A stretch of 64,000 nt of DNA. Origin: Oscillospiraceae bacterium (GTDB lineage: Bacteria > Bacillota > Clostridia > Oscillospirales > Oscillospiraceae). The notes below the pieces were generated by a model, which worked only from the letters and a program-made list of their open reading frames with translations, was not told the origin of the DNA and ran no database searches. This document shows, piece after piece, positions 1 through 64,000 of the stretch (the first letter of the stretch is position 1; each line of letters opens with the position of its first letter). Both the position numbers and the translations under genes were made by a program. The DNA lies in NCBI GenBank assembly GCA_017935145.1, contig JAGBIE010000001.1, forward strand, positions 1-64,000, written 5' to 3'.

Positions 1-2
1 CA

Positions 3-1004
3 GATGGAGTTCTCACACCTACCGCCTACAAGGACAGTCAGGGCATCAAGAGTCCCAACACAGCACCCGAGAATCCTTATGGATGGCATAGCAGCACAGT
101 CGTTGCCATTCTTGAACGCAGAGAGTACACAGGCTGTACGGTCAACTTCAAGACCTACACCAATTCCATCTGGGACAAGAAGCAAAGGGACAACCCAATC
201 GAAAAGCAGGCAATCTTTGAAGATTCTCACGAAGCCATCATCGAAAAGGACATTTTCGAGAAAGTGCAGATTATCCGCCAACAGCGACAGCGTAAAACCA
301 AGTCGGGATGCACAAGTACCTTTTCCGGTTTGGTGTACTGTGCCGACTGTGGTGAGAAGCTGTACTATGGAGCCACCAACAACGGCAAGCGTGAGGGAGC
401 GTTCTTCGATTGTTCGCTTCATTGGAAACACAAGGACAAGTGCGGAACGCACTTCATCCGTGAGTCCGTATTGGAGCGAATGGTGCTGAAGCACATCCAG
501 TTGGTCATGGGGTATATTCTCAGATACCGTCAACATTTCATCTTCGTAATGGAACAACAGCTCCAGTTGGAGTCGGCAGAAAAGTTGCAGACAAGCCGAA
601 AACAGCTTGAACGCAATGAACGCCGAATCGCAGAACTGAAAAGACTGTTCATTAAGATTTACGAGGATAACGCCAAAGGTAATCTTAGCGATGAACGCTA
701 TGAGATGATGAGTCAGAACTACGAAGCGGAACAGAAACAGCTTGAAGCAGAGGTTGTCGCTCTGCGGCAGGAAATTGAAGTACAGGAAAGACAGAACGAA
801 AATATTGAAAGGTTCATCCGAACGGCAGACAAATACGTGGACATCGAGGAAATCGACCCGTGTATGCTGCGAGAGCTGATAAAAGCGATCTATGTGGAAG
901 CACCCGATAAGTCCAGCGGCAAGCGCAGGCAGAAAATCCACATCGAATATGACGGCATTGGCTTTATCCCTTTGGAAGAACTTGCGAAAAAGGAAACGGC
1001 GTGA
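3..1004 (+). CDS. Large serine recombinase, C-terminal part (5' end outside window)
   Basis: The open frame enters from the left edge and ends in TGA at 1002-1004, giving about 333 visible residues. It shows the end of a 'recombinase' domain (a GWHSSTV..IL..REYTGC pattern), then a zinc ribbon (CADCGEKL, with later Cys residues in FDCSLH and KCGTHF), then a long Glu/Gln/Lys-rich coiled coil and a short C-terminal tail. This is the order seen in large serine recombinases that integrate and excise conjugative transposons and phages by site-specific recombination. The N-terminal catalytic resolvase domain with its serine nucleophile would lie before base 1. The gene is followed by two hairpins and then by an ordinary metabolic gene on the other strand, so the element edge is probably close by. 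Partial only because the window starts inside it. Confidence 0.9.
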   Translation, partial: DGVLTPTAYKDSQGIKSPNTAPENPYGWHSSTVVAILERREYTGCTVNFKTYTNSIWDKKQRDNPIEKQAIFEDSHEAIIEKDIFEKVQIIRQQRQRKTKSGCTSTFSGLVYCADCGEKLYYGATNNGKREGAFFDCSLHWKHKDKCGTHFIRESVLERMVLKHIQLVMGYILRYRQHFIFVMEQQLQLESAEKLQTSRKQLERNERRIAELKRLFIKIYEDNAKGNLSDERYEMMSQNYEAEQKQLEAEVVALRQEIEVQERQNENIERFIRTADKYVDIEEIDPCMLRELIKAIYVEAPDKSSGKRRQKIHIEYDGIGFIPLEELAKKETA

Positions 1005-1050
1005 CCGAAGTCACGCCGTCCCTTGAAAACAGTCGTTTTCAAGCATTTTT
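996..1050 (+). terminator. Tandem hairpins after the recombinase
   Basis: The first hairpin (996-1019) is a perfect 10-bp stem, ACGGCGTGAC with GTCACGCCGT, around CGAA, and overlaps the stop codon. The second (1022-1043) is a 9-bp stem, CTTGAAAAC with GTTTTCAAG, followed by a T-run. The second reads as a rho-independent terminator for the recombinase. The first could be an additional terminator or an element-end structure. Confidence 0.7.
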
Positions 1051-1108
1051 TAAAATAACTGTTTTACGAAGCCCCGCCAAATGAGCGGTGCTTTTTTTGT
1101 TTGTGATG

Positions 1109-2281
1109 TTACACCAATTCGCCGTTTTCCACCATGGTTTCGCCTTCCAAAATGACCTTTTGGATGTTGACGGCATCGTCCATGATGATGAGGTTTGCTT
1201 TCTTGCCAGCCTCCAAAGAGCCGATTTCTTCATCCAGACCCAGCACTCGTGCGGGGTTGTAGGATGCCATACGCACGGCATGGCACAGACCATAACCACT
1301 GTGACGCATGACATTGCGTACTGCGTTGTCCATGGTCACATGGCTACCTGCCAAATGACCTTCGTAGTCATAGTTCAGGTCAGGACCATAGGCAATGCCT
1401 TCCTCTTCGTTGGGCTTAAAATCGCCCATGGCGCAGGAGGAGTCGGTAATGAGGCACACGCGCTCCACGCCCTTGGTGCGGATGAGCATTTTAATCATGG
1501 CCTCATCCTGATGGATGCCCAACTGGTCGCAAATGAGTTCGGCATAGATATCGGGGTCGTACAGGCAGTATTCATCGCAACCGCCACCGATAACGCCCTG
1601 AGCCAGACCTTCTGCCTTGCCGGAATCGCCAAAGTGGGTCTGGAGCTTAATGCCGTATTTTTTCAGCTTGCGAGCCTGTGCGGCACGGGCGGCAGAGTGG
1701 CCCATGGCAAACACAGCGTTGGGGTCTTCTTCGTGAACATAGGCCACAAACTCTTCCATGTTTTCCCGCTCGGGAGCGATGGCCCAAACCTTGGCAAAGC
1801 CCTTGAGTTTTTGCACCAGTTCTTCGTAATCTTCTTTTTTAATCAGGTCGTTCCAAATGATGTACTTTTGGTTAGAACCTGTGCCGTCCATGTAAGGGCC
1901 TTCCATGTAGAGACCTTCAATGATTTTGCCAGCGCCCTTCTTGGAAGTTTCCTTCAAAAGGGCAGCGGCGTCAATGTACTGCTGGGCGGTCAAGTCGCAG
2001 TAGAGGGTGGGAAGCACAGTGGTTTGACCGTGTTTCAAGAAATGCTCACAGCAACCCATGGGATCTTGGAAAAAGAATGCCTTTTCATAGCCGTGGTTGT
2101 GGAGGTCCACAAAACCGGGGGCGGTGTAGAGACCCTTGGCATCGATCATTTCAGCACCCTCGGGGATGGTAACGCTGTCCTTTTCGCCTACTTCTACAAT
2201 TCTGCCGTTTTCGTAAGTCAGTGCGCCATCAAAGATGATGCCGTCTTCCATAATGAGTTTGGTATTGATAATGGCTTTCAT
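1109..2281 (-). CDS. nagA: N-acetylglucosamine-6-phosphate deacetylase
   Basis: A 390-residue amidohydrolase-fold protein of normal NagA length. It removes acetate from GlcNAc-6-P to give glucosamine-6-P in the cytoplasm, for amino-sugar catabolism or cell-wall recycling. Visible marks are the metal-binding FVDLHNHG segment near residue 60, MGHSAA near 194 and LITDSSCAMG near 280, with a typical C-terminal GSLEAGKKANLII stretch. A GGAGGA ribosome site precedes the ATG. The gene stands alone facing lplA; no nagB lies beside it, although a NagB-like enzyme occurs about 20 kb away. The family assignment is firm; substrate is by homology. Confidence 0.92.
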   Translation of the reverse strand: MKAIINTKLIMEDGIIFDGALTYENGRIVEVGEKDSVTIPEGAEMIDAKGLYTAPGFVDLHNHGYEKAFFFQDPMGCCEHFLKHGQTTVLPTLYCDLTAQQYIDAAALLKETSKKGAGKIIEGLYMEGPYMDGTGSNQKYIIWNDLIKKEDYEELVQKLKGFAKVWAIAPERENMEEFVAYVHEEDPNAVFAMGHSAARAAQARKLKKYGIKLQTHFGDSGKAEGLAQGVIGGGCDEYCLYDPDIYAELICDQLGIHQDEAMIKMLIRTKGVERVCLITDSSCAMGDFKPNEEEGIAYGPDLNYDYEGHLAGSHVTMDNAVRNVMRHSGYGLCHAVRMASYNPARVLGLDEEIGSLEAGKKANLIIMDDAVNIQKVILEGETMVENGELV

Positions 2282-2396
2282 ATGAAAAAATCCTCCGTTC
2301 TTGCGGGGAAATTAGCCCCACATTTCTCTATTTTAGTTATACACGAAAGCGCCCCCATGGGCAAGAGGAAAAATAAAATTTTCTTTCCCGCAAACA

Positions 2397-2425
2397 CTGA
2401 CAAAAGGCAAATAATCTGTTATACT
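2397..2425 (+). promoter_or_regulatory. Sigma-A-type promoter of the lplA-hyd run
   Basis: CTGACA (2397-2402) and TATACT (2420-2425) are separated by 17 bp, about 30 bp before the lplA start. No other strong promoter is obvious until after the nitroreductase gene, so this may drive the whole plus-strand run. Confidence 0.6.
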
Positions 2426-2456
2426 AAACGAAGAATGTATAAGGGGAGGTGTGGCT

Positions 2457-3437
2457 GTGATTCAAAACCTAAAAGTGCTTTGCACAGATGGGACAAATCC
2501 CTATGAAAACTTGGCGGTGGAAGAAGTGCTTCTGGACACAGTGGAGGCAGAAACCTGCATCCTCTACCTGTGGCAGAATGAAAACACCGTGGTCATTGGG
2601 CAGAATCAAAATGCCTTTTTGGAGTGTCGCACCGGCCTTATGGAAGAAGAGGGCGTCTTTCTTGCCCGCCGAAAAAGTGGCGGTGGCGCCGTGTATCACG
2701 ACTTGGGGAATCTCAACTTTACCTTCCTTATGCCCTCGGAGGAGTATGATTTAGAAAAGCAACTTTCCGTGCTTCTCACCGCCTGTCGCGCCTTAGGTCT
2801 CACGGCGGAACAATCCGGCAGAAACGATGTGCTCATCGAGGGGCGGAAATTTTCCGGCAACGCCTTTTATCGGGGCAAGAAAAACTCCTATCATCACGGC
2901 ACTATTTTGGTGCGTGCGGATATGGAAAAACTCTCCCGCTACCTCTCTCCCTCCAAGGCGAAGATGGAAGCCAAGGGGGTCAAAAGTGTCAAAAGCCGTG
3001 TGGTGAATTTAAGGGAATTTCTGCCCACACTCACCATAGAGCAGATGAAAAACGCCATGGTGGAGGCGTTTGGGGAGGTCTATGGACTTCCCGTTTCCCA
3101 ACTTTCTGTGGATGATTTAGACAAAACTGCCGTAAAAACCCTGAAAACTCGCAACGAACAATGGGATTATAACTACGGCTCAAAACCCCTGTGCAATGTC
3201 ACCTTAGAAAACCGATTCCCTTGGGGTGGCATGACCTTCCACCTCACTGTGGAAGAGGGCAGAATCACAAACGCCAAGGTCTATTCCGATGCCATGGAAC
3301 ATGACCTGCCCCAAAAGGTGGAAGCCTGTCTTATTTCTCAGCGCTTTTCCGTGGGAGATTTGAGTCAAAGCCTTTCTTCTCTCCCCTTGCCCTATGGCGA
3401 AGATTTAGCGGAATTTTTCCGCCAGCAAGAACTGTAA
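2457..3437 (+). CDS. lplA: Lipoate-protein ligase A
   Basis: A 326-residue ligase that attaches lipoate to lipoyl domains such as glycine cleavage H protein or 2-oxoacid dehydrogenase E2. The core signature RRKSGGGAVYHDLGN is present near residue 72, followed by the FSGNAFYRGKKNSYHHGTIL segment that forms the lipoyl-AMP site, and the C-terminal accessory domain is present. I chose GTG at 2457: the ribosome site AGGGGAGG (2442-2449) is 7 nt before it, whereas the in-frame GTG at 2451 would be only 1 nt away. It is the first gene of the run containing the hydrogenase maturases, 14 bp before the cyclophilin gene. Confidence 0.9.
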   Translation: MIQNLKVLCTDGTNPYENLAVEEVLLDTVEAETCILYLWQNENTVVIGQNQNAFLECRTGLMEEEGVFLARRKSGGGAVYHDLGNLNFTFLMPSEEYDLEKQLSVLLTACRALGLTAEQSGRNDVLIEGRKFSGNAFYRGKKNSYHHGTILVRADMEKLSRYLSPSKAKMEAKGVKSVKSRVVNLREFLPTLTIEQMKNAMVEAFGEVYGLPVSQLSVDDLDKTAVKTLKTRNEQWDYNYGSKPLCNVTLENRFPWGGMTFHLTVEEGRITNAKVYSDAMEHDLPQKVEACLISQRFSVGDLSQSLSSLPLPYGEDLAEFFRQQEL

Positions 3438-3451
3438 CGGAGGAACTCATC

Positions 3452-4171
3452 ATGAGCAAAAAACGCACACCCAAAGCAGAACTGAAAGCACGAAAAGCGG
3501 AAAGAATCGCCCGCAAGAAAAAGATGCAAAAAACCGCTGGTATCATCGCCTTAGTTGTAGTGGCGCTGGTTGTGGGTGTTCTGGTACTCAATAGCCTCAA
3601 AAAGCCTGAAAATTACATTAACACCAAGTCCAATGGTTTTAAGGGCTACGGCGGGGAAAAGGGCACTGCCACCCACCTTGCCACCTTGGAAGTGGAAGAC
3701 TACGGCACCATTAAACTGGAACTTTACGGCAACGATGCCCCCATCTCCGTGCATAACTTTGTGGCGCTGGCCAATATGGGCTTCTATGAGGGACTGCCCT
3801 TCCACCGCATTATCGATGGCTTTATGATGCAGGGTGGTGGCGATGCCACCAAGGAAATTGAGCCCATAAAGGGCGAATTTAGCGCCAACGGGGTGGAAAA
3901 TAACCTGCTTCACAATCGTGGCGCAATCTCCATGGCCCGTACCAATGTCATGGACTCGGCAACCTCCCAATTCTTCATTGTCCATGAGGAGAGCGAAAAT
4001 AACCACTACTCTCTCGATGGCAAATATGCCTGTTTTGGCTATGTGGTGGAGGGAATGGAGGTGGTGGATGCCATCATTGAGGCAACCGCCCATACCGCTA
4101 CCGATGGTAATGGTGGCATTCCCTCCAAATATCAGCCTGTGATCAAATCCCTCACGGTAGAAAAGAAGTGA
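3452..4171 (+). CDS. Membrane-anchored cyclophilin-type peptidyl-prolyl isomerase
   Basis: 239 residues. A very basic N-terminus (about residues 1-28) is followed by one hydrophobic helix (about 29-48) and then a cyclophilin domain, marked by FHRIIDGFMMQGG (about 124-136) and SQFFIVHEE. Topology predicts a domain outside the membrane that isomerises prolyl bonds in exported or surface proteins. Its stop overlaps the GTG start of hydE by 4 bp, so the two are translationally coupled. Co-occurrence with hyd maturases may be operon convenience, since HydEFG act in the cytoplasm. Confidence 0.88.
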   Translation: MSKKRTPKAELKARKAERIARKKKMQKTAGIIALVVVALVVGVLVLNSLKKPENYINTKSNGFKGYGGEKGTATHLATLEVEDYGTIKLELYGNDAPISVHNFVALANMGFYEGLPFHRIIDGFMMQGGGDATKEIEPIKGEFSANGVENNLLHNRGAISMARTNVMDSATSQFFIVHEESENNHYSLDGKYACFGYVVEGMEVVDAIIEATAHTATDGNGGIPSKYQPVIKSLTVEKK

Positions 4172-5214
4172 TTTCTTTGACCCATCTCATCGAAAAACTT
4201 CAAAGAGAACACTGCCTGAGAAAAGAGGAATATCTGCGTCTACTCACAGAAAGAACGCCCGAAATACAGGCGCTTCTCGCCCAAAAAGCACGGGCATGCT
4301 GTGAAGAGACCTACGGCAACGGAATTTTCATCCGTGGACTCATTGAGTTTAGCAACTACTGCAAAAATAACTGCTACTACTGCGGTCTCCGCTGTGAAAA
4401 CGGAAATATTTCCCGCTACCGCCTCACGGAAGAGGAAATCCTCTCCTGTTGCGAGGAGGGCTATCAGTTGGGCTTCCGCACCTTTGTCCTCCAAGGGGGC
4501 GAAGACCCCTATTTTACCCACCAACGCATGGCGGATTTGGTGCAGAATATCAAGAAAGCCTTTCCACAATGTGCCATCACCCTCTCTGTGGGGGAGCAGA
4601 GCCGTGAGACCTATGCTCTGTGGCGCAAAGCGGGGGCAGACCGCTATCTTCTCCGCCACGAAACGGCGGATGAAAATCACTATCGCCTCCTCCATCCCCA
4701 AAGCATGAGCATGGCAAGAAGAAAGCAGTGCCTGTGGGATTTAAAGGACTTGGGCTACCAAGTGGGAGCGGGCATGATGGTGGGCTCTCCCCACCAGACC
4801 ATGGAGCATTTGGCAGAGGATTTGTGTTTCTTGCAGGAATTAAAGCCTCACATGGTGGGCATTGGACCGTTTATTCCTCAAAAGGATACCCCCTTTGGCG
4901 CAGAATCGGCAGGGAGTGTGGATTTAACTCTGTATCTTCTCTCCATCATCCGTCTTATGCTCCCCAAAGTGTTACTACCCGCCACCACCGCCTTGGCGAC
5001 TTTGCATGAACAGGGCAGGGAACAGGGCATTTTGGCGGGTGCCAATGTGTGCATGCCCAACTTAACGCCCCAAACCCATCGGGCGCAGTATGCCATCTAT
5101 GACCGCAAACTCTCCTCCCATGGGGAGTCTGCGCAAAACCTGAATGAAATCAAAAAACAGATGGAAGCCATGGGCTTTACCATCCTAGAATCCCGCGGAG
5201 ATTATCCGCAATAA
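4168..5214 (+). CDS. hydE: [FeFe]-hydrogenase H-cluster radical SAM maturase HydE
   Basis: 348 residues, normal for HydE. The radical-SAM CxxxCxxC motif lies in NYCKNNCYYCGLR (about residues 63-75) within a BioB/HydE-like barrel. VLQGGEDPYF and the GSPHQTMEHLAEDL segment match the family. In known pathways HydE works with HydG and HydF to make the organometallic 2Fe subcluster of the hydrogenase active site. Translation starts at GTG overlapping the cyclophilin stop. The hydG gene follows after 14 bp. No hydrogenase structural gene is in the window. Confidence 0.95.
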   Translation: MISLTHLIEKLQREHCLRKEEYLRLLTERTPEIQALLAQKARACCEETYGNGIFIRGLIEFSNYCKNNCYYCGLRCENGNISRYRLTEEEILSCCEEGYQLGFRTFVLQGGEDPYFTHQRMADLVQNIKKAFPQCAITLSVGEQSRETYALWRKAGADRYLLRHETADENHYRLLHPQSMSMARRKQCLWDLKDLGYQVGAGMMVGSPHQTMEHLAEDLCFLQELKPHMVGIGPFIPQKDTPFGAESAGSVDLTLYLLSIIRLMLPKVLLPATTALATLHEQGREQGILAGANVCMPNLTPQTHRAQYAIYDRKLSSHGESAQNLNEIKKQMEAMGFTILESRGDYPQ

Positions 5215-5228
5215 AGGAAGTAATCGCA

Positions 5229-6647
5229 ATGTACAATCCCAAAAGCAAAAAAGCAGAAGAATTCATCTCCCATGAGGAGATTTTGGACACCCTTGCCTAT
5301 GCTGATGCTCACAAGTGTGACGAAGCGCTCATTGACGAGATTCTCGCAAAAGCGCGGGAGTTTAAGGGTCTGAGCCATCGGGAGGCCTCTGTCCTTTTGG
5401 CCTGTGAAATTCCCGAAAAGAACCAAGAAGTGGAGCGCCTTGCCAAGGAGATTAAGGAAAAATTCTACGGCGACCGCATTGTCATGTTCGCTCCGCTGTA
5501 TCTTTCGAACTACTGCGTCAACGGGTGCTTATATTGCCCCTACCACGCCAAAAATAAGCACATTCCCCGCAAAAAACTGAGTCAGGATGACATCCGCCGT
5601 GAGGTCATTGCCTTGCAGGATATGGGCCACAAGCGCCTTGCCTTGGAGGCAGGGGAAGACCCTGTGCATAACCCCTTGGAGTACATACTGGAATCCATCC
5701 GCACCATTTACGATATTAAGCACAAAAACGGTGCGATTCGCCGTGTCAATGTGAACATTGCCGCCACCACAGTGGAGAATTATCGCAAACTGAAAGAGGC
5801 AGGCATCGGCACTTACATTCTCTTCCAAGAGACCTATCATAAGGAGAGTTATGAGCGCCTGCACCCCACAGGGCCCAAGAGCAACTACGCCTACCATACC
5901 GAGGCGCACGATAGAGCCATGGAGGGTGGCATTGACGATGTGGGCTTGGGTGTGCTGTTCGGGCTGGAACTTTACCGCTATGAATTTGCAGGTTTACTCA
6001 TGCACGCAGAGCATTTGGAGGCTACCTTTGGCGTAGGTCCTCACACCATCTCCGTGCCGAGAGTTTGCCCTGCCGATGATATTGACCCCACGGAGTTTGA
6101 CAACGGCATCTCCGATGAGATGTTCCAAAAAATCGTGGCGTGTATCCGCGTGGCTGTGCCCTACACGGGCATGATTATCTCCACCCGTGAAAGCCCCAAG
6201 GTGCGGGAAAAAGTCCTGCAGTTGGGCGTGAGCCAAATTTCCGGTGGCAGTCGCACCTCTGTGGGTGGCTACACGGAAGAAGAGCCTGAGGACGAGTCCT
6301 CTGCCCAGTTTGACCTCTCCGACCGCCGTACTTTGGACGAGGTGGTCTCTTGGCTCATGGAAATGGGCTTTATTCCCTCTTTCTGCACCGCCTGCTATCG
6401 GGAGGGCAGAACGGGCGACCGCTTTATGTCCCTTTGCAAATCGGGTCAGATTCACAACTGCTGTCTGCCCAATGCCCTTATGACCCTCAAAGAGTATTTA
6501 ATGGACTACGCATCGGAAGAAACTCGCAAAATTGGCGAAGAACTCATTCAAAAGCAACTTGCGAACATCCCCAAGGATAAAGTTCGTGAGGTTGTGGAAG
6601 AGCGCCTTATGAAAATTCAGGAAGGAGAGCGGGATTTCCGCTTCTGA
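5229..6647 (+). CDS. hydG: [FeFe]-hydrogenase maturase HydG (tyrosine lyase)
   Basis: 472 residues. The N-terminal radical-SAM motif is in SNYCVNGCLYCPYH (about residues 97-110). The C-terminal region carries the second cluster motif, FCTACYREGRTGDRF with a later Cys in HNCCLPNA (about 384-420). HydG cleaves tyrosine to supply CO and cyanide ligands to an iron synthon for the H-cluster. Both cysteine sets needed for that chemistry are intact. It sits between hydE and hydF, with 3 bp before hydF, as expected for a maturase operon. Confidence 0.96.
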   Translation: MYNPKSKKAEEFISHEEILDTLAYADAHKCDEALIDEILAKAREFKGLSHREASVLLACEIPEKNQEVERLAKEIKEKFYGDRIVMFAPLYLSNYCVNGCLYCPYHAKNKHIPRKKLSQDDIRREVIALQDMGHKRLALEAGEDPVHNPLEYILESIRTIYDIKHKNGAIRRVNVNIAATTVENYRKLKEAGIGTYILFQETYHKESYERLHPTGPKSNYAYHTEAHDRAMEGGIDDVGLGVLFGLELYRYEFAGLLMHAEHLEATFGVGPHTISVPRVCPADDIDPTEFDNGISDEMFQKIVACIRVAVPYTGMIISTRESPKVREKVLQLGVSQISGGSRTSVGGYTEEEPEDESSAQFDLSDRRTLDEVVSWLMEMGFIPSFCTACYREGRTGDRFMSLCKSGQIHNCCLPNALMTLKEYLMDYASEETRKIGEELIQKQLANIPKDKVREVVEERLMKIQEGERDFRF

Positions 6648-6650
6648 GCC

Positions 6651-7844
6651 ATGGCAGATTTACTGCAAACTCCCTCTGGGAGCAGAATTCATATTGCCTT
6701 TTTGGGACGGCGAAATGTGGGAAAATCCTCTCTCATGAACGCCTTTACATCCCAAGAGATTTCCATTGTCGCCCCTGTGGCAGGCACGACCACTGACCCT
6801 GTGTCCAAAGCCATGGAACTGCTTCCTTTGGGAGCGGTCAATGTGATCGACACCGCAGGTTTGGACGATGAGGGGGATTTGGGCGCGCTCCGCGTGGAAA
6901 AGACCTATGACATTCTGGCAAAAGTACAGATTGCCATCGTAGTGGCAGATGCCACTGTGGGGCTTGGCGTATGGGAAGAGAAGATTCTTGCGTTCCTGCG
7001 AGAAAAGAAGATTCCCTACATCATCGCCATGAATAAGGCGGATTTGCTGGATACCATTCCCGCCGAAGAGGAAAACACCCTCTACCTTAGCGCCAAGGAT
7101 GGTACCAATGTCCACCGCCTGCGGGAAAAAACCGCCCATCTTCTGCCCCAAGGGGCAGTACAGCGCCCCTTGGTCTCCGATTTGGTAGAAAAGGGCGATA
7201 CGGTGGTCTTGGTTGTTCCCATCGATGCCTCTGCCCCCAAGGGACGGCTGATTTTGCCCCAGCAGATGGTCATCCGTGACCTTTTGGAGCATGAAATTTG
7301 TGCCGTTTGCACCAAGGATACCACTCTGCAAGATACCCTTTCCGCTCTCAAAGAAAAACCCGCTTTGGTCATTACCGATAGCCAAGTGTTTGGAAAGGTT
7401 TCTTCCATTGTGCCAGAAGATGTGCCACTCACCTCTTTTTCCATCCTTATGGCGCGCTATAAGGGGAGTTTGCAGCAGAGCCTTTTGGGCGCGGAAACCC
7501 TCATGACCCTTCACGATGGAGACAAGGTGCTCATTTCGGAGGGCTGTAGCCATCACCGCCAGTGTGAGGACATCGGCACAGTGAAAATTCCCAATCTCAT
7601 CCGCAAAGTCTTGGGGGTAGACCCCGATTTTACCTTTACATCAGGTGGCACATTCCCCAAGGATTTGGGAAGTTACCGTCTCGTCATCCACTGCGGGGGA
7701 TGCACTCTCACAGAGCAGGAAATGAAGAGTCGCATGACCCTCTGCCGTGAAAACGGCACGACTGTGACCAACTACGGCATGACCCTTGCCGCCCTGAACG
7801 GCATTTTAGAAAGAAGCATGAAGCCCCTGAAAGGAAAAATATAA
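6651..7844 (+). CDS. hydF: [FeFe]-hydrogenase maturation GTPase HydF
   Basis: 397 residues. The N-terminal GTPase domain shows the P-loop GRRNVGKSS (about 19-27), DTAGLDDEG and NKAD. A central dimerisation domain follows, and the C-terminal cluster-binding domain has SHHRQC (about residue 300) and HCGGC (about 350). HydF is the scaffold on which the 2Fe precursor is assembled before transfer to the hydrogenase. The ATG lies 3 bp after the hydG stop. All three maturases being intact and adjacent argues that the organism makes an active [FeFe] hydrogenase. Confidence 0.95.
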   Translation: MADLLQTPSGSRIHIAFLGRRNVGKSSLMNAFTSQEISIVAPVAGTTTDPVSKAMELLPLGAVNVIDTAGLDDEGDLGALRVEKTYDILAKVQIAIVVADATVGLGVWEEKILAFLREKKIPYIIAMNKADLLDTIPAEEENTLYLSAKDGTNVHRLREKTAHLLPQGAVQRPLVSDLVEKGDTVVLVVPIDASAPKGRLILPQQMVIRDLLEHEICAVCTKDTTLQDTLSALKEKPALVITDSQVFGKVSSIVPEDVPLTSFSILMARYKGSLQQSLLGAETLMTLHDGDKVLISEGCSHHRQCEDIGTVKIPNLIRKVLGVDPDFTFTSGGTFPKDLGSYRLVIHCGGCTLTEQEMKSRMTLCRENGTTVTNYGMTLAALNGILERSMKPLKGKI

Positions 7845-7857
7845 GGAGGAGAGCCCT

Positions 7858-9420
7858 ATGAATGTAAAAATTGAACACAAATACTTGGTGTTTCCCATTA
7901 ACTCCCGCGCCACCTATAAGGAACTCACTTTCTCCGATGGCAAGGGGCTGGACTATCATGTGATGGTGCAGCTGGACAACATTGACCCCAACGACCACTG
8001 CTATATTGATGTTTCCCGTTTCATGGGGAAGGATACCTCCATCACCGTAGAGCCCCAGATGCCTTTTACCTTCCGCACTGCCGATGAAATTGACCTGCCC
8101 AATGTCTATCATGAGACCTATCGTCCGCAGGTGCATTTCACCGCCAAATACGGCTGGATTAACGACCCCAACGGCATGATTTACTACAACGGGGAATATC
8201 ATCTGTTCTATCAGCATAACCCCGCGGGCCTCGATATGCATCGGGAAAACTGCCATTGGGGACATGCGGTCTCCAAGGATATGATTCACTGGGAGCAGAA
8301 GGATATTATGCTCTACCCCGATGAGCGCCACTCCATGTATTCCGGCTCTGCCATCGTGGATGAAAAGAACCTTTTGGGCAAGCAGGTGGGCGACAATAAG
8401 ACCGTGGTGCTGTTCCACACCACCAATCGTGACCCCTACTGGCAGAACATTGCCTATTCTACCGATGGTCTCAAAACCTCTGTGCCTTATGAAAATAACC
8501 CTGTGGTAGACCATATCGAAGGTCGCAACCGCGACCCCAAGGTCACCTTCTGCGAGGAATTGGGCGCATATATTATGACCTTCTTCCTAGCGGGCGACCG
8601 CTTCCAAATCCTCCGCAGTGATGATCTCGTTCATTGGGAAAAGGTGCAGGTGCTGAGCGTGCCCGAAAGCATCGAATGCCCCGATTTCTTCCCCCTCACC
8701 ACCCCCGATGGGGAGAGAAAGTGGGTCTTTGTGGCGGGTAACGATGCCTATGTGGTGGGCGATTGGGTAAACGGTCAGTTTGTACCCTGCCAAAAGACCA
8801 AAATGCTCCACTACGGCAAATCTGCCTATGCAGGTCAGAGTTTTAACAACGCCCCCAATGGTCGCGTTGTGCGCATGGCATGGGGCAGATGGTTCCTCTC
8901 TACCGACCGCTTTGATGGTCAGATGACCATCCCCATGGAAATGGGTCTTATGAAAAAAGACGGCGAGTACTACCTCACCGCCAAAATTGTGGAAGAACTG
9001 AATGTCCTCTTTGACGAAACCAAGAGGGAAGAAAACCTCTCCTGCCAAAAGGGAAAAATCGTCACCATTCCCCTCAAAGACAGCGCAAACCTCATCCGTT
9101 TTAAGGGCAAATTCCCCCAAAACGGCTCTGTGCGGGTGACAGTTTTTGGCCGTCCTTTCCGTATCAATTTTGCAGAAAATGCCGTCACCATGACGGGTAA
9201 CCGCCTGCCTATCTCCGCAGAACGAGATGAGGTGGATATTACCCTCTTGGTGGATAGATGCAGTTTTGAATTCTTTGCCGATAAGGGCCGTGGCTATATT
9301 TCCGACTCCACCGCCCACACTATTTTGGACCGCAATCTGTGCTACATGACCTTGGAAGCAGAGGAGGATTACACCTTCTCCTCCGTGGAGGTCACCTCCC
9401 TCAAATCCATTTGGGAGTGA
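7858..9420 (+). CDS. Glycoside hydrolase family 32 (fructan or sucrose hydrolase)
   Basis: 520 residues. The GH32 marks are WINDPNG (nucleophile Asp, about residue 101), RDPKV (transition-state residue, about 224) and ECPDF (acid/base Glu, about 274), followed by the family's C-terminal beta-sandwich. There is no signal peptide, so a cytoplasmic enzyme acting on imported sucrose or short fructo-oligosaccharides is likely. About 90 residues precede the catalytic propeller, longer than in simple invertases. An AGGAGGA ribosome site lies in the 13-bp gap after hydF, so it may be cotranscribed with the maturases, although no functional link is evident. Exact substrate cannot be told. Confidence 0.9.
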   Translation: MNVKIEHKYLVFPINSRATYKELTFSDGKGLDYHVMVQLDNIDPNDHCYIDVSRFMGKDTSITVEPQMPFTFRTADEIDLPNVYHETYRPQVHFTAKYGWINDPNGMIYYNGEYHLFYQHNPAGLDMHRENCHWGHAVSKDMIHWEQKDIMLYPDERHSMYSGSAIVDEKNLLGKQVGDNKTVVLFHTTNRDPYWQNIAYSTDGLKTSVPYENNPVVDHIEGRNRDPKVTFCEELGAYIMTFFLAGDRFQILRSDDLVHWEKVQVLSVPESIECPDFFPLTTPDGERKWVFVAGNDAYVVGDWVNGQFVPCQKTKMLHYGKSAYAGQSFNNAPNGRVVRMAWGRWFLSTDRFDGQMTIPMEMGLMKKDGEYYLTAKIVEELNVLFDETKREENLSCQKGKIVTIPLKDSANLIRFKGKFPQNGSVRVTVFGRPFRINFAENAVTMTGNRLPISAERDEVDITLLVDRCSFEFFADKGRGYISDSTAHTILDRNLCYMTLEAEEDYTFSSVEVTSLKSIWE

Positions 9421-9436
9421 AGAAAGGACGTTTTCT

Positions 9437-10108
9437 ATGACTCTGCTACAAGCCGTTCAAGTCCGTCACAGCGTCCGCCGTTATACGGACGAGCCTCTGC
9501 GCAAAGAGCATATCCTCGCCCTCACGGAAGAGATGGAAAAAGTCAACCAGGAAAGCGGTCTTAACATCCAACTGGTAACGAATGAGCCCAAGGCCTTTGA
9601 CGGGCTACTCAATCATTACGGCTGGATTACGGGCGTTACGGACTATTTCGCCCTTGTGGGCAAGGACGATGAAACCTTAGAGCCTCTCTGTGGCTACTGG
9701 GGCGAGCATCTCACTTTGTTTGCCCAAACTTTGGGCATCAATTCCTGCTGGGCGGCGGGCACTTACCGCAAAATCCCCGATGCCTACACAGTGAAAGATG
9801 GCGAAAAAATGCTCATGGTCATCGCCTTGGGCTATGGGGAAAATCAGGGTAAGCCCCGCAAGAGCAAAACCTACAAACAGGTGGCAGATGCCCCTGAGGA
9901 TGCACCAAAATGGTTCATAGACGGCGTAGAATGCGCCCTTCTTGCCCCCACGGCCATCAATCAGCAAAAATTTAAGTTCACCCTTCGCGAGGACGGCAAA
10001 ACTGTCTCCGCCACGGCGCAAAAAGGCCCGTGGAGCATGACAGATTTGGGCATTGTCAAATATCACTTTGAACTTGCCGCCGGAAAAGAGAATTTCGCTT
10101 GGGAATAA
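9437..10108 (+). CDS. Nitroreductase-family flavoprotein
   Basis: 223 residues of the 'putative TM nitroreductase' group. The N-terminal RHSVRRYTDEPL motif marks the FMN-binding start of the fold, and LAPTAINQQKFKF near residue 175 is the second flavin-contact segment. It probably reduces quinones, nitro compounds or other oxidants with NAD(P)H. An AGAAAGGA ribosome site precedes the ATG 16 bp after the GH32 stop, and a strong terminator follows, so it closes the plus-strand run. Confidence 0.85.
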   Translation: MTLLQAVQVRHSVRRYTDEPLRKEHILALTEEMEKVNQESGLNIQLVTNEPKAFDGLLNHYGWITGVTDYFALVGKDDETLEPLCGYWGEHLTLFAQTLGINSCWAAGTYRKIPDAYTVKDGEKMLMVIALGYGENQGKPRKSKTYKQVADAPEDAPKWFIDGVECALLAPTAINQQKFKFTLREDGKTVSATAQKGPWSMTDLGIVKYHFELAAGKENFAWE

Positions 10109-10114
10109 AACGAT

Positions 10115-10150
10115 AAAAAAGAGAGTGGATGAAAATCCACTCTCTTTTTT
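10115..10150 (+). terminator. Rho-independent terminator after the nitroreductase gene
   Basis: A perfect 16-bp stem from AAAAAAGAGAGTGGAT with a GAAA loop, ending in a run of six T. It can work in both directions but is placed to end the lplA-to-nitroreductase run. Confidence 0.9.
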
Positions 10151-10197
10151 GTTGTTAGAGACCAAAAAGAATAAACATCGCCTCTGTAGAAACACAC

Positions 10198-10356
10198 TTA
10201 ACGATTATACGGGTTTCTTGCTTCCCATTCCAATCGCTTTTGGCGATAAGCATAATCATTATAGGAGTAGTCATCGCTACCTCCACAACCAGCCAATAGT
10301 GATGCTGCCATTATGATCGCAAGAACTAGAGATACAAGTTTAACTGCCTTTTTCAT
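10198..10356 (-). CDS. Small lipoprotein, 52 residues
   Basis: A complete small gene. An AAGGAGCG ribosome site lies 6 nt before ATG (10354-10356), and translation gives a basic start (MKKAVK), a hydrophobic stretch and a lipobox LLAGC with Cys at residue 24. The mature tail is only 29 residues, rich in Asp, Tyr and Arg. It is predicted to be exported and anchored to the outer face of the membrane. It lies 15 bp after the 95-residue protein and both are read from the palindromic operator. Function unknown; the short tail could be a signalling peptide or a surface tag. Confidence 0.75.
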   Translation of the reverse strand: MKKAVKLVSLVLAIIMAASLLAGCGGSDDYSYNDYAYRQKRLEWEARNPYNR

Positions 10357-10371
10357 TTATATCGCTCCTTT

Positions 10372-10659
10372 TTACTTTAAATTGACCAATCTTTTGAACT
10401 CATTAAATATTTCTTTTGCATTGCCTTCGGGAATTTCAGTTGCAGGCAAATCCATATAATCGCTACACAAACCAAGAAAATCTTGCAAGCCATCTAATGT
10501 GCCGAATTTATTTAGCAAAATAGCGAGCATTGTACCAACGAATTCACCACGTTCGATTTCATCTGCCGTCCTAAACGAGTTGCCAACAAAAATTCTCCCA
10601 TATTCTTCTAAAGGTAGCGCAATATGCCCATGGAAATTCCAGTTTTCCGTAGTAACCAC
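10372..10659 (-). CDS. Hypothetical protein, about 95 residues
   Basis: I do not recognise a family. The frame reads as an acidic, helical cytoplasmic protein ending in EIFNEFKRLVNLK. The start is uncertain. No ATG lies near the GGGAGG-like site at the edge of the palindrome. GTG at 10657-10659 is in frame but overlaps that site, and a longer frame would run through the operator. Transcription starts from the region shared with the divergent XRE repressor gene, so it is probably the repressor's main target together with the small lipoprotein downstream. Confidence 0.55.
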   Translation of the reverse strand: MVTTENWNFHGHIALPLEEYGRIFVGNSFRTADEIERGEFVGTMLAILLNKFGTLDGLQDFLGLCSDYMDLPATEIPEGNAKEIFNEFKRLVNLK

Positions 10660-10665
10660 CTCCCA

Positions 10666-10702
10666 ACATTGTTTATGTAACAAACTGTTACATAAACAAT
10701 GT
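10666..10702. promoter_or_regulatory. Perfect 37-bp palindrome, probable XRE operator
   Basis: Arms ACATTGTTTATGTAACA and TGTTACATAAACAATGT (17 bp each) surround a 3-bp centre. A further TGTAAC...GTTACA half-site pair overlaps the right side (about 10700-10715). The site lies between the divergent 95-residue gene and the XRE repressor gene and covers their likely promoters, which is the usual place for an autoregulated repressor to bind. The binding partner is inferred from position only. Confidence 0.75.
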
Positions 10703-10737
10703 AACATACCGTTACAATAAAAGCAAGGGGGGATTGG

Positions 10738-10941
10738 ATGATTGGACTGAAAAATATCCGCAAGCAGAGAAACCTGAACCAACTGAAAGTCGCTATGGAT
10801 CTCAATATTTCTCGCGAGGCGCTGTCCTACTATGAAAACGGCAAGCGTGAGCCGTCCTTGGCGCTTTTGGTGCGAATGTCCCAGTATTTTAATGTATCCA
10901 TCAACTACCTCATCACGGGGGAAGAGTTCCATAAAAGATAA
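10738..10941 (+). CDS. XRE-family transcriptional repressor, 67 residues
   Basis: A single helix-turn-helix domain of the Cro/CI type filling the whole protein, with the recognition region ISREALSYYENGKREPS at about residues 24-40. An AAGGGGGG ribosome site (10725-10732) is 5 nt before the ATG. It lies directly beside the 37-bp palindrome and is divergent to a two-gene unit, so it probably represses both itself and that unit. No sensor domain is present; the signal that lifts repression may be protein level or a partner. Confidence 0.88.
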   Translation: MIGLKNIRKQRNLNQLKVAMDLNISREALSYYENGKREPSLALLVRMSQYFNVSINYLITGEEFHKR

Positions 10942-10977
10942 GACCTGCCAATCGGTGTGATTGACAGGTCTTTTTTT
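10941..10977. terminator. Bidirectional terminator
   Basis: A 13-bp stem with one mismatch, AGACCTGCCAATC with GATTGACAGGTCT, followed by eight T. It lies between the converging XRE gene and the Cthe_2159-like gene. Confidence 0.85.
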
Positions 10978-13030
10978 ATTCGGCTTTCTTTTTCTTTGCC
11001 GTGAGGACAATGGCAAAGCCAAGGGCTGTTACGCCCACGCCCAGGAGGAAGGACAGGGCGTAGCCGAGGATGCCATGTTCTGGTTCTTTTTCCGCAGGGA
11101 TGGTGGGGATGTTCCCCTCGGGGAGGGTATCGGCAGTTTCACCGCACTGGGTGCAGGTGTAGCCCTTGCCCTCTGCGACAAAACTGTGTCGCACATCGCC
11201 CACAGAGGAAAAGGCGCTGACGGTTTTACTCAGGGTGAATGCTGTTTCATTCATGCAGGTGGCGTTCGTCATTTGCCCTGCGCCCATGATTTCGCCTCTG
11301 TCGCCCCGATTCTGCATGGGGTCAAAGCCATCGGGAGGCGAGGGCATCTGCCTACCGCCAAACTGGTTGGGGTCGAAACCATCGGGCATCTGTCCGCCTT
11401 GGGGCATTTGCCCTTTGTCGGGGTGCTGGAAATTTCCGCCCATGCCACCCATACCGCCCACGGCAGTACCGCCGTAACACTGCTGGCTTGCACCTTCAAA
11501 ATCCGTCACAGTGGAGGCATCATACACGCCGCTTTCTTCCGCGCCCAGTACATTACCGCCCACATACAGGTGGTAACTTTCGCCCACCTTCAGGTTTTTA
11601 TCTGAGAGGATAGCGCCACTGTATGTGCGCCCGTTTTCCCCCATGACCTCGTCCTTGTCGGGGTCGTAGGCAAAGACCACTTTGCCCTCAGTATCCGTGA
11701 GGATGATGGCTTCATCCGTGCTTTGGCTACCGCTGAACCGCAGGTTCAGCACCGCTTGGGCATCGGTGACGGAAGCATCGCTTTCCGCCCAATCCATGGT
11801 AGCGCCCAAGGCCACCACTGTGCCACCCAACACATAAGAACCGCAGTCGGAATCCAGACCCGAATCCGCGCCAGGATTGGCGGCGGAAATCACCGTGCCA
11901 CCACGGATGGCCACAAAGCCGTTGGAATCGATACCATCGCCCTCTGCGCCAAGACCTGCGCAGATGTGCAGGTTTCCGCCGTTCACTGTCAAGACGGAGA
12001 CCCCATCTTCGTTGACATTGATGCCGTCATCTTGGGAATAGATGTTCACCTTGCCCCCGTTTAAGGTCAGGTGCAGTTCGGAGTTTAAGCCTTCGTAGCC
12101 CGATGTGATGTTCAGTACGCCTGTGCCTGCGCTTTCGCCCTCGATGTTCATGGACATGTAGGAGTAGAATGCGCCATCCAGTTTATACTGCTTCTTTTGG
12201 GCGGGATACGCCTCGGTGGAGTCGTCATCTTTATACTTGGTGCGGAGGATGCGGAAAGTGTTTGTGCCCTCCACATTGTTCACTGTGCCGTCCGCCAAAA
12301 TGACCTTTGCGCCTGCCTCCGCTGTGTCCACGGAGTAGGAAAAACTGTCTTTTTCTTCCCAAGTGTTGTCGCACTCATAGACATTGGCAAACACCACGCC
12401 CGATGCCACAGTGCAGGTGACATTCACCCCATCTAACATGAGGGTCACCTTTTGACTGGGGTCGGAGAAAGCGTCTTCGCCCAAATCCACACGGATTTGT
12501 CCGTGCCAAGTGCCTTGCAGGCGATATGTGCCTGCTTCCGTAATGTGCAAAACGGCATTTTCATAGGCTTCTTCTGCCGAGTGCATCATTTGGCTGGGGA
12601 AACTACCTCCCAGCACGGGCAGAGTGGAGAAAATGTAGTTTTCATAGCCCTCTGCTTCGTACATGTAAACCCATTCCATCTCTCCATCGTAGTTCACTTT
12701 TTGGAACTTGCTTTCGTCCAGCAGGGGATAGTACACAATATCGTGGGCGATGTAAACGCCCTCTTCCCCTGTAGGCTTTGTGCCTGTAAAGTACTCGGCA
12801 GGGGAGTTCTTCACGGTATCATGGTCCTCCGTGGGGTCTGCATGCCAAGTGTAGTCATATTCCTTGACCGCAGTGCCGTCCAAAGTGGCGCTGTGCGTGT
12901 AGCCGTCATCGGTTTCTGTGGAAGAAAGCACGATGGTGCGGACACGATCCTCCGCTGTGGCAGGCAGGGCCAGTCCCATGACCATGCCACAGATGAGGAT
13001 GAGAGAAAGGATGCGAGAAATTGTTTTCAT
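10976..13030 (-). CDS. Cthe_2159-like carbohydrate-binding surface protein
   Basis: 684 residues. The start is ATG at 13028-13030, 9 nt after an AGGAGA site; a longer upstream frame has no support. A signal peptide ends around PATAEDR (about residue 26). The central region is rich in Gly, Asn and Asp with repeats such as LNGGKVNIYSQDDGINVNEDG and GGTVISAANPGADSGLDSD, the right-handed beta-helix pattern of the Cthe_2159 family, known to bind acidic polysaccharide and calcium. A Met/Gly/Gln/Pro-rich stretch (about 515-565), a cell-wall-facing domain with CTQCGE, and a C-terminal membrane helix with a KKKK tail follow. It therefore looks membrane-anchored and cell-surface exposed. Polysaccharide binding is inferred from the family. 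Confidence 0.8.
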   Translation of the reverse strand: MKTISRILSLILICGMVMGLALPATAEDRVRTIVLSSTETDDGYTHSATLDGTAVKEYDYTWHADPTEDHDTVKNSPAEYFTGTKPTGEEGVYIAHDIVYYPLLDESKFQKVNYDGEMEWVYMYEAEGYENYIFSTLPVLGGSFPSQMMHSAEEAYENAVLHITEAGTYRLQGTWHGQIRVDLGEDAFSDPSQKVTLMLDGVNVTCTVASGVVFANVYECDNTWEEKDSFSYSVDTAEAGAKVILADGTVNNVEGTNTFRILRTKYKDDDSTEAYPAQKKQYKLDGAFYSYMSMNIEGESAGTGVLNITSGYEGLNSELHLTLNGGKVNIYSQDDGINVNEDGVSVLTVNGGNLHICAGLGAEGDGIDSNGFVAIRGGTVISAANPGADSGLDSDCGSYVLGGTVVALGATMDWAESDASVTDAQAVLNLRFSGSQSTDEAIILTDTEGKVVFAYDPDKDEVMGENGRTYSGAILSDKNLKVGESYHLYVGGNVLGAEESGVYDASTVTDFEGASQQCYGGTAVGGMGGMGGNFQHPDKGQMPQGGQMPDGFDPNQFGGRQMPSPPDGFDPMQNRGDRGEIMGAGQMTNATCMNETAFTLSKTVSAFSSVGDVRHSFVAEGKGYTCTQCGETADTLPEGNIPTIPAEKEPEHGILGYALSFLLGVGVTALGFAIVLTAKKKKAE

Positions 13031-13155
13031 AAAAATTTCTCCTGTTCTTAGGATGGGTTTATTATACCAAACAATTATTTCCAGTGTATCACCAAAAAAT
13101 AAAAAAAGTGTAAATAAAATGGCAGAAATTCCGCGGTTTTTCTGCCCTTGCGCCT

Positions 13156-13184
13156 TTGACATCGGGGGAAAAGAGTCCTATAAT
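13156..13184 (+). promoter_or_regulatory. Consensus sigma-A promoter
   Basis: TTGACA (13156-13161) and TATAAT (13179-13184) are exactly 17 bp apart, about 30 bp before the lipoprotein start. Both hexamers match consensus perfectly, so strong constitutive expression is likely. Confidence 0.85.
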
Positions 13185-13214
13185 AAAGAAAATACTTCTA
13201 GGAGGAATGTTTTT

Positions 13215-14099
13215 ATGAAACGCATTTTGTGCCTCATGTTAGCCCTTGTCATGCTACTCTCCCTGACCGCCTGCGGTGGTGGCACCGCGTCCGAAAACAA
13301 GGAAAACAACAACGGTGGCGCCAGCCAGCAAGATCCCGCCCCGCAGGACCCCGATGATGATGAAAAGGACGACCGCGAGGAAACCTATCAGCAGGTGCTG
13401 AAACTGCTTGGTGAAAAGAACTTTGAAGAGGCCTACAAGCTTCTGCAAAAGATTCAGGGTTACAAAGATACCCTGACTATGCTCACCAAATTTGTCTGGA
13501 AGCCTCTAAAAGCGGTCCATTCTAATGACGCAGGCGCGGATTTGACCACCTACTACACTTATACCTACGATGACCATGGCTATGCCATCGCCAGCACCTA
13601 TGAAAGCGATGTCATCTCTAACTCTTATACCTACGAAAATGTGTATGACGACCTCGGTCGCATCAAGAGCGTTACCAGCAACTCCTCTGTGGGCTATCAA
13701 ACCATCATCAACTATATCTATAATGAAAAGGGTCAGCTCAGTTGCCTTAGCAGTAACTATAACGGCTCCTATGTGCAGGATATCTTCTACTACTATAACG
13801 ACCTGGGTCAGGTGATTCGTGAAGAAGTTCCCGATACGGAAAGCGTCACCGAATACACCTATGATGAAAAGGGCAATGTCACGTCTATGGATGGCAATAT
13901 GGGCACATCTACCTATGTGAATATCTATGACGATCATGGCAGACTGGTGAAATATGTCCGCACCGATGGAGAATTTTCCACCACCTTCACCATGACCTAT
14001 GATAAAAACGGAACTTTGGTCAAAGAGGTTTCCTTGGGCGAAGATGGCTTTGCGGATACTTGGGAATACAGCGATTTTAAACTGTTCTACCAAGGCTAA
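13215..14099 (+). CDS. YD-repeat lipoprotein
   Basis: 294 residues starting at ATG 13215, 9 nt after AGGAGG; a longer frame to the left has no ribosome site. The signal peptide ends in the lipobox SLTAC (Cys near 20), followed by a low-complexity Asn/Gln/Asp linker and a helical segment (about 55-100). From about residue 110 there are five or more YD/RHS-type repeats with the pattern TYDDHGYA, VYDDLGRIKSV, IYNEKGQLSCL, TYDEKGNVTSM and IYDDHGRLVKY. Such repeats bind carbohydrate or form shell-like beta structures in larger Rhs proteins. Here the short array is tethered to the membrane and lacks any toxin domain. A perfect promoter precedes it. Confidence 0.85.
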   Translation: MKRILCLMLALVMLLSLTACGGGTASENKENNNGGASQQDPAPQDPDDDEKDDREETYQQVLKLLGEKNFEEAYKLLQKIQGYKDTLTMLTKFVWKPLKAVHSNDAGADLTTYYTYTYDDHGYAIASTYESDVISNSYTYENVYDDLGRIKSVTSNSSVGYQTIINYIYNEKGQLSCLSSNYNGSYVQDIFYYYNDLGQVIREEVPDTESVTEYTYDEKGNVTSMDGNMGTSTYVNIYDDHGRLVKYVRTDGEFSTTFTMTYDKNGTLVKEVSLGEDGFADTWEYSDFKLFYQG

Positions 14100-14108
14100 A
14101 AAACGAAG

Positions 14109-14138
14109 AAAAGAGAGTGGGTTTTCCCACTCTCTTTT
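14109..14138. terminator. Bidirectional terminator
   Basis: AAAAGAGAGTGGG pairs perfectly with CCCACTCTCTTTT around TTTT. It lies between the converging lipoprotein and deacetylase genes. Confidence 0.9.
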
Positions 14139-14148
14139 TGTGTTTGCC

Positions 14149-14844
14149 TTACAGCAGAATCTCCTTGTTTGTGCCGTAGAAAATGTCATCCCGATGGCTC
14201 ATCAGCTGGAAGAATTCTTCCAACTTGACCCAATAATCCGCGCCGTAGTCCATTTCATAGGCATGACCCCAAATGTAGAAAATTTGAGGTTTGTCAGGCT
14301 TCATCTCGATGAAATCCTGGCCCATCTGCATGAGTTTGTCGAATTCCAAGTGATGGGCTGTGGGGTTAAAGCGGTAGAGATTGTCCTGCAAATCGAAACT
14401 GTTGTTGCAGGTGATGGTACGGCTGTATTTGACGCCTGTGTTGTTCTTAATAATCTCCGCCACGCGGTCATCGTTGTTTACGCCACCGCAGGGATATGCC
14501 ATGCCCACCACTTCGTAGCCCACCATTTCGGAGAGGTTCAAGCGGTCGGTCTCCACCTGACGAATGACTTCCGCATCCTCCTGCTGGGTGAGATTTTTGT
14601 GGGTGAGGGTATGTACGGCAACCTCGTGCCCATCGTAAAGACCTTTTACATCATCGGGGTGGATTTTGTAGTGGGAAATCCGCTTGCCATCCCGCATGAG
14701 CATGCCTCTGCACCCCAACAGTTCCGAGTTAATATTAAAGGTGCATTTGAGGTCGTACTTGTTTAAGAGTTCCACCAGACGGAAATCTTGGGTGATGCCG
14801 TCATCGTAACTAAATGTCAGAGCTTTCATTTTTCCGCAAAACAT
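14149..14844 (-). CDS. Polysaccharide deacetylase family protein (NodB-like)
   Basis: 231 residues. The second ATG (14842-14844) is preferred, because the AGGAGG site is 7 nt before it and only 1 nt before the upstream ATG. NodB marks are TFSYDDG (metal Asp, about residues 9-15) and HEVAVHTLTH (about 73-82), supplying the metal histidines. HAYEMDYG near the C-terminus resembles the last catalytic histidine region. There is no signal peptide, so it may act in the cytoplasm on a sugar or chitooligosaccharide, or belong to the polysaccharide deacetylase-like group of unknown substrate. Confidence 0.82.
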   Translation of the reverse strand: MFCGKMKALTFSYDDGITQDFRLVELLNKYDLKCTFNINSELLGCRGMLMRDGKRISHYKIHPDDVKGLYDGHEVAVHTLTHKNLTQQEDAEVIRQVETDRLNLSEMVGYEVVGMAYPCGGVNNDDRVAEIIKNNTGVKYSRTITCNNSFDLQDNLYRFNPTAHHLEFDKLMQMGQDFIEMKPDKPQIFYIWGHAYEMDYGADYWVKLEEFFQLMSHRDDIFYGTNKEILL

Positions 14845-14894
14845 AATCATTCCTCCTGCGGTCTTGTGATGAACTTATTATAGCACGCATAGCG

Positions 14895-14943
14895 CAAAAT
14901 GCAAAGAAAAACAGCGGAGATTCACTCCGCTGTTTTTTGATTA
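14895..14943. repeat. Duplicated terminator segment, copy 1
   Basis: 49 bp, identical to 15879-15930 except for a 3-bp change in the hairpin loop. Both copies contain the stop codon and terminator of the minus-strand gene to their right, so the downstream regions of two adjacent genes were duplicated or exchanged. Confidence 0.85.
14907..14937 (-). terminator. Terminator for the 281-residue membrane protein gene
   Basis: AAAAACAGCGGAG pairs perfectly with CTCCGCTGTTTTT around a 5-nt loop. Read on the minus strand it directly follows the stop codon at 14941. It is part of a longer repeat (14895-14943) shared with 15879-15930. Confidence 0.85.
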
Positions 14944-15786
14944 AGTAGAACTTGCAACCGCTTCTTTTTTGCGAAAACGCTTGGGCGTAAGGAGAGTGGT
15001 ATTTGTCTCAAATTTCAAACCAAACAGGAATTTGAACAGCCACAGAAATGCAAAAACAATCAAAATTGGCACGGCGCAATAAGCTATGACAAAGACAGAA
15101 ACGGCATCCACAAACTCATTTAGGACTTTCTTGCCCTGTTCCATGGCGGAATCAACTGTCTGTTTTACTGCGTTGGTTACAGTGTTCCAAAGCTTTTTGT
15201 ACCACGGAAGCTTCTTTGTTTCTTCCTTGGTTTCGCTTCCAGTGGATTCAACAAGCGCATCCGCGCTTTCTTCAAAGGATACCTGGTTGACTTCATAAAT
15301 GTAATCGCTGATTTTCATGGATGCAGGAACAATCATAAGGAAAGCAAGTGCTAAGGCGGTTAGTTTGATTGCCCATAAGCCCCATGCATGTTTTTTGTTA
15401 TACAGAAATGCTAACGCAAGAATACAAGCAAGAGGAAGCACGATATAGCAGGCAGCACCCCCTAAAACGGTCAAGAGAGATTTTTCCAAGACCAATACGC
15501 ACACAACGATCATCAGGTATGAGCTTATATCCATCAGCTCGTCAGCTAAGGGTGTGGTAGCATCATCTGGTACGGACGCTAAGAGGGTCGCAGACCCAGC
15601 GATAGCGGCAGAAACACCAAGAACGGTTAGCTTCTTATCATCAATGGATTGGATGGTTTTGCGGTATGTTTGAGGATCTGTAAAAATGTTTGCAAAAATT
15701 GTGATAGAGCAAAGAATGACGATGACTAGGGTGATGGCAACTATGCCTTTCCAATGAGACAAACAGAAATCTTTCGCTTTTATCAT
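14941..15786 (-). CDS. Membrane protein of unknown function, 281 residues
   Basis: I do not recognise the family. It has an N-terminal membrane helix (about 14-33), a hydrophobic region near 55-70, two or three helices between about 88 and 155, an amphipathic charged stretch (about 170-225, with EETKKLPWYKKLWNTVTNAV), then a last helix pair (about 228-258) and a basic tail. About five membrane segments are likely. AGGAGG precedes the ATG at 15784-15786. Its terminator is nearly identical to that of the next gene upstream, which hints that the two neighbours have a shared insertion history. Confidence 0.7.
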   Translation of the reverse strand: MIKAKDFCLSHWKGIVAITLVIVILCSITIFANIFTDPQTYRKTIQSIDDKKLTVLGVSAAIAGSATLLASVPDDATTPLADELMDISSYLMIVVCVLVLEKSLLTVLGGAACYIVLPLACILALAFLYNKKHAWGLWAIKLTALALAFLMIVPASMKISDYIYEVNQVSFEESADALVESTGSETKEETKKLPWYKKLWNTVTNAVKQTVDSAMEQGKKVLNEFVDAVSVFVIAYCAVPILIVFAFLWLFKFLFGLKFETNTTLLTPKRFRKKEAVASST

Positions 15787-15878
15787 TTTGTACCTCCTGG
15801 TTGTTTTGTCACAACATACCTTGCAAATTTCGCGACAAATTTTGACAAAATCATATTCATATTATACAGCGGAAAAAA

Positions 15879-15930
15879 CAAAATGCAAAGAAAAACAGCG
15901 GAGTGATTTCACTCCGCTGTTTTTTGATTA
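15879..15930. repeat. Duplicated terminator segment, copy 2
   Basis: 52 bp, matching 14895-14943 apart from a 3-bp difference in the loop. The hairpin AAAAACAGCGGAGTGA with TCACTCCGCTGTTTTT (15891-15924) is the terminator of the TSUP gene read on the minus strand. Confidence 0.85.
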
Positions 15931-16716
15931 TTTCACCAAATAGTTAAAACCGAGAATCACAATGCCTAAAACGGCCAGCACAATGCCAACGGCGCGGTTT
16001 AAGGTTTCCGGCTTTGCCTTGTTGGCAAATTTTGCCGCAATTCGCGCCCAGATAAATGTGAACACAACGCACAAAACCAAAACCAAAACATCGGGAGTTT
16101 GCCCAAGAGAAAAGTGAGAAATTGCGCCGGTGAGTGCAGTGAAGGTCATAATAAACACACTGGTGCCAACGGCGGTTTTTAATTCATATCCCAGCACAGA
16201 GGTGAGAATGAGTAGCATCATCATGCCACCTCCAGCGCCGATAAAACCGCATATAAAACCAATCAAAACACCGCATAATATAGACCCGATAATTTTCTTC
16301 TGTTTGCTGATGGCTTCCATTTCCTGCTTTGTGGTCATAACGGGCTTTACGATAAACTTGATGCCGAGGATCAGCGTCATAAACGTGCTGAAACCGCCCA
16401 TGGTTTGTGCCGGAACAATGCTGGAGACATAACTGCCCACAATGGTAAACAGCAAAACCATTGCCATCATCAAAAGCCCATTGGGAATGTCCAAATTTTT
16501 GTTTTTGTGGTAAGTATATGCCGAAACAGCGCTGGCCAACACATCGGAAGCCAGAGCGATTCCCACGGCGGTGTAGGGTTCCATGTTTAGGAATGTAATG
16601 AGCATGGGGCTAATCACAGCGGCGGCACTCATGCCCGCAAAACCAGTACCCAGACCTGCGCCCATGCCTGCAAAAAATGTTACAAGAAATACAATGACAA
16701 GACTCAAAACAATCAC
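15928..16716 (-). CDS. TauE/SafE (TSUP) family membrane transporter
   Basis: 262 residues with about eight hydrophobic helices and the two family repeats, GAGLGTGFAGMSAAAVISPML at the start and CGFIGAGGGMMMLLILTSVLGY around residues 155-176. TSUP proteins move sulfite, sulfoacetate or other small organic anions. Substrate cannot be told. It is transcribed alone with its own terminator inside the repeat at 15879-15930. Confidence 0.88.
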   Translation of the reverse strand: MIVLSLVIVFLVTFFAGMGAGLGTGFAGMSAAAVISPMLITFLNMEPYTAVGIALASDVLASAVSAYTYHKNKNLDIPNGLLMMAMVLLFTIVGSYVSSIVPAQTMGGFSTFMTLILGIKFIVKPVMTTKQEMEAISKQKKIIGSILCGVLIGFICGFIGAGGGMMMLLILTSVLGYELKTAVGTSVFIMTFTALTGAISHFSLGQTPDVLVLVLCVVFTFIWARIAAKFANKAKPETLNRAVGIVLAVLGIVILGFNYLVK

Positions 16717-16761
16717 CTCGGTGGGTCATTGTAGCACAGTAAGGCAAAAATGTAAATCCTG

Positions 16762-16858
16762 CAGTATAAATCTCCTTGTTTTACAGATACTAACAGCACA
16801 AAAATGCAACAAAGGAGATTTTATATAGGAAAGCAACTGGCATTGTCCGCCGAATCGA
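16762..16858 (+). repeat. Direct repeat A: degenerate copy of the spoVT promoter and first codons
   Basis: Aligns with 20330-20427 over its whole length with about seven mismatches and one missing T. The sporulation-type promoter, the leader and the AAAGGAG ribosome site are kept, but ATG has become AGG. The frame then runs for twelve codons matching KATGIVRRI before a TGA stop. It is therefore a non-coding fragment of a second spoVT start, in the same orientation as the intact gene about 3.57 kb away. Confidence 0.88.
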
Positions 16859-16972
16859 GGAATGAGGTATAATAACACCAACAGCTATAAAGCCGCGTAA
16901 ACATAGGGCTTTCGGACATTTTTTGAAGAAAAATCTATGATAAAAAACAGCATATTTTGACCTATACATAGC

Positions 16973-17001
16973 AAAAGCGAGGTGAATTTCACCTCGCTTT
17001 T
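16973..17001. terminator. Strong palindromic terminator
   Basis: AAAAGCGAGGTGAA and TTCACCTCGCTTTT form a 14-bp stem around a single T. It would end any transcript started at the promoter copied in repeat A, and could also end GH3 transcription from the right. Confidence 0.8.
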
Positions 17002-17112
17002 TTATTGCATAGGAAATTGCGTAGTTGCGCCACGCCGTTTGGCTGACTTAGAGAAGATCCAAAGATACAATAGGCGGTACGATGGGTGCGGCCACTGCCC
17101 GCTTTTGTGATA

Positions 17113-19434
17113 TCAATCAAGTTTTAGAATCATTTCCAGTATCTTTTTAGCTCGTTGCTGCAAATGTTCTCTTGTGAGCCGTCTGTGACGGAGAGCCTCC
17201 CTCACGATATCCGGGGAACCGCTTGGCATTCGTACATCGGTACCTGCAATAAGACAGTGCTCCTGGTTGCAGGGACCATGCCAATCGGTGATAATCATAC
17301 CTTCGAAGCCCCATTCCTGCCGCAAAATCTCCTCGTTCAATTCATAACATTCACAAGCACGGCGACCATTAATGACGTTATAAGAGTTCATAATAGTCCA
17401 GGGTTGTGCCTCTTTTACGCAAATTTCAAATCCGCGCAGATATATTTCTCGCAGTGCACGCTCTGACATGCGGCTGTCCGAGTAGTAACGCTTGGTTTCC
17501 TTGTTGTTGGCGGCAAAGTGCTTGGCAGAGGCGGCGGTGTGAACACTTTGCATACCGCGTACCATGGCAGCTGCAAATTTGCCGGAAACCAGCGGATCTT
17601 CGCTGAAATATTCAAAATTTCTGCCGCAAAGGGGATTGCGGTGGATATTAAGCGCCGGTGTCAGCCAAGTGGCAATGCCATTTTCCTTACATTCAAGACC
17701 TCCGGCTACACCCATCTCATAAGCTAAATCGGTATTCCATGTGCAGGCAACAAGCGTGGCGCAGGGCCAAGCTGTGGTAGCGATACCTGTTTTGGGCGAA
17801 AATCTCACCCCGGCAGGTCCGTCGGCTGTCATAACAGCAGGGATACCTAAACGGTCAATCCCACCCCAGCCGCAGGTATTTGCAATACCGCGGTTAGAAA
17901 TACCGGAAACGATTTCTACCAATTCCTCGTTTGTCATTTGCGCTATAAAATCTTCTAATGTCAGTTCGCCGTTTGCCACAGCAGATAACGGTTTCGTTTT
18001 ATCGCCTTGACCATATCCAAAACCGTCCACAGGCTGTGCGATATATTGAACGTTGGGGAAGGAGGGCAACGGTTCAAAGCTGCCGTCGGACAACATTCTT
18101 CGGCTTAAAAGATTAGGTGCGCAGCAGGACTTAACCTCTTTAGTGACAAGGTATTTTTCTTTAACGCAATAACGGTAATCGCATTCTGTCAAATCGCGAC
18201 AGCTTGTACCAACAAGGAAACGGTACTCGCCTTGTTCTAACAAAAATGTGGATTTTTGAAGCTTGCCCAAATCGTCAAAGCTTGACATATCGGTGATATT
18301 GAACGCTATAGTGATTTCCTGCTTCTCACCGGGAGCCAAAAGCTTGGTTTTTTGGAATCCCGCAAGGGAAACGCTACTTTTACCAAGAACACCCTGTGGC
18401 GCAGAGAAATATACCTGCACTACCTCCTTGCCGGAGTAGTTGCCTGTATTGGTAACGCTTAGCGAAACACGAATCTGCTCACCTATTTTTTCGGCTTTCG
18501 GCTTACTAAGGTCGAAAGTTGTGTATGAAAGACCGTAACCGAAGGGATAGTTTACCTTCTCACGAGCCTCGGGAATGGTTTCAAAATAGCGATAACCTAC
18601 GTAAATATCTTCAAAGTATTCTACGTAATCTTCACTTTCGTTAAAGGTGTCTGCGCTTGGATAATCGGAAAAACTTTTAGCAAAGGTATCGGTTAGCTTG
18701 CCCGAAGGGTTAACGTCGCCGCAAAGAATATCTGCAACGGCAAGACCACCCTCCATGCCTGCCTGCCATGCAAGTAACGCCGCATCTATTTTTGAATTAG
18801 ATTTGATCCAAGAAACGTCTATCATACCGCCTACGTTAAGCACGACGACGCTATGCTCAAAAGCGGCGGTGACGTCGTCTACCATTTTTTGTTCGGTATC
18901 GGTTAAGTAAAAATCGCCCTTTTCGCTGGAACGGTCCCAACCTTCCTTTGAAAAACGATGTATGGTAATAACCGCTACGTCGGCATTTTTGGCGGCATCC
19001 TTTATAAGAGCGCTGTCAACGTCAATTTCGGGTAAAAGCTTGAAGCCGTCATATTCGGAAAGATGCGCGGTAGCATAATCGTAATAATATTTTGTTACAG
19101 GCTCATAAACCGAGATTTGCGGAGCCTTACACATAAAGCCTTCGTAAATATTGCGCACGTAATCGCAGTATACCATACCGCTTCCGCCGCCACCCTTAAC
19201 GTAGTCGATACTGCCTATGCCGAAAAGCGCAACCATGGTGTTTGGTTTTAAGGGTAGCAAGCCGTTATTTTCAAGCAAAACCATACCTTCGCCCGCTATT
19301 TTTCTTGAAAGGGCAATATGCTCCTTACAACCAGTAAGCCGTTTTCCGTTTTCGCCAATGCCTGTTGTGAGATTATATTTGTATCTCGACCATTTTTCGG
19401 CGTTAACCTTATTGGCTTTTCGCGTAATATTCAT
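17113..19434 (-). CDS. Glycoside hydrolase family 3 beta-glucosidase with permuted domain order
   Basis: 773 residues. The usual GH3 C-terminal domain comes first (AGEGMVLLENNGLLPL near residue 50, VAVITIHRFSKEGWDRSSEKGD near 165) and is followed by a fibronectin-III-like domain (about 310-410). The catalytic TIM barrel comes last, starting near 490 (LTLEDFIAQMTNEELVEIVSG). The barrel has TADGPAGVR, NIHRNPLCGRNFEYFSEDP, AAASAKHFAANN-like residues and the nucleophile Asp in IITDWHG (about 717). This reversed order is known from some ruminal Clostridia beta-glucosidases. No signal peptide, so it acts in the cytoplasm on imported oligosaccharides. It is divergent from an AraC regulator. By eye it is more AT-rich than its neighbours. 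Confidence 0.92.
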   Translation of the reverse strand: MNITRKANKVNAEKWSRYKYNLTTGIGENGKRLTGCKEHIALSRKIAGEGMVLLENNGLLPLKPNTMVALFGIGSIDYVKGGGGSGMVYCDYVRNIYEGFMCKAPQISVYEPVTKYYYDYATAHLSEYDGFKLLPEIDVDSALIKDAAKNADVAVITIHRFSKEGWDRSSEKGDFYLTDTEQKMVDDVTAAFEHSVVVLNVGGMIDVSWIKSNSKIDAALLAWQAGMEGGLAVADILCGDVNPSGKLTDTFAKSFSDYPSADTFNESEDYVEYFEDIYVGYRYFETIPEAREKVNYPFGYGLSYTTFDLSKPKAEKIGEQIRVSLSVTNTGNYSGKEVVQVYFSAPQGVLGKSSVSLAGFQKTKLLAPGEKQEITIAFNITDMSSFDDLGKLQKSTFLLEQGEYRFLVGTSCRDLTECDYRYCVKEKYLVTKEVKSCCAPNLLSRRMLSDGSFEPLPSFPNVQYIAQPVDGFGYGQGDKTKPLSAVANGELTLEDFIAQMTNEELVEIVSGISNRGIANTCGWGGIDRLGIPAVMTADGPAGVRFSPKTGIATTAWPCATLVACTWNTDLAYEMGVAGGLECKENGIATWLTPALNIHRNPLCGRNFEYFSEDPLVSGKFAAAMVRGMQSVHTAASAKHFAANNKETKRYYSDSRMSERALREIYLRGFEICVKEAQPWTIMNSYNVINGRRACECYELNEEILRQEWGFEGMIITDWHGPCNQEHCLIAGTDVRMPSGSPDIVREALRHRRLTREHLQQRAKKILEMILKLD

Positions 19435-19538
19435 GGATTTCCCTCCTAAAACATTTTATACTTGCATCGTAAGACAAAAAGTTCTATAATTCAAGTAAAT
19501 AAATCCGAAATATAGGACAAAAAGTGCAAAGGTGAAAA

Positions 19539-20321
19539 ATGCAAAAAATATTTAGAGAGATAAAAAAGCATCCTGTTTTTCAAAATAGAAGAGGTCTGGA
19601 TTTTCCGCCCCATATTCACGACGATATAGAGCTTGTCTTTGTGAAAAGAGGGGGAGTGACGGCATACTGCGATGGCAAAAAATATTTGTTAAGCGAAAAC
19701 TCGTTTTTCCTTGTTTTTCCGAATCAGGTGCATCATTACAGCGACTGTTTAAAAGGTGAATACGTTGTTGTGATTGCGAAACCGTCCAATTTTTTCAGTT
19801 TTAAGGACATATTCGAAGATGGCGTGCCCAATTCGGCAGTATGGAGTTTTGAAAAAGGTCAAGATGATAACGCGGTGCAGTTATTAGATATTGCAACGAA
19901 AGAATTTTTAAGGGACGGGTACAATTCCATTATAGAAGCGTATCTAACTGCAATTTTTGGTAAGCTTTTAAATTATTATGAAATGAAAAAAACCAAAACC
20001 GACCGCGAAACCGTTTTACAGATATTGCAATACTGCGCAGCGCATTATAAGGAAGCAATCACAGTGAATAGCGTGGCTCGAGGCCTGCATATAAGCCGAA
20101 GCACGGTTTCGCATATATTCAGCTCCCGTTTAGCGATGAATTTTTGTGATTATGTCAATTCTTTGCGACTGATTGAGGCCGAGCAGCTGTTAAAAAACAA
20201 AAACTATTCCATCACTGAAGTTTCGTATTTGTGCGGTTTTTCGACAATACGCACCTTCAATCGCGCGTTTTTAAAGCGGTATGGAGTTTCACCATCCGAC
20301 TATAGAAAAACACAAAAATAA
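19539..20321 (+). CDS. AraC-family transcriptional regulator
   Basis: 260 residues. The N-terminal half is a cupin sensor (PHIHDDIELVFVKRGGVTAYCDGKKY, about 27-52). The C-terminal half has two helix-turn-helix motifs: one around ITVNSVARGLHISRSTVSHIF (about 173-193) and one in SITEVSYLCGFSTIRTFNRAFLKRYGVSPSDYR (about 225-257). It is divergent from the GH3 gene across about 100 bp, so it most likely activates the glucosidase in response to a beta-glucoside or breakdown product. Its stop lies only about 9 bp before repeat B. Confidence 0.92.
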   Translation: MQKIFREIKKHPVFQNRRGLDFPPHIHDDIELVFVKRGGVTAYCDGKKYLLSENSFFLVFPNQVHHYSDCLKGEYVVVIAKPSNFFSFKDIFEDGVPNSAVWSFEKGQDDNAVQLLDIATKEFLRDGYNSIIEAYLTAIFGKLLNYYEMKKTKTDRETVLQILQYCAAHYKEAITVNSVARGLHISRSTVSHIFSSRLAMNFCDYVNSLRLIEAEQLLKNKNYSITEVSYLCGFSTIRTFNRAFLKRYGVSPSDYRKTQK

Positions 20322-20329
20322 TGATAGCA

Positions 20330-20427
20330 CAGTATAAATCTCCTCCATTGACAGATACTAACAGCACAAAAATGCAACAAAGGAGATTTTTATATATGAA
20401 AGCAACAGGAATTGTCCGCCGAATCGA
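20330..20427 (+). repeat. Direct repeat B: intact spoVT promoter and first codons
   Basis: The functional copy of the repeat at 16762-16858. It contains AGTATA and GATACTA promoter elements, the AAAGGAG site and the first eleven codons of spoVT. The GH3 and AraC genes lie exactly between the two copies. Confidence 0.88.
20331..20360 (+). promoter_or_regulatory. Candidate forespore (sigma-G-like) promoter of spoVT
   Basis: AGTATA (20331-20336) and GATACTA (20354-20360), 17 bp apart, resemble the sigma-G consensus TGAATA/CATACTA. In Bacillus spoVT is a sigma-G gene. The assignment is by pattern only. Confidence 0.5.
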
Positions 20428-20938
20428 TGATTTGGGGCGGGTGGTGATTCCCAAGGAAATCCGCCGTACTCTGCGCATCCGCGAGGGTGACCCCTTGGAG
20501 ATTTTCACGGAAAAGGATGGGGAGGTCATCTTCAAAAAATACTCCCCCATGGGAGAACTGCAGAATTTTGCCACCCAGATTTGCGAATCTGTGGCGCGAA
20601 ACACAGGTCACATCGCTGTCATCTGCGACCGCGACTGTGTCATCGCCGTCCATGGCGCGCCCAAAAAGGAACTTTTGGATAAGCGGAATTCTCAGGAACT
20701 GGACCGCATCCTCACTGACCGCCGTGCCTTCCGCTATATGGCGGGGGAGAAGAAAGTGCCTCTCACCGATGGGGAGGACAAGTACTTTGTAGGTGTGGCG
20801 GTGCCCATTTTGTCCGAGGGGGATCTCATGGGCGGTGTGCTTCTTTTGGTGCAGGAGCAGGATGCACCTTTGGGAGAAGCACAGCAACAACTGGCGCAAA
20901 CTGTGGCGGGATTTTTGGGTCGCCAAATGGAAAACTGA
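20396..20938 (+). CDS. spoVT: Stage V sporulation protein T (AbrB-type regulator)
   Basis: 180 residues from ATG 20396, 10 nt after AAAGGAG. The N-terminal swapped-hairpin DNA-binding domain reads MKATGIVRRIDDLGRVVIPKEIRRTLRIREGD, the SpoVT/AbrB signature. The C-terminal half (about 60-180) is a GAF-like domain ending in a helical segment. SpoVT is the forespore regulator that tunes late sporulation genes, and its presence supports a spore-forming host. A 97-bp duplicate of its 5' end lies 3.57 kb upstream. Confidence 0.93.
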   Translation: MKATGIVRRIDDLGRVVIPKEIRRTLRIREGDPLEIFTEKDGEVIFKKYSPMGELQNFATQICESVARNTGHIAVICDRDCVIAVHGAPKKELLDKRNSQELDRILTDRRAFRYMAGEKKVPLTDGEDKYFVGVAVPILSEGDLMGGVLLLVQEQDAPLGEAQQQLAQTVAGFLGRQMEN

Positions 20939-20947
20939 GTGATGGTC

Positions 20948-20976
20948 GAGAGGGGAGTCATCCCCTCTCTTTTTTT
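20948..20976 (+). terminator. Terminator after spoVT
   Basis: GAGAGGGGA pairs with TCCCCTCTC around GTCA and is followed by seven T. Confidence 0.9.
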
Positions 20977-20986
20977 ACGAAAAAAC

Positions 20987-21001
20987 CTAAGAAATTCTTA
21001 G
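20987..21001. promoter_or_regulatory. 15-bp palindrome upstream of the first Gfo/Idh gene
   Basis: CTAAGAA-A-TTCTTAG is a perfect inverted repeat about 43 bp before a TATAAT element (21044-21049) and about 87 bp before the gene start. It could be a regulator site for the sugar cluster; no regulator gene lies next to it. Confidence 0.45.
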
Positions 21002-21088
21002 AAAATTTGCAAAATGGCTATTCCATTTTCTAGTTGGGGGGTGTATAATAATGCTGTATGAAAACTAATACAAGGGAGGACACTTTGT

Positions 21089-22375
21089 ATGGAAAATGAA
21101 AGAAAGTTACTGAAAGTTGGTGTCGTGGGCATCGGCCGTGGCCGTAGCGTCATGCGTTATGCCAATGGTACCAAGCAATGTGAACTGGTCGCCATCTGCG
21201 ATATCTGGGAAGAAGGCCTGGAACGCATGAAGGCAGACATGGAAAAGCAGGGCAGACATCTGGCCTACTACACCAAGTTTGAAGAATTCCTGAAGCACGA
21301 TATGGACGTGGTCTGCTTGGCTAACTACGCTACCGAGCATGCTCCTTTGGCTGTGCAGGCCTTGGATGCAGGCTTCCATGTGTTCAGCGAATGCTTGCCC
21401 GCACAGACCATGGCAGAGGCTGTGGCTCTGGTGGAAGCTGTGGAACGTTCCGGCAAGAAGTACTGCTTCTTGGAGAACGCTTGCTACATGCCCGGCGTGC
21501 TGGAAATCAAGCGCCTGTTTGAAGAAGGCACCATTGGTGAATTCGAATACGGCGAAGGCGAATACTGCCACAACTGCGAAGGCATCTGGACCGAACTGAC
21601 CCATGGTGGCGACCCCAACCACTGGCGCAACCAGATGTACACTTCCTTCTACTGCACTCACTCCATCGGCCCCCTGATTTCTGTGACCGGTCTGCGTCCC
21701 ACCTCCGTTGTGGGCGTGCAGCTGCCTAACATTGACCGTATGCGCAACATGGGCCGTAAGGGTGGCGTTGCCGCTCTGGAAATCATCCGTCTCAACAACG
21801 GCGGTGTGTACAAGTCCCTCCATGGCGAACTGTACTCCCACTCCTTGTGGTGGAGCTTCTACGGCAACAAGGGCCGTATGGAAACCTGCCGTGAAGATGT
21901 GCAGATGGGCGATACCAACCGTGTCTGCATGGACGTGTTCAAGGTGCCTGGCGATTATGACGATCCCACCAACCATGTAACCATGTCCTACATCCCCGTG
22001 GACAAGTACTCCAAGCGCGCCAAGGCTTTCGGCCACAGCGGTGCTGACTTCTACACTCTGTGGAACGCCATGGAATACATCCTGGGCAACGAAGATGCTA
22101 AGATTATCGATGTGTATCAGGCTATCGATATGTGGATTCCCGGTCTGTTTGCTCACTTCTCCGCTTTGGAAGGCAGCAAGGAACTGGCCATCCCCGACCT
22201 GCGTGACCCCGCACAGCGCGATGCTTATCGTAACGATAACCGTTGCACCAATCCCGAAAAAGCTGGCGATCAGCTGATTCCCTGCCACCATTGGGGCGAA
22301 GAAGACATTCCTCAGGAAGTCTGGGATCGTTTCAAGGAAGACTGGGAAAAGAAGGGTCATCCCAACACTGTCTAA
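21089..22375 (+). CDS. Gfo/Idh/MocA family oxidoreductase, paralogue 1
   Basis: 428 residues. The N-terminal Rossmann fold has KVGVVGIGRGRSVMRYA (about 8-24), and YATEHAPLAV and ECLPAQTMAEAV follow the family layout, with a CFLENACYMPG segment and the C-terminal alpha/beta domain carrying GEGEYCHNCEGIW. These enzymes oxidise, reduce or hydrolyse sugars using tightly bound NAD(P). The GH109 glycosidases belong to the same superfamily, so hydrolysis through a redox step is also possible. It is about 25 bp before the NagB-like gene and shares long identical stretches, including the C-terminal GHPNTV, with the second paralogue at 24667-25947. Confidence 0.88.
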   Translation: MENERKLLKVGVVGIGRGRSVMRYANGTKQCELVAICDIWEEGLERMKADMEKQGRHLAYYTKFEEFLKHDMDVVCLANYATEHAPLAVQALDAGFHVFSECLPAQTMAEAVALVEAVERSGKKYCFLENACYMPGVLEIKRLFEEGTIGEFEYGEGEYCHNCEGIWTELTHGGDPNHWRNQMYTSFYCTHSIGPLISVTGLRPTSVVGVQLPNIDRMRNMGRKGGVAALEIIRLNNGGVYKSLHGELYSHSLWWSFYGNKGRMETCREDVQMGDTNRVCMDVFKVPGDYDDPTNHVTMSYIPVDKYSKRAKAFGHSGADFYTLWNAMEYILGNEDAKIIDVYQAIDMWIPGLFAHFSALEGSKELAIPDLRDPAQRDAYRNDNRCTNPEKAGDQLIPCHHWGEEDIPQEVWDRFKEDWEKKGHPNTV

Positions 22376-22399
22376 TATTTATAAATGGAGGATATAAAA

Positions 22400-23374
22400 A
22401 TGGATTACTCTCTGAACTGCGCAGAATTTCCCTTTAAGCCTGCGGAATGGCTGCCCAAAATTGACATTGAAACCCTGCACAAGTGCCGTAACATTAAGCG
22501 CGAGGATATGGAATATACCAACGAAAACGGTTTCTCCGTCAAAGTCGTTATGGACCCCACCCTCCACATGGTTATGGACATCTTCCACAGAATTTATCTC
22601 TCTGATGTCAACGATACCAAGCTGACCATGATTTTCCCCAACCAGTGGCCCGAAGCATACTCCGCTGTTGCTAACATGCTCAACCAGTACAATGTTAGCG
22701 CCCGTAACGTGCATGCTTTCGCCATGGACGAATATGCTGACCAGGACGGCAACGTTGCTCCTCTGACTTGGGGTGGCGGTCTGGGCTTCAGCTTCATGAA
22801 CCACTTCTACTATCGCATTCGCGAAGACCTGCGTCCCCCTGTGGATCATTGGCACGTTTTGACCAATGAACTCAAGGGCAACGATGTCTACTCCAAGATC
22901 ATCGAAGACATTTCCGAAGGTGGCGTTGACTGCGTCTATACCGCTACTGGTTGGCCCGGCCACACTGCTTTCATCGATCCCGATGCTCCCGAGTTCGCAG
23001 CTGACTCTCTGGAAGAGTTCATCACTCTGGGCTCCCGTGTGACCACCTGCACTCCGCTCACCATCGTGGAAAACTCCACCTTCTCCTCTCTCGGCGCTTC
23101 CGGTGACGTCTGGGGCACTCCTCCCAGAGCCGCTACCATCGGCCCCAGAGATATCGTTTCCGCTAAGGAACGTTTTGAACTGCACAACCTGCTGTCCTCC
23201 CCCACCGGCGACAGCTGGCAGCGTATGATCTCCCGTATCGAACTGTACGGCCCCATCACCAAGGAATGCCCCGCCTCCATCCTGCGTCTGGGCAAGGGCA
23301 CTTGCTACGTTTCCGAAATTCTGGCTCGCCCCTTCGCTGGCTGGACCAAGGACGTCAAGGACTGGGAACTGTAA
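22400..23374 (+). CDS. NagB-like glucosamine-6-phosphate deaminase/isomerase homologue
   Basis: 324 residues from ATG 22400, 8 nt after GGAGG; an upstream ATG overlaps that site. The NagB core is visible: FAMDEYADQDG (general-base Asp region, about 112-122) and TATGWPGHTAFIDPD (catalytic His loop, about 182-196). It is about 60 residues longer than ordinary NagB and has extra segments such as APLTWGGGLGF. Standard NagB converts glucosamine-6-P to fructose-6-P and ammonia; this member probably handles a related amino or 6-phospho sugar. It lies between a Gfo/Idh oxidoreductase and an SGNH hydrolase in one run. Confidence 0.8.
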   Translation: MDYSLNCAEFPFKPAEWLPKIDIETLHKCRNIKREDMEYTNENGFSVKVVMDPTLHMVMDIFHRIYLSDVNDTKLTMIFPNQWPEAYSAVANMLNQYNVSARNVHAFAMDEYADQDGNVAPLTWGGGLGFSFMNHFYYRIREDLRPPVDHWHVLTNELKGNDVYSKIIEDISEGGVDCVYTATGWPGHTAFIDPDAPEFAADSLEEFITLGSRVTTCTPLTIVENSTFSSLGASGDVWGTPPRAATIGPRDIVSAKERFELHNLLSSPTGDSWQRMISRIELYGPITKECPASILRLGKGTCYVSEILARPFAGWTKDVKDWEL

Positions 23375-23397
23375 TCTAAACTACATACACCCCAAAA

Positions 23398-23431
23398 GGG
23401 GGGAGCAGCCCGGCTGTTCCCCCCATTTTTT
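23398..23431 (+). terminator. Terminator or attenuator between NagB-like and SGNH genes
   Basis: GGGGGGAGCAG pairs with CTGTTCCCCCC (one G-U) around CCCGG and is followed by six T. The SGNH ribosome site starts right after it, so it may only partly reduce read-through. Confidence 0.75.
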
Positions 23432-23445
23432 AAGGAGAGATTCTT

Positions 23446-24534
23446 ATGAACCCCAACGAAATCACTCAAATTGACAAAAGATTTAACATTGAAGAATCTG
23501 TCCACGAGGAGGATATTCGCTTTTACGATGTGCGCACCGCCCCTGTGGATCTCTATGGCCTCTACAATCCCCGTACGGAGAAGATCTACCGCCGTATGCC
23601 TGAGGATGTAGCCAAATCCGTCAGCAGAAGTGTGGGTGTCCTCAGTGAGTATACCGCTGGCGGTCGCATGCGCTTCAAAACCGACTCGGAATATGTAGCC
23701 ATCCGATGCTTGCGCCCCTATCGCGCCATCTCCTCCCACATGACCTTCTTAGGCTCTTCGGGTTTTGATGTCTATGAGTATGTGGACGGAAAGTTTCGGT
23801 ACTTAGACAGCCTCATTCCCCCTGCCAAGGTCACCGATGGTTACGAATCTGTGGTGCATTTTGGGACTCGTCGGGAGCGGGAACTGCTCATTCACTTCCC
23901 CCTGTACGACAGAGTCACAGACCTGTACTTGGGTCTGCAGGAGGATGCAACCCTCACCCACGGCAGTAAGTACACCTATGAAAAGCCTGTGGTCTACTAT
24001 GGTTCTTCCGTGACCGAGGGCGGATGCGCCTGCCGTCCCGGCACGAGCGATTCTGCGTTCCTTTCCCGCTGGCTGGACTTTGACTTTGTGAACATCGGTC
24101 TTAGCGGAAGCGCCAAGGGCGAACCCGCCATGGCAGAATATATCGCAGGTCTCAATATGTCCGTTTTCGTCTATGACTACGACCAAAACAGCGAGTATGA
24201 GGATTTGGAGCGCACCCATTGGGAGATGTACAAGATCATCCGCAAGGCGCAACCCAAACTGCCCATTATCATGGCATCCAAAAAGTCCATTAACCACGTA
24301 AGAGATGCAGAAAAAGAGGAAACTCTCCTCCGCCGTGAAGCCATCCGCCGCAACTATGAAAAGGCCAAAGCGGAAGGCGATGACCGTGTCTTTTTCTTGG
24401 ATGGTCTTTCCGCCTTTGCGGAATTTGGCGAGGACGAATGCACTGTGGATGGCTACCATCCCACGGACTTGGGCTTCTATGCCATCGCCAAAGCTTTTGA
24501 GCCTTTTGTGAAGCAGTGCCTTACCATGGAATAA
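23446..24534 (+). CDS. SGNH/GDSL hydrolase (carbohydrate esterase type)
   Basis: 362 residues. The N-terminal jelly-roll-like domain (about 1-170) carries the VDLYGLYN motif of the GxDLY family. The SGNH domain then has VVYYGSSVTEGG (catalytic Ser, about 184-195), GLSGSAKGE (block II Gly) and DGYHPTDLGFY (catalytic Asp and His, about 334-344). Members of this two-domain group deacetylate sugars. No signal peptide, so a cytoplasmic substrate is likely. A good ribosome site AAGGAGA precedes the ATG. With the flanking oxidoreductases and NagB-like protein it suggests breakdown of an acylated amino sugar. Confidence 0.85.
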   Translation: MNPNEITQIDKRFNIEESVHEEDIRFYDVRTAPVDLYGLYNPRTEKIYRRMPEDVAKSVSRSVGVLSEYTAGGRMRFKTDSEYVAIRCLRPYRAISSHMTFLGSSGFDVYEYVDGKFRYLDSLIPPAKVTDGYESVVHFGTRRERELLIHFPLYDRVTDLYLGLQEDATLTHGSKYTYEKPVVYYGSSVTEGGCACRPGTSDSAFLSRWLDFDFVNIGLSGSAKGEPAMAEYIAGLNMSVFVYDYDQNSEYEDLERTHWEMYKIIRKAQPKLPIIMASKKSINHVRDAEKEETLLRREAIRRNYEKAKAEGDDRVFFLDGLSAFAEFGEDECTVDGYHPTDLGFYAIAKAFEPFVKQCLTME

Positions 24535-24567
24535 GGTTCAAAATGCCATTTTTTTGCTTTTTTATCA

Positions 24568-24595
24568 TTGACTTTTCCCCCTGTTTTGTTACAAT
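24568..24595 (+). promoter_or_regulatory. Promoter of the second Gfo/Idh gene
   Basis: TTGACT (24568-24573) and TACAAT (24590-24595) are 16 bp apart. The gene can thus be expressed apart from the first three genes of the cluster. Confidence 0.65.
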
Positions 24596-24666
24596 GCGGG
24601 TGAGGCCCTGTGCCTGCCCTAGATTTCTGTTTTACCGATAAGTAATGTAAAAGGAGAAATGTTACT

Positions 24667-25947
24667 ATGGAAGAACGTTGCCTGAAAGTTGGTGTGGTTG
24701 GCATCGGTCGTGGCAGAGCCATGATTCGCTACGCCAACTCCAATAAACACTGCAAACTGGTTGCCATTTGCGACAACTGGGAAGAAGGTCTTGCCCGTAT
24801 TAAGGCAGACATGGAAAAACAGGGCAAGGACATTGCCTTCTATGCCGATTATGATGAATTCCTCAAGCACGATATGGACGTGGTCATTCTGGCAAACTAT
24901 GCCACCGAGCATGCTCCCTTTGCCGTCAAGGCCCTCAAAAAGGGTTTCCATGTTATGAGTGAATGCCTCCCTGTGCAGACCATGGCAGAAGCTGTGGAAC
25001 TGGTGGAAGCTGTGGAAGCAAGCGGTAAAAAGTACTGCTTCATGGAAAATGCCTGCTACCATTCCGGCACTATGGAAATGAAGCGCCTTTACAAGGAAGG
25101 CGTCATTGGCGAATTTGAATACGGCGAAGGTGAGTACTGCCACAACTGCGAGGGCATTTGGACCGAACTGACCCACGGTGGTGAGCCTAACCATTGGCGC
25201 AATACCATGCAGACCACCTTCTACTGCACCCACTCCATCGGCCCCCTGATTTCCATCACTGGGTTGCGCCCTGTATCCGTGGTGGGTGTGGAAATGTACA
25301 ACCATCCCCGCATGCGCAACATGGGTCGCCTCAGCGGTCTGTACGCACTGGAAATCATCCGCATGGAAAATGGCGCTCTGTATAAGTCCCTCCATGGCGA
25401 ACTGTACTCCCACTCTGGTTGGTTCAACTGCTATGGTAGCAAGGGCCGTATGGAAACCACCCGTGAAGACGTGCAGATGGGCAACTTGGACCGTGTGTGT
25501 CTTGACGTGTTTAAAGTCCCTGGTGACTACACCAATGTGGACAATCATGTTACCGTAACCTATATGCCTCAGGATCAGTACACCAAGAAGGCTCGCGCCT
25601 TCGGCCACAGCGGTGCAGACTTCTACTGCCTGTGGAACTGCATTGAGCATATCTTGGGTAACCCCGAAGCCAACGCCATCGATGTCTATCAGGCACTGGA
25701 TATGTGCATGCCTGGCATTTTCGCTCACTTCTCCCACTTGGAGGGTAGCAAGGAACTGAAAATCCCCAACATGCGCGACCCCAAGGAGCGGGAGGCTTAC
25801 CGCAACGACCATCGTTGCACCAACCCCGAAAAGGCTGGCGATCAGTACGTGCCTGCCTACAGTTGGGATACTCCTCCCATCGAGCAGGAAGTTTGGGATC
25901 GTTTCAAGGCCGACTGGGAAGCCAAGGGTCACCCCAATACGGTCTAA
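24667..25947 (+). CDS. Gfo/Idh/MocA family oxidoreductase, paralogue 2
   Basis: 426 residues, clearly a close paralogue of the 21089-22375 product, with the same LKVGVVGIGRGRAMIRYA nucleotide-binding start, the same GEGEYCHNCEGIWTELTHGG segment and the same C-terminal KGHPNTV. Differences cluster in the middle (MYNHPRMRNMGRLSG instead of LPNIDRMRNMGRKGG). The two may act on two forms of one sugar, or form a hetero-oligomer. It has its own promoter and a strong terminator. Confidence 0.88.
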   Translation: MEERCLKVGVVGIGRGRAMIRYANSNKHCKLVAICDNWEEGLARIKADMEKQGKDIAFYADYDEFLKHDMDVVILANYATEHAPFAVKALKKGFHVMSECLPVQTMAEAVELVEAVEASGKKYCFMENACYHSGTMEMKRLYKEGVIGEFEYGEGEYCHNCEGIWTELTHGGEPNHWRNTMQTTFYCTHSIGPLISITGLRPVSVVGVEMYNHPRMRNMGRLSGLYALEIIRMENGALYKSLHGELYSHSGWFNCYGSKGRMETTREDVQMGNLDRVCLDVFKVPGDYTNVDNHVTVTYMPQDQYTKKARAFGHSGADFYCLWNCIEHILGNPEANAIDVYQALDMCMPGIFAHFSHLEGSKELKIPNMRDPKEREAYRNDHRCTNPEKAGDQYVPAYSWDTPPIEQEVWDRFKADWEAKGHPNTV

Positions 25948-25958
25948 TCATTCTAAGG

Positions 25959-25988
25959 AAAAAGGACACGCTTTGCGTGTCCTTTTTT
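25959..25988 (+). terminator. Terminator after the second Gfo/Idh gene
   Basis: AAAAAGGACACG pairs with CGTGTCCTTTTT around CTTTG, ending in a T-run. Confidence 0.9.
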
Positions 25989-25998
25989 GTATTTTCCA

Positions 25999-26027
25999 TT
26001 GATTTGAGGGAAAAGCTTTGATATAAT
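25999..26027 (+). promoter_or_regulatory. Promoter of holB
   Basis: TTGATT (25999-26004) and TATAAT (26022-26027) with a 17-bp spacer, about 43 bp before the start codon. Confidence 0.7.
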
Positions 26028-26070
26028 ACGAAATTGAGGTACTGTAGCAATTTTGTGAAGGAGAAAGGCC

Positions 26071-27036
26071 ATGGATTTTCATTCCTTTTTGGGTAATGAT
26101 ACCCTGAAACAAAGACTTTCCACGGCAATTTCTGCTGGAAAAATATCCCACAGTTACCTTCTCTGCGGGCCGGAGGGCGCAGGCAAACGCACCCTTGCGC
26201 GCCTTATGGCGGCGGCCATGCAGTGTGTGGACAGCGGGGACGTGCCTTGTGGCACTTGCGCCCAATGTCGCAAGGTGTTTTCGGGTAATCATCCCGATGT
26301 GATTTTCGTGGATGACGAAGAAAAGAAGAATGTGTCCGTAGAATTGGCACGGCGGGCAAAGGAAGATTTGTATATCCGCCCCAATGAAGGGAAAAAGAAG
26401 ATTTACATCTTCCCCCGTGCCAACGATATGAACGCCAGCGCCCAAAATGCCCTTTTAAAAGTCATGGAAGAACCTCCTGCTTATGGGGTGTTCATCCTCC
26501 TCAGCACCCGTGGTGAAGCCCTGCTTCCCACCATTCGCTCCCGCTGTACGGAACTGACCCTTTCTCCTGTGGAGGAGCGGGTTGCCCTCGGCTGGCTTCG
26601 GATGCAATTCCCTCAAGAGAGTACCGATGTTTTGCGCAGTGCATGGCGCAAAAGTGGCGGTTTCTTGGGCAAAGCCAAGGATTTTGTGGGCGAGGGGAGC
26701 GACCTTTGCGAGGAAACCATCGCCCTGGCAACAGCACTGGGAAAAGGGGACGGGCTTTCCTGCACCTTGACCCTCAACAAAATGGAAAAACTCAAACGGG
26801 AACAACTGCTTCCCATCTTACAACAGATGCAGACGGTGATTGCGGAAGCCATGACCATCAAGGCGGGCATCTCCGCCACAGGGGAACTTTCCCAGCATCT
26901 GGCTACTCAACTGACTGCCTCCCGCTTGCGGGAATTGTATGACCTTTTCGGCAAAATGGCTGTGGCATCCAATGCCAATGTGGGCACGGGTCACATCTGC
27001 GGATATTTGGCTGTGGGTCTGCGTGGGCAGTCCTGA
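26071..27036 (+). CDS. holB: DNA polymerase III subunit delta'
   Basis: 321 residues. The clamp-loader subunit shows a P-loop-like GPEGAGKRTL (about 31-40), the zinc module CVDSGDVPCGTCAQC (about 50-64), and DANDMNASAQNALLKVMEEPP-type residues of the sensor region, with RSRCTELTLSP after it. It works in the complex that loads the beta clamp during replication. The downstream ricT gene follows after 13 bp, the classic Firmicutes holB-ricT order. Confidence 0.93.
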   Translation: MDFHSFLGNDTLKQRLSTAISAGKISHSYLLCGPEGAGKRTLARLMAAAMQCVDSGDVPCGTCAQCRKVFSGNHPDVIFVDDEEKKNVSVELARRAKEDLYIRPNEGKKKIYIFPRANDMNASAQNALLKVMEEPPAYGVFILLSTRGEALLPTIRSRCTELTLSPVEERVALGWLRMQFPQESTDVLRSAWRKSGGFLGKAKDFVGEGSDLCEETIALATALGKGDGLSCTLTLNKMEKLKREQLLPILQQMQTVIAEAMTIKAGISATGELSQHLATQLTASRLRELYDLFGKMAVASNANVGTGHICGYLAVGLRGQS

Positions 27037-27049
27037 AAGGAATTAGAAT

Positions 27050-28294
27050 ATGGACAATGAAAAATTGGTAACCCCTCTGTCTCCGGAAGAAGTCCCTTGC
27101 TGTGAGAATCCCTGCGATTCTTGCGCCGGTTGCGGACAGAAACCCGCCCCCACTGGCGAGCCTGTCACCGTGGTGGACGTTCAGTTCCAAGAGGGGGGCA
27201 AAACCTACTACTTTGACCCCAATGGGCTTGACCTGAAAGCAGGCGACCATGTGATTATGGATACCTCCCGCGGTGCGGAATACGGCATTTGCTGTTCCCG
27301 TAGTCATGAGGTCTCTTCTTCTGATGTGGTCCAGCCCTTGCGCAAGGTCTTGCGTCTTGCCACAGAGCAGGACAAAAAGACCAAGGAGCAAAATCGTCAA
27401 AAGGAAAAAGATGCTTTCCATCTTTGCCAGCAGAAAATCCAAGAGCAGAATTTGGATATGCAACTTTGCTCCGCGGAATACGCCTTTGATGGCAGTAAAA
27501 TCCTCTTCTTCTTCACGGCAGAAGGCCGTGTGGATTTCCGCGAACTGGTCAAAAATTTGGCATCTGCCCTCCACACCCGCATTGAACTGCGCCAAATCGG
27601 CGTGCGGGATAAGGCAAAAATGGTGGGCGGTTTGGGCATTTGTGGCAAACCCTTCTGCTGTAAGGAATTTTTGGATGATTTCCAGCCTGTGTCCATCAAA
27701 ATGGCAAAGACTCAGAACCTCAGCCTCAACCCCACCAAAATTTCTGGCACTTGCGGACGGCTCATGTGCTGTCTGAAATACGAGCAGGAAGCCTATGAAG
27801 ACCTGATGAAAACCGTGCCCAAGCAGGACTCCTTTGTGGACACCCCCGATGGACGTGGCACGGTGACGGATGTGAATCTCCTCCGCCAAAGCGTGCGGGT
27901 GCGCCTGGAAAAGAATCCCGATGTCTTTGTGAATCACAAAGTGGAAGATATCTATGTCATCCGCAACGGCAAGGCCAAAAAGACCGACCCTCCCATCGAT
28001 GAAAACTTCGCCCCCATCTCCTCCAAACCCGCTTCTGTACGGCGCACGGAAGAGGAAGAAGCGATGCCCGATGTGGTCTTCCATAAGGAAAAACCCGTCG
28101 AGCCTGTGGCAGAGGAAGTGGTGGAAGCCCAACCCAAAAAGGAAGGGCGCAACCATCGCCGCAGAAACCGCCCCCACGGTGGGGAAAAAAGCCCCGCCCC
28201 GCAGGAAACCGCTCCCGCAGGGGAGGAAAAACCCGCTCATAAGTCCAACCATCGCCGTCATCGGCCTCATCGCAGACCCCACGGCAATCAATAA
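27050..28294 (+). CDS. ricT: PSP1-domain protein RicT (YaaT)
   Basis: 414 residues. The PSP1 domain includes GGLGICGKPFCCKEFL (about 196-211), NLSLNPTKISGTCGRLMCCL (about 225-244) and KYEQEAYEDL. Conserved cysteines bind an iron-sulfur cluster in the Ric/Y-complex that supports RNase Y processing and, in Bacillus, sporulation and competence. An extra N-terminal Cys-rich segment (CCENPCDSCAGCGQK, residues 15-29) and a basic, Pro-rich tail are lineage-specific additions. RNase Y itself is encoded at 38598-40154. Confidence 0.9.
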   Translation: MDNEKLVTPLSPEEVPCCENPCDSCAGCGQKPAPTGEPVTVVDVQFQEGGKTYYFDPNGLDLKAGDHVIMDTSRGAEYGICCSRSHEVSSSDVVQPLRKVLRLATEQDKKTKEQNRQKEKDAFHLCQQKIQEQNLDMQLCSAEYAFDGSKILFFFTAEGRVDFRELVKNLASALHTRIELRQIGVRDKAKMVGGLGICGKPFCCKEFLDDFQPVSIKMAKTQNLSLNPTKISGTCGRLMCCLKYEQEAYEDLMKTVPKQDSFVDTPDGRGTVTDVNLLRQSVRVRLEKNPDVFVNHKVEDIYVIRNGKAKKTDPPIDENFAPISSKPASVRRTEEEEAMPDVVFHKEKPVEPVAEEVVEAQPKKEGRNHRRRNRPHGGEKSPAPQETAPAGEEKPAHKSNHRRHRPHRRPHGNQ

Positions 28295-28318
28295 TTATCA
28301 CAGAGAGAAGGCAAAAAA

Positions 28319-29515
28319 ATGAATTTTTCCCAAGTCGCCCAGGCATGCCAAGAATCCCCCATGCGTAAGTATCACCCCTATGCCGTCAAGGCCAAAGAAG
28401 CAGGCAAAAAGGTGTACCACCTGAATATCGGTCAGCCCGATATCGCTACTCCTCCCGCTTTTTTTGATGCCGTCAAGGGTTTCCACGAAGAAGTGGTGGC
28501 CTACGCCGCTTCCCCCGGCATGCCCGTGCTGGTGGATGCCATCTGCAACTACTACAAGGGTATTGGCATCGACTATGCTCCTGCCAATGTGCTCATTACC
28601 ACCGGTGGTAGCGAGGCTCTGCATATTGCTATGACCTGCATTCTTGACCCCGGCGATGAACTCATTGTGCCCCAGCCCTACTATCCCAACTACTTCACCT
28701 TTGCCCGCCAGACCGGCGCTGTGGTGAAGCCCATTACCACCACCCCCGAAAACGGCTATCACTATGCCGAAGAGGCTCTGTTGGAGTCCGTGGTGACGGA
28801 TAAGACCCGCGCTATCCTTCTCTCCAACCCCGGTAACCCCTGTGGCACTGTCCTCACTAAGGACGAAATGCGCATGATTGCCGATTTTGCTAAGAAGCAC
28901 GATCTGTGGATTATCGCTGACGAAGTGTACCGCGAATTTGTCTACGGTGGCGAAGACCTCATGAGCTTTGGCGAATTTGAGGATGTGGCTGACCGCGTGA
29001 TTCTCATTGACTCCGTGTCTAAGCGTTTTAGCGCTTGTGGCGCTCGTATCGGTTGCATGATTTCCAAGAACAAGGAACTCATGGCTCACGCCCTGAAGTT
29101 CTGTCAGGCTCGTCTGTCCGTTGCCACCTTGGATCAGATTGCTTCCGCCGCCCTCTATGGTGTGGATGCCGACTACTTTGAAAAAGTCCGTGCAGAGTAT
29201 AAACTCCGCCGTGATACTGTGTATAGCAAACTCCAGCAGATTCCCGGTGTGGTTTGCTCCTGCCCCGGTGGCGCATTCTACATCATGGCAAAACTCCCTG
29301 TGGACGATGCGGAAAAATTCCAGTTGTGGTTACTGGAAAACTTTGAAGACAATGGCGATACCGTCATGTTCTCCCCTGGCAAGTGCTTCTATGCCACCCC
29401 TGGCATGGGTCTGAGTGAAATCCGTATTGCTTACATTCTCAAGCAGAAGGATTTGGAACGCGCCATGGATCTTTTGGCGCTGGGCATTGAAGCCTACAAC
29501 AAACAGAACCAGTAA
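28319..29515 (+). CDS. Class I/II pyridoxal-phosphate aminotransferase
   Basis: 398 residues. The fold-type I marks are ITTGGSEALHIA (about 97-108), NPGNPCGTVLT (about 177-187) and SVSKRFSACGARIGC (about 232-246), where Lys binds pyridoxal phosphate. It most resembles aspartate aminotransferases, but the exact amino donor is not clear. It has an AGAGAAGG ribosome site and is followed by a strong terminator, so it probably ends the holB-ricT run. Confidence 0.9.
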   Translation: MNFSQVAQACQESPMRKYHPYAVKAKEAGKKVYHLNIGQPDIATPPAFFDAVKGFHEEVVAYAASPGMPVLVDAICNYYKGIGIDYAPANVLITTGGSEALHIAMTCILDPGDELIVPQPYYPNYFTFARQTGAVVKPITTTPENGYHYAEEALLESVVTDKTRAILLSNPGNPCGTVLTKDEMRMIADFAKKHDLWIIADEVYREFVYGGEDLMSFGEFEDVADRVILIDSVSKRFSACGARIGCMISKNKELMAHALKFCQARLSVATLDQIASAALYGVDADYFEKVRAEYKLRRDTVYSKLQQIPGVVCSCPGGAFYIMAKLPVDDAEKFQLWLLENFEDNGDTVMFSPGKCFYATPGMGLSEIRIAYILKQKDLERAMDLLALGIEAYNKQNQ

Positions 29516-29520
29516 AAGAA

Positions 29521-29550
29521 AAAAGACACCGCCCAAGGGCGGTGTCTTTT
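29521..29550. terminator. Bidirectional terminator
   Basis: AAAAGACACCGCCC pairs perfectly with GGGCGGTGTCTTTT around AA. It serves the aminotransferase gene and the converging Cys-rich protein gene. Confidence 0.92.
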
Positions 29551-29557
29551 CTTTTGT

Positions 29558-29953
29558 TTACCGATACCAACGACGGCGATGGTGGCAACCGCAACCGCAG
29601 TTGGTGTTGCCCACATTCCCGCAACCGCAGTCAGTGTTCACGCCACCAACATTACCGCAGCCACAGCCGGTATTGCTACCGCCCACATTCCCGCAACCGC
29701 AGTTGCTGTTGCCTACATTGCCACAGCAGCCACAGTTACAGCCGGTGTTTGCGCCACCTACACAACCGCAACCACAGTTGGTGCCACCCACATTCCCGCA
29801 AAGGTTGCAGGGAACCACGGGGATGCACAGGGGCAGGGTGCTATTGTTGTTGGTGACAGACTCCACCCGCTGGGCTTCTACGCTACGGTCACAGCAGGAG
29901 TTGCAGCAAGCATTTGCCACAAAATTGGGGAACCAAAATTCATTTCCGCACAT
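29558..29953 (-). CDS. Cys/Gly/Asn-rich repeat protein, 131 residues
   Basis: A real gene: GGAGG lies 8 nt before the ATG and a terminator isolates it from the gene behind. The protein has 24 cysteines. The N-terminal part has CCNSCCDRS and a short normal stretch ending PLCIPVVPC. From about residue 50 to 123 it is a repeat of CGNVGG-N-CGCG units with variations (GGTNCGCGC, GGSNTGCGCGNVGG, NTDCGCGNVGN), and it ends in the basic HHRRRWYR. I do not recognise a characterised family; high-Cys, Gly-rich proteins of this size occur in spore coats and exosporium. No signal peptide. The codon repeats produce long overlapping open frames on the opposite strand, which are not genes. Confidence 0.78.
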   Translation of the reverse strand: MCGNEFWFPNFVANACCNSCCDRSVEAQRVESVTNNNSTLPLCIPVVPCNLCGNVGGTNCGCGCVGGANTGCNCGCCGNVGNSNCGCGNVGGSNTGCGCGNVGGVNTDCGCGNVGNTNCGCGCHHRRRWYR

Positions 29954-29971
29954 AGTTTACGCCTCCAATCA

Positions 29972-30011
29972 AAAATGTCGTGAAAGGTATTTCTACCTTT
30001 CACGACATTTT
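29972..30011 (-). terminator. Terminator after rqcH
   Basis: An 18-bp perfect stem, with arms ending AAAGGTA and TACCTTT around a 4-nt loop, with T-runs on both strands. It separates rqcH from the Cys-rich protein gene. Confidence 0.92.
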
Positions 30012-30039
30012 ATGTGCGCCTGTGCGGAAAAGACACAAA

Positions 30040-31782
30040 TTATATACCCAATCGGGCGGGGAGATTCGGGTCGGGGGTCACAAAGAGGGTGCGGTAGTTT
30101 TCATAGATGACCATACCGGGCTTGCCACCCGCAGGTTTCTTCACCCGCTTGGCTTCCACCATATCCACCGCCACTTGCCCACTGTCCTTGGCTTCAGAAT
30201 AATAGGCAGCCAGCATGGCGGCTTCCGTCAGGGCAGTATCCGTAGGTTCTGCGCCATGACAGCGCAAAATCACATGGCTTCCGTGGAGTTTTTGCACATG
30301 GAGCCAAATATCCCGTTTTTCTGCGATTTTTAGGGTCAGTTCGTCATTTTGACGGTTGTTTCTGCCCACCAAAATGGTAAAACCATCAGATGAAAGAAAC
30401 TCTCTGGGACGGCTGGGAGGCAGTTTCATGCGCTTTTTCCCCTCACTGCGAAGATAACCGCCATCGGTCAATTCGTTGCGGATTTCCAGCACATCTTTTT
30501 CATTTTCCGCGCGGGAGAGTTCCTCCAAAATGCTTTTCAGGTACTCTTTTTCCTTTTCGCCCAAGGAAATTTGCTCCGTGAGAATTTTTTCCGCCGTCTT
30601 GGCTTTTTGATATTGCTTATAGTATCGGGCGGCATTTTGCTGGGGGGAGAGGGTGACGGAGAGGGGAATGGTCACAAGGCTCATTTCTGGGTCGTAGAAG
30701 TTTTCCACGCTGACAGAACTCTGTCCCCGCACCATGCGGTGGAGATTGGCGGTGAGCAGGTCGCCATACTGTCGAAATGTTTCCCGATCCGTAGCAGTGA
30801 GCAGTTCTTGCTTTTGAATTTCCAACTTGCGGGTGGTGCGCTCCAAGAGATTTTGCACCGTCTTTCGCAAAACTTGGGTTCTCTGGCGCATGCGCTCCGC
30901 CTGATCCCGCTGGGCATAGAAGGCATCCAACAGACGGCTGAAGGAGGGAAACTCCTCCCTCTGCCAAAGAGTGCCATATTGCTCCACAGGGAAATAGGAA
31001 AAATCCTTCCCTTTTCCACCTAATGTAAAGCGGTAGGGCAGTGGATGCGCCATTTGGGAAAAGACCTCTTTTAGTTTCCTAGCCCCCTGCGTATGGTCAC
31101 AGATGGAAAATAGGTCACATTCCCCATCTCCCCATACGCGGAAAGCCACTTCCCGCGAAATAAGGGGCGAAAGCCCGCCAAAGGTATCCATGAGCCAATC
31201 GCTAGCCCGCGTGGGGCAGGAAATGGCTTCAAGCAGACGGAAAAACTCCGCTTCCTCCATGGCAAAGGGGTCTAATTTTTCCGCCAAGGGAGGCAGACGA
31301 TAGAGTAGTCCTGGCAAAACAGGGTGCTTTTCCGATTCATCGGGGCTCACTCGGCGGATTGCATCCATAATCCGATGTTGGCTGTCGCAGAGAACGAGGT
31401 TTGCACTGCGCCCCATAAGTTCGGCATAGAGATAGCGGATGCATTTTTCGCCCAGTTCATCGGTACACTCCAAAGTGAACTCCAAAATTCGCTCCATGGG
31501 CGGTTGGGTTAGGGCGAGAATCTTCGCGCCTGTAAGATATTTCCGCAAAAGCATGCAGAACATGGGCGCTTGGGCGGGATTTTCCAAGGCTTCCGTGGTC
31601 AGATGCACACGGGGCGCCGAGGAGGAGGCAGAAAGAAGCAGTTTGCCATCAAAATCCCTGCGGTGGAGGGTAAAAAGGATGGCGCACTTATCGGGTTGCT
31701 GAATTTTATCAATCCTGCAACCTAGTAATTTTGGCTCTAATTCCTGCTGTAAAGCCCGCAAAAATGTAGCATCAAAGGGCAT
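30040..31782 (-). CDS. rqcH: NFACT-family ribosome quality-control protein RqcH
   Basis: 580 residues. NFACT-N is at the start (DATFLRALQQELEPKLLGCRIDKI), with a coiled-coil middle and an NFACT-R domain near the end (FLSSDGFTILVGRNNRQND, then DIWLHVQKLHGSHVIL). RqcH binds stalled 50S subunits with peptidyl-tRNA and adds C-terminal alanine tails for degradation. It was formerly annotated as fibronectin-binding protein. It overlaps the upstream mrnC by 11 bp, so they are cotranscribed. Confidence 0.93.
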   Translation of the reverse strand: MPFDATFLRALQQELEPKLLGCRIDKIQQPDKCAILFTLHRRDFDGKLLLSASSSAPRVHLTTEALENPAQAPMFCMLLRKYLTGAKILALTQPPMERILEFTLECTDELGEKCIRYLYAELMGRSANLVLCDSQHRIMDAIRRVSPDESEKHPVLPGLLYRLPPLAEKLDPFAMEEAEFFRLLEAISCPTRASDWLMDTFGGLSPLISREVAFRVWGDGECDLFSICDHTQGARKLKEVFSQMAHPLPYRFTLGGKGKDFSYFPVEQYGTLWQREEFPSFSRLLDAFYAQRDQAERMRQRTQVLRKTVQNLLERTTRKLEIQKQELLTATDRETFRQYGDLLTANLHRMVRGQSSVSVENFYDPEMSLVTIPLSVTLSPQQNAARYYKQYQKAKTAEKILTEQISLGEKEKEYLKSILEELSRAENEKDVLEIRNELTDGGYLRSEGKKRMKLPPSRPREFLSSDGFTILVGRNNRQNDELTLKIAEKRDIWLHVQKLHGSHVILRCHGAEPTDTALTEAAMLAAYYSEAKDSGQVAVDMVEAKRVKKPAGGKPGMVIYENYRTLFVTPDPNLPARLGI

Positions 31783-32185
31783 GATGGTCCTCCATGGTCA
31801 GCACAAACAGTTCATTGGCGCGCTCCGTCTGTCCTGTAAGATACAGTGCCCCAAAGAGGCACTCCAAGCCTGTGGCTTTGCCGTATTCCTCGCGGGTGGC
31901 ATTTTTGGGCACGCCATGGACTTGGGCGTTGCGACCCCGCTTAAACCAAGCTATTTCCTGCTCTGTGAGCAGGGGAATAAGGGCTTCACAGCGCCGTGCT
32001 TGGGCGGGGGCGGAAACAAATTCCACCGTTTTTTTGTGGAGCTCACCCGCTTTCACACCGCCGTGACTGCACAGCCAACTGCGCACCAACAGCTCAAATA
32101 CCGCATCTCCACAGTGGGCTAAGCCCAACACTGTAATTTGATTGATGTCCTTTTCCGTCATTTCTACGGCAAAATAGTTCTTCAC
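31772..32185 (-). CDS. mrnC: Mini-ribonuclease III
   Basis: 137 residues from GTG at 32183-32185, 8 nt after AAGGAG. A longer frame to the right lacks any ribosome site. It has the RNase III catalytic region LGLAHCGDAVFELLVRSWL (about 18-36) but no double-stranded RNA-binding domain, the mark of MrnC, which matures 23S rRNA ends. It precedes and overlaps rqcH. Confidence 0.92.
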   Translation of the reverse strand: MKNYFAVEMTEKDINQITVLGLAHCGDAVFELLVRSWLCSHGGVKAGELHKKTVEFVSAPAQARRCEALIPLLTEQEIAWFKRGRNAQVHGVPKNATREEYGKATGLECLFGALYLTGQTERANELFVLTMEDHHAL

Positions 32186-32221
32186 AGACCTTGCTCCTTG
32201 TCTATGGTATTTTCTTTCTAT

Positions 32222-32250
32222 AGTATATCCCTTGACCGCGTTCGTGTAAA
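32222..32250 (-). promoter_or_regulatory. Promoter of mrnC-rqcH
   Basis: Read on the minus strand, TTTACA (32245-32250) and TATACT (32222-32227) are 17 bp apart, about 37 bp before the mrnC start. Confidence 0.6.
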
Positions 32251-32277
32251 GGGTCAAAGGAGGAAGTTACAAAATGG

Positions 32278-32306
32278 TTGACAAATTGGTTACAATGTGT
32301 TACTAT
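32278..32306 (+). promoter_or_regulatory. Promoter of the secreted amidase gene
   Basis: TTGACA (32278-32283) and TACTAT (32301-32306) are 17 bp apart. This places transcription start near 32313, so the coding start must lie after that point. Confidence 0.75.
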
Positions 32307-32334
32307 TCGGGGGTATGTGAAAGGGGCTGACTCT

Positions 32335-33027
32335 TTGTTGTTGCGCAAAATTCTGGGCAGGGCGCTTTCCCTTTGCCTGAGTGTCATGCTTCTGACCGCT
32401 TGCTTTACAGCCAGCGCGGCGGAAGTCACCTTGCAAATTGAATATGTGCCGATTACCAGTTATGGTTTTGTTGCAGACACCTTCAACGGAGTGGAAGCCA
32501 AGTATAATCCTTGGGGCAAGAACTACGACTGTGGGGAACTGCTCCGCCGATATTATAAGGAACTCTACGGCTTGGATATTGCCCTCTACGGCAACCGTCC
32601 CCATGTGGTGAATAATGAGGATTACGATTTTGTCCTTGTTACCGAACCCCAAGCGGGGGATGCCATGTTTGCCTCGGCTTGGGCGCGCCGCCGTTCCACC
32701 TGCCACTGGGCTATCGCCAAAGTGGTGGATGTAGAGGGAAACACCATCACCGTCTTTGAGCAGAACTGGCGTGGCGGTGGCAAGGCGGGCGTGGGTCGCC
32801 AAATTCCCTATGAGAATAACTGCTACGATTTTTATCGCCTGACCTACAAGGGTGGCGAGGCGCTGACCCTACAACAGCGGGTGGCGCAGAACGATGCTAT
32901 GGAGCGGGAAAATCTCGCCCGCATAGCAGAAGAAGAACGCATCTTAGCCGTGCAGGAAGCCCGTCAGCAGGTGGTCGCCCTGTGTCAGGAGTACCGCCAA
33001 AAAGCCCTTTCCGTTGCCAATGCATGA
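32335..33027 (+). CDS. Exported NlpC/CHAP-like cysteine amidase
   Basis: 230 residues from TTG 32335, 8 nt after AAGGGG and just downstream of the promoter; start codons further left lie inside the promoter. The signal region LSVMLLTACFTASAAE could be a lipobox (LTAC) or a signal peptidase I site (ASA-AE). The mature domain has NYDCGELLRRYY (candidate catalytic Cys, about 65) and STCHWAIAKV (candidate His, about 125), the Cys/His pattern of NlpC/P60 and CHAP peptidoglycan hydrolases. A charged helix (about 185-225) ends the protein. Wall remodelling is inferred from the fold; exact bond unknown. Confidence 0.72.
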   Translation: MLLRKILGRALSLCLSVMLLTACFTASAAEVTLQIEYVPITSYGFVADTFNGVEAKYNPWGKNYDCGELLRRYYKELYGLDIALYGNRPHVVNNEDYDFVLVTEPQAGDAMFASAWARRRSTCHWAIAKVVDVEGNTITVFEQNWRGGGKAGVGRQIPYENNCYDFYRLTYKGGEALTLQQRVAQNDAMERENLARIAEEERILAVQEARQQVVALCQEYRQKALSVANA

Positions 33028-33031
33028 TGTT

Positions 33032-33062
33032 AAACCCGAAGGTGTATCCTTCGGGTTTTTTC
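33032..33062 (+). terminator. Terminator after the amidase gene
   Basis: AAACCCGAAGG pairs with CCTTCGGGTTT around TGTAT, with a T-run. Confidence 0.9.
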
Positions 33063-33075
33063 TATTCCTGTGGGC

Positions 33076-33103
33076 TTGCAATTTCCTTGGAGGGTGCTAC
33101 AAT
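33076..33103 (+). promoter_or_regulatory. Promoter of the MFS transporter gene
   Basis: TTGCAA (33076-33081) and TACAAT (33098-33103), 16 bp apart, about 20 bp before the start codon. Confidence 0.6.
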
Positions 33104-33125
33104 ATGGGGGAAGGAGGGGTAAGCT

Positions 33126-34406
33126 ATGGAAAAAGTGAAATCTCGTTTTGACTACAAATGGGTGGTCATGGCAGTCTGTATTTTGATGATTTTTACATCG
33201 CTGGGTTTTTGTAGCAGTACCAAGAGCCTGTTTTTGCGCTCTATTACTGTAGCGCTGGATATTCCCAGAAGCCTCTTCTCCTTGTCCGATAGCATTCGCT
33301 ATGTTACCACCACGGTGGTAAACCTCTTTTTTGGCGCACTGGTGATGAAATTTGGCGCAAAGAAGCTTGTTGGGTGCGGATTTTTGTCCCTCATTGCCTT
33401 TTGCCTGACCTACGCCTTTGCGGAAAATATCTACGGCTTTTATTTGGGCGGATTTTTCTTGGGTGTGGGACTTTCTTGGTGCACCACCACCATGGTGGGT
33501 TATGTGGTTGGCAAGTGGTTTCAGGAAAAGCGGGGCACGGTCATGGGCGTCATCTTGGCAGCCAACGGATTGGGCGCCGCGGTGGCAACCCAAATTGTCT
33601 CGCCCCTGATTCACGATGCCTCTGTGGAAGGCGGTTTTGGCTACCGCAACGCATACCTCCTTGTGGCGGCAATTTTAGCGGCTGTTTTAGTCCTGATTCT
33701 AATCTTCTTTAAAGAAGCCCCCAAGGGTGCAGTTCTCACGGAAGAAGTGCCCTCCCGCCACAAGAAAAAGCCCGCGCGGGGCAGAACATGGGATGGCATG
33801 GACTTTTCCCAATCCATCCGCAAAGCATGGTTTGCCCCTGTTGCCCTGTGCGTATTTCTCACAGGCACCTGCCTGCAGGCAGTGAACAATGTCGCCACCG
33901 CCCACTTGGAAGATGTGGGTATGAATTTGGATTTCATCGCTACTGTGGTCAGTTTGCACGCTGTGGCGCTGACAGTGGCAAAAATCTTGGCGGGCATCAG
34001 TTTTGATAAATTCGGTCTGCGGATTACCTTGCTTTTGGGGCATGTCATTGCGGCGGGAAGCATCTTCTGCCTTGCTTTGGTGCAATCGGATAGTTACGCC
34101 TTAGCATCGGTCTATGAAATTATGATTTCCTTTGCCCTGCCCTTGGAAACCATCATGCTTCCCCTCATTGCCACGGACCTCTTTGGGGAAAAATCCTACG
34201 CCAAAATGATGGGACTTTTGGTCTCCATCAACACGGCGGGCTATGCCATCGGCTCGCTGCTGCCCAACTGGGTGTGCGATATTACAGGCACTTATCGTGG
34301 CATCCTGTTCATCTTGGCAGGCTGTATGGTGGCGGTTTTGGTGGCATTTCAGGTGATTTTGACCATTTCTGACCGCAATCGAAAACGCATTATGGAACAA
34401 GCATAA
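33126..34406 (+). CDS. MFS transporter (oxalate/formate-antiporter or monocarboxylate-like)
   Basis: 426 residues with about twelve membrane helices in two six-helix halves, a charged central loop (EEVPSRHKKKPARGRTW, about residues 200-216) and MFS loop features such as KWFQEKRGTVMGVI after helix 4. The pattern resembles the monocarboxylate/OFA group, importing or exchanging small organic acids. Transcribed alone from its own promoter to a strong terminator. Substrate unknown. Confidence 0.88.
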   Translation: MEKVKSRFDYKWVVMAVCILMIFTSLGFCSSTKSLFLRSITVALDIPRSLFSLSDSIRYVTTTVVNLFFGALVMKFGAKKLVGCGFLSLIAFCLTYAFAENIYGFYLGGFFLGVGLSWCTTTMVGYVVGKWFQEKRGTVMGVILAANGLGAAVATQIVSPLIHDASVEGGFGYRNAYLLVAAILAAVLVLILIFFKEAPKGAVLTEEVPSRHKKKPARGRTWDGMDFSQSIRKAWFAPVALCVFLTGTCLQAVNNVATAHLEDVGMNLDFIATVVSLHAVALTVAKILAGISFDKFGLRITLLLGHVIAAGSIFCLALVQSDSYALASVYEIMISFALPLETIMLPLIATDLFGEKSYAKMMGLLVSINTAGYAIGSLLPNWVCDITGTYRGILFILAGCMVAVLVAFQVILTISDRNRKRIMEQA

Positions 34407-34442
34407 AAAACACCCGAAGGGAAAACCCTTCGGGTGTTTTTT
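34405..34442. terminator. Bidirectional terminator
   Basis: A perfect 17-bp stem ending in CGAAGGG/CCCTTCG around AAAA, with T-runs on both strands, between the converging MFS and yhaN genes. Confidence 0.93.
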
Positions 34443-36619
34443 TATTGCGCATTCAGCCAAGCCTGTTCACGATTTTGGCAGGTGAAGAGAAGAATTTGTC
34501 TCCGCTTACCTTCTTCTTGCAATAGTTGTAGAGCCTGAGCCATGCGGTTTTCATCGAAGAACACCAAGGCATCGTCTAACACCATGGGTGCGGATTCGCC
34601 CAAGAGTTTTTCGCACATAGCAAGACGGAGAGCAAGATACAGTTGCTCACCCGTACCGCTGGAGAGGGAGAGTTGACTGCGGGAAACCGCACTCTTTGCG
34701 GGGCGTACCTCCATGGAAAGGTCTTGGAGTAGACGCACACCATCATAATTGCCTCCCGTCATGCGGGAGAAAATCTCACCGGTGCGTTTTGCCAAATCCG
34801 GTGCAAAACGGCTCTGCATTTCGCTGTTGGCAGAATCCAGTGTCTCCATGGCGAGAATATAGGCATTGTAGTACTCTTCCAGTTTTGCCTTGCGCTCCAA
34901 ATATTCTTCCTTTTGCGCCTCCAAAGCCACAGGGTCACCCAAGGCTTGCACCTGCCCGTGATGGCGCGCCAGCACCGTTTCCACCTCATGTAGTTGCAGT
35001 TTCAGGTCTTGACGCTGACGGGCAACATCGCCCAGAGAATAACTGTGGGAGAAAATTTCCTTGGGTGCGGTGGCTTTTGCCATCTCACCCACAGTTTCCT
35101 GCACCATGTGATAGGTCTCTTCCGCCATGCGCCGTGCGGAGGAGGCTTTTTCTACCTCATCCCAAGCGTTTAGGGCATTTTGCAGTGCCACAGAGACATC
35201 GGAAATGGTGTAGATGCTGGGGGCAAAGGCACGCACCGCATTCAAAAGCGCCTCACGGCTTTCGTGCAGTTGCTGTTTCTGCTGGTCATAGGTGGCTTTC
35301 TTCGCATCAAAGTCCGCCTGTTCTCGCTCGTAGAGTTGACGATTTTCCCCATAACGCAAAGCGGAAGTGAGGATATCCTCCGCGCTGTTGGCGTGGAATT
35401 TTTGCAGAATTTCCTCGTTTTGTTTCTCAACTTGTTCCCGCTGGGCTTTGTTGCGGGCGGAAAGTGCGCCACACACTGCCCCCAAAGCGCCAGATACCGC
35501 CAAGAGGATAACACCCAACAGGGGAACGATAAAGAGAAGTCCCGCGCCCACCAATGCCAATAAAATGGCGGGGAGCAAAATAGGCAGTTTCTTCATTTCC
35601 TTGGGCAGGGGCTGAATCTTCTGCACATGGCGGGTGGCAAAATCCGTTGCCTCCACAGGGGACATGCCGTAAAACACCGCCTCACCCGCAGGCGCTTGGG
35701 GCGCTGTGGGGGGAGTCATGGTAGAGAGGAATTCCTCCCGCAAGGGGAGCGCCCGCTCTTCCTGCACCAGTTTTTCCAGCGTTTCCTTGGTGGGAAGATT
35801 CTCCACAATTTTTTGGGCGCGTTCCTCCCGCGCCTTGGCGGAAAGAAGGTCTTTTTTGGCAAATTCCAAGCGCTCTGCCTTTTTCATATTCTCTTCTGCG
35901 ATGAGATTTTCTTCCACATAGGCGAGTTCTTCATCTTTTTTTACCAAAGCTTGGCGCTGGGCAAAAAGATCCAAATCCTCTGTGTGATAGCGGTGAATTT
36001 CCTCAAGGGCATCTTCCGTTTTCCGCAGTTCCTGCTCCAGTTGAGGCAGTTGCCCTGTGGTGTTGTGGCGGATGTGGTTTTTCCAACTGCGCAGACGCTT
36101 TTCCGTCTCGCTGTAACTGACGGATTCATCCCCCGTGGAGACTAGACGACTCAGTCGCTGTTCCAGTTCTGCATTCACATCCACAAAAGAGGCATTCTGC
36201 CCGATGAAAGCGGAGCGCAGGAACACGCTACGCTCCACACCCAAAAGGCGCAGACCGCAAGTTTCACTTGTGAGTTCGGGGATATCTTCCCCCGTGTCTG
36301 TATCATAAGCGCGGAACACGCCAAAGGGCTTTGCGGGGGTGGAGGTGCGCTGGATGGTAATGTGCCGACCCTCGTGTTCCAAGTCCAAAACACCCTCCAT
36401 GGCCTTGCCCGACCAAGGGGTGTAGCGGTCAATTTCAATGAGTTTGCCCGCACCACGGCGCGCCTTGGGGTCGAAGCCGTAGAGCATGGTCAGAAGGAAT
36501 GCCGCCCAAGTGGACTTGCCCGATTCATTGGGCGCTTGCACAATGTTGAGACCCTCTGTGGGAGTGAGAACAGCGTTTTCTAGGTTGCCGAAGGTGGCGG
36601 TCATTTTGAGAATCTTCAT
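34442..36619 (-). CDS. yhaN: SbcC/RecN-like AAA ATPase of the YhaN family
   Basis: 725 residues; the ATG at 36617-36619 overlaps the yhaO stop. The N-terminal Walker A is APNESGKST (about 29-37). Long coiled coils flank a hydrophobic pair (about 345-390, LPILLPAILLALVGAGLLF...), and the C-terminal half has the signature LSLSSGTGEQLYLALRLAM and Walker B PMVLDDALVFFD (about 670-700). The membrane-associated central segment distinguishes YhaN from true SbcC. With the phosphoesterase partner it probably processes DNA ends. Confidence 0.85.
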   Translation of the reverse strand: MKILKMTATFGNLENAVLTPTEGLNIVQAPNESGKSTWAAFLLTMLYGFDPKARRGAGKLIEIDRYTPWSGKAMEGVLDLEHEGRHITIQRTSTPAKPFGVFRAYDTDTGEDIPELTSETCGLRLLGVERSVFLRSAFIGQNASFVDVNAELEQRLSRLVSTGDESVSYSETEKRLRSWKNHIRHNTTGQLPQLEQELRKTEDALEEIHRYHTEDLDLFAQRQALVKKDEELAYVEENLIAEENMKKAERLEFAKKDLLSAKAREERAQKIVENLPTKETLEKLVQEERALPLREEFLSTMTPPTAPQAPAGEAVFYGMSPVEATDFATRHVQKIQPLPKEMKKLPILLPAILLALVGAGLLFIVPLLGVILLAVSGALGAVCGALSARNKAQREQVEKQNEEILQKFHANSAEDILTSALRYGENRQLYEREQADFDAKKATYDQQKQQLHESREALLNAVRAFAPSIYTISDVSVALQNALNAWDEVEKASSARRMAEETYHMVQETVGEMAKATAPKEIFSHSYSLGDVARQRQDLKLQLHEVETVLARHHGQVQALGDPVALEAQKEEYLERKAKLEEYYNAYILAMETLDSANSEMQSRFAPDLAKRTGEIFSRMTGGNYDGVRLLQDLSMEVRPAKSAVSRSQLSLSSGTGEQLYLALRLAMCEKLLGESAPMVLDDALVFFDENRMAQALQLLQEEGKRRQILLFTCQNREQAWLNAQ

Positions 36620-37707
36620 ACCAGTTCCTCCTCCCGACCTTCCATGGCGCGCAGACCTAACTGCGCCGCCAAACGGCAAAGGGATTTTTCCTCTTCCGTT
36701 TCCGCAGAGTTCATTTTATCCCGTAACAGCGCCAAAAACTGACCCTGCAAAGTGTCCTGCCCTGCATCCTGCCAAATATCACGGATGCGTTCCGTCTTGT
36801 CCCGCAGTTGCAGAGAGAAGAAACGGCTTTCCAATGCTTGGGTGAGGGCAGAAATATCGGGCGCTTTTTCACATTGCCCTGTGAGATAAATGCGGTAAAT
36901 ATCCCCCGATGTATCCTGTGGTAGGGCGGAAAGGATGGAAGAAAGGGGGTCATCCCCGCACTCTACCGAGAGGATTTCGTATTTCCGTGTAGCAAGGGGA
37001 TGGAATGTGGCACTCACCCCGTAGGGAGAGACCTCCGTGATGAACACGCCCTTTTCCCCCAGTTCGTCAAAGCCACGCCCCATGGCGCAACCAGGCCAAG
37101 CATAGGCGGTCTTACCCGCCACAAGGGGCTCTTGCCGTTTGTGAATATGCCCCAGCGCCAGATAGTTTAGCCCACTTTGGGCAATCTGCTCCTTATGAAT
37201 GGGGTTATATGTACTTTGCGCCGTTTCCGCATCCCCATGAAGCACCATGATGTTCAAACTGTCCTCATCGTGAACATGGAAACCCTCCAACAGAGAGGGC
37301 ATGGCAGGGGAGGTGAAACCCGCGCCGTAAACCTCGCAACCAAGGTCTTCCAAATACACGGAAGAGAGGTTGCGGGAGGTGAAAATATGCACATTTTCAG
37401 GCCAAGGGGTAGAGAGATAGGGACTTCCTGCATAGAGACAATCGTGGTTACCAGGGGCGATGAATACTTGCCCGCGGAAACCCGCCAAAGCGTCTTTTAG
37501 CGCCTTTAAGGTCTCGGGAAAGGCGTTGTCGCTATCGAACAAATCTCCCGCCAAAAGCATGATTTGGCAACCTTCAGCGTTGCCCAGTTCCGTCATTTGC
37601 ATGAGAAGCTGGCGCTGTTCTTGCCTTAATTGCACCGCAAGGCGCGCGCCCAAAGCGCCAAAGGAGGAATCCAAATGGAAATCCGCCGCATGGAGAATTT
37701 TAATCAT
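36616..37707 (-). CDS. yhaO: Metallophosphoesterase, SbcD/YhaO-type DNA exonuclease subunit
   Basis: 363 residues. The phosphoesterase metal motifs are visible: HAADFHLDS (5-13), LLAGDLFDSDNAF (about 52-64), GNHDCLYAGS (about 86-95), VLHGDAE (about 153-159) and LALGHIHKRQ (about 181-190). In Mre11/SbcD enzymes these coordinate two metals for nuclease action. The stop codon overlaps the yhaN ATG by 4 bp, coupling the two subunits. Confidence 0.9.
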   Translation of the reverse strand: MIKILHAADFHLDSSFGALGARLAVQLRQEQRQLLMQMTELGNAEGCQIMLLAGDLFDSDNAFPETLKALKDALAGFRGQVFIAPGNHDCLYAGSPYLSTPWPENVHIFTSRNLSSVYLEDLGCEVYGAGFTSPAMPSLLEGFHVHDEDSLNIMVLHGDAETAQSTYNPIHKEQIAQSGLNYLALGHIHKRQEPLVAGKTAYAWPGCAMGRGFDELGEKGVFITEVSPYGVSATFHPLATRKYEILSVECGDDPLSSILSALPQDTSGDIYRIYLTGQCEKAPDISALTQALESRFFSLQLRDKTERIRDIWQDAGQDTLQGQFLALLRDKMNSAETEEEKSLCRLAAQLGLRAMEGREEELV

Positions 37708-38476
37708 GGAAATCCACCCTTTCTGCTTTTTTGCACAGTTTCGTCTCGCTGTCTATGGTGAACAGCACCGCGTTTAGCACGCATTTGCCTGGGGCAGCTT
37801 CAAAACGGGAGGTCAGCCCCCCACGGAACATTTGAATGGATTGTTCCGCGCGGATGCCTAACACCGATTCCGCAGGACCGGTCATGCCCAAATCCGTCAC
37901 ATAGCCTGTGCCCTTGGGAAGCACGCGGGCATCGGCTGTGGGCACATGGGTGTGGGTGCCAAATACGGCGCTGACTTTGCCGTCCAGCATATAGCCCATG
38001 GCCAGTTTTTCTGATGTAGACTCCGCGTGGAAATCGATAAAAGTCATGCACCCCTCCACTTGGGGCAGGAGGGTGTCCATCTTGGTAAAGGGATTATCGG
38101 GGGCAAAATCCATATTGTGGCGACCGATGAGATTCACCACGGCAATTTTTGCGCCCTTGCAGTCAAAGGTGTCCCAGCCCCGCCCTGGGGTTTGGGGCGC
38201 AAAGTTATAAGGGCGCAGAATCTGCTTGCAGTCGTCCAAATAACTGAGAATATTTCTCTGCTGAAAGGCGTGGTTACCCAAAGTGATGACATCCGCGCCA
38301 GCATAGAGCATTTCCTCCCCTTGGTCAGGCGTGAGACCCCGCAGAGAGGCATTTTCTCCGTTGACAATGCAGAAATCCGCCTGCAGTGACTTTTTCAGTT
38401 GTCCTAAGTTTCTGCGCAGGCAGCTTAGTCCGCTTTCGCCCACCACATCGCCCACAGCAAGAATGCGATAATCCAT
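37700..38476 (-). CDS. ymdB: YmdB-type metallophosphoesterase (2',3'-cyclic nucleotide phosphodiesterase)
   Basis: 258 residues. The TIGR00282 pattern is present: ILAVGDVVGESGL (5-17), NGENAS (about 40-45), LGNHAFQQ (about 67-74), INLIGR-like VNLIGRHNMDFAPDNPF, and GTHTHVPTADARVLPKGTGYVTDLGM (about 175-200). In Bacillus YmdB acts with RNase Y in RNA turnover and cell-fate decisions, and it is encoded right after rny. The same order is kept here, with rny upstream on the same strand. Its end overlaps the start of yhaO by 8 bp. Confidence 0.93.
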   Translation of the reverse strand: MDYRILAVGDVVGESGLSCLRRNLGQLKKSLQADFCIVNGENASLRGLTPDQGEEMLYAGADVITLGNHAFQQRNILSYLDDCKQILRPYNFAPQTPGRGWDTFDCKGAKIAVVNLIGRHNMDFAPDNPFTKMDTLLPQVEGCMTFIDFHAESTSEKLAMGYMLDGKVSAVFGTHTHVPTADARVLPKGTGYVTDLGMTGPAESVLGIRAEQSIQMFRGGLTSRFEAAPGKCVLNAVLFTIDSETKLCKKAERVDFHD

Positions 38477-38550
38477 AAGGATATCCTCTTTTCTAATGCT
38501 TTTTTATCAGTATATCACGAATTGTGGGATTTTTATAGGGCACAATGAAA

Positions 38551-38585
38551 AAAACAGGCTGTCCTGTGGAGGGACAGCCTGTTTT
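38551..38585 (-). terminator. Terminator after rny
   Basis: AAAACAGGCTGTCC pairs perfectly with GGACAGCCTGTTTT. It lies between rny and ymdB, so some of the RNase Y message ends here. Confidence 0.88.
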
Positions 38586-38597
38586 GTTTGGATGAAA

Positions 38598-40154
38598 TTA
38601 CTTTGCGTAGTCCACGGCTTTGGTTTCGCGGATGAGGTTAATCTTAATCTGACCGGGATATTCCAGTTCGGATTCAATCTTCTGGGCAATTTCTCTTGCC
38701 AACAGAGTCATGTTGTCCTCAGACACATCCTCGGGCTTGACCATAATACGAACCTCGCGACCTGCCTGAATGGCAAAGGCCTTTTCCACACCGTGGAAGG
38801 AAGAGGTGAGTTCTTCCAACTTTTCGAGTCTGCGGATGTAGTTTTCCACATTCTCGCGTCTTGCACCGGGACGGGCGGCGGAAATAGCGTCCGCTGCCTG
38901 CACCAAGCAAGCGATGACAGTCTTAGCTTCCACATCGCCATGGTGCGCCTCGATGGCGTGAATCACAGCGGGGGATTCCTTGTACTTGCGGGCCAGTTCC
39001 ACGCCCAAATGCACGTGGCTGCCTTCCATCTCGTGGTCCACGGACTTACCAAGGTCATGGAGTAGACCTGCGCGCTTGGCAAGGGCCACATCTTCGCCCA
39101 ATTCGCTGGCCAAAAGACCTGCAATATGGGCAACCTCGATGGAGTGGTTGAGCACATTCTGACCGTAAGAAGTGCGGTACTTCTGACGACCGATGAGCTT
39201 GATAATCTCGGGATGCAGACCGTGGATACCCGTCTCGAAGGTGGCGCGTTCGCCTTCTTGCTTGATGGTTTGGTCCACTTCACGGCGAGCCTTTTCTACC
39301 ATGTCCTCAATGCGGGTGGGATGGATACGGCCGTCCACAATGAGTTTTTCCAGTGCCAACCGAGCCACCTCACGGCGGACGGGGTCAAAGGAGGAAACGG
39401 TGATGGTTTCGGGAGTATCGTCAATGATCAGGTCCACGCCGGTGATGGTTTCCAGAGTGCGGATGTTGCGACCTTCACGGCCGATGATGCGACCCTTCAT
39501 TTCATCGTTGGGCAGGCTCACCACGGAAACGGTGGCTTCTGCCGCATGGTCAGCGGCGCAACGCTGAATGGCGGTGGAAATGATTTCGCGGGCGTACTGG
39601 TCGGCTTCTTCCTTCATCTGGGTCTCGATTTCCTTGATCTTCATGGCCGTTTCGTGGCGGATCTCAGATTCGATGTTTTTCAGCAGGAATTCCTTGGCAT
39701 CTTCTTGGCTCAAGCCAGAGATTTTTTCCAGCATTTCCAGTTGGCTACGCTTGATGGTGGCCACTTCTTCTTGCTGTTCGTGAAGAGCCTGCACCTTTTT
39801 GGCAAGTTCTTCTTCCTTGTGTTCGTAGACTTCCAGTTTTTTATCCAGAGTCTCTTCTTTTTGCTGCAAGCGACGCTCCTGCTTCTGCAGGTCGGCACGG
39901 CGCTCTTTGTTTTCCTGTTCTGCTTCGGTACGCGATTTATGGATTTCTTCCTTGGCTTCCAAGAGCATTTCACGCTTTTTGCTTTCGCCACCCTTGATGG
40001 CTTCGTTGATGATGCGCTTGGCCTCTTGCTCGGCGCTACCGATTTCCTTTTCAGCTACTTTTTTGCGGTAGCCGATCCCGATGAAGAAGAAAACCAGCGC
40101 TCCGACAATAAATCCTGCAACGCACAGGATGATGGACAGAGTGTTTAATTCCAT
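38598..40154 (-). CDS. rny: Ribonuclease Y
   Basis: 518 residues from ATG 40152-40154; the in-frame GTG further right overlaps its own AGGAGG site. Domain order is standard: an N-terminal membrane helix (about 4-24), a long coiled coil (about 30-200), a KH domain with [19 protein letters not shown] (about 215-233) and an HD domain with [15 protein letters not shown] (about 361-375). It is the membrane-tethered endonuclease that starts mRNA decay in Firmicutes. RicT, its cofactor-complex member, is encoded 10 kb away. Confidence 0.95.
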
Positions 40155-40371
40155 AACTTGCGGACACACCTCCTATGTTCTTAAATTGTGATTGTTCCAA
40201 CATGAATAAGCAAACACGTCTAGGGCTCCACATTCCCATAAGACGCCATACTAATCCTAATATACATTCTAAACAATCCGTGCCATGGTGTCAAGGAAAA
40301 ATCACAATTTAAACGCCTTAGATGGTGGTGAATTCTGCGGAAAAACACAAAATATGGCGAGTGAGCATTCA

Positions 40372-40400
40372 TTGACAATGGGACTTTCAGGTGGTAGAAT
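40372..40400 (+). promoter_or_regulatory. Promoter of tRNA-Leu
   Basis: TTGACA (40372-40377) and TAGAAT (40395-40400) separated by 17 bp, ending 10 bp before the tRNA. Confidence 0.8.
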
Positions 40401-40410
40401 AAGGATACTT

Positions 40411-40494
40411 GCGGGCGTGGTGGAATTGGCAGACACGTTGGATTTAGGTTCCAATGGTTTTACCGTGCAGGTTCAAGTCCTGTCGCCCGCACCA
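40411..40494 (+). tRNA. tRNA-Leu (anticodon TAG)
   Basis: 84 nt including an encoded CCA end. The acceptor stem is GCGGGCG with CGCCCGC. The anticodon arm is TTGGA with TCCAA around TTTAGGT, giving anticodon TAG, which reads CUA leucine codons. The T arm has GTTCAAGTC. A variable arm of type II length fits leucine. Confidence 0.95.
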
Positions 40495-40530
40495 AAAAAC
40501 CCTCCAAGACTTAATGTCTCGGAGGGTTTT
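40495..40530. terminator. Terminator shared by tRNA-Leu and the lipoprotein gene
   Basis: AAAAACCCTCC pairs with GGAGGGTTTT, with inner AGAC/GTCT pairing. It is bidirectional between converging genes. Confidence 0.88.
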
Positions 40531-40544
40531 ACTGTTTGGCACAC

Positions 40545-40892
40545 TTATTTTTTCACAAATTTGCCGTAGTCATTTTCCAAATGACCGTCTACATACTTGT
40601 AGGCAATCCAGCTCATATGGTCGGGGGAGGAATACAGGTAAACTTTTCCGTCCTTTAACTCGTAATCGCCCGAGGCGGAAGAGGGTTCGCCATCCACAGT
40701 ACTGTCTTTGGTGTATGTTCCGTCTGCATTTAAGGTGATGACCACGGAAATTTCAGCATCGTTATAGGTGTATTTGCCAGAGTAAGTGCCTTCCAACTTG
40801 CCATCGGCTTTGGTAGAGCCACCGCAAGCGACCAAGGCAAAAAGCATGCTGACCAGCACAAGACAAAGGGCAATTTTTGATAAGACTTTCAT
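40545..40892 (-). CDS. Small lipoprotein, 115 residues
   Basis: The start ATG at 40890-40892 is 8 nt after AAAGGA; an ATG three codons earlier overlaps that site. The signal peptide ends with ALVAC (Cys about 23), so the protein is membrane-anchored outside. The mature part reads LEGTYSGKYTYNDAEISVVITLNADGTYTKDSTVDGEPSSASGDYELKDGKVYLY in outline, a small beta-barrel pattern common in lipocalin-like or 'glucan-binding' lipoproteins of gut Clostridia. Function unknown. Confidence 0.78.
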   Translation of the reverse strand: MKVLSKIALCLVLVSMLFALVACGGSTKADGKLEGTYSGKYTYNDAEISVVITLNADGTYTKDSTVDGEPSSASGDYELKDGKVYLYSSPDHMSWIAYKYVDGHLENDYGKFVKK

Positions 40893-41133
40893 GACGAACA
40901 TCCTTTCACACAGAAAAATGAGGGAACGATTTGCGCGTTCCTTATGAAAAATTGTATCTCATGGAAAAAATCTTGTCAAGGAACAGCCCCTTGAAAAACC
41001 CAATGAAATTCGGTAAACTTAGGATAGTTCGCAAATTTAAGGCAAACCCGCGGTGGATTTTCCCCACTCAACCACGGGTATGTGTACTTTCTAAGCCCCG
41101 TTTTCTATACTGAGGGCAGAAGGAGGAAACATC

Positions 41134-41742
41134 ATGGATCAAGTGAAAATCGGCAAATTCATCGCGGAGCGAAGAAAACAGGTGAATTTGACCCAAGTCC
41201 AGTTGGCAGAACGGCTGAATATCACCGACCGTGCCGTATCCAAGTGGGAGCGGGGCAAAACCATGCCCGATTCTTCCATCATGCTGGAACTTTGCAGTAT
41301 TTTAGGTATCAGCGTCAATGAACTACTCAGTGGGGAGGAAATTACTATGGAGAACAACAATCAAAAAAACGAACAACTTTTGCTGGAACTGTCCAAGGAA
41401 TTGGAGCGGAAAAATAAACACATTTGGATATCTATGTGGGTGATTATGGGTGTCAGTATGGTAGCCCTTTTTGCTGGCCTTTTCCTGACAGCATTTTTAA
41501 TCCCCGAGGGTGTGTGGCAACTGGTTTCCATTTTGGGACTTTGCATTGTGTTTTTGATTCCTTGCTTTTACGCTCTCAAACTGGAAGTGAGCGTAGGCAC
41601 TTACAAATGCAAGCATTGTGGCTACGAAATTGTGCCCACCTATGCAGAGGCCTTGATGGCAATGCACAGAGGCACAACTCGCTATCTCAAGTGCCCCAAG
41701 TGCCAAAAGCGCAGTTGGTGCAAAAAAGATTGGAAGAAATAA
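41134..41742 (+). CDS. XRE regulator fused to two membrane helices and a zinc ribbon
   Basis: 202 residues. Residues 1-70 are a Cro/CI helix-turn-helix (LTQVQLAERLNITDRAVSKWERGK). A charged linker leads to two membrane helices (about 96-118 and 124-145). The C-terminal cytoplasmic tail carries a zinc-ribbon pattern, CKHCGYE (about 158-164) and CPKCQKRSWC (about 187-196). A membrane-bound HTH protein of this kind may sense envelope or metal state, or be a helper that binds DNA near the membrane. AGGAGG precedes the ATG. No obvious target gene is adjacent; the flavodiiron gene is next on the same strand, with its own promoter. Confidence 0.82.
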   Translation: MDQVKIGKFIAERRKQVNLTQVQLAERLNITDRAVSKWERGKTMPDSSIMLELCSILGISVNELLSGEEITMENNNQKNEQLLLELSKELERKNKHIWISMWVIMGVSMVALFAGLFLTAFLIPEGVWQLVSILGLCIVFLIPCFYALKLEVSVGTYKCKHCGYEIVPTYAEALMAMHRGTTRYLKCPKCQKRSWCKKDWKK

Positions 41743-41826
41743 AAAATCTCGTGGGAGCGGGGCGGAAAACGCCTCGCTCTTTTTTCATTTCCACAATTTC
41801 ACTTAGTAGAAGCAGAGGGCTTTTGG

Positions 41827-41855
41827 TTGCGTTTTTTACGGGAAACTGATATAAT
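41827..41855 (+). promoter_or_regulatory. Promoter of the flavodiiron protein gene
   Basis: TTGCGT (41827-41832) and TATAAT (41850-41855) with a 17-bp spacer, about 34 bp before the start codon. Confidence 0.75.
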
Positions 41856-41888
41856 ATAGGGGACTTTTTGTAGCAAAGGAGAAAGCCT

Positions 41889-43196
41889 ATGAACATTACC
41901 AAGGATATTTATTATATTGGTGTCAATGACCATGAAATTGACCTGTTTGAGGGTCAGTTTATCGTGCCCAACGGCATGGCATATAACTCTTATCTCATTT
42001 TGGACGAGCAAGTGGCTGTCATGGACAGTGTGGATGCCCGTTTCACCCAAGTGTGGCTTCAAAACATCCGCGATATTTTGGGCGATAGAAGCCCCGACTA
42101 CTTGGTGGTTCATCACATGGAACCCGACCACTCTGGCTCCATCGTCCGTTTTGCCGAACAGTATCCCAACGCCAAAATTGTCGCTTCTGCCCGCGCTTTT
42201 ACCATGATGAAGCAGTTTTTCGGCACGGATTTTGCAGAGCGTCAAGTGGTGGTGGGCGAGGGTTCTACCCTGATGGTGGGTAGCCATGAACTGGCCTTTG
42301 TGGGCGCTCCCATGGTCCACTGGCCTGAGGTTGTGGTGTCCTTTGACACCAAGGATAAAGTCCTTTTCTCTGCCGATGCCTTTGGTAAATTTGGCGCATT
42401 GGACGTGGAAGAAGACTGGGCCTGCGAAGCACGGCGCTACTACATGGGCATTGTGGCAAAATACGGCGCACCTGTGCAGACGCTACTGAAAAAAGCCGCC
42501 AAATTGCCCATTTCCATCATCTGCCCCCTCCACGGACCTGTGCTCACCAAAAATCTCTTCTACTATCTGGGCTTGTATCAGGTGTGGTCCTCCTATATGC
42601 CCGAAGAAGAGGGCATTCTCATCGCCTATACCTCCGTCTACGGCAATACCAAAAAGGCAGTGGAACTGTTGGCAGAAAAACTCCGCGCCTATGGCGCTTG
42701 CAAGGTGACCGTTACCGACCTTGCCCGCGATGATATGGCAGAAGCCGTGGAAGATGCCTTCCGTTACAGCAAATTGGTCTTGGCAACTACCACTTATAAT
42801 GGCGAAGTCTTCCCCTTTATGGGCGAATTCATCCGTCATCTCACGGAGCGGGGATACCAAAATCGCACGGTTGCCTTTGTGGAAAACGGCTCTTGGGCGC
42901 CCAATGCTACCAAGACCATGAAAGCCCTCTTGGCAAACAGCAAAAACTTGCAGTTTGCCTCCACCGATGTGAGAATTCTCTCTGCTCTGAGCGAAGAATC
43001 CACCGCCCGCTTGGACGACTTGGCCAAGGAACTGACCAGCGCCTCTCCCTGCAACGCCTGCACCTTGGATAGCCGTAGTGAAAAGGGCTATGTGTGCAAA
43101 ATCTGTGGCTATGTGTATGAAGGGGAGTGCCTTCCTGCGGATTTCATTTGCCCCCTGTGCAAGCACGGCGCAGCAGATTTTGAGCCCATCTCCTAA
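41889..43196 (+). CDS. Flavodiiron protein with C-terminal rubredoxin (O2/NO reductase)
   Basis: 435 residues in three parts. The metallo-beta-lactamase-like diiron domain has HHMEPDHSGS (about 77-86), HWPE (about 142-145), SADAFG and CPLHGP (about 214-219), keeping the iron ligands. The flavodoxin domain starts near 245 (IAYTSVYGNTKKA). The last about 45 residues are a rubredoxin, with CKICGY (about 396-401) and CPLCKHG (about 421-427). Such fusions take electrons within one chain and reduce oxygen to water or NO to N2O, protecting an anaerobe with oxygen-sensitive hydrogenase. Typical FprA proteins lack the rubredoxin. Confidence 0.93.
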   Translation: MNITKDIYYIGVNDHEIDLFEGQFIVPNGMAYNSYLILDEQVAVMDSVDARFTQVWLQNIRDILGDRSPDYLVVHHMEPDHSGSIVRFAEQYPNAKIVASARAFTMMKQFFGTDFAERQVVVGEGSTLMVGSHELAFVGAPMVHWPEVVVSFDTKDKVLFSADAFGKFGALDVEEDWACEARRYYMGIVAKYGAPVQTLLKKAAKLPISIICPLHGPVLTKNLFYYLGLYQVWSSYMPEEEGILIAYTSVYGNTKKAVELLAEKLRAYGACKVTVTDLARDDMAEAVEDAFRYSKLVLATTTYNGEVFPFMGEFIRHLTERGYQNRTVAFVENGSWAPNATKTMKALLANSKNLQFASTDVRILSALSEESTARLDDLAKELTSASPCNACTLDSRSEKGYVCKICGYVYEGECLPADFICPLCKHGAADFEPIS

Positions 43197-43299
43197 AGAT
43201 TTCCATAAAATTTCTTGACTTTACTACACTAAAATGATAAACTAATACATATTTTTTTCTTCCCCTGTGGAAAATCAAGAGAAAGAGGAGGCTATATCT

Positions 43300-44868
43300 G
43301 TGGATAGCAAAACCTTACAGATCCTCATTTCCATGGTCGTGTATATGGCTGTGGTCATTGTTATCGGCTTGGTCTATGCCAAGCGCGCCAACAAAAACTC
43401 GGAAGAATATTTCCTGGGCGGTCGCTCCCTTGGCCCTTGGGTCACGGCTATGAGTGCCGAGGCTTCGGACATGAGTGGCTGGCTTCTCATGGGCTTGCCC
43501 GGTGTGGCTTACTGGTGCGGTCTGGCAGATGCCTTCTGGACTGCCTTCGGCTTGGCTGTGGGTACATATCTCAACTGGCTCATCGTCTCCAAGCGCCTGC
43601 GCCGTTACTCCATCCGCGCCAACAACTCCATCACCCTGCCAGAGTTCTTCTCTAACCGTTTCCGTGAAAAGAAAAAGGTCATTCTGCTCATTGCAGCCGC
43701 CTTTATTCTCATCTTCTTCACAGTTTATGCCGCCAGTTGCTTTGTCACCTGCGGTAAACTGTTCTCCACTCTGTTTGGCACTTCCTACCAGTCCATGATG
43801 ATTCTGGGCGCTGTGTTCGTGCTGGCCTATACCCTCTTGGGTGGTTTCTTGGCAGAAAGCGCTTCGGACTTTATGCAGGCCATTGTCATGATTGTGGCGC
43901 TGACGGTGATTGTTACCATCTCCACCATCAAGGCCGGCGGTTTTGGCGAAGTCATTTCCAATGCACAGCAGATTCCCGGTTTCCTGGAATTCTTCGGCTT
44001 GGCAAGTCCCGAAGTTGTGGATGGCGTGCAGGCTGTGAAGGATGGCGCTCCCGTCTTTGGTGCTGCCGCACCCTACGGCATTCTCACCATCTGCTCCATG
44101 ATGGCTTGGGGTCTTGGCTACTTTGGCATGCCTCAGGTGCTGCTGCGGTTCATGGCCATCCGTAAGGAAGACGAATTGAAGCGCTCCCGCCGTATTGCCA
44201 TGGTTTGGGTTGTCATCTCCCTGGGCGTGGCTGTGTTCATCGGCATTGTGGGCCGTCAGTTGTTCCCCACTGCACACCTGACCAAGGGTGGCGCAGAGAA
44301 CATCTTCATCACCTTGTCTGAATCTTTCCTGCCTCCCATTTTGGCCGGCTTTGTTATGGCAGGCATTTTGGCTGCTACCATCAGTTCCTCTGACTCCTAT
44401 CTGCTCATTGCCGCTTCCGCATTCGCCAAGAATGTGTTCCAGGGTGTCTGCAAGAAGAACGCCACGGAAAAGCAGGTCATGTGGGTGACCCGCCTTACCC
44501 TCTTGGTGCTGGCTCTCATCGGTATTGTCATTGCACTGGATGAAAAGAGCGTCATCTTCACCATCGTGTCCTTTGCTTGGGCTGGTTTTGGCGCTACCTT
44601 TGGACCTCTCATGCTCTTTTCTCTGTTCTGGAAGCGCACCAACAAGGCTGGCGCAGTGGCTGGCATGGTCAGTGGCGCAGCCATGGTTTTCATTTGGAAA
44701 CTGGTGCTCAACCCCACCTTCGGTGGCGTGTTCGCTATCTATGAACTGCTTCCCGCATTCATCGTTTCCTCCCTGTGCATTGTGGTCGTGTCCCTCATGA
44801 CCAAAGCACCCTCTAAGGAAATTGAAGAGGACTTTGAAGCCGTTCGCACTGGTAATATTGCTGAATAA
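43300..44868 (+). CDS. putP: Sodium:proline symporter (SSS family)
   Basis: 522 residues from GTG 43300, 8 nt after AGGAGG; a GTG 33 bp earlier has no site. About 13 membrane helices; EYFLGGRSLGPWVTAMSAEASDMSGWLLMGLPG (about 29-61) is the sodium and proline binding region of PutP. FVMAGILAATISSSDSYLL near 360 is the second conserved block with sodium-binding Ser residues. It imports proline with sodium, as nutrient or osmoprotectant. Transcribed alone, with a strong terminator. Confidence 0.9.
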   Translation: MDSKTLQILISMVVYMAVVIVIGLVYAKRANKNSEEYFLGGRSLGPWVTAMSAEASDMSGWLLMGLPGVAYWCGLADAFWTAFGLAVGTYLNWLIVSKRLRRYSIRANNSITLPEFFSNRFREKKKVILLIAAAFILIFFTVYAASCFVTCGKLFSTLFGTSYQSMMILGAVFVLAYTLLGGFLAESASDFMQAIVMIVALTVIVTISTIKAGGFGEVISNAQQIPGFLEFFGLASPEVVDGVQAVKDGAPVFGAAAPYGILTICSMMAWGLGYFGMPQVLLRFMAIRKEDELKRSRRIAMVWVVISLGVAVFIGIVGRQLFPTAHLTKGGAENIFITLSESFLPPILAGFVMAGILAATISSSDSYLLIAASAFAKNVFQGVCKKNATEKQVMWVTRLTLLVLALIGIVIALDEKSVIFTIVSFAWAGFGATFGPLMLFSLFWKRTNKAGAVAGMVSGAAMVFIWKLVLNPTFGGVFAIYELLPAFIVSSLCIVVVSLMTKAPSKEIEEDFEAVRTGNIAE

Positions 44869-44874
44869 AACAAC

Positions 44875-44914
44875 AAAAATCCCTCTGTACCGCAAAGTAC
44901 AGAGGGATTTTTTT
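44875..44914. terminator. Bidirectional terminator
   Basis: AAAAATCCCTCTGTAC pairs perfectly with GTACAGAGGGATTTTT around CGCAAA. It lies between converging putP and tspO. Confidence 0.92.
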
Positions 44915-45386
44915 AGTTTAGTAACCAAATGCCAAAATTTAGATACCCAGCAAAAGTAACCCACACCAAATAGGGAATGAGCAGGTATCCTGCCGTTTTA
45001 TGGATGCGATAAAATCGCAAAAGAGTCCATAAAATCAGCACCCACAGCAGAACAAGCCACACAAAGGCAAAGCCAAAGCGTTGCAGAGAGAAAAACAGCA
45101 CTGGCCAAAAGAAATTCACCGCTAACTGAATGCCATAGAGATACAGCGCCTTTTCCGTTTCCTCCCGATCTGCCTTGGCCTCCAGCACCAAGTAGGATGC
45201 TATGCCCATGAGGACATATAGCAGTGTCCACACCACGGGGAAGAGCCATGCAGGGGGAGAGAGGGGTGGTTTATTCACCGTTTCAAAAATATCCATGCTA
45301 CCACGGGTGAGAAGCGCGCTGAGTCCGCCCACTGCCAAGGGAATGGCAATGCAGATAATCAGCCGTTTCCAGTTTATCTTCCTCAA
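44913..45386 (-). CDS. tspO: TspO/MBR family membrane protein
   Basis: 157 residues with five helices and many tryptophans. NKPPLSPPAWLFPVVWTLLYVLMG (about 38-61) is the family signature. YLLIPYLVWVTFAGYLNFGIWLLN ends the protein as expected. TspO binds porphyrins and acts in stress or tetrapyrrole handling. The start is TTG at 45384-45386, after GGAGGTG. No terminator-like gap separates it from the upstream HD gene. Confidence 0.93.
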   Translation of the reverse strand: MRKINWKRLIICIAIPLAVGGLSALLTRGSMDIFETVNKPPLSPPAWLFPVVWTLLYVLMGIASYLVLEAKADREETEKALYLYGIQLAVNFFWPVLFFSLQRFGFAFVWLVLLWVLILWTLLRFYRIHKTAGYLLIPYLVWVTFAGYLNFGIWLLN

Positions 45387-45430
45387 GGAACAACACCTCC
45401 GTAAAGAGAGTGTATGTCCACAGAAGAAAA

Positions 45431-45925
45431 TTATTCCTGCATTTCCTGCAAATTCTTCACTGCCTCAGGAATTTCGGGGGAAAAATCCATGTACCACGCC
45501 AAGGTTTCCTCCACATAGCGCTGGCGGAAGGCGCTATCTGCCTCCACTGCGCACTGGAGATTGTGCAGTCTGTCTGCGCCTTTGACGGCAAATGCCATGG
45601 GATTTTCACGGATGGCGGAAACATACTCCGCCATGATATAGCCCTCTTTTTTGGTGAGGAGTTTTACCGCTTCCAAGACTTTTTCGCCACCCAAACGGAG
45701 GATTTCTTCCTCGGTAGCGTCCGTATCCTCCAATAAATCGTGGAAGAGTCCCGCAATTTGGGTATCTTCATCGTGACCCCACTGAGAGAGCATGGCGCAT
45801 ACTGCCATGGGATGGGTGATGTAGGGCGCACCGCCACGGCGCAGTTGACCCTCATGCTTTTTTGTGGCAAAGGCGAGTGCCTCCATGATGCGGGGCGTTG
45901 GTGCAATGGCTTGCTTGTCTTGCAT
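45431..45925 (-). CDS. Small HD-domain alarmone hydrolase (SpoT/MESH1-like)
   Basis: 164 residues. The HD phosphohydrolase motifs of RelA/SpoT hydrolases are present: YITHPMAVCAML (about 36-47), AGLFHDLLEDTDA (about 58-70) and KGADRLHNLQ (about 115-124). There is no synthetase, TGS or ACT domain, so it is a stand-alone hydrolase, probably of (p)ppGpp or a related nucleotide. The start codon follows a GGGAGGG-like site. Confidence 0.85.
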   Translation of the reverse strand: MQDKQAIAPTPRIMEALAFATKKHEGQLRRGGAPYITHPMAVCAMLSQWGHDEDTQIAGLFHDLLEDTDATEEEILRLGGEKVLEAVKLLTKKEGYIMAEYVSAIRENPMAFAVKGADRLHNLQCAVEADSAFRQRYVEETLAWYMDFSPEIPEAVKNLQEMQE

Positions 45926-46013
45926 GGATTTTCCCTCCCAAAGACAAAAAGGAATATTCTAGGAAAATTATAGCAGGAAATTTGCGGAAACACCATAAAA
46001 ATTCCGCAAAAAC

Positions 46014-46041
46014 TTGACAATACGCAAATATTTGCTACAAT
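46014..46041 (+). promoter_or_regulatory. Promoter of the CNNM-type transporter leader
   Basis: TTGACA (46014-46019) and TACAAT (46036-46041), 16 bp apart. Transcription would begin about 178 nt before the start codon. Confidence 0.8.
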
Positions 46042-46047
46042 GAAACT

Positions 46048-46218
46048 GACTTTAAAAGGAAAGGCTGGTGGTTCGGTTCATGGACAGTCCTTGTTGCGAT
46101 GAAAGTATTCCTAAAAACTTGACTGGTAGAGTGTTTGGCATGCCTAACCGTGTGTATCGGGAGTAGGTATGTCTTTTTGTGCGTTTATACCCAATTTTTT
46201 CAGTCAAGATAAGGAGAA
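46048..46218 (+). promoter_or_regulatory. Structured 5' leader, possible riboswitch
   Basis: The leader can form a 7-bp hairpin with one bulge, AAGGCTG (46061-46067) with CAGTCCTT (46085-46092). It can also form a perfect 8-bp long-range helix, CTTGACTG (46118-46125) with CAGTCAAG (46201-46208), ending just before the AAGGAG ribosome site. Inside that helix GGTAT (46166-46170) pairs with ATACC (46187-46191). I could not match it to a riboswitch class I know; metal control is suggested only by the transporter gene it precedes. Confidence 0.5.
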
Positions 46219-46225
46219 TTGATAT

Positions 46226-47479
46226 ATGGACCCCATTGTTGGCATATTAGCCATTACCCTTTGCGTGATTTTATCTGCCTATTTTTCTGCTACAGAGACG
46301 GCGTTTTCTTCTCTCAATAAGACCCGCCTCAAAGTGCTGGAAGATGATGGCAACAAAAAAGCATCCCTTGCCTTGCGTTTGGCAGAGAATTACGATAAGC
46401 TCATCTCTACCATCCTCATTGGCAACAACATTGTGAATATTGCCATGGCATCCATCGGCACCATTCTGTTTGTGTCCCTCTTGGGGAAAGAGATTGGCGC
46501 TACCATTTCCACAGCGGTTATCACTGTGGTGGTGCTGATTTTTGGCGAGATTACGCCCAAAAGCCTTGCCAAAGACCGCCCCGAAAGTTTTGCTATGTTC
46601 AGCGCCCCCATCATCCGCGCAATTATGGTTCTACTGTCTCCCGTGACTTTCCTCTTTGCATTGTGGAAGAAACTGGTGGGCAAGGTGGTCAAAACCCAGC
46701 CTGAGGAAAAAATGTCCCAAGAAGAACTGCTCATTTTGGTGGACGAAGTTCAGCAGGATGGCAGTATTGACGAAAGCGAAGGGGAACTGCTGAAAAACGC
46801 CATTGAATTCCGCGACTTGGTGGCAGAGGATATCCTCACCCACCGCGTGGATTTGGAGGCGGTCAGTGTGGATGCTACCAAGGAAGAGATTGCCCAGACC
46901 TTCACCCAGTCCCGCTTCTCCCGTCTGCTTGTGTATAAAGACACCATCGATAATGTGGTGGGTGTCATTCACCAAAAGGATTTCTACATAAACGGTGGCA
47001 TGACGGAAAAGTCTTTGGAAGAGATTATGACCCCTCCCGTCTTTATCCATCAGTATGAGAAAATCCGTGACCTTCTGGATTTCCTGCAAGCCAACAAGTC
47101 CCATATCGCCATTGTGGTGGATGAATATGGTGGTACTTTGGGTATCGTCACCATGGAAGATATTTTGGAAGAACTGGTGGGCGAAATTTGGGACGAACAC
47201 GATGAAGTGGTGGAGACTTTCCAAAAACTGGAAGAAGATATCTTCCGCGTGGACTGCACCGTAAATATGGACGATTTCCGCGATTTCTTCCATGTAAAGG
47301 CCGAATCGGACAGCGTGTCCGTGGGCGGTTGGGTTATGGAACAACTGCGCCGTATCCCCGTCATCGGTGAGAGTTTCAGCATTGAGAATCTCGATGTCAC
47401 CGTCACGGAACTGGATGCCCACCGTGTGTCCTTTATACAAGTGGTGCAACATCCTTTGGAAGAAGACGAAGAAGACTAA
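46226..47479 (+). CDS. CNNM/CorC-type (hemolysin family) membrane transporter
   Basis: 417 residues. The N-terminal DUF21/CNNM domain has three or four membrane helices ([20 protein letters not shown], about 13-32, is the signature, and [18 protein letters not shown] about 105-122). Two CBS domains lie about 200-330, and a C-terminal CorC_HlyC domain about 340-410 ([19 protein letters not shown]). CNNM proteins export or sense magnesium or other divalent ions. The long structured leader fits ion-controlled expression. Confidence 0.9.
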
Positions 47480-47489
47480 CGCATAAAAT

Positions 47490-47525
47490 AAAAAAGCAGA
47501 TGCCGTAAGGCATCTGCTTTTTTTA
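47490..47525. terminator. Bidirectional terminator
   Basis: AAAAAGCAGATGCC pairs perfectly with GGCATCTGCTTTTT around GTAA. It lies between the CNNM gene and the end of the deoxysugar operon. Confidence 0.92.
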
Positions 47526-47533
47526 TTTGGAGA

Positions 47534-48799
47534 TTAGACCAATTTCTTGCCGTTGGCCAAGAGGTACTTTTCAGCCTCGCCGCTCCACAGATTGTTGTGG
47601 GCTTTGACAATTTTGTCCAGTTCGGCATAGAGGGGGTCTTCCTTGCCCTTTTCTTCCAGTTCGGAAAGAGCGGTCAGGGGCATGGAGATTTGGTTGTAGA
47701 TGAGTTTCTTGCCGCCGGGGATGTGGGGCAGGTTCAAAGTGGTTTCTACCACGCAGTCCAGACCACCAATGTGGGTCACCATGGCGGCGGGGTCAATCTT
47801 GCCCTCGTTCATCATGGCGATGGCTTCTCTCATGTCATCGGTGTTGCCACCGGAAGTGCCCACCAAGTGATGGTAAGCATAGTGAACATTGAAGAAGTTC
47901 ATGGTGGCGCTGAAATTGGTGTCGGAAGGACCAGCAAAGAAGTTCAGACAGCCGTCAAAGCCCAAAATGGCATCGGCCTGTTCTACCACAGCACGGACGG
48001 GAGCGAAGCAAATCACATCGTCATAACCAGTGCCACCGGTAATGTCCATGAGCTCCTGCACGGGGTTTTCCACCTTGCCGGTGTTCACATAGCGCAGTTC
48101 CACACCGCAACGCTTGGCTTCTTCCACAGTGTAGATGCTGGCGGCACGCTCCAAGCGGGCATCGTCAATATCCGTAACCACCAAGAGGGAGGGACGGCGG
48201 TCGCAGTGCAGGGCGTAGTCAATAGCGCCCAAGCCCATGGGGCCCACGCTGGCCAAAAGGGCCATCTTGCCACCTTCCACAATGCCCATGGAGTGCTCAT
48301 AAGAGCCGGGGACAGTGTGATACATGGCGTGGAATGTGCCGATGATACAGCTCATGGGTTCTGCCAAAGAGCCGTAGAAATAAGTGTCAGACTGGTAGGG
48401 GAGCAGGCAGTCCATTTCCAAGGTTTCCATGGGAATGTTGGCATACAAACTGTCGCCACCGCAGTACTGATAGGAGTAGCCGGGGGCATCCAAACTGCCG
48501 TTGTAGAAGTGGGCGGGCTGAATGGCAAAGCCGTCACCGACTTTGTACTTTTCTTTCCACTTGCCTGCAACTTCGATGATTTTGCCACAGAATTCGTGAC
48601 CGATAATCACGGGGTTTTCTGCCACATCGTTGGGAACACGCTTGTGGTCGGGGCCCATGGATGCTGCCTTGTAACTGGACATGCAAAGGCTGTCGGAGAT
48701 AATCTCCACACGGACACCATCTTGACCCAGTTCGGGCAGGTCAAACTCTTCCAGACGCAGGTCTTTTACGCCGTAGAGGCGTACTGCTTTGTTTTTCAT
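47534..48799 (-). CDS. Zinc-binding medium-chain dehydrogenase
   Basis: 421 residues. The N-terminal GroES-like domain has GHEFCGKIIEVAGKWKEKYKVGDGF (about 67-91), giving the catalytic His-Glu pair, and the Rossmann domain is centred on ALLASVGPMGLGAIDYAL (about 178-195). It oxidises or reduces a polyol or phosphorylated ketose; L-sorbose-1-phosphate reductase-like enzymes are the nearest look-alikes I know. The start overlaps the PHP gene stop by 4 bp, so it is translated with the operon. Last gene of the run. Confidence 0.82.
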   Translation of the reverse strand: MKNKAVRLYGVKDLRLEEFDLPELGQDGVRVEIISDSLCMSSYKAASMGPDHKRVPNDVAENPVIIGHEFCGKIIEVAGKWKEKYKVGDGFAIQPAHFYNGSLDAPGYSYQYCGGDSLYANIPMETLEMDCLLPYQSDTYFYGSLAEPMSCIIGTFHAMYHTVPGSYEHSMGIVEGGKMALLASVGPMGLGAIDYALHCDRRPSLLVVTDIDDARLERAASIYTVEEAKRCGVELRYVNTGKVENPVQELMDITGGTGYDDVICFAPVRAVVEQADAILGFDGCLNFFAGPSDTNFSATMNFFNVHYAYHHLVGTSGGNTDDMREAIAMMNEGKIDPAAMVTHIGGLDCVVETTLNLPHIPGGKKLIYNQISMPLTALSELEEKGKEDPLYAELDKIVKAHNNLWSGEAEKYLLANGKKLV

Positions 48800-49896
48800 T
48801 CTTCATTTCCTCCGTTTTCATGGTGGATGATTTGCCATGTGCTGGCAATCAAATTGGAAAATTGCTCGTCTTTCATCTTCTCAATGACAAAAGACTGGCG
48901 GGGGGAGTTAATATCTTCGCCACTGATTTGGAGCATGCCGTACTGCTCGCACAGAGCGCGGAGACGGTCAAGTTGCTGTGGCGTATTGCGCGTGGGCATG
49001 TAGGTGACAGCTTTGACGCCTGCTGTGGCGATCACCTCAAACAGCTCGTCCAAATAAGCGTCCTCAAAGGTCTGGGCTTTCTTATCGCCCGTGACGGACT
49101 GGGTCACATCACCCAAGTAGGCGTAGGCCAAGATGCCGTCCACCTCTTTGGCGAAGGCCACCATTTCTTGCAGGGTGGGGCACTCGTCTGTGGCGGGGAT
49201 GAACACTTGGGGGATGCACTCTTTTTTGAGTTTACCCACCAAATCATACAGTTCCAGCATGGAATCGTAATCCGTTTCCACCTTGCCACTGATTTTCTGC
49301 GCCAAAGCCAGCATCAGATGCCGTTCTGTTACACCGCCACCATCATGGAACATGCTCAGGGGCAGGACATCTTTCTCAAAATCTAGGGTGATGCCGTCTT
49401 TTTGGTAGATTTCATTGATTTTTTCCACCATCTTGCGGTTGCGGGCGTTGCGCTTTTCCCGATAGGGGGCTAAAAACTCCTGCACACGCTGGATGTTCTT
49501 GTGGGGCACGCCATGCAGTACCATATAGCTTACCCCGATTTGGTCGGGATTATTGGTACGGCGGTCACGGAGGGATGTTTCTTTGTAGGAAACACGCATC
49601 TCCACGCCCACAGTGGTGGGCAGACCCACAATTTTACCCGCTTCCACAAATTCTTCCGCACCGCCCATGGAATCGTGGTCCACAATGCCTGCGGTGCACA
49701 GACCCTCATTACGGGCGGCATAGACCGCGGCAGTGGGGGAGTAGGGGGAGAAAGAATAGGTGGTGTGAATATGATTGTTGATCATCCGCTGGTCCATGGG
49801 AGGAAACTGGGCGGTTTTTACCGCTTCCCGAAGGGCGGAAAGGCGCTCTTCTTTCGTTTCTGCATTGAGATGGCGGAGTAACTGATAATCCATCAT
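48796..49896 (-). CDS. PHP-domain phosphoesterase-like protein
   Basis: 366 residues. Metal-binding motifs of the polymerase and histidinol phosphatase domain are NNHIHTTYSFSPYSP (about 40-54), GIVDHDSMGG (about 69-78) and VGVEMRVSY (about 96-104). More distal candidates are SMFHDGGG and ISGEDINSPRQ near the end. It is larger than stand-alone PHP phosphatases. In this operon it could dephosphorylate a sugar phosphate or open a lactone; both are inferences. It sits between the SDR gene (11-bp gap) and the zinc dehydrogenase. Confidence 0.8.
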   Translation of the reverse strand: MMDYQLLRHLNAETKEERLSALREAVKTAQFPPMDQRMINNHIHTTYSFSPYSPTAAVYAARNEGLCTAGIVDHDSMGGAEEFVEAGKIVGLPTTVGVEMRVSYKETSLRDRRTNNPDQIGVSYMVLHGVPHKNIQRVQEFLAPYREKRNARNRKMVEKINEIYQKDGITLDFEKDVLPLSMFHDGGGVTERHLMLALAQKISGKVETDYDSMLELYDLVGKLKKECIPQVFIPATDECPTLQEMVAFAKEVDGILAYAYLGDVTQSVTGDKKAQTFEDAYLDELFEVIATAGVKAVTYMPTRNTPQQLDRLRALCEQYGMLQISGEDINSPRQSFVIEKMKDEQFSNLIASTWQIIHHENGGNEE

Positions 49897-49907
49897 AACT
49901 TTATGCC

Positions 49908-50783
49908 TCAGTGGAGCATGGCCTGACCGCCGGTAACGGCAATGGCCTGACCAGTTTCAAAGGTCTGTTCCACAGCATACAAAATGGCCTTGGCCACATC
50001 GGAGGGCAGACAGCCACGATGGATGGGGGACTTGCTCAGGTAGAATTCCTTCACATCCTCCACGGTCTTTGCACCGGGAACTTTACCTGCGTTGAGATAC
50101 TGCACAAACAGACCGCGTTCGGGATCGCTCCACAGAGGTCCATCGTAGAAGTTACCGGGGCAGATGGCGTTGACCTTAATGTTATAGGGGCACAGTTCCA
50201 GCGCAAAGGACTGCACCAGACCGATACCACCGAATTTGCCACCGGCATAGGCGCTGTTTTTGTTAGAGCCCTGCAAGCCGGATTTGGAGTTGATGGAGAT
50301 GATATCACCCATCCAGTTGTGGTCGGCTTCATACTGGGCGCGCATGATTCTCTGAGTGTACTTGACGCAGGTGAAAAATGCGGTGTAGTTAATGGCGGTG
50401 ACGAATTCAAAGTCCTTCTTTTCCAGTTCATCCAAACTGCCTGCTTTCAGCACGCCTGCGTTGGAGACCAAAAGGTCCAGACCGCCAAATTTTTCCACCG
50501 TGGCGGTAATCATCTGCACAACACTTTCTTCGTCAGCTACATTGACCTTTACCGCAAAGGCGCGTTCGCCCATTTCTGCGGCCACGGTCTTGGCCAGTTC
50601 TTCATTCAGGTCGGCAATGACCACGCAAGCGCCTTCGGCATAGAGGATTTCCGCAATACCCTTGCCAAAACCCTGTGCGCTACCCGTCACGATGGCAATT
50701 TTGCCACCTAAACGACCTGCGACAGAGGCGCGATTATGGACATTTTGCGCCGCAATGGCTTCCCATTTGGACATATCAATCAT
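49908..50783 (-). CDS. Short-chain dehydrogenase (sorbitol-6-phosphate dehydrogenase-like)
   Basis: 291 residues. The SDR core has VTGSAQGFGKGIAE (about 32-45), NAG in LVSNAGVLK (about 107-115), the catalytic Ser in SINSKSGLQG and YxxxK in YAGGKFGG (about 177-184). INVKVNAICPGNFYDGPLW-type residues follow. The layout, including a 20-residue N-terminal extension, resembles ketose/polyol phosphate dehydrogenases. The ATG at 50781-50783 has AGGAG 9 nt before it. It is in line with the kinase gene upstream. Confidence 0.87.
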   Translation of the reverse strand: MIDMSKWEAIAAQNVHNRASVAGRLGGKIAIVTGSAQGFGKGIAEILYAEGACVVIADLNEELAKTVAAEMGERAFAVKVNVADEESVVQMITATVEKFGGLDLLVSNAGVLKAGSLDELEKKDFEFVTAINYTAFFTCVKYTQRIMRAQYEADHNWMGDIISINSKSGLQGSNKNSAYAGGKFGGIGLVQSFALELCPYNIKVNAICPGNFYDGPLWSDPERGLFVQYLNAGKVPGAKTVEDVKEFYLSKSPIHRGCLPSDVAKAILYAVEQTFETGQAIAVTGGQAMLH

Positions 50784-50803
50784 GTTTATTCACTCCTAAT
50801 CCG

Positions 50804-52252
50804 TTATTCTGCGGGGATGGTCTTAATTTCGAAACTGTCTCGCACCAAATCTCTGGCATGCTGTAGGTTTTTTAGTTCACCCTGCGCCACCATCTGCACC
50901 AAAATGTTGCCGATGGCAGTGCCCTCCACAGGGCCTGCATAGACAGTGCGTCCCGTGGCTTTGGCGGTAAGACGGTTTAAGTACATATCCTGACAGCCAC
51001 CACCCACAATGTTGATGGAGGTGTAGGTTTTGCCCGTGAGGACTTGCAGGCCCTCAATGGCCTTGCAGTAGCACTGCACGAGACTCTTGTAGGCACATTG
51101 GAGCAGTTCGCCGATGGTCTCAGGCACGGGCTGACCCGTCTCACGGCATTCTGTCTTGATTTCTTCAATCATGCTATCGGGGGAGAGGAAGCGGTCCTTG
51201 TTTACGTCGATGACGCTGGGGAAATCCTCTGCCGATTCTGCTTCGCGAATCAAATCGGGGAAGGACCACTGCTTTTCGGCTTTCTTTCGAGCCTCACCCT
51301 TTTGCACATAGTCTGTGCCGTTGAGTTCGCGGCGGATAGACTGGATAATCCACAAGCCCATGATGTTCTTCAGGAAGCGATAACGCCCCCATGCGCCACC
51401 CTCGTTGGTGAAGCCCTCTTTTTGAGCCTCTTCTGTGGTGATGGGCACTTCGTTTTCCACGCCCAAAAGACTCCAAGTACCGCTGGAAATATACACAGCG
51501 TTGTCATCCTTAGCGGGAATGGTGAGGAAAGCCGAGCCTGTATCGTGACAGGCGGCAAGAATCACCGTAGTGTCAAAACCCACCTCATCCCGAATTTCGG
51601 GGCGGAGGTTACCTACCACCGTACCGGGCATCTGCGGTTGCAGGAACAGGGATTTTTTCAGCCCCAAGGTGTCAAGGAGTGCTTCATCCCACACCTTGTC
51701 CTTGGCATTGAGCATGCCACTGGTGGAGGCGATGGTGTATTCATTGACCTTTTTGCCTGTGAGGAGATACAGATAGTAGTTGGGGGACATAAGCAGGCAA
51801 TCTGCTTGTTCCAACTGCTCGGGATGCTCCCGTTTGAGAGCGGTGAGTTGATAGATGGTGTTGTAGGGGGCTTTTGCAATGCCCGTGAGGGTGTAGAGGT
51901 CTTGGAAGGAGATACTCTCCTCCACCACCTTGTCCATACCCTCGGTGCGGTCATCCCGATAGGCAACTGCATCGCCCACTTCGTTTCCGTCTTTGTCTAA
52001 GAGGAAGAAGTCCACGCCCCATGTATCGATGGAGAGGGAAACGGGGATTTTTCCCGCGGTTTTGCAGGCCTTGAGACCATCGATGATGCCGTTGCGGAGA
52101 TTTTCCACATCCCAACAATCGTGACCGTTTTTCCGCACTTGCCGATTTTCAAAGCGGTGAATTTCTTCCACCGTGAACTTGCCGTTCTGCACATAGCCCA
52201 GCACATGCCGACCCGAAGAGGCGCCGATATCAATTGCCAGATAATACTGCAT
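50804..52252 (-). CDS. rhaB: FGGY-family carbohydrate kinase, rhamnulokinase type
   Basis: 482 residues. The nucleotide-binding start is AIDIGASSGRHVLG (about 6-19), with SIDTWGVDFFLLD (about 75-87) and the FGGY adenosine motif region VGGGCQDMYLNRLTAKATGR (about 420-439). The length and motifs match rhamnulokinases. Fuculokinases of Clostridia are often closest to RhaB, so the substrate could be fuculose as well as rhamnulose. The AGGAGG site is 8 nt before the ATG. It follows the isomerase gene on the same strand. Confidence 0.88.
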   Translation of the reverse strand: MQYYLAIDIGASSGRHVLGYVQNGKFTVEEIHRFENRQVRKNGHDCWDVENLRNGIIDGLKACKTAGKIPVSLSIDTWGVDFFLLDKDGNEVGDAVAYRDDRTEGMDKVVEESISFQDLYTLTGIAKAPYNTIYQLTALKREHPEQLEQADCLLMSPNYYLYLLTGKKVNEYTIASTSGMLNAKDKVWDEALLDTLGLKKSLFLQPQMPGTVVGNLRPEIRDEVGFDTTVILAACHDTGSAFLTIPAKDDNAVYISSGTWSLLGVENEVPITTEEAQKEGFTNEGGAWGRYRFLKNIMGLWIIQSIRRELNGTDYVQKGEARKKAEKQWSFPDLIREAESAEDFPSVIDVNKDRFLSPDSMIEEIKTECRETGQPVPETIGELLQCAYKSLVQCYCKAIEGLQVLTGKTYTSINIVGGGCQDMYLNRLTAKATGRTVYAGPVEGTAIGNILVQMVAQGELKNLQHARDLVRDSFEIKTIPAE

Positions 52253-52355
52253 GGTGATGACCTCCTGCGGAGTAGTGTTTATGAAAAATACCTTATGAAA
52301 AGAACGCCGTGGGCAGCCCCCTCACAGATGAGAAGGGGCTGCCATGGCAAATAAA

Positions 52356-54185
52356 TTATTTGTACAGAGGACCGTAGGTGGCGCAGGCGCGATAGTCCTG
52401 ACCTTCCTTGTCCATGCCGAATGCATTCCAAGCGGCGGGACGATAGATCTGATCTTCGGGCACGTTGTGCATGCACACGGGGATACGAAGCATGGAGCAC
52501 ATGGTGATGAGGTCAGCACCGATGTGACCGTAGGAGATAGCACCGTGGTTGGCGCCCCAGTTCATCATGACTTCGTAAGCGCTCTTGAAGGGAGAACCTT
52601 CCTTGCCATCGCAACGAGGAGCAAACCAGGTGCAGGGCCAAGTGGGGTTGGTGCGTTCCATGAGCGCATCAGACACCTTGTCGGGCAGGTTCACAGTCCA
52701 GCCTTCGGCAATCTGCAGCACGGGGCCCAGACCCTTGACCAAGTTCAGACGAATCATGGTGCAGGGCATTTCGGCCTTGGTGGTGTAGTGGCTGCTGAAG
52801 CCGCCGCCACGGAAGTTGTCAAAGCCGGCTTCGCACCAAACGGTAGCATCGGTCATCTTCTTGATGTCTTCGTCAGTGACTTCCCACCACTTCTTCATGA
52901 TGGCGTTGCCCTTTTCATCGGTGCAGACACCGGAAGCATCCAAGCAGGCGGCGCCGGAGTTCAGCAGATGGATGATACCATCGGACTCTTTGGCCTTGCC
53001 CTTGAGCTTGTAGCCGGTAACACGCTGGGTGGCCTCGCCGGACCAGTAGGTACGCACGTCAGCGAAAATCTGAGCGCGATGGGTCAGCAGGCGCATCATC
53101 AGCATGCCCATGCCGTTGAGAATGTCATTTTCTGTGGCCAGAGTGAAGGGTTCACGAGCGCCTTCATAGTCAAAGGTGGAGGAGAGGAGTGCTTCGGGAT
53201 AGTCGCAGTTGGGCCAATGGTCGGTCCACTGTCTCTGACCCTGGAAACCACCGGCGATGGCATTGTGGCCAACCTTTTCTTCCTCAAATGCATCGGGGAG
53301 GTTGGGGTTGCCAGCCATGAGGTCCTTGATGATGCAGTACATCTTCACGGTGAACTCCCACTGCTTTTCCTTCTCTTCGGGAGTGAACTTAATCTTGCGG
53401 GTTTCACCCAAGAACTCTACGGATTCGGGGTTATCATCGCGACCCTCTTTGCAGTGTTCCTTGGTCCAAGCCAGTGCCTTCTGGAATTCTTCTTCGTTGT
53501 AGATGCCTTCTTCCATGCGGCGGAGGATTTCCACCTCGTCCACGGATTCTACACGCATGCCGAAATATTCTTCCATCACGCTCTGGTCCATGATGGAACC
53601 AGCGATACCCATGCACTGGGAGCCAATCTGCAGGTAGGACTTGCCACGCATGGTAGCAACAGCCACAGCGGCACGGCCGAAGCGGAGGAGTTTTTCCTTC
53701 ACGTCTTCGGGAATCTGGGTCACCTGATCGCGGTCCTGCACTTCATGACCATAGATGCCAAATGCGGGCAGACCCTTCTGGGCATGACCTGCCAAAACGG
53801 CGGCCAAATACACAGCACCGGGACGCTCTGTGCCGTTGAAGCCCCAAACACCCTTGATGGTGTGGGGGTCCATATCCATGGTTTCAGAGCCGTAGCACCA
53901 GCAGGGGGTGACGGACAGGGTGATGGACACGCCTTCCTTCTTAAACTTGTTAGCGCAGGCAGCGGCTTCGGGCACACGGCCGATGCAGGTGTCTGCCATA
54001 ACAACTTTCACGGGTTCACCGTTGGAGTAGAACAGGTTCTCCTCAAAAAGCTTCTTTGCAGCTTCTGCCATAGCCCAAACCAGGGGCTCCAAACTTTCGC
54101 GGAGCATCATGGGGCCACGGCGACCGTCAACAATAGGACGGATGCCAATGACGGGATAATCGCCAACGTATCTGTTCTTTGCCAT
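52356..54185 (-). CDS. fucI: L-fucose isomerase
   Basis: 609 residues from ATG at 54183-54185, 8 nt after AAGGAG; an upstream in-frame start lacks a site. Length and landmarks match FucI: GIRPIVDGRRGPMML (about 14-28), MADTCIGRVPEAAAC (about 63-77), WGFNGTERPGAV, the metal-site region ATENDILNGMGMLMMRLLTHR, and the C-terminal HVPEDQIYRP-like stretch. FucI converts L-fucose to L-fuculose and also acts on D-arabinose. A long open frame on the other strand is an artefact. First gene of the operon; divergent from an AraC regulator. Confidence 0.92.
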   Translation of the reverse strand: MAKNRYVGDYPVIGIRPIVDGRRGPMMLRESLEPLVWAMAEAAKKLFEENLFYSNGEPVKVVMADTCIGRVPEAAACANKFKKEGVSITLSVTPCWCYGSETMDMDPHTIKGVWGFNGTERPGAVYLAAVLAGHAQKGLPAFGIYGHEVQDRDQVTQIPEDVKEKLLRFGRAAVAVATMRGKSYLQIGSQCMGIAGSIMDQSVMEEYFGMRVESVDEVEILRRMEEGIYNEEEFQKALAWTKEHCKEGRDDNPESVEFLGETRKIKFTPEEKEKQWEFTVKMYCIIKDLMAGNPNLPDAFEEEKVGHNAIAGGFQGQRQWTDHWPNCDYPEALLSSTFDYEGAREPFTLATENDILNGMGMLMMRLLTHRAQIFADVRTYWSGEATQRVTGYKLKGKAKESDGIIHLLNSGAACLDASGVCTDEKGNAIMKKWWEVTDEDIKKMTDATVWCEAGFDNFRGGGFSSHYTTKAEMPCTMIRLNLVKGLGPVLQIAEGWTVNLPDKVSDALMERTNPTWPCTWFAPRCDGKEGSPFKSAYEVMMNWGANHGAISYGHIGADLITMCSMLRIPVCMHNVPEDQIYRPAAWNAFGMDKEGQDYRACATYGPLYK

Positions 54186-54331
54186 AAGTAAAACTCCTTC
54201 CAAATATATAAAATAAATTTGTTTTTTTTGAATGGGGAGCGGGTGGCAAAATGTGCCAAAAACCCATCCTCATACATTACTAAATACATCATACCGCAAA
54301 GGGCGGTATTTTTCCAATGTTGACAATAAAC

Positions 54332-54345
54332 TTGGACTTGTCCAA
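54332..54345. promoter_or_regulatory. Palindrome in the fucI-AraC intergenic region
   Basis: TTGGAC-TT-GTCCAA, 6-bp arms with a 2-bp spacer, centred between the divergent starts. It is a likely site for a regulator, though AraC proteins more often bind direct repeats. Confidence 0.45.
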
Positions 54346-54372
54346 AATAAACTTTTTTCTCGCTCAAACCCC

Positions 54373-54401
54373 TTGCAAAAGGCTGCGCGGTGGATTATAC
54401 T
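54373..54401 (+). promoter_or_regulatory. Promoter of the AraC regulator gene
   Basis: TTGCAA (54373-54378) and TATACT (54396-54401) with a 17-bp spacer, about 40 bp before the ATG. Confidence 0.75.
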
Positions 54402-54441
54402 AAAAAGTGTAGAAATCCACGTATTATAGGAGAAATTGCCC

Positions 54442-55227
54442 ATGTTTGACTATCTTACCACCAACCATTATGGCCGATGTGTCAAAAATAACGATTGGTA
54501 TCTCAAATCTTTTGGTGTCAATCGCATTCATTATATTCATCAGGGGCACTTGTCCATTATGTTGGATAATACCCGTTACGATTTGCAACCCCAGCGCATT
54601 TATCTCTTCCCGCAAAACCTGAAATTGGAACTGCTTTTGACGGAAGATACGGAGGTGGACCACACCTTTTTTGATTTCTTTACTCTGCCCGCCATCCGCA
54701 TGGATACCCTTATGGAAATTGACCCCAAGGAGCATCCTGTCATCGAAAAAGCCGCCCAAATTCTCTTCGATTTGGCGGAGCAATACCAGACCTACCCCTC
54801 CATGCAACGGAACGAATACAGCGACTTGGTGGAGTCTTATCTGCGGAATCTTTTGACTTTAATGGATAAAACATTCCCCATTCCGCTCATTACCGATGCC
54901 CGCATCAATGCCGCGCTGGACTACATCCACAAGCATTATAGCGAGGAATTGACCCTAGAGACCCTCACGGAAGTGACCAATTTGGAGATGAACTATTTCA
55001 TCCGCCTGTTTAAACAGACGGTGAACATGACCCCCTACCAATACATTAAAAAATACCGCTTCAATGTGGCCCTTTCCATGATGAAACAGGGGCACTCCAT
55101 GGGGGAAACCGCCCTTGCCATCGGCTATAGCGATGCGGTGTCCTTCTCCCACGGGTTTAAAAAATACTTTGGCAAAGCCCCTTCGGAATTTTCGCCCCGT
55201 AAAGGATTGAAAAAAGGCGGTTTTTAA
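54442..55227 (+). CDS. AraC-family regulator of the fucose-type operon
   Basis: 261 residues from ATG 54442, 9 nt after AGGAG; an earlier TTG is too close. The N-terminal cupin (about 15-75) binds the inducer and a linker follows. Two helix-turn-helix motifs end the protein: LTLETLTEVTNLEMNYFIRLFKQ (about 170-192) and SMGETALAIGYSDAVSFSHGFKKYFGKAPSEF (about 217-248). It is divergent from fucI, so it is probably the operon's activator, responding to fucose, rhamnose or a breakdown product. Confidence 0.9.
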   Translation: MFDYLTTNHYGRCVKNNDWYLKSFGVNRIHYIHQGHLSIMLDNTRYDLQPQRIYLFPQNLKLELLLTEDTEVDHTFFDFFTLPAIRMDTLMEIDPKEHPVIEKAAQILFDLAEQYQTYPSMQRNEYSDLVESYLRNLLTLMDKTFPIPLITDARINAALDYIHKHYSEELTLETLTEVTNLEMNYFIRLFKQTVNMTPYQYIKKYRFNVALSMMKQGHSMGETALAIGYSDAVSFSHGFKKYFGKAPSEFSPRKGLKKGGF

Positions 55228-55384
55228 ACCGCCCATCATAATCAGTATAGCAAATCGCAAGAAGAGTGTCAATAATATCTTGTGCATATTAACGGAAATC
55301 TGCGAATTATACGAAAGAAACTCGTGCAATTTGTACAAGTTGCCATATTGCAAAATGGGAAAAATCGTGTTAATGTATAGACAA

Positions 55385-55675
55385 GGAAAGGGTGATACCC
55401 GATGTACAGTTAACATAGAGGCTCAAAATACAGGTTGAGTCACCCTGGACAACTTTCCATCTGAACTGGATGCAAATCCAACAAACAGAATCTCCTGTAT
55501 GAGAAAAAATGAGTAAAGCGGTTTAAATAATTTGAGTTGTTTGGATGTAATTGAAAGGGAAGAGGAAAGTAGGTCCCCGAAACCGCAGAAAGAGAGGTTA
55601 ATCACAGATGTTAGATATCAAGAATTCACAGAAATAACCCTTGACTTGTCGTAAAGAAGGCAGTCAAGGGTTATT
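55385..55675 (+). ncRNA. Structured non-coding RNA candidate, about 290 nt
   Basis: No open frame spans it, yet it folds well. GGAAAG (55385-55390) pairs with CTTTCC (55453-55458), enclosing GGTGA (55391-55395) with TCACC (55440-55444) and CTCAA (55422-55426) with TTGAG (55435-55439). The loop of that last hairpin, ATACAGG (55428-55434), pairs perfectly with CCTGTAT (55494-55500), a 7-bp pseudoknot. GCGGTTT (55518-55524) pairs with AAACCGC (55580-55586). It ends in a terminator with a 14-bp perfect stem (55633-55675). A candidate promoter, TTGCAA with a poor -10 (55348-55376), precedes it. It resembles the large Firmicutes RNAs such as the raiA motif, but I cannot confirm a class. Confidence 0.7.
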
Positions 55676-55680
55676 TCTTT
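55633..55680 (+). terminator. Terminator of the ncRNA
   Basis: AATAACCCTTGACT pairs perfectly with AGTCAAGGGTTATT around a 15-nt loop, followed by TTTC and TTT. Confidence 0.88.
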
Positions 55681-55704
55681 GGATTCTTACCCTCAAATGA
55701 TGCA

Positions 55705-55740
55705 GAAAAGTCCCGTTTTCCTGTGGAAAACGGGACTTTC
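55705..55740 (-). terminator. Terminator after trkH
   Basis: GAAAAGTCCCGTTTTCC pairs with GGAAAACGGGACTTTC around TGT, with a T-run on the minus strand after the trkH stop. Confidence 0.88.
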
Positions 55741-55743
55741 TTC

Positions 55744-57189
55744 TTAGGATTTCTTTCTCCAAGTGCCAGGATAGAGCGCAATGAGCAGAGGGTAAATTTC
55801 CAATCTGCCAAGGAGCATGCCTATGGAGAGGACGAATTTACTAAAGTAGGAATAGCAGTCATAGTTGGAGGCAGGGCCTACCAAATCAAAGCCAGGGCCA
55901 ATGTTATTAAAACAGGCTGCTGCGGCGCTAAAATGGGTGGTAAAGGACATATCTTCCAAACAAAGCAGCAGGACAATGGCCACAAAGCAGAACAGATATA
56001 CGCTCAAATACACGCCCACGCCGTGGGCGGTTTGGTCATCCAAGGTTTTTCCCTCAAATTTCACTGCAGTGACACTGCGGGGATGCACCAACTGGCGCAG
56101 TTGCCGTCCCACATTTTTTGCCATAATGACCACACGGGAGACTTTGAGACCGCCTGCCGTAGAACCAGCGCAAGCGCCCACGAACATCAGCAGGAGCAAA
56201 ATACCCTTGGAAAAACCAGGCCACAAGTTAAAATCTGTGGTGGCATAGCCCGTGGTAGTAATAATGGTGGAAACTTGGAACGATGCGTAACGCAGAGTTT
56301 CTGCGAAGGTGCTGTAAAGGTCTCGAATGTTGGCGCAAATCAAAGCGATGGCAACTACGACTATGGCAAGATAAGTCCAAAGTTCTGTGCTCTGCAACAC
56401 CGAGCGGAAACGGCGGATCAGAAGCAAGTAGTAGAGGTTAAAGTTAATGCCAAATAGGAGCATGAAAATGGTAATGACCCACTGGCAGTAAGGGGAGTAG
56501 GAGGCAATGGAGGTAGCTCTGGAACTAAAACCGCCTGTGCCTGCCGCGCCAAAAGTGTGAATGAGACTCTCAAAGAGGCTCATGCCACCTAAAAGGAGCA
56601 ACACTACCATCACTGCGGTCATGCCCAAATAGATTTTGTAGAGAATCATGGCCGTATCTTTGGCTTTGGGCACGATTTTACCCACAATGGGACCGGGCAT
56701 TTCTGCCCGCAGGATGTGAATGGTGCGGTCAGACACACTGGGAAGCAGTGCCGTTACAAAGACCAAGATGCCCATACCACCCACCCAGTGAGTGAAACTG
56801 CGCCACAGAAGCAGTCCGTGGCTCATGGCTTCCACATCGTTTAAGATGGATGCGCCCGTGGTGGTAAAACCACTGACGGTTTCAAAAAAAGCATCAATAA
56901 AATGGGGAATTTCCCCCGAAATTACAAAGGGCAGAGCACCCACAGCGGACATGAAAATCCAAGCCAGTGCCGTAATGCAGAAACCCTCGCGAGCGTAGAT
57001 GACACGGCTTTTGGGGCGGGAGAGGAGCACCATGGTCTGCCCCAACACAAGGGCAAGAAGCATGGTCTGCAGAATCGCCCATGCGCAGGATTCTCCGTAG
57101 AGCACTGCGGTGGCAAGGGGCAAAATCAAAAGACCCGCTTCCGCAGTGACCATCTTGCCCACCACGGAAAAAATCATTCTTCGGTTCAT
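55744..57189 (-). CDS. trkH: Potassium uptake channel subunit TrkH
   Basis: 481 residues with four pore repeats: FTTTGAS (about 94-100), GTGGFSS (about 218-224), TTTGYATTD (about 316-324) and a fourth repeat in NNIGPGFDLVG (about 432). These form the selectivity filter of Trk/Ktr channels. The TrkA gene follows on the right, upstream in transcription, with 4 bp between. Both are probably cotranscribed. Confidence 0.93.
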   Translation of the reverse strand: MNRRMIFSVVGKMVTAEAGLLILPLATAVLYGESCAWAILQTMLLALVLGQTMVLLSRPKSRVIYAREGFCITALAWIFMSAVGALPFVISGEIPHFIDAFFETVSGFTTTGASILNDVEAMSHGLLLWRSFTHWVGGMGILVFVTALLPSVSDRTIHILRAEMPGPIVGKIVPKAKDTAMILYKIYLGMTAVMVVLLLLGGMSLFESLIHTFGAAGTGGFSSRATSIASYSPYCQWVITIFMLLFGINFNLYYLLLIRRFRSVLQSTELWTYLAIVVVAIALICANIRDLYSTFAETLRYASFQVSTIITTTGYATTDFNLWPGFSKGILLLLMFVGACAGSTAGGLKVSRVVIMAKNVGRQLRQLVHPRSVTAVKFEGKTLDDQTAHGVGVYLSVYLFCFVAIVLLLCLEDMSFTTHFSAAAACFNNIGPGFDLVGPASNYDCYSYFSKFVLSIGMLLGRLEIYPLLIALYPGTWRKKS

Positions 57190-57193
57190 AGGC

Positions 57194-58552
57194 TTACCTC
57201 AAAATATCGGAAAGGTCTTGGAAGCGGTGACCTGTGGTCATAACCACCACACGGTCGCCTGCCATGAGCACATCATCACCGGAGGGGATGATGGCCTTGC
57301 GACTGCGCAAAATGCCCGTGAGTAGGACATTGTCCTTGAGTTTCAGATCTTTTAAGGGGATATTGGTGTGGGAGAAATCTTCCCGCACGAAGAATTCCAG
57401 CGCCTCGGCTTTGCCGTCCATGACCTTGTAGAGGGTCTCTACGCTACTTCCCATGGAGTTTTCCAGAGCACGGGCATAGCGCACCAAGATATTGGCAACG
57501 GTGTCGCGGGGGCTGACCAGACTGTCCAAGCCCATTTTCTGCGCCAAAGTTGCCATTTCAGGGCGGTTGGCTTTGCAAATGACCTTAGGTACATTTTGCG
57601 ATTCGGCAAAAATGGAAATCAGGATATTCTCTTCATCCATGCCCGTGAGGGCCACAAAGGCATCTGTGTGGGCAAGACCGGATTCCAACAGCAGTTCTTG
57701 GGAAGCGCCATCACCACAGATGACCGTTGCCTTGGGCATAGCCTCGGCAAATTCTGCACAGCGGGCGGGATTTTTGTCAATGACTGTCACGCGGTTACCG
57801 CTGGCGAGGAGGGCTTGGGTCAGATAGTAAGCAATTTTGCTAGCGCCCAAGAGCATAACACTGCGCGCCTGTTTTTGGAGCAGACCCAGCATTTTCAGGA
57901 GTTTTTGCACCTCGTGCGGGGCGGCATACAGACCAATGCGGTCGCCTGCCTTCAGTTCAAAATTACCATCGGGGATGATAACCTCTTCTCCACGCATGAC
58001 GCAACCAATCAGATAGCGGGCGGGGAATTTCTTTCGCAGTTGCCACAAACTCATACCCAAGAGGGCGGAATCTTCCCGCAGAAGCAGTTCCACCATCTCA
58101 AAATTCCGCTGGGAGAAGGTTTCAATCTTCACCGCAGAGGGGAGTTTGAGAATGTTAAACAGTTCTTCCGCGGTGAGCCGTTCGGGGTTGAGCGAGTTTG
58201 CCAGCCCCAACTGCTGACGCATAAAACCCAAGGATTCGTCATTGTAGTCGGGGTTGCGGATGCGGGCGATGGTGTGTCCCGCTTTCATGCACTTTGCCAA
58301 GAAGCAAGCGAGCATGTTCTTTTCATCGGAATCTGTGGTGGCAACGAAGAGTTCCGCCTCGGAAACGCCCGCCTCTGCCAAAGTGTCGCAGTCCGTGCCG
58401 TTACCGCACACGCCGATGACATCGTAGATATTGTTCAGTTCTTCAATGACCGCGGGATTATCATCGATGGCGGTCACATTGTGACCTTCCGCCACCAAAT
58501 TCCGCAGAAGCGTAGAACCGATTTTGCCACAACCAGCAATGATGATATTCAT
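57194..58552 (-). CDS. trkA: Potassium uptake regulatory protein TrkA
   Basis: 452 residues: two RCK units in tandem, each with a Rossmann NAD-binding domain (GCGKIGSTLLRNL near residue 7, LLGASKIAYYLTQALL near 235) and a C-terminal ligand domain. It gates TrkH according to the NAD(H) or ATP state. The length fits the two-repeat TrkA type rather than the single-repeat KtrA. Confidence 0.93.
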   Translation of the reverse strand: MNIIIAGCGKIGSTLLRNLVAEGHNVTAIDDNPAVIEELNNIYDVIGVCGNGTDCDTLAEAGVSEAELFVATTDSDEKNMLACFLAKCMKAGHTIARIRNPDYNDESLGFMRQQLGLANSLNPERLTAEELFNILKLPSAVKIETFSQRNFEMVELLLREDSALLGMSLWQLRKKFPARYLIGCVMRGEEVIIPDGNFELKAGDRIGLYAAPHEVQKLLKMLGLLQKQARSVMLLGASKIAYYLTQALLASGNRVTVIDKNPARCAEFAEAMPKATVICGDGASQELLLESGLAHTDAFVALTGMDEENILISIFAESQNVPKVICKANRPEMATLAQKMGLDSLVSPRDTVANILVRYARALENSMGSSVETLYKVMDGKAEALEFFVREDFSHTNIPLKDLKLKDNVLLTGILRSRKAIIPSGDDVLMAGDRVVVMTTGHRFQDLSDILR

Positions 58553-58648
58553 AGAAACATCTCCTATCCAATCAAGGGGAAAGTTGCTTCAAAAAATTGC
58601 ATACATTATACCACAAAAAGGAATTTTTGACAACTATGCCCCCGCGCC

Positions 58649-58677
58649 TTGCCCCGTGGGGCAAATTGTGCTATACT
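58649..58677 (+). promoter_or_regulatory. Promoter of the phosphatase gene
   Basis: TTGCCC (58649-58654) and TATACT (58672-58677) with a 17-bp spacer, 27 bp before the ATG. Confidence 0.65.
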
Positions 58678-58704
58678 GAGGAAAAATTCAAGGAGTTTTC
58701 AAAC

Positions 58705-59157
58705 ATGAAGAGAGTGCTTTTTGTCTGCCACGGCAATATCTGTCGCAGTCCCATGGCGCACCATGTGTTCCAGCAGATGGTGGATGAGGCAGGCTATCAC
58801 AAGGAGTTTTACATCAATTCCGCCGCAACCCATACGGATGCCTTGGGGGATAGTATCTATCCGCCTGCCCGCCGTAAACTTTTAAGTGAGGGCGTAAAAC
58901 TCCTTGACCACCGCGCCACCCTCCTTACGGCAAAGGACTATGAGGATTATGATTACATCATCGCCATGGATAGCCGTAATGTGACGAATATTCTCCGCAT
59001 CTGCGGTGGTGACCCTCAGGGGAAAGTGTTTCGCCTGATGGACATCACCTCCCGCCCTGCCGATGTGGCAGACCCTTGGTACACAGGCGATTTTGACGCC
59101 ACCTATGAGGATGTTACCCTTGGCTGTACCGCGCTACTGGAGAAACTTTCTAAATGA
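58705..59157 (+). CDS. Low-molecular-weight protein-tyrosine phosphatase
   Basis: 150 residues from ATG 58705, 9 nt after AAGGAG; upstream starts lack a site. The P-loop VCHGNICRSPM (about 6-16) holds the nucleophilic Cys and Arg, and ADPWYTGDF (about 122-130) supplies the general-acid Asp. These enzymes remove phosphate from tyrosine or arginine residues of proteins. Single-gene unit with a terminator behind. Confidence 0.93.
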   Translation: MKRVLFVCHGNICRSPMAHHVFQQMVDEAGYHKEFYINSAATHTDALGDSIYPPARRKLLSEGVKLLDHRATLLTAKDYEDYDYIIAMDSRNVTNILRICGGDPQGKVFRLMDITSRPADVADPWYTGDFDATYEDVTLGCTALLEKLSK

Positions 59158-59194
59158 AAAACACCCCGTTTTCCTAAGAAAACGGGGTGTTTTT
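59158..59194. terminator. Bidirectional terminator
   Basis: AAACACCCCGTTTTC pairs perfectly with GAAAACGGGGTGTTT around CTAA. It lies between the converging phosphatase and CBS genes. Confidence 0.92.
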
Positions 59195-59200
59195 ATGTAG

Positions 59201-59596
59201 TTATTCTTCCGCCAAATAGCAGATGACGCCACGGCGGGTCAAAATACCGCACAGGGCATTTTGGCTGTCCACAATGGGCACAAAGTTTTGGTTGGTGATG
59301 GCGTGAATGACCTCTTTTTCGTCTGCATCGATGGTGATGGCGGGGCAGAAATCCCGCCGCATGATACTGCCGAGAAGGTCATCCTCCATAAAGCGCTTAT
59401 CCGTGGTGCCAATGTCCATAATGTAGCGGAGCAAATCCCCCTCGGTGATACTGCCGATGTAGCGATTGTGCTGATCCAGCACGGGAAGCGCCGTGTAGCC
59501 ATGGTGGAGCATGGTCTCCAAACCTTGACGGACCGTGTTATTTTCCCGCAGGAACACGGTGAGTGCTTTGGGAATCATGATTTTCGCAATATTCAT
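59201..59596 (-). CDS. Stand-alone CBS-domain protein
   Basis: 131 residues from ATG 59594-59596, 6 nt after AAGGAGG; an upstream ATG lacks a site. It holds two CBS domains, at about 5-60 and 75-130 (HHGYTALPVLDQHNRYIGSITEGDLL and ITNQNFVPIVDSQNALCGILTRRGVI). Such pairs bind adenine nucleotides and regulate partner proteins. The partner is not clear from context. Confidence 0.88.
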   Translation of the reverse strand: MNIAKIMIPKALTVFLRENNTVRQGLETMLHHGYTALPVLDQHNRYIGSITEGDLLRYIMDIGTTDKRFMEDDLLGSIMRRDFCPAITIDADEKEVIHAITNQNFVPIVDSQNALCGILTRRGVICYLAEE

Positions 59597-59671
59597 GGAA
59601 TCCCTCCTTATAAATCCAGTATAGCACACCCCAATGGGAAATGAAACAACAAACTGTAAACTTTGCGAAAG

Positions 59672-59703
59672 AAAAATCCCTATCCAAACGGATAGGGATT
59701 TTT
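59672..59703 (-). terminator. Terminator at the end of the rnf operon
   Basis: AAAAATCCCTATCC pairs with GGATAGGGATTTTT around AAAC, and lies directly after the Gx transporter stop when read on the minus strand. Confidence 0.9.
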
Positions 59704-59704
59704 G

Positions 59705-60193
59705 TCATTTTAATCCAATGCGCCGTACCAGCACACCTGCTGCCACACCAATGGCAACGCCTGAGATGGTGCCACTGAGAAGCAGGAAGGGAAGCCAGTA
59801 ACTAATCTGCACCGTTTCCATAATGAGGATTGCCACGGCGATTTGTCCCACATTGTGCAGTACGCCACCTGCCACAGACACCGCCACAGAGGAGAAAGCG
59901 GGAATCTTTTTGAGCAGAACCATGCCCACAAAACTCAGCACCGCACCTGCCAAACTGTAAGGAATGGTGCTGGGATTAAAGAGCAGACCCGTCAAAAACA
60001 GACGCACCAAAGAGATGCAAAAGGCTTCCTTCCCGCCAAAACGGTAGAGGGCAAAGACAATGGCAATATTGGCAAGCCCCATTTTCATCCCCGGTACAGT
60101 GGGCATGAGCGGGGGGATTTGCGTCTCCACAAAGGAGAGCATCATGGCAAGACTCACCGTTAAGCCCAAAAGAGTCAGTTTGGAAACTTTCAC
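59705..60193 (-). CDS. Gx transporter family membrane protein
   Basis: 162 residues with about five membrane helices and a GMKMGLANIAIVFALYRFGGKEAF segment (about 35-58), the Gx / 'heptaprenyl diphosphate synthase component I' family. The fold resembles S-components of ECF vitamin transporters. Such genes, with NusG-II proteins and often ApbE, are frequent neighbours of rnf operons in Firmicutes, which hints at a role in flavin or cofactor supply to Rnf. It is the last gene of the run. Confidence 0.85.
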   Translation of the reverse strand: MKVSKLTLLGLTVSLAMMLSFVETQIPPLMPTVPGMKMGLANIAIVFALYRFGGKEAFCISLVRLFLTGLLFNPSTIPYSLAGAVLSFVGMVLLKKIPAFSSVAVSVAGGVLHNVGQIAVAILIMETVQISYWLPFLLLSGTISGVAIGVAAGVLVRRIGLK

Positions 60194-60206
60194 GCTTTTG
60201 TCCTCC

Positions 60207-60566
60207 TCAACTGATGAGTTCTACATCTGCCTTGACGCCGTAGACAGTCACTGTCAGCTTATTGGGCAGGCAGGTAATCACCTGACCCACACCACGAACC
60301 TTTCCCTGTTTCACGCACAGATGGTCGGGGCAATCTGCCTCAATCAGGTAGGCACTGCCATCTTCGATGACCAAAATGTTGGTGCCACCATTGAGGGAGT
60401 AGGTGCCCTCCTCCGTGAGGGCGTAGCGGGCAATTTCTTGCCCGTCTACGGACACGATGACGCCTTGCCCATCCTTGCGATGATACACCATGAGGAAGTA
60501 AAGTCCCACGGAGAGGATGAGCAGCGCGACAATGAGAATCACATCGGCTCGCCGAATCTTCTTCAT
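60207..60566 (-). CDS. NusG domain II-containing protein
   Basis: 119 residues: one N-terminal membrane helix (about 8-25), then an outside beta-rich domain with the Cys pair in ADCPDHLCVKQGKV (about 77-90). Despite the name it is not a transcription factor. The CxxxxC pair may form a disulfide or bind a cofactor. It shares a base with the rnfA stop and lies between rnfA and the Gx transporter gene. Confidence 0.87.
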   Translation of the reverse strand: MKKIRRADVILIVALLILSVGLYFLMVYHRKDGQGVIVSVDGQEIARYALTEEGTYSLNGGTNILVIEDGSAYLIEADCPDHLCVKQGKVRGVGQVITCLPNKLTVTVYGVKADVELIS

Positions 60567-61138
60567 TAGAAGCTCAGACAGCTCAGAGCCAAACTAATAA
60601 AGCCGGCGGTGAGCAAGCTCAGGGGCAGACCACGCATAGCCCTGGGGGCAGAGCAGTCGTCCATGCGGTTGCGGATGGCGGTATAGACAGACAGCACCAG
60701 AGCATAGCCCAAGCCAGCGGCCAGAGCGGCAACCACAGTGGTGAAGAAGGATTCGTGCACATAGTTCTTTGCGCCACTGCCGGCGTTGAGCAAGCTCACG
60801 CCCAGCACAGCGGAGTTGAGGGCAATCATGGCAAAGCCGCTACCCAAGGTGTTTTTCAGCACCTTACGGCAGAACAGTTCCACCAGAGCGGTCATGCCCA
60901 GAACGAAAATCACAAAGATGGGGAGAATCAGCACAGAGCAGGGGCAAAGAGCCCATTCTGCCACAACCCAGCTGAGGATGCTGGAAAGCACCATGGTGGC
61001 GGTAACAGCAAGACCCAAGAACAGGGGTTTTACAGTGCTCTTGCACTGACCCAAAACAGTTTCCACACCCAAGAAGCGGGTGAGAGCGAAGTTGCTGGCC
61101 AGCACGCTAGCCATAATCAAAGCAAGCATTTCTTTCAT
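60566..61138 (-). CDS. rnfA: Rnf complex subunit RnfA
   Basis: 190 residues with six membrane helices. LASNFALTRFLG near residues 14-25 and the second-repeat counterpart in AIALNSAVLGVSLLN near 105 carry the conserved residues of the RnfA/NqrE fold, where a 2Fe-2S cluster sits between RnfA and RnfE. It follows rnfE by 3 bp in the standard order. Confidence 0.95.
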   Translation of the reverse strand: MKEMLALIMASVLASNFALTRFLGVETVLGQCKSTVKPLFLGLAVTATMVLSSILSWVVAEWALCPCSVLILPIFVIFVLGMTALVELFCRKVLKNTLGSGFAMIALNSAVLGVSLLNAGSGAKNYVHESFFTTVVAALAAGLGYALVLSVYTAIRNRMDDCSAPRAMRGLPLSLLTAGFISLALSCLSF

Positions 61139-61141
61139 CCC

Positions 61142-61753
61142 TTATGCTCCTTTCTTGCAGTCCATGCACTTGTTGGGGCGGATGATATTTGCCACAGCGG
61201 CAACCAAAGCCAGCACCACAAAGCCACCAAAGGGCTTCTGTGCCAAGGCGATGGTGTAGTCCTTCATGAAGGTAAGTTCCTTGCCAAACACGGTAGCAGC
61301 GCCGAGAATTTCACGCACAGCGCCCACCACAACGATGGATACAAGGAAGCACACACCAGCCAAGAGGGATTCTGCCACGGTCTTGCCAAAGCCGTTTTCC
61401 GTAGCATGTTCTGCCTGACGGTACACGAAGGGGCTCACAGCGATGGCATTGAGGTACAGCACCATATCGCCATGGGCATAGTAGAAATCGGGAAGCCAAG
61501 CGCCCACAGCCAGTCTCAGCAGCACGGTGTAACCCGTGGCAACCAGCACAGAGGCGGCAAGTTTAATTTCCTTCGCTACCAGACCCTTTAATAGGGCCAT
61601 GGTAACGGAAGTGAGCAGGGTCACTGCCAGCAGGAATGCACCTGCGGTGACAGCGGAAAGTGCGGTGGTGGAGAGAGCCAGAGCAGGGCAAGCGCCCAAC
61701 AGGAGAAGCAGAGCGGGGCCAGTTTTCACTTGACGGCATTCATTCTTGCTCAT
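61142..61753 (-). CDS. rnfE: Rnf complex subunit RnfE
   Basis: 203 residues with six helices; ECRQVKTGPALLLLLGACPALALS (about 4-27) is the conserved start, and LAGVCFLVSIVVVGAVREILG (about 130-150) follows. It pairs with RnfA in the membrane core. The C-terminal CMDCKKG is a short Cys tail. The stop is 3 bp before the rnfA ATG. Confidence 0.94.
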   Translation of the reverse strand: MSKNECRQVKTGPALLLLLGACPALALSTTALSAVTAGAFLLAVTLLTSVTMALLKGLVAKEIKLAASVLVATGYTVLLRLAVGAWLPDFYYAHGDMVLYLNAIAVSPFVYRQAEHATENGFGKTVAESLLAGVCFLVSIVVVGAVREILGAATVFGKELTFMKDYTIALAQKPFGGFVVLALVAAVANIIRPNKCMDCKKGA

Positions 61754-61755
61754 AA

Positions 61756-63006
61756 TTAGGCGCCTCCTTTCACAGTTTTAAATGCGGCAAAGATATCATT
61801 GGTAGCAGTCTTCATGGCATTGGAGGTCATGGTTGCCTTGGCGATGAGAATTGCCTCATCTGCAACAGTGTCCTCGGTCATACCCACAAAGCCTTCTTTG
61901 TAGGTCTTGCGGTTGAGACCAGCAAAGCCGCCGTATTCCACAAAGTCGCTTTCCAGGAAGATGAATTCATCTGCATCCATGGCGGCGATGGCGCCGTTTT
62001 CATCCAGGATGTAGTACACAGTCATGGCATCGAAGCCCGTGAGTTTGGAGATGATGCCCGTGTAGTTCTTACCACCAGCGGTAATGTCATACACACCAGC
62101 CACAGTGGAGAACACGCCGTCCATGTTGCCTGCGGTGACAGTAGCGCCTTCCATCATGGAAGAGAACTTGGCGGTATCCACTTGGGTGAGGTTGGCCTTG
62201 GTGAATTCCACAGCCTCCTGCACCAGTGCTTCGGGAATGGTGCATTCTGCGCCATCCACACCATAAGCCTTGGTGGCAAGACCGTTGTTCACCAGCACCA
62301 AGACACTGCTTTCGCCGTTCTTCATGACATAGGCAAAGCCCACGCCACTGTTGGCCTTGAGAGCCAGTTCGATGTTACCAGAAACAGCCAGTTCTGTTAC
62401 ATCCAAGTTGCCGTTTTTGGCGAGACCACTAAACAGGGAGGGAGCCAATTCCTTCAGCACTTGAGCGTCACTCTTCTTGGCTTCTGCCACAAGACCGTTA
62501 GCACTCAGGGCAGCAAATGCATCGGCCACAGCGTTCTTAAAGGCAGTTGCGGTGAAGGTAGTACCTGCCGCCAAAGTCATATCCACATTGGCGAGGGTGG
62601 AGTTCTGACCCACCAAGTGAGCGGGGAACTCGTCTTTCATCTTCAGGCTTTCCTGATAGTTGGTAATGGAGATGCCTGCAATATTGCCACTGGCATCCAC
62701 GCCCATGAGGAAGGTCAGAGGACCGGCGGAGTACTGGCTGGTGGTGGAAAGTTCCACCACATAGCCCTTGTCTGCGCTTTCCTTATGGATGGCGGTGACG
62801 GTAGCGGGAATATCGCTAAGAGTGGTCAAATCGAGGGCTTCAAAGGTCGTTCCGCCAGGAAGCACCACGGCAAGAGCGCCAGTAGCGCGGGCGGCTTCGT
62901 TCTGATCGATAATGGGGCTAGCCACATGATTGAGCCCCAGAATGGCGGCGCTGAACACCAGCACGATGGCAAGGAGAACAGCGGTGTTTTTCAAAATCTT
63001 AGCCAT
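61756..63006 (-). CDS. rnfG: Rnf complex subunit RnfG, extended with a second FMN-binding-like domain
   Basis: 416 residues, about twice the usual RnfG. An N-terminal membrane anchor (about 5-27) and the first FMN-binding domain hold VDMTLAAGTTFTATAFKNAV with Thr near 150 at the place of the flavinylated Thr. A second domain (about 215-416) ends in AKATMTSNAMKTA with Thr near 392, again matching the (S/T)GATxTS pattern. So two covalent FMN sites may exist. RnfG passes electrons on the outer face of the membrane. It overlaps rnfD by 8 bp. Confidence 0.9.
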   Translation of the reverse strand: MAKILKNTAVLLAIVLVFSAAILGLNHVASPIIDQNEAARATGALAVVLPGGTTFEALDLTTLSDIPATVTAIHKESADKGYVVELSTTSQYSAGPLTFLMGVDASGNIAGISITNYQESLKMKDEFPAHLVGQNSTLANVDMTLAAGTTFTATAFKNAVADAFAALSANGLVAEAKKSDAQVLKELAPSLFSGLAKNGNLDVTELAVSGNIELALKANSGVGFAYVMKNGESSVLVLVNNGLATKAYGVDGAECTIPEALVQEAVEFTKANLTQVDTAKFSSMMEGATVTAGNMDGVFSTVAGVYDITAGGKNYTGIISKLTGFDAMTVYYILDENGAIAAMDADEFIFLESDFVEYGGFAGLNRKTYKEGFVGMTEDTVADEAILIAKATMTSNAMKTATNDIFAAFKTVKGGA

Positions 63007-63931
63007 GGAAATTATCTCCTTTCAGAGGAGTTTTCTTGGCCAGCCGTTCCAGCATGGGAACAAGGAGGTTCATGCACAAAATGGCAATGGACACGCCTTC
63101 GGGGTAACTGCCCCAGTAGCGGATGGCAAAGGTGATGATACCAGCACCGATGCAGAAGAAGACTCTGCCACGGCCGGTGATGGGAGTGGTCACATAGTCG
63201 GTAGCCATGAAGATAGCACCCAACAGAAGACCGCCAGCCAGCACTTGGAAGAGGGCTTCCTGCACATTGCCGGTGAAGACTAAGTACAGACCGAACACGG
63301 TAGCCACAAAGGTCAGGGGAACATACCACTGGATGACCTTGCGAGCCACTAAGTACACATAACCCAGCAGAAGAGCGATGGCGCAGGTTTCGCCGATGGC
63401 ACCGCCATGAGCGCCCACCAGCATGGTCAGAAGAGAGGGATGGGTTTCAGCAGCCAAGGGGGTAGCGCCGGTGGCCAGTTCTACACCGCCGATGCTACGG
63501 ATGGGGTCAGCGCCACCAGCCACAGCAGAGAAGGCGAGAAGCATAAACACACGGGCAGCGATGGCGGGGTTCACAATGTTCTGACCCAGACCGCCGAAGA
63601 GGCACTTGACCAGAAGGATGGCAAACAGACCGCCCATGGCGCACTGCCACAGGGGCACATTGGTGCTCAGGTTGAGGCCCAGGAGCATACCGGTAACCAC
63701 AGCGGAGAAATCGCCGATGGTCTGCTTTTTCTTAGCAATCAGGTTAAAGAGGAATTCGCCCACAACAGTGGCAGCGATGCACACAGCCACAACCAAGAGG
63801 GCCTGCAAGCCGAAGAGATATGCGCCGGCCAGCAGAGCGGGGAGCATGGCGATGCATACGTCCATCATAATCCGCTGGGTGGAAGCACCGCTATGAATAT
63901 GGGGTGCTACGGAAACATTCAGTTTGCTCAT
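62999..63931 (-). CDS. rnfD: Rnf complex subunit RnfD
   Basis: 310 residues with about nine to ten helices. The family flavin motif is TGATPL (Thr near 157), the covalent FMN site; NPAIAARVF and the RGRVFFCIGAG region are conserved too. RnfD is the channel-like partner of RnfG. The ATG overlaps the upstream gene's TGA by 3 bases. Confidence 0.95.
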   Translation of the reverse strand: MSKLNVSVAPHIHSGASTQRIMMDVCIAMLPALLAGAYLFGLQALLVVAVCIAATVVGEFLFNLIAKKKQTIGDFSAVVTGMLLGLNLSTNVPLWQCAMGGLFAILLVKCLFGGLGQNIVNPAIAARVFMLLAFSAVAGGADPIRSIGGVELATGATPLAAETHPSLLTMLVGAHGGAIGETCAIALLLGYVYLVARKVIQWYVPLTFVATVFGLYLVFTGNVQEALFQVLAGGLLLGAIFMATDYVTTPITGRGRVFFCIGAGIITFAIRYWGSYPEGVSIAILCMNLLVPMLERLAKKTPLKGDNFHG

Positions 63932-64000
63932 GCTTTGACGCCTCCCTTCTGTGCCTTTTCGTAGCCACGGGCAAAGGCGTAACCCTGTTTGTTGACTTCC
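63928..64000 (-). CDS. rnfC: C-terminal end of probable RnfC (rest outside window)
   Basis: Only the last 24 codons are visible, ending ...FARGYEKAQKGGVKA and TGA overlapping the rnfD start. Identity is inferred from the fixed C-D-G-E-A order; the visible tail has no diagnostic motif. Confidence 0.6.
   Translation of the reverse strand, partial: EVNKQGYAFARGYEKAQKGGVKA

Follow-up and report, generated by a model that had tools for sequence, protein, structure and literature searches.

Dual-function small RNAs, among them SgrS/SgrT, RNAIII/hld and SR1, are small transcripts that combine a short ORF of tens of codons with non-coding parts. Leader-peptide and translational attenuators set a minute ORF with a strong Shine-Dalgarno near a terminator hairpin, Gram-positive mRNAs can be stabilised by a strong Shine-Dalgarno that stands right at their 5' end (the STAB-SD), and tmRNA has, besides a tRNA-like part, a structured body with an ORF of some 10 codons. 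The family that we describe here has something of each. Like the dual-function small RNAs, it is predicted to be a small transcript that holds a short ORF together with non-coding parts, and it is conserved as a free-standing unit with its own promoter and terminator and a small ORF behind a ribosome-binding site; unlike them, its ORFs have 2-3 and 8-10 codons, lie at the two ends, and the second is fused to the terminator. As in leader-peptide attenuators, an ORF overlaps the terminator, with its stop codon in the stem, but no regulated co-directional gene lies downstream. The 5' end of the RNA is a strong Shine-Dalgarno, as in STAB-SD mRNAs, but here a start-stop mini-ORF follows, on a small free-standing RNA. 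A structured RNA with an ORF of some ten codons also recalls tmRNA, but this one has no tRNA-like part, and its ORF comes with a Shine-Dalgarno and a start codon of its own.

The raiA motif RNA, or ModT (RF03072), is highly conserved in sequence and contains two pseudoknots (PMC11706538). Like the present family it is a free-standing RNA, of about 200-300 nt, that occurs in Clostridia with its own sigma-A promoter and terminator (PMC11706538). The family described here differs in that its middle is variable, its conserved parts are ribosome-binding sites and micro-ORFs, and it gives no RF03072 match.

The locus that led us to this family lies in a window of 64,000 nucleotides from an Oscillospiraceae bacterium (assembly GCA_017935145.1, contig JAGBIE010000001.1, positions 1 to 64,000). 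A preliminary description of this sequence had proposed that the gap between an AraC-type regulator gene and trkH holds a conserved structured RNA, free-standing, closed by a terminator and of a class that was not recognised. The relatives bear this out: the gene is real and conserved because they share its architecture, not because of the grounds first given for it. Our main reading, to which we give a probability of roughly 55%, is that the unit is a free-standing, transcriptionally regulated micro-mRNA or dual-function small RNA whose ends load ribosomes.

The locus in the window

The unit and its flanks comprise the following features (positions in the window, strand, description):

52356-54203, minus: L-fucose isomerase gene, flank
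54436-55227, plus: AraC-type regulator gene, flank
55291-55347, plus: conserved upstream promoter element, AATTCTgcGTTTTGCACAA ... TTTGTACAATATTCC(A/G)TC, from a 69-promoter alignment and a profile match
55330-55338, plus: copy of the direct repeat TTTGYACAA (here tttgtacaa) within the upstream element
55348-55376, plus: sigma-A type promoter, with -35 TTGCAA at 55348-55353, a 17-bp spacer and -10 TAATGT at 55371-55376
about 55382-55384, plus: predicted transcription start, placed from the -10
55385-55396, plus: 5' Shine-Dalgarno GGAAAGGGTGAT, conserved in the family
55402-55413, plus: mini-ORF ATG TAC AGT TAA (Met-Tyr-Ser-stop, MYS*), with variants in the family
55420-55441, plus: hairpin after the mini-ORF, GGCTCAA/TTGAGTC, arms 55420-55426/55435-55441
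55442-55587, plus: variable middle, predicted to be folded, with the other helices of the preliminary description
55588-55597, plus: 3' Shine-Dalgarno GAAAGAGAGG
55608-55637, plus: nonapeptide ORF MLDIKNSQK*, matched by the covariance model, its stop within the terminator 5' arm
55630-55678, plus: intrinsic terminator with a 17-bp stem that covaries in 55 sequences, loop 55647-55661, U-tract 55673-55679
55744-57189, minus: TrkH gene, the next gene after the RNA, with its own terminator
57194-58552, minus: TrkA gene, flank

The terminator of the unit probably works in both directions.

On its own, the window sequence is an insufficient case for an RNA gene. All five complementary pairs that had been named exist and are perfect Watson-Crick, and the claimed terminator is there as the 17-bp hairpin 55630-55646/55662-55678. 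So many matching elements had been taken as the mark of a conserved RNA, but within the window complements and folding are near chance: between 55380 and 55607 there are 4 complements of 7 bp against 1.45 expected from dinucleotide shuffles (31 of 300 reach 4) and 13 of 6 bp against 6.1 (10 of 300 reach 13), and the minimum free energy of the RNA without its terminator corresponds to z = -1.0. For the entire stretch z is -5.1, most of which the terminator supplies. Moreover, with all 7 bp of the helix 55422-55426/55435-55439 counted, two of the proposed helices overlap, and no alignable relative was found for the middle of the window copy, which holds the proposed pseudoknot and the helices 55385/55453, 55391/55440 and 55518/55580.

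It is comparison with relatives that is decisive, and it moves attention to other parts. The gap was right to be called free of long frames, but ORFs of 3 and 9 codons are among its conserved parts; in fact, the two ribosome-binding sites with their minute ORFs and the promoter, all overlooked at first, are what is most conserved. Similarly, the stretch 55348-55680 does hold a conserved unit, but its 5' limit was set too far downstream, the promoter profile R2 matching 55291-55384 (E 8e-15).

A likeness to raiA/ModT had also been suggested, and the Rfam scan speaks against it. Rfam 15 gave the unit in the window no family match at the gathering score and only terminator-like noise up to E 10, raiA and the other large RNAs that had been named were all negative, the models of OLE, GOLLD, ROOL, 6S and tmRNA had no match in the window, ARAGORN found no tmRNA there, and 20 family relatives gave no raiA/ModT match at the gathering score. 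The sole Rfam gathering-score or ARAGORN match in the window is a tRNA-Leu at 40411-40494 (+).

A family in gut Clostridia

When the 331-base stretch was compared with 99 relative genomes, 17 of them gave matches, nearly all to its 3' end (about 55580-55680 of the window); in one genome the 5' end matched in addition to the 3' end. Lined up, the matches from these 17 genomes revealed a common plan. The architecture shared across the family consists of a promoter, a 5' Shine-Dalgarno with, in many copies, a mini-ORF, a variable folded middle, a 3' Shine-Dalgarno with an ORF, and a terminator. A pattern drawn from the 3' end, GAAAGAGAGGT-N(1-14)-ATG(C/T)TAGATA, was run on bacterial contigs from one genome per species and found at least 116 stretches, almost all in gut or rumen Clostridia and mainly in Oscillospiraceae. 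The deduplicated set, for which 7 ordinary longer genes and 1 match running off its contig end were set aside from 141 matches, holds at least 133 modules in which an ORF of 8-9 codons (11 in two of them) ends in the terminator.

A covariance model (R1) built from 55 aligned members of the 3' module recovers the window copy at 55581-55679 with E 4.8e-16. By this model, trained on pattern-selected sequences so that copy counts are lower bounds, the RNA occurs in 38 of the 150 genomes searched from its own taxonomic family (1-4 copies each), in 44 of 295 genomes of the order and in 22 of 391 of the class, with other families of Clostridia among the carriers; a phylum sample of 398 genomes held no carrier except the window's own genome. 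Because of this training, the 3' ORF is probably more widespread than these figures show. From these sequences the existence of the RNA family is near certain; it occurs in many gut Clostridia and is absent from Rfam. A literature search found neither a description of the family nor its commonest peptides; a 2021 survey of structured-RNA candidates from human microbiomes (PMC8040213) might list some of it. One carrier genome also has two neighbouring Gut-1 RNAs (RF01706) on opposite strands, at 7465-7543 (+) and 7639-7718 (-) of L053.

Conserved ends and a variable middle

The terminator stem carries strong covariation. In 55 sequences 95% of its cells are paired, and 157 cells are compensated, where shuffles give 39.8 and slid controls no more than 46. 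The stop codon of the 3' ORF lies in the terminator 5' arm in 109 of 112 members by script and in the remaining 3 by eye, and the column of its second base is A-U in 27 sequences and G-C in 24, for TAA and TGA respectively. Thus stop codon and stem are maintained together, TAA and TGA being swapped along with the partner on the other arm. Upstream, the predicted accessibility of the 3' Shine-Dalgarno exceeds that of the middle (0.62 against 0.445, P 9e-15). The terminator loop is often GTAAAGAAAC or GGTGAAAGATG, and a GAAAGA-like loop is found in 38 of 109 members (a raw count), a recurrence that hints at a functional loop.

Could the ORF-like ends belong to a purely structured non-coding RNA, as motifs that bind, say, a protein or another RNA? 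We consider this unlikely. It would account for the near-fixed letters TTA GAT: in the main group, Leu at codon 2 is TTA in 60 of 68 cases and Asp at codon 3 is GAT in 67 of 67, so that the RNA letters, not the peptide alone, appear constrained, a bias to which the pattern-trained model may add. Yet in divergent copies found by the model the frame is kept, with alternative starts, all three stops and exchanges of Ile/Val/Leu and of Asp/Glu. These copies read MIEPKNLEK, MIEPKHFEK, MVEPKTQQQ, MIEPNNEER, MLEPNYFAE, MVLDFKSEQK, MKLQIDSEQK and MLDPNEES, as well as MVEIQNHQ with a TTG start; in nine-codon ORFs from non-pattern loci, the stop is TGA in 42, TAA in 31 and TAG in 7.

At the 5' end, too, mini-ORF codons differ while the stop is kept, again contrary to a purely non-coding RNA. 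In most members a strong Shine-Dalgarno (AGAAAGGGTGAT or GAGGTGAT) comes directly after the promoter, and in the mini-ORF one or two sense codons separate start and stop; MYR* is the commonest form, with MY*, MYN*, MYK*, MNR*, MFK*, MF*, MI*, MK* and MEK* as variants. It is present in about 53 of 83 members (about 60%), a count that allows for an upstream in-frame GTG sometimes taken as the start by the script; after shuffling, an equally early stop occurs in about 14 of the 83, and some 30-40% of copies have no recognisable mini-ORF. One member (L171, 560-1249 on the minus strand, G049:C29) contains a 105-nt tandem repeat that bears MRLNFKSPIK* with MYS* and MRVAFQAPIK* with MCN*; a last ORF, MVLDFKSEQK*, and the terminator follow it, so that the unit has five micro-ORFs.

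The middle, too, speaks for a structured RNA. Its folding beats that of shuffled sequence (mean z -2.27 in 40 members), and it has two recurrent, statistically supported hairpins, in keeping with the structure that had been proposed. The first follows the mini-ORF and is present in 27 of 42 members, where 12.6 would be expected (maximum 18), with arms that differ yet remain complementary; the helix 55422-55426/55435-55439 is its version in the window. The second, about 100 nt before the 3' ORF, has an [AG]CTTA loop on stems such as TCTC/GAGA, TCCC/GGGA and TCTT/AAGA and occurs in 20 of 112 members, where 1.1 would be expected. In an alignment whose sequences were picked by the TTCCGRCA motif that precedes the hairpin, and not by the hairpin itself, 73.7% of its cells pair against 65.5% when shuffled, and 22 cells are compensated against 13; in the window copy this hairpin is not clearly recognisable. 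All the same, middles range from about 300 nt down to about 20 nt (L133), and in L133 and L013, where they shrink to some 20-40 nt, both ends stay, which a purely structured RNA would not lead one to expect. Nor do the middles mask the ribosome-binding sites in general: sequence complementary to either Shine-Dalgarno shows no excess over chance in them, so although such pairing is possible in the window (GGGTGA/TCACCC), it is not general in the family.

The converse, a micro-peptide gene whose sole product is the nonapeptide and whose remainder is a 5' UTR, seems to us more doubtful still. No part varies less than the 3' ORF, it has a consensus, M-[LIV]-[DE]-x-[KN]-x-x-x-[KEN], and changes of one codon in length leave its frame intact. 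A one-base deletion yields an 11-codon ORF in two tandem copies (L055) and in one other (L185). However, synonymous sites at codons 2-3 are near-fixed, positions 4, 6 and 7 vary freely, and the C-terminal residues (codons 8-9) are partly dictated by the pairing of an A-tract with the terminator U-tract. The mini-ORF and the middle hairpins are, moreover, conserved independently, which a peptide alone would leave unexplained.

Promoter, neighbours and a possible role

A promoter was found for 87 of 112 members. Upstream of the -35, an alignment of 69 promoters (A3) contains a conserved AATTCTgcGTTTTGCACAA ... TTTGTACAATATTCC(A/G)TCTTG, and the direct repeat TTTGYACAA occurs in this element in copies about 24 bp apart. 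Of the strong matches that R2 gives in 30 genomes (E < 1e-8), all but one, at a contig end, directly precede members of the family. The element is probably the site of a dedicated regulator, a putative activator, which would act at the promoter. The profile gave no co-regulated protein genes: weaker matches precede unrelated genes (thioredoxin, tRNA synthetase and phage-like, names given from sequence only) and are therefore taken as noise. In L274 and L275, two small genes that resemble each other are preceded by weak matches, with operators that look palindromic (ACTTATGCAAGTATG and CACTTGATTTAGTG); both cases probably have nothing to do with the RNA family.

The neighbourhood bears on a third alternative, a translation-coupled attenuator in which a ribosome that has reached the stop codon would keep the terminator from acting, so that polymerase runs on into the next gene. 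The position of the stop codon in the terminator 5' arm is just what such a device would need, but the next gene is convergent at 58 of the 112 loci and co-directional at 48, the upstream gene divides 53 to 52 between orientations, and no neighbouring protein family recurs above 7 of 112 loci. In the window, trkH even lies on the opposite strand. Because neighbours and their orientations are random, we set a cis-acting attenuator aside as very improbable. That the unit is a dispersed, MITE-like selfish repeat and not a host gene is scarcely credible: several copies per genome, tandem copies at some loci and a patchy distribution would fit it, but the element has its own promoter and a terminator with compensatory changes, it keeps its chromosomal place within a genus, and it matched a single viral contig, at the contig end, and nothing in plasmid or phage records, so that a phage or plasmid origin finds no support either. 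In the genus concerned, three genomes share the 3-kb surroundings of the element and a fourth shares part of them, and this kept location argues for vertical inheritance there.

To explain these results we return to the micro-mRNA or dual-function small RNA. We propose that the promoter, with its candidate activator site, would yield a transcript of about 300 nt in the window and of about 110-400 nt in relatives, which would be both transcribed and translated. In most copies, initiating ribosomes would occupy the 5' Shine-Dalgarno and soon leave it at the 2-3-codon start-stop ORF, and in doing so may protect the RNA from 5' decay in the manner of a STAB-SD. The variable folded domain comes next. 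The second, exposed Shine-Dalgarno would then direct translation of the 8-10-codon ORF into the terminator, producing the nonapeptide and placing ribosomes at both ends, since this ORF ends inside the terminator hairpin. By analogy, the two ends may thus act as ribosome-loading stabilisers, and the output would be a trans-acting product, the structured middle, the peptide or both. Several observations count against this reading: the near-fixed letters of codons 2-3, the hold of the A-tract on codons 8-9, the copies in which no mini-ORF can be recognised and the one-base deletions in L055 and L185. Tentatively, and at less than even odds, we envision a new class of RNA gene whose very function is to load ribosomes onto minute start-stop ORFs at the two ends of a small structured RNA. 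Such a ribosome-guarded or ribosome-trapping RNA would be switched on by a dedicated regulator and would have spread through gut Clostridia.

This widespread gene family of gut and rumen Clostridia has apparently escaped notice: protein calling misses genes so short, and its variability hides it from searches for structured RNAs. Its specific promoter element offers a route to the family's regulator. With conserved ORFs of 2-10 codons, far below the limits of annotation, the family provides a direct test case for what maintains such frames: translation as such, the peptide made or the stability of the RNA.
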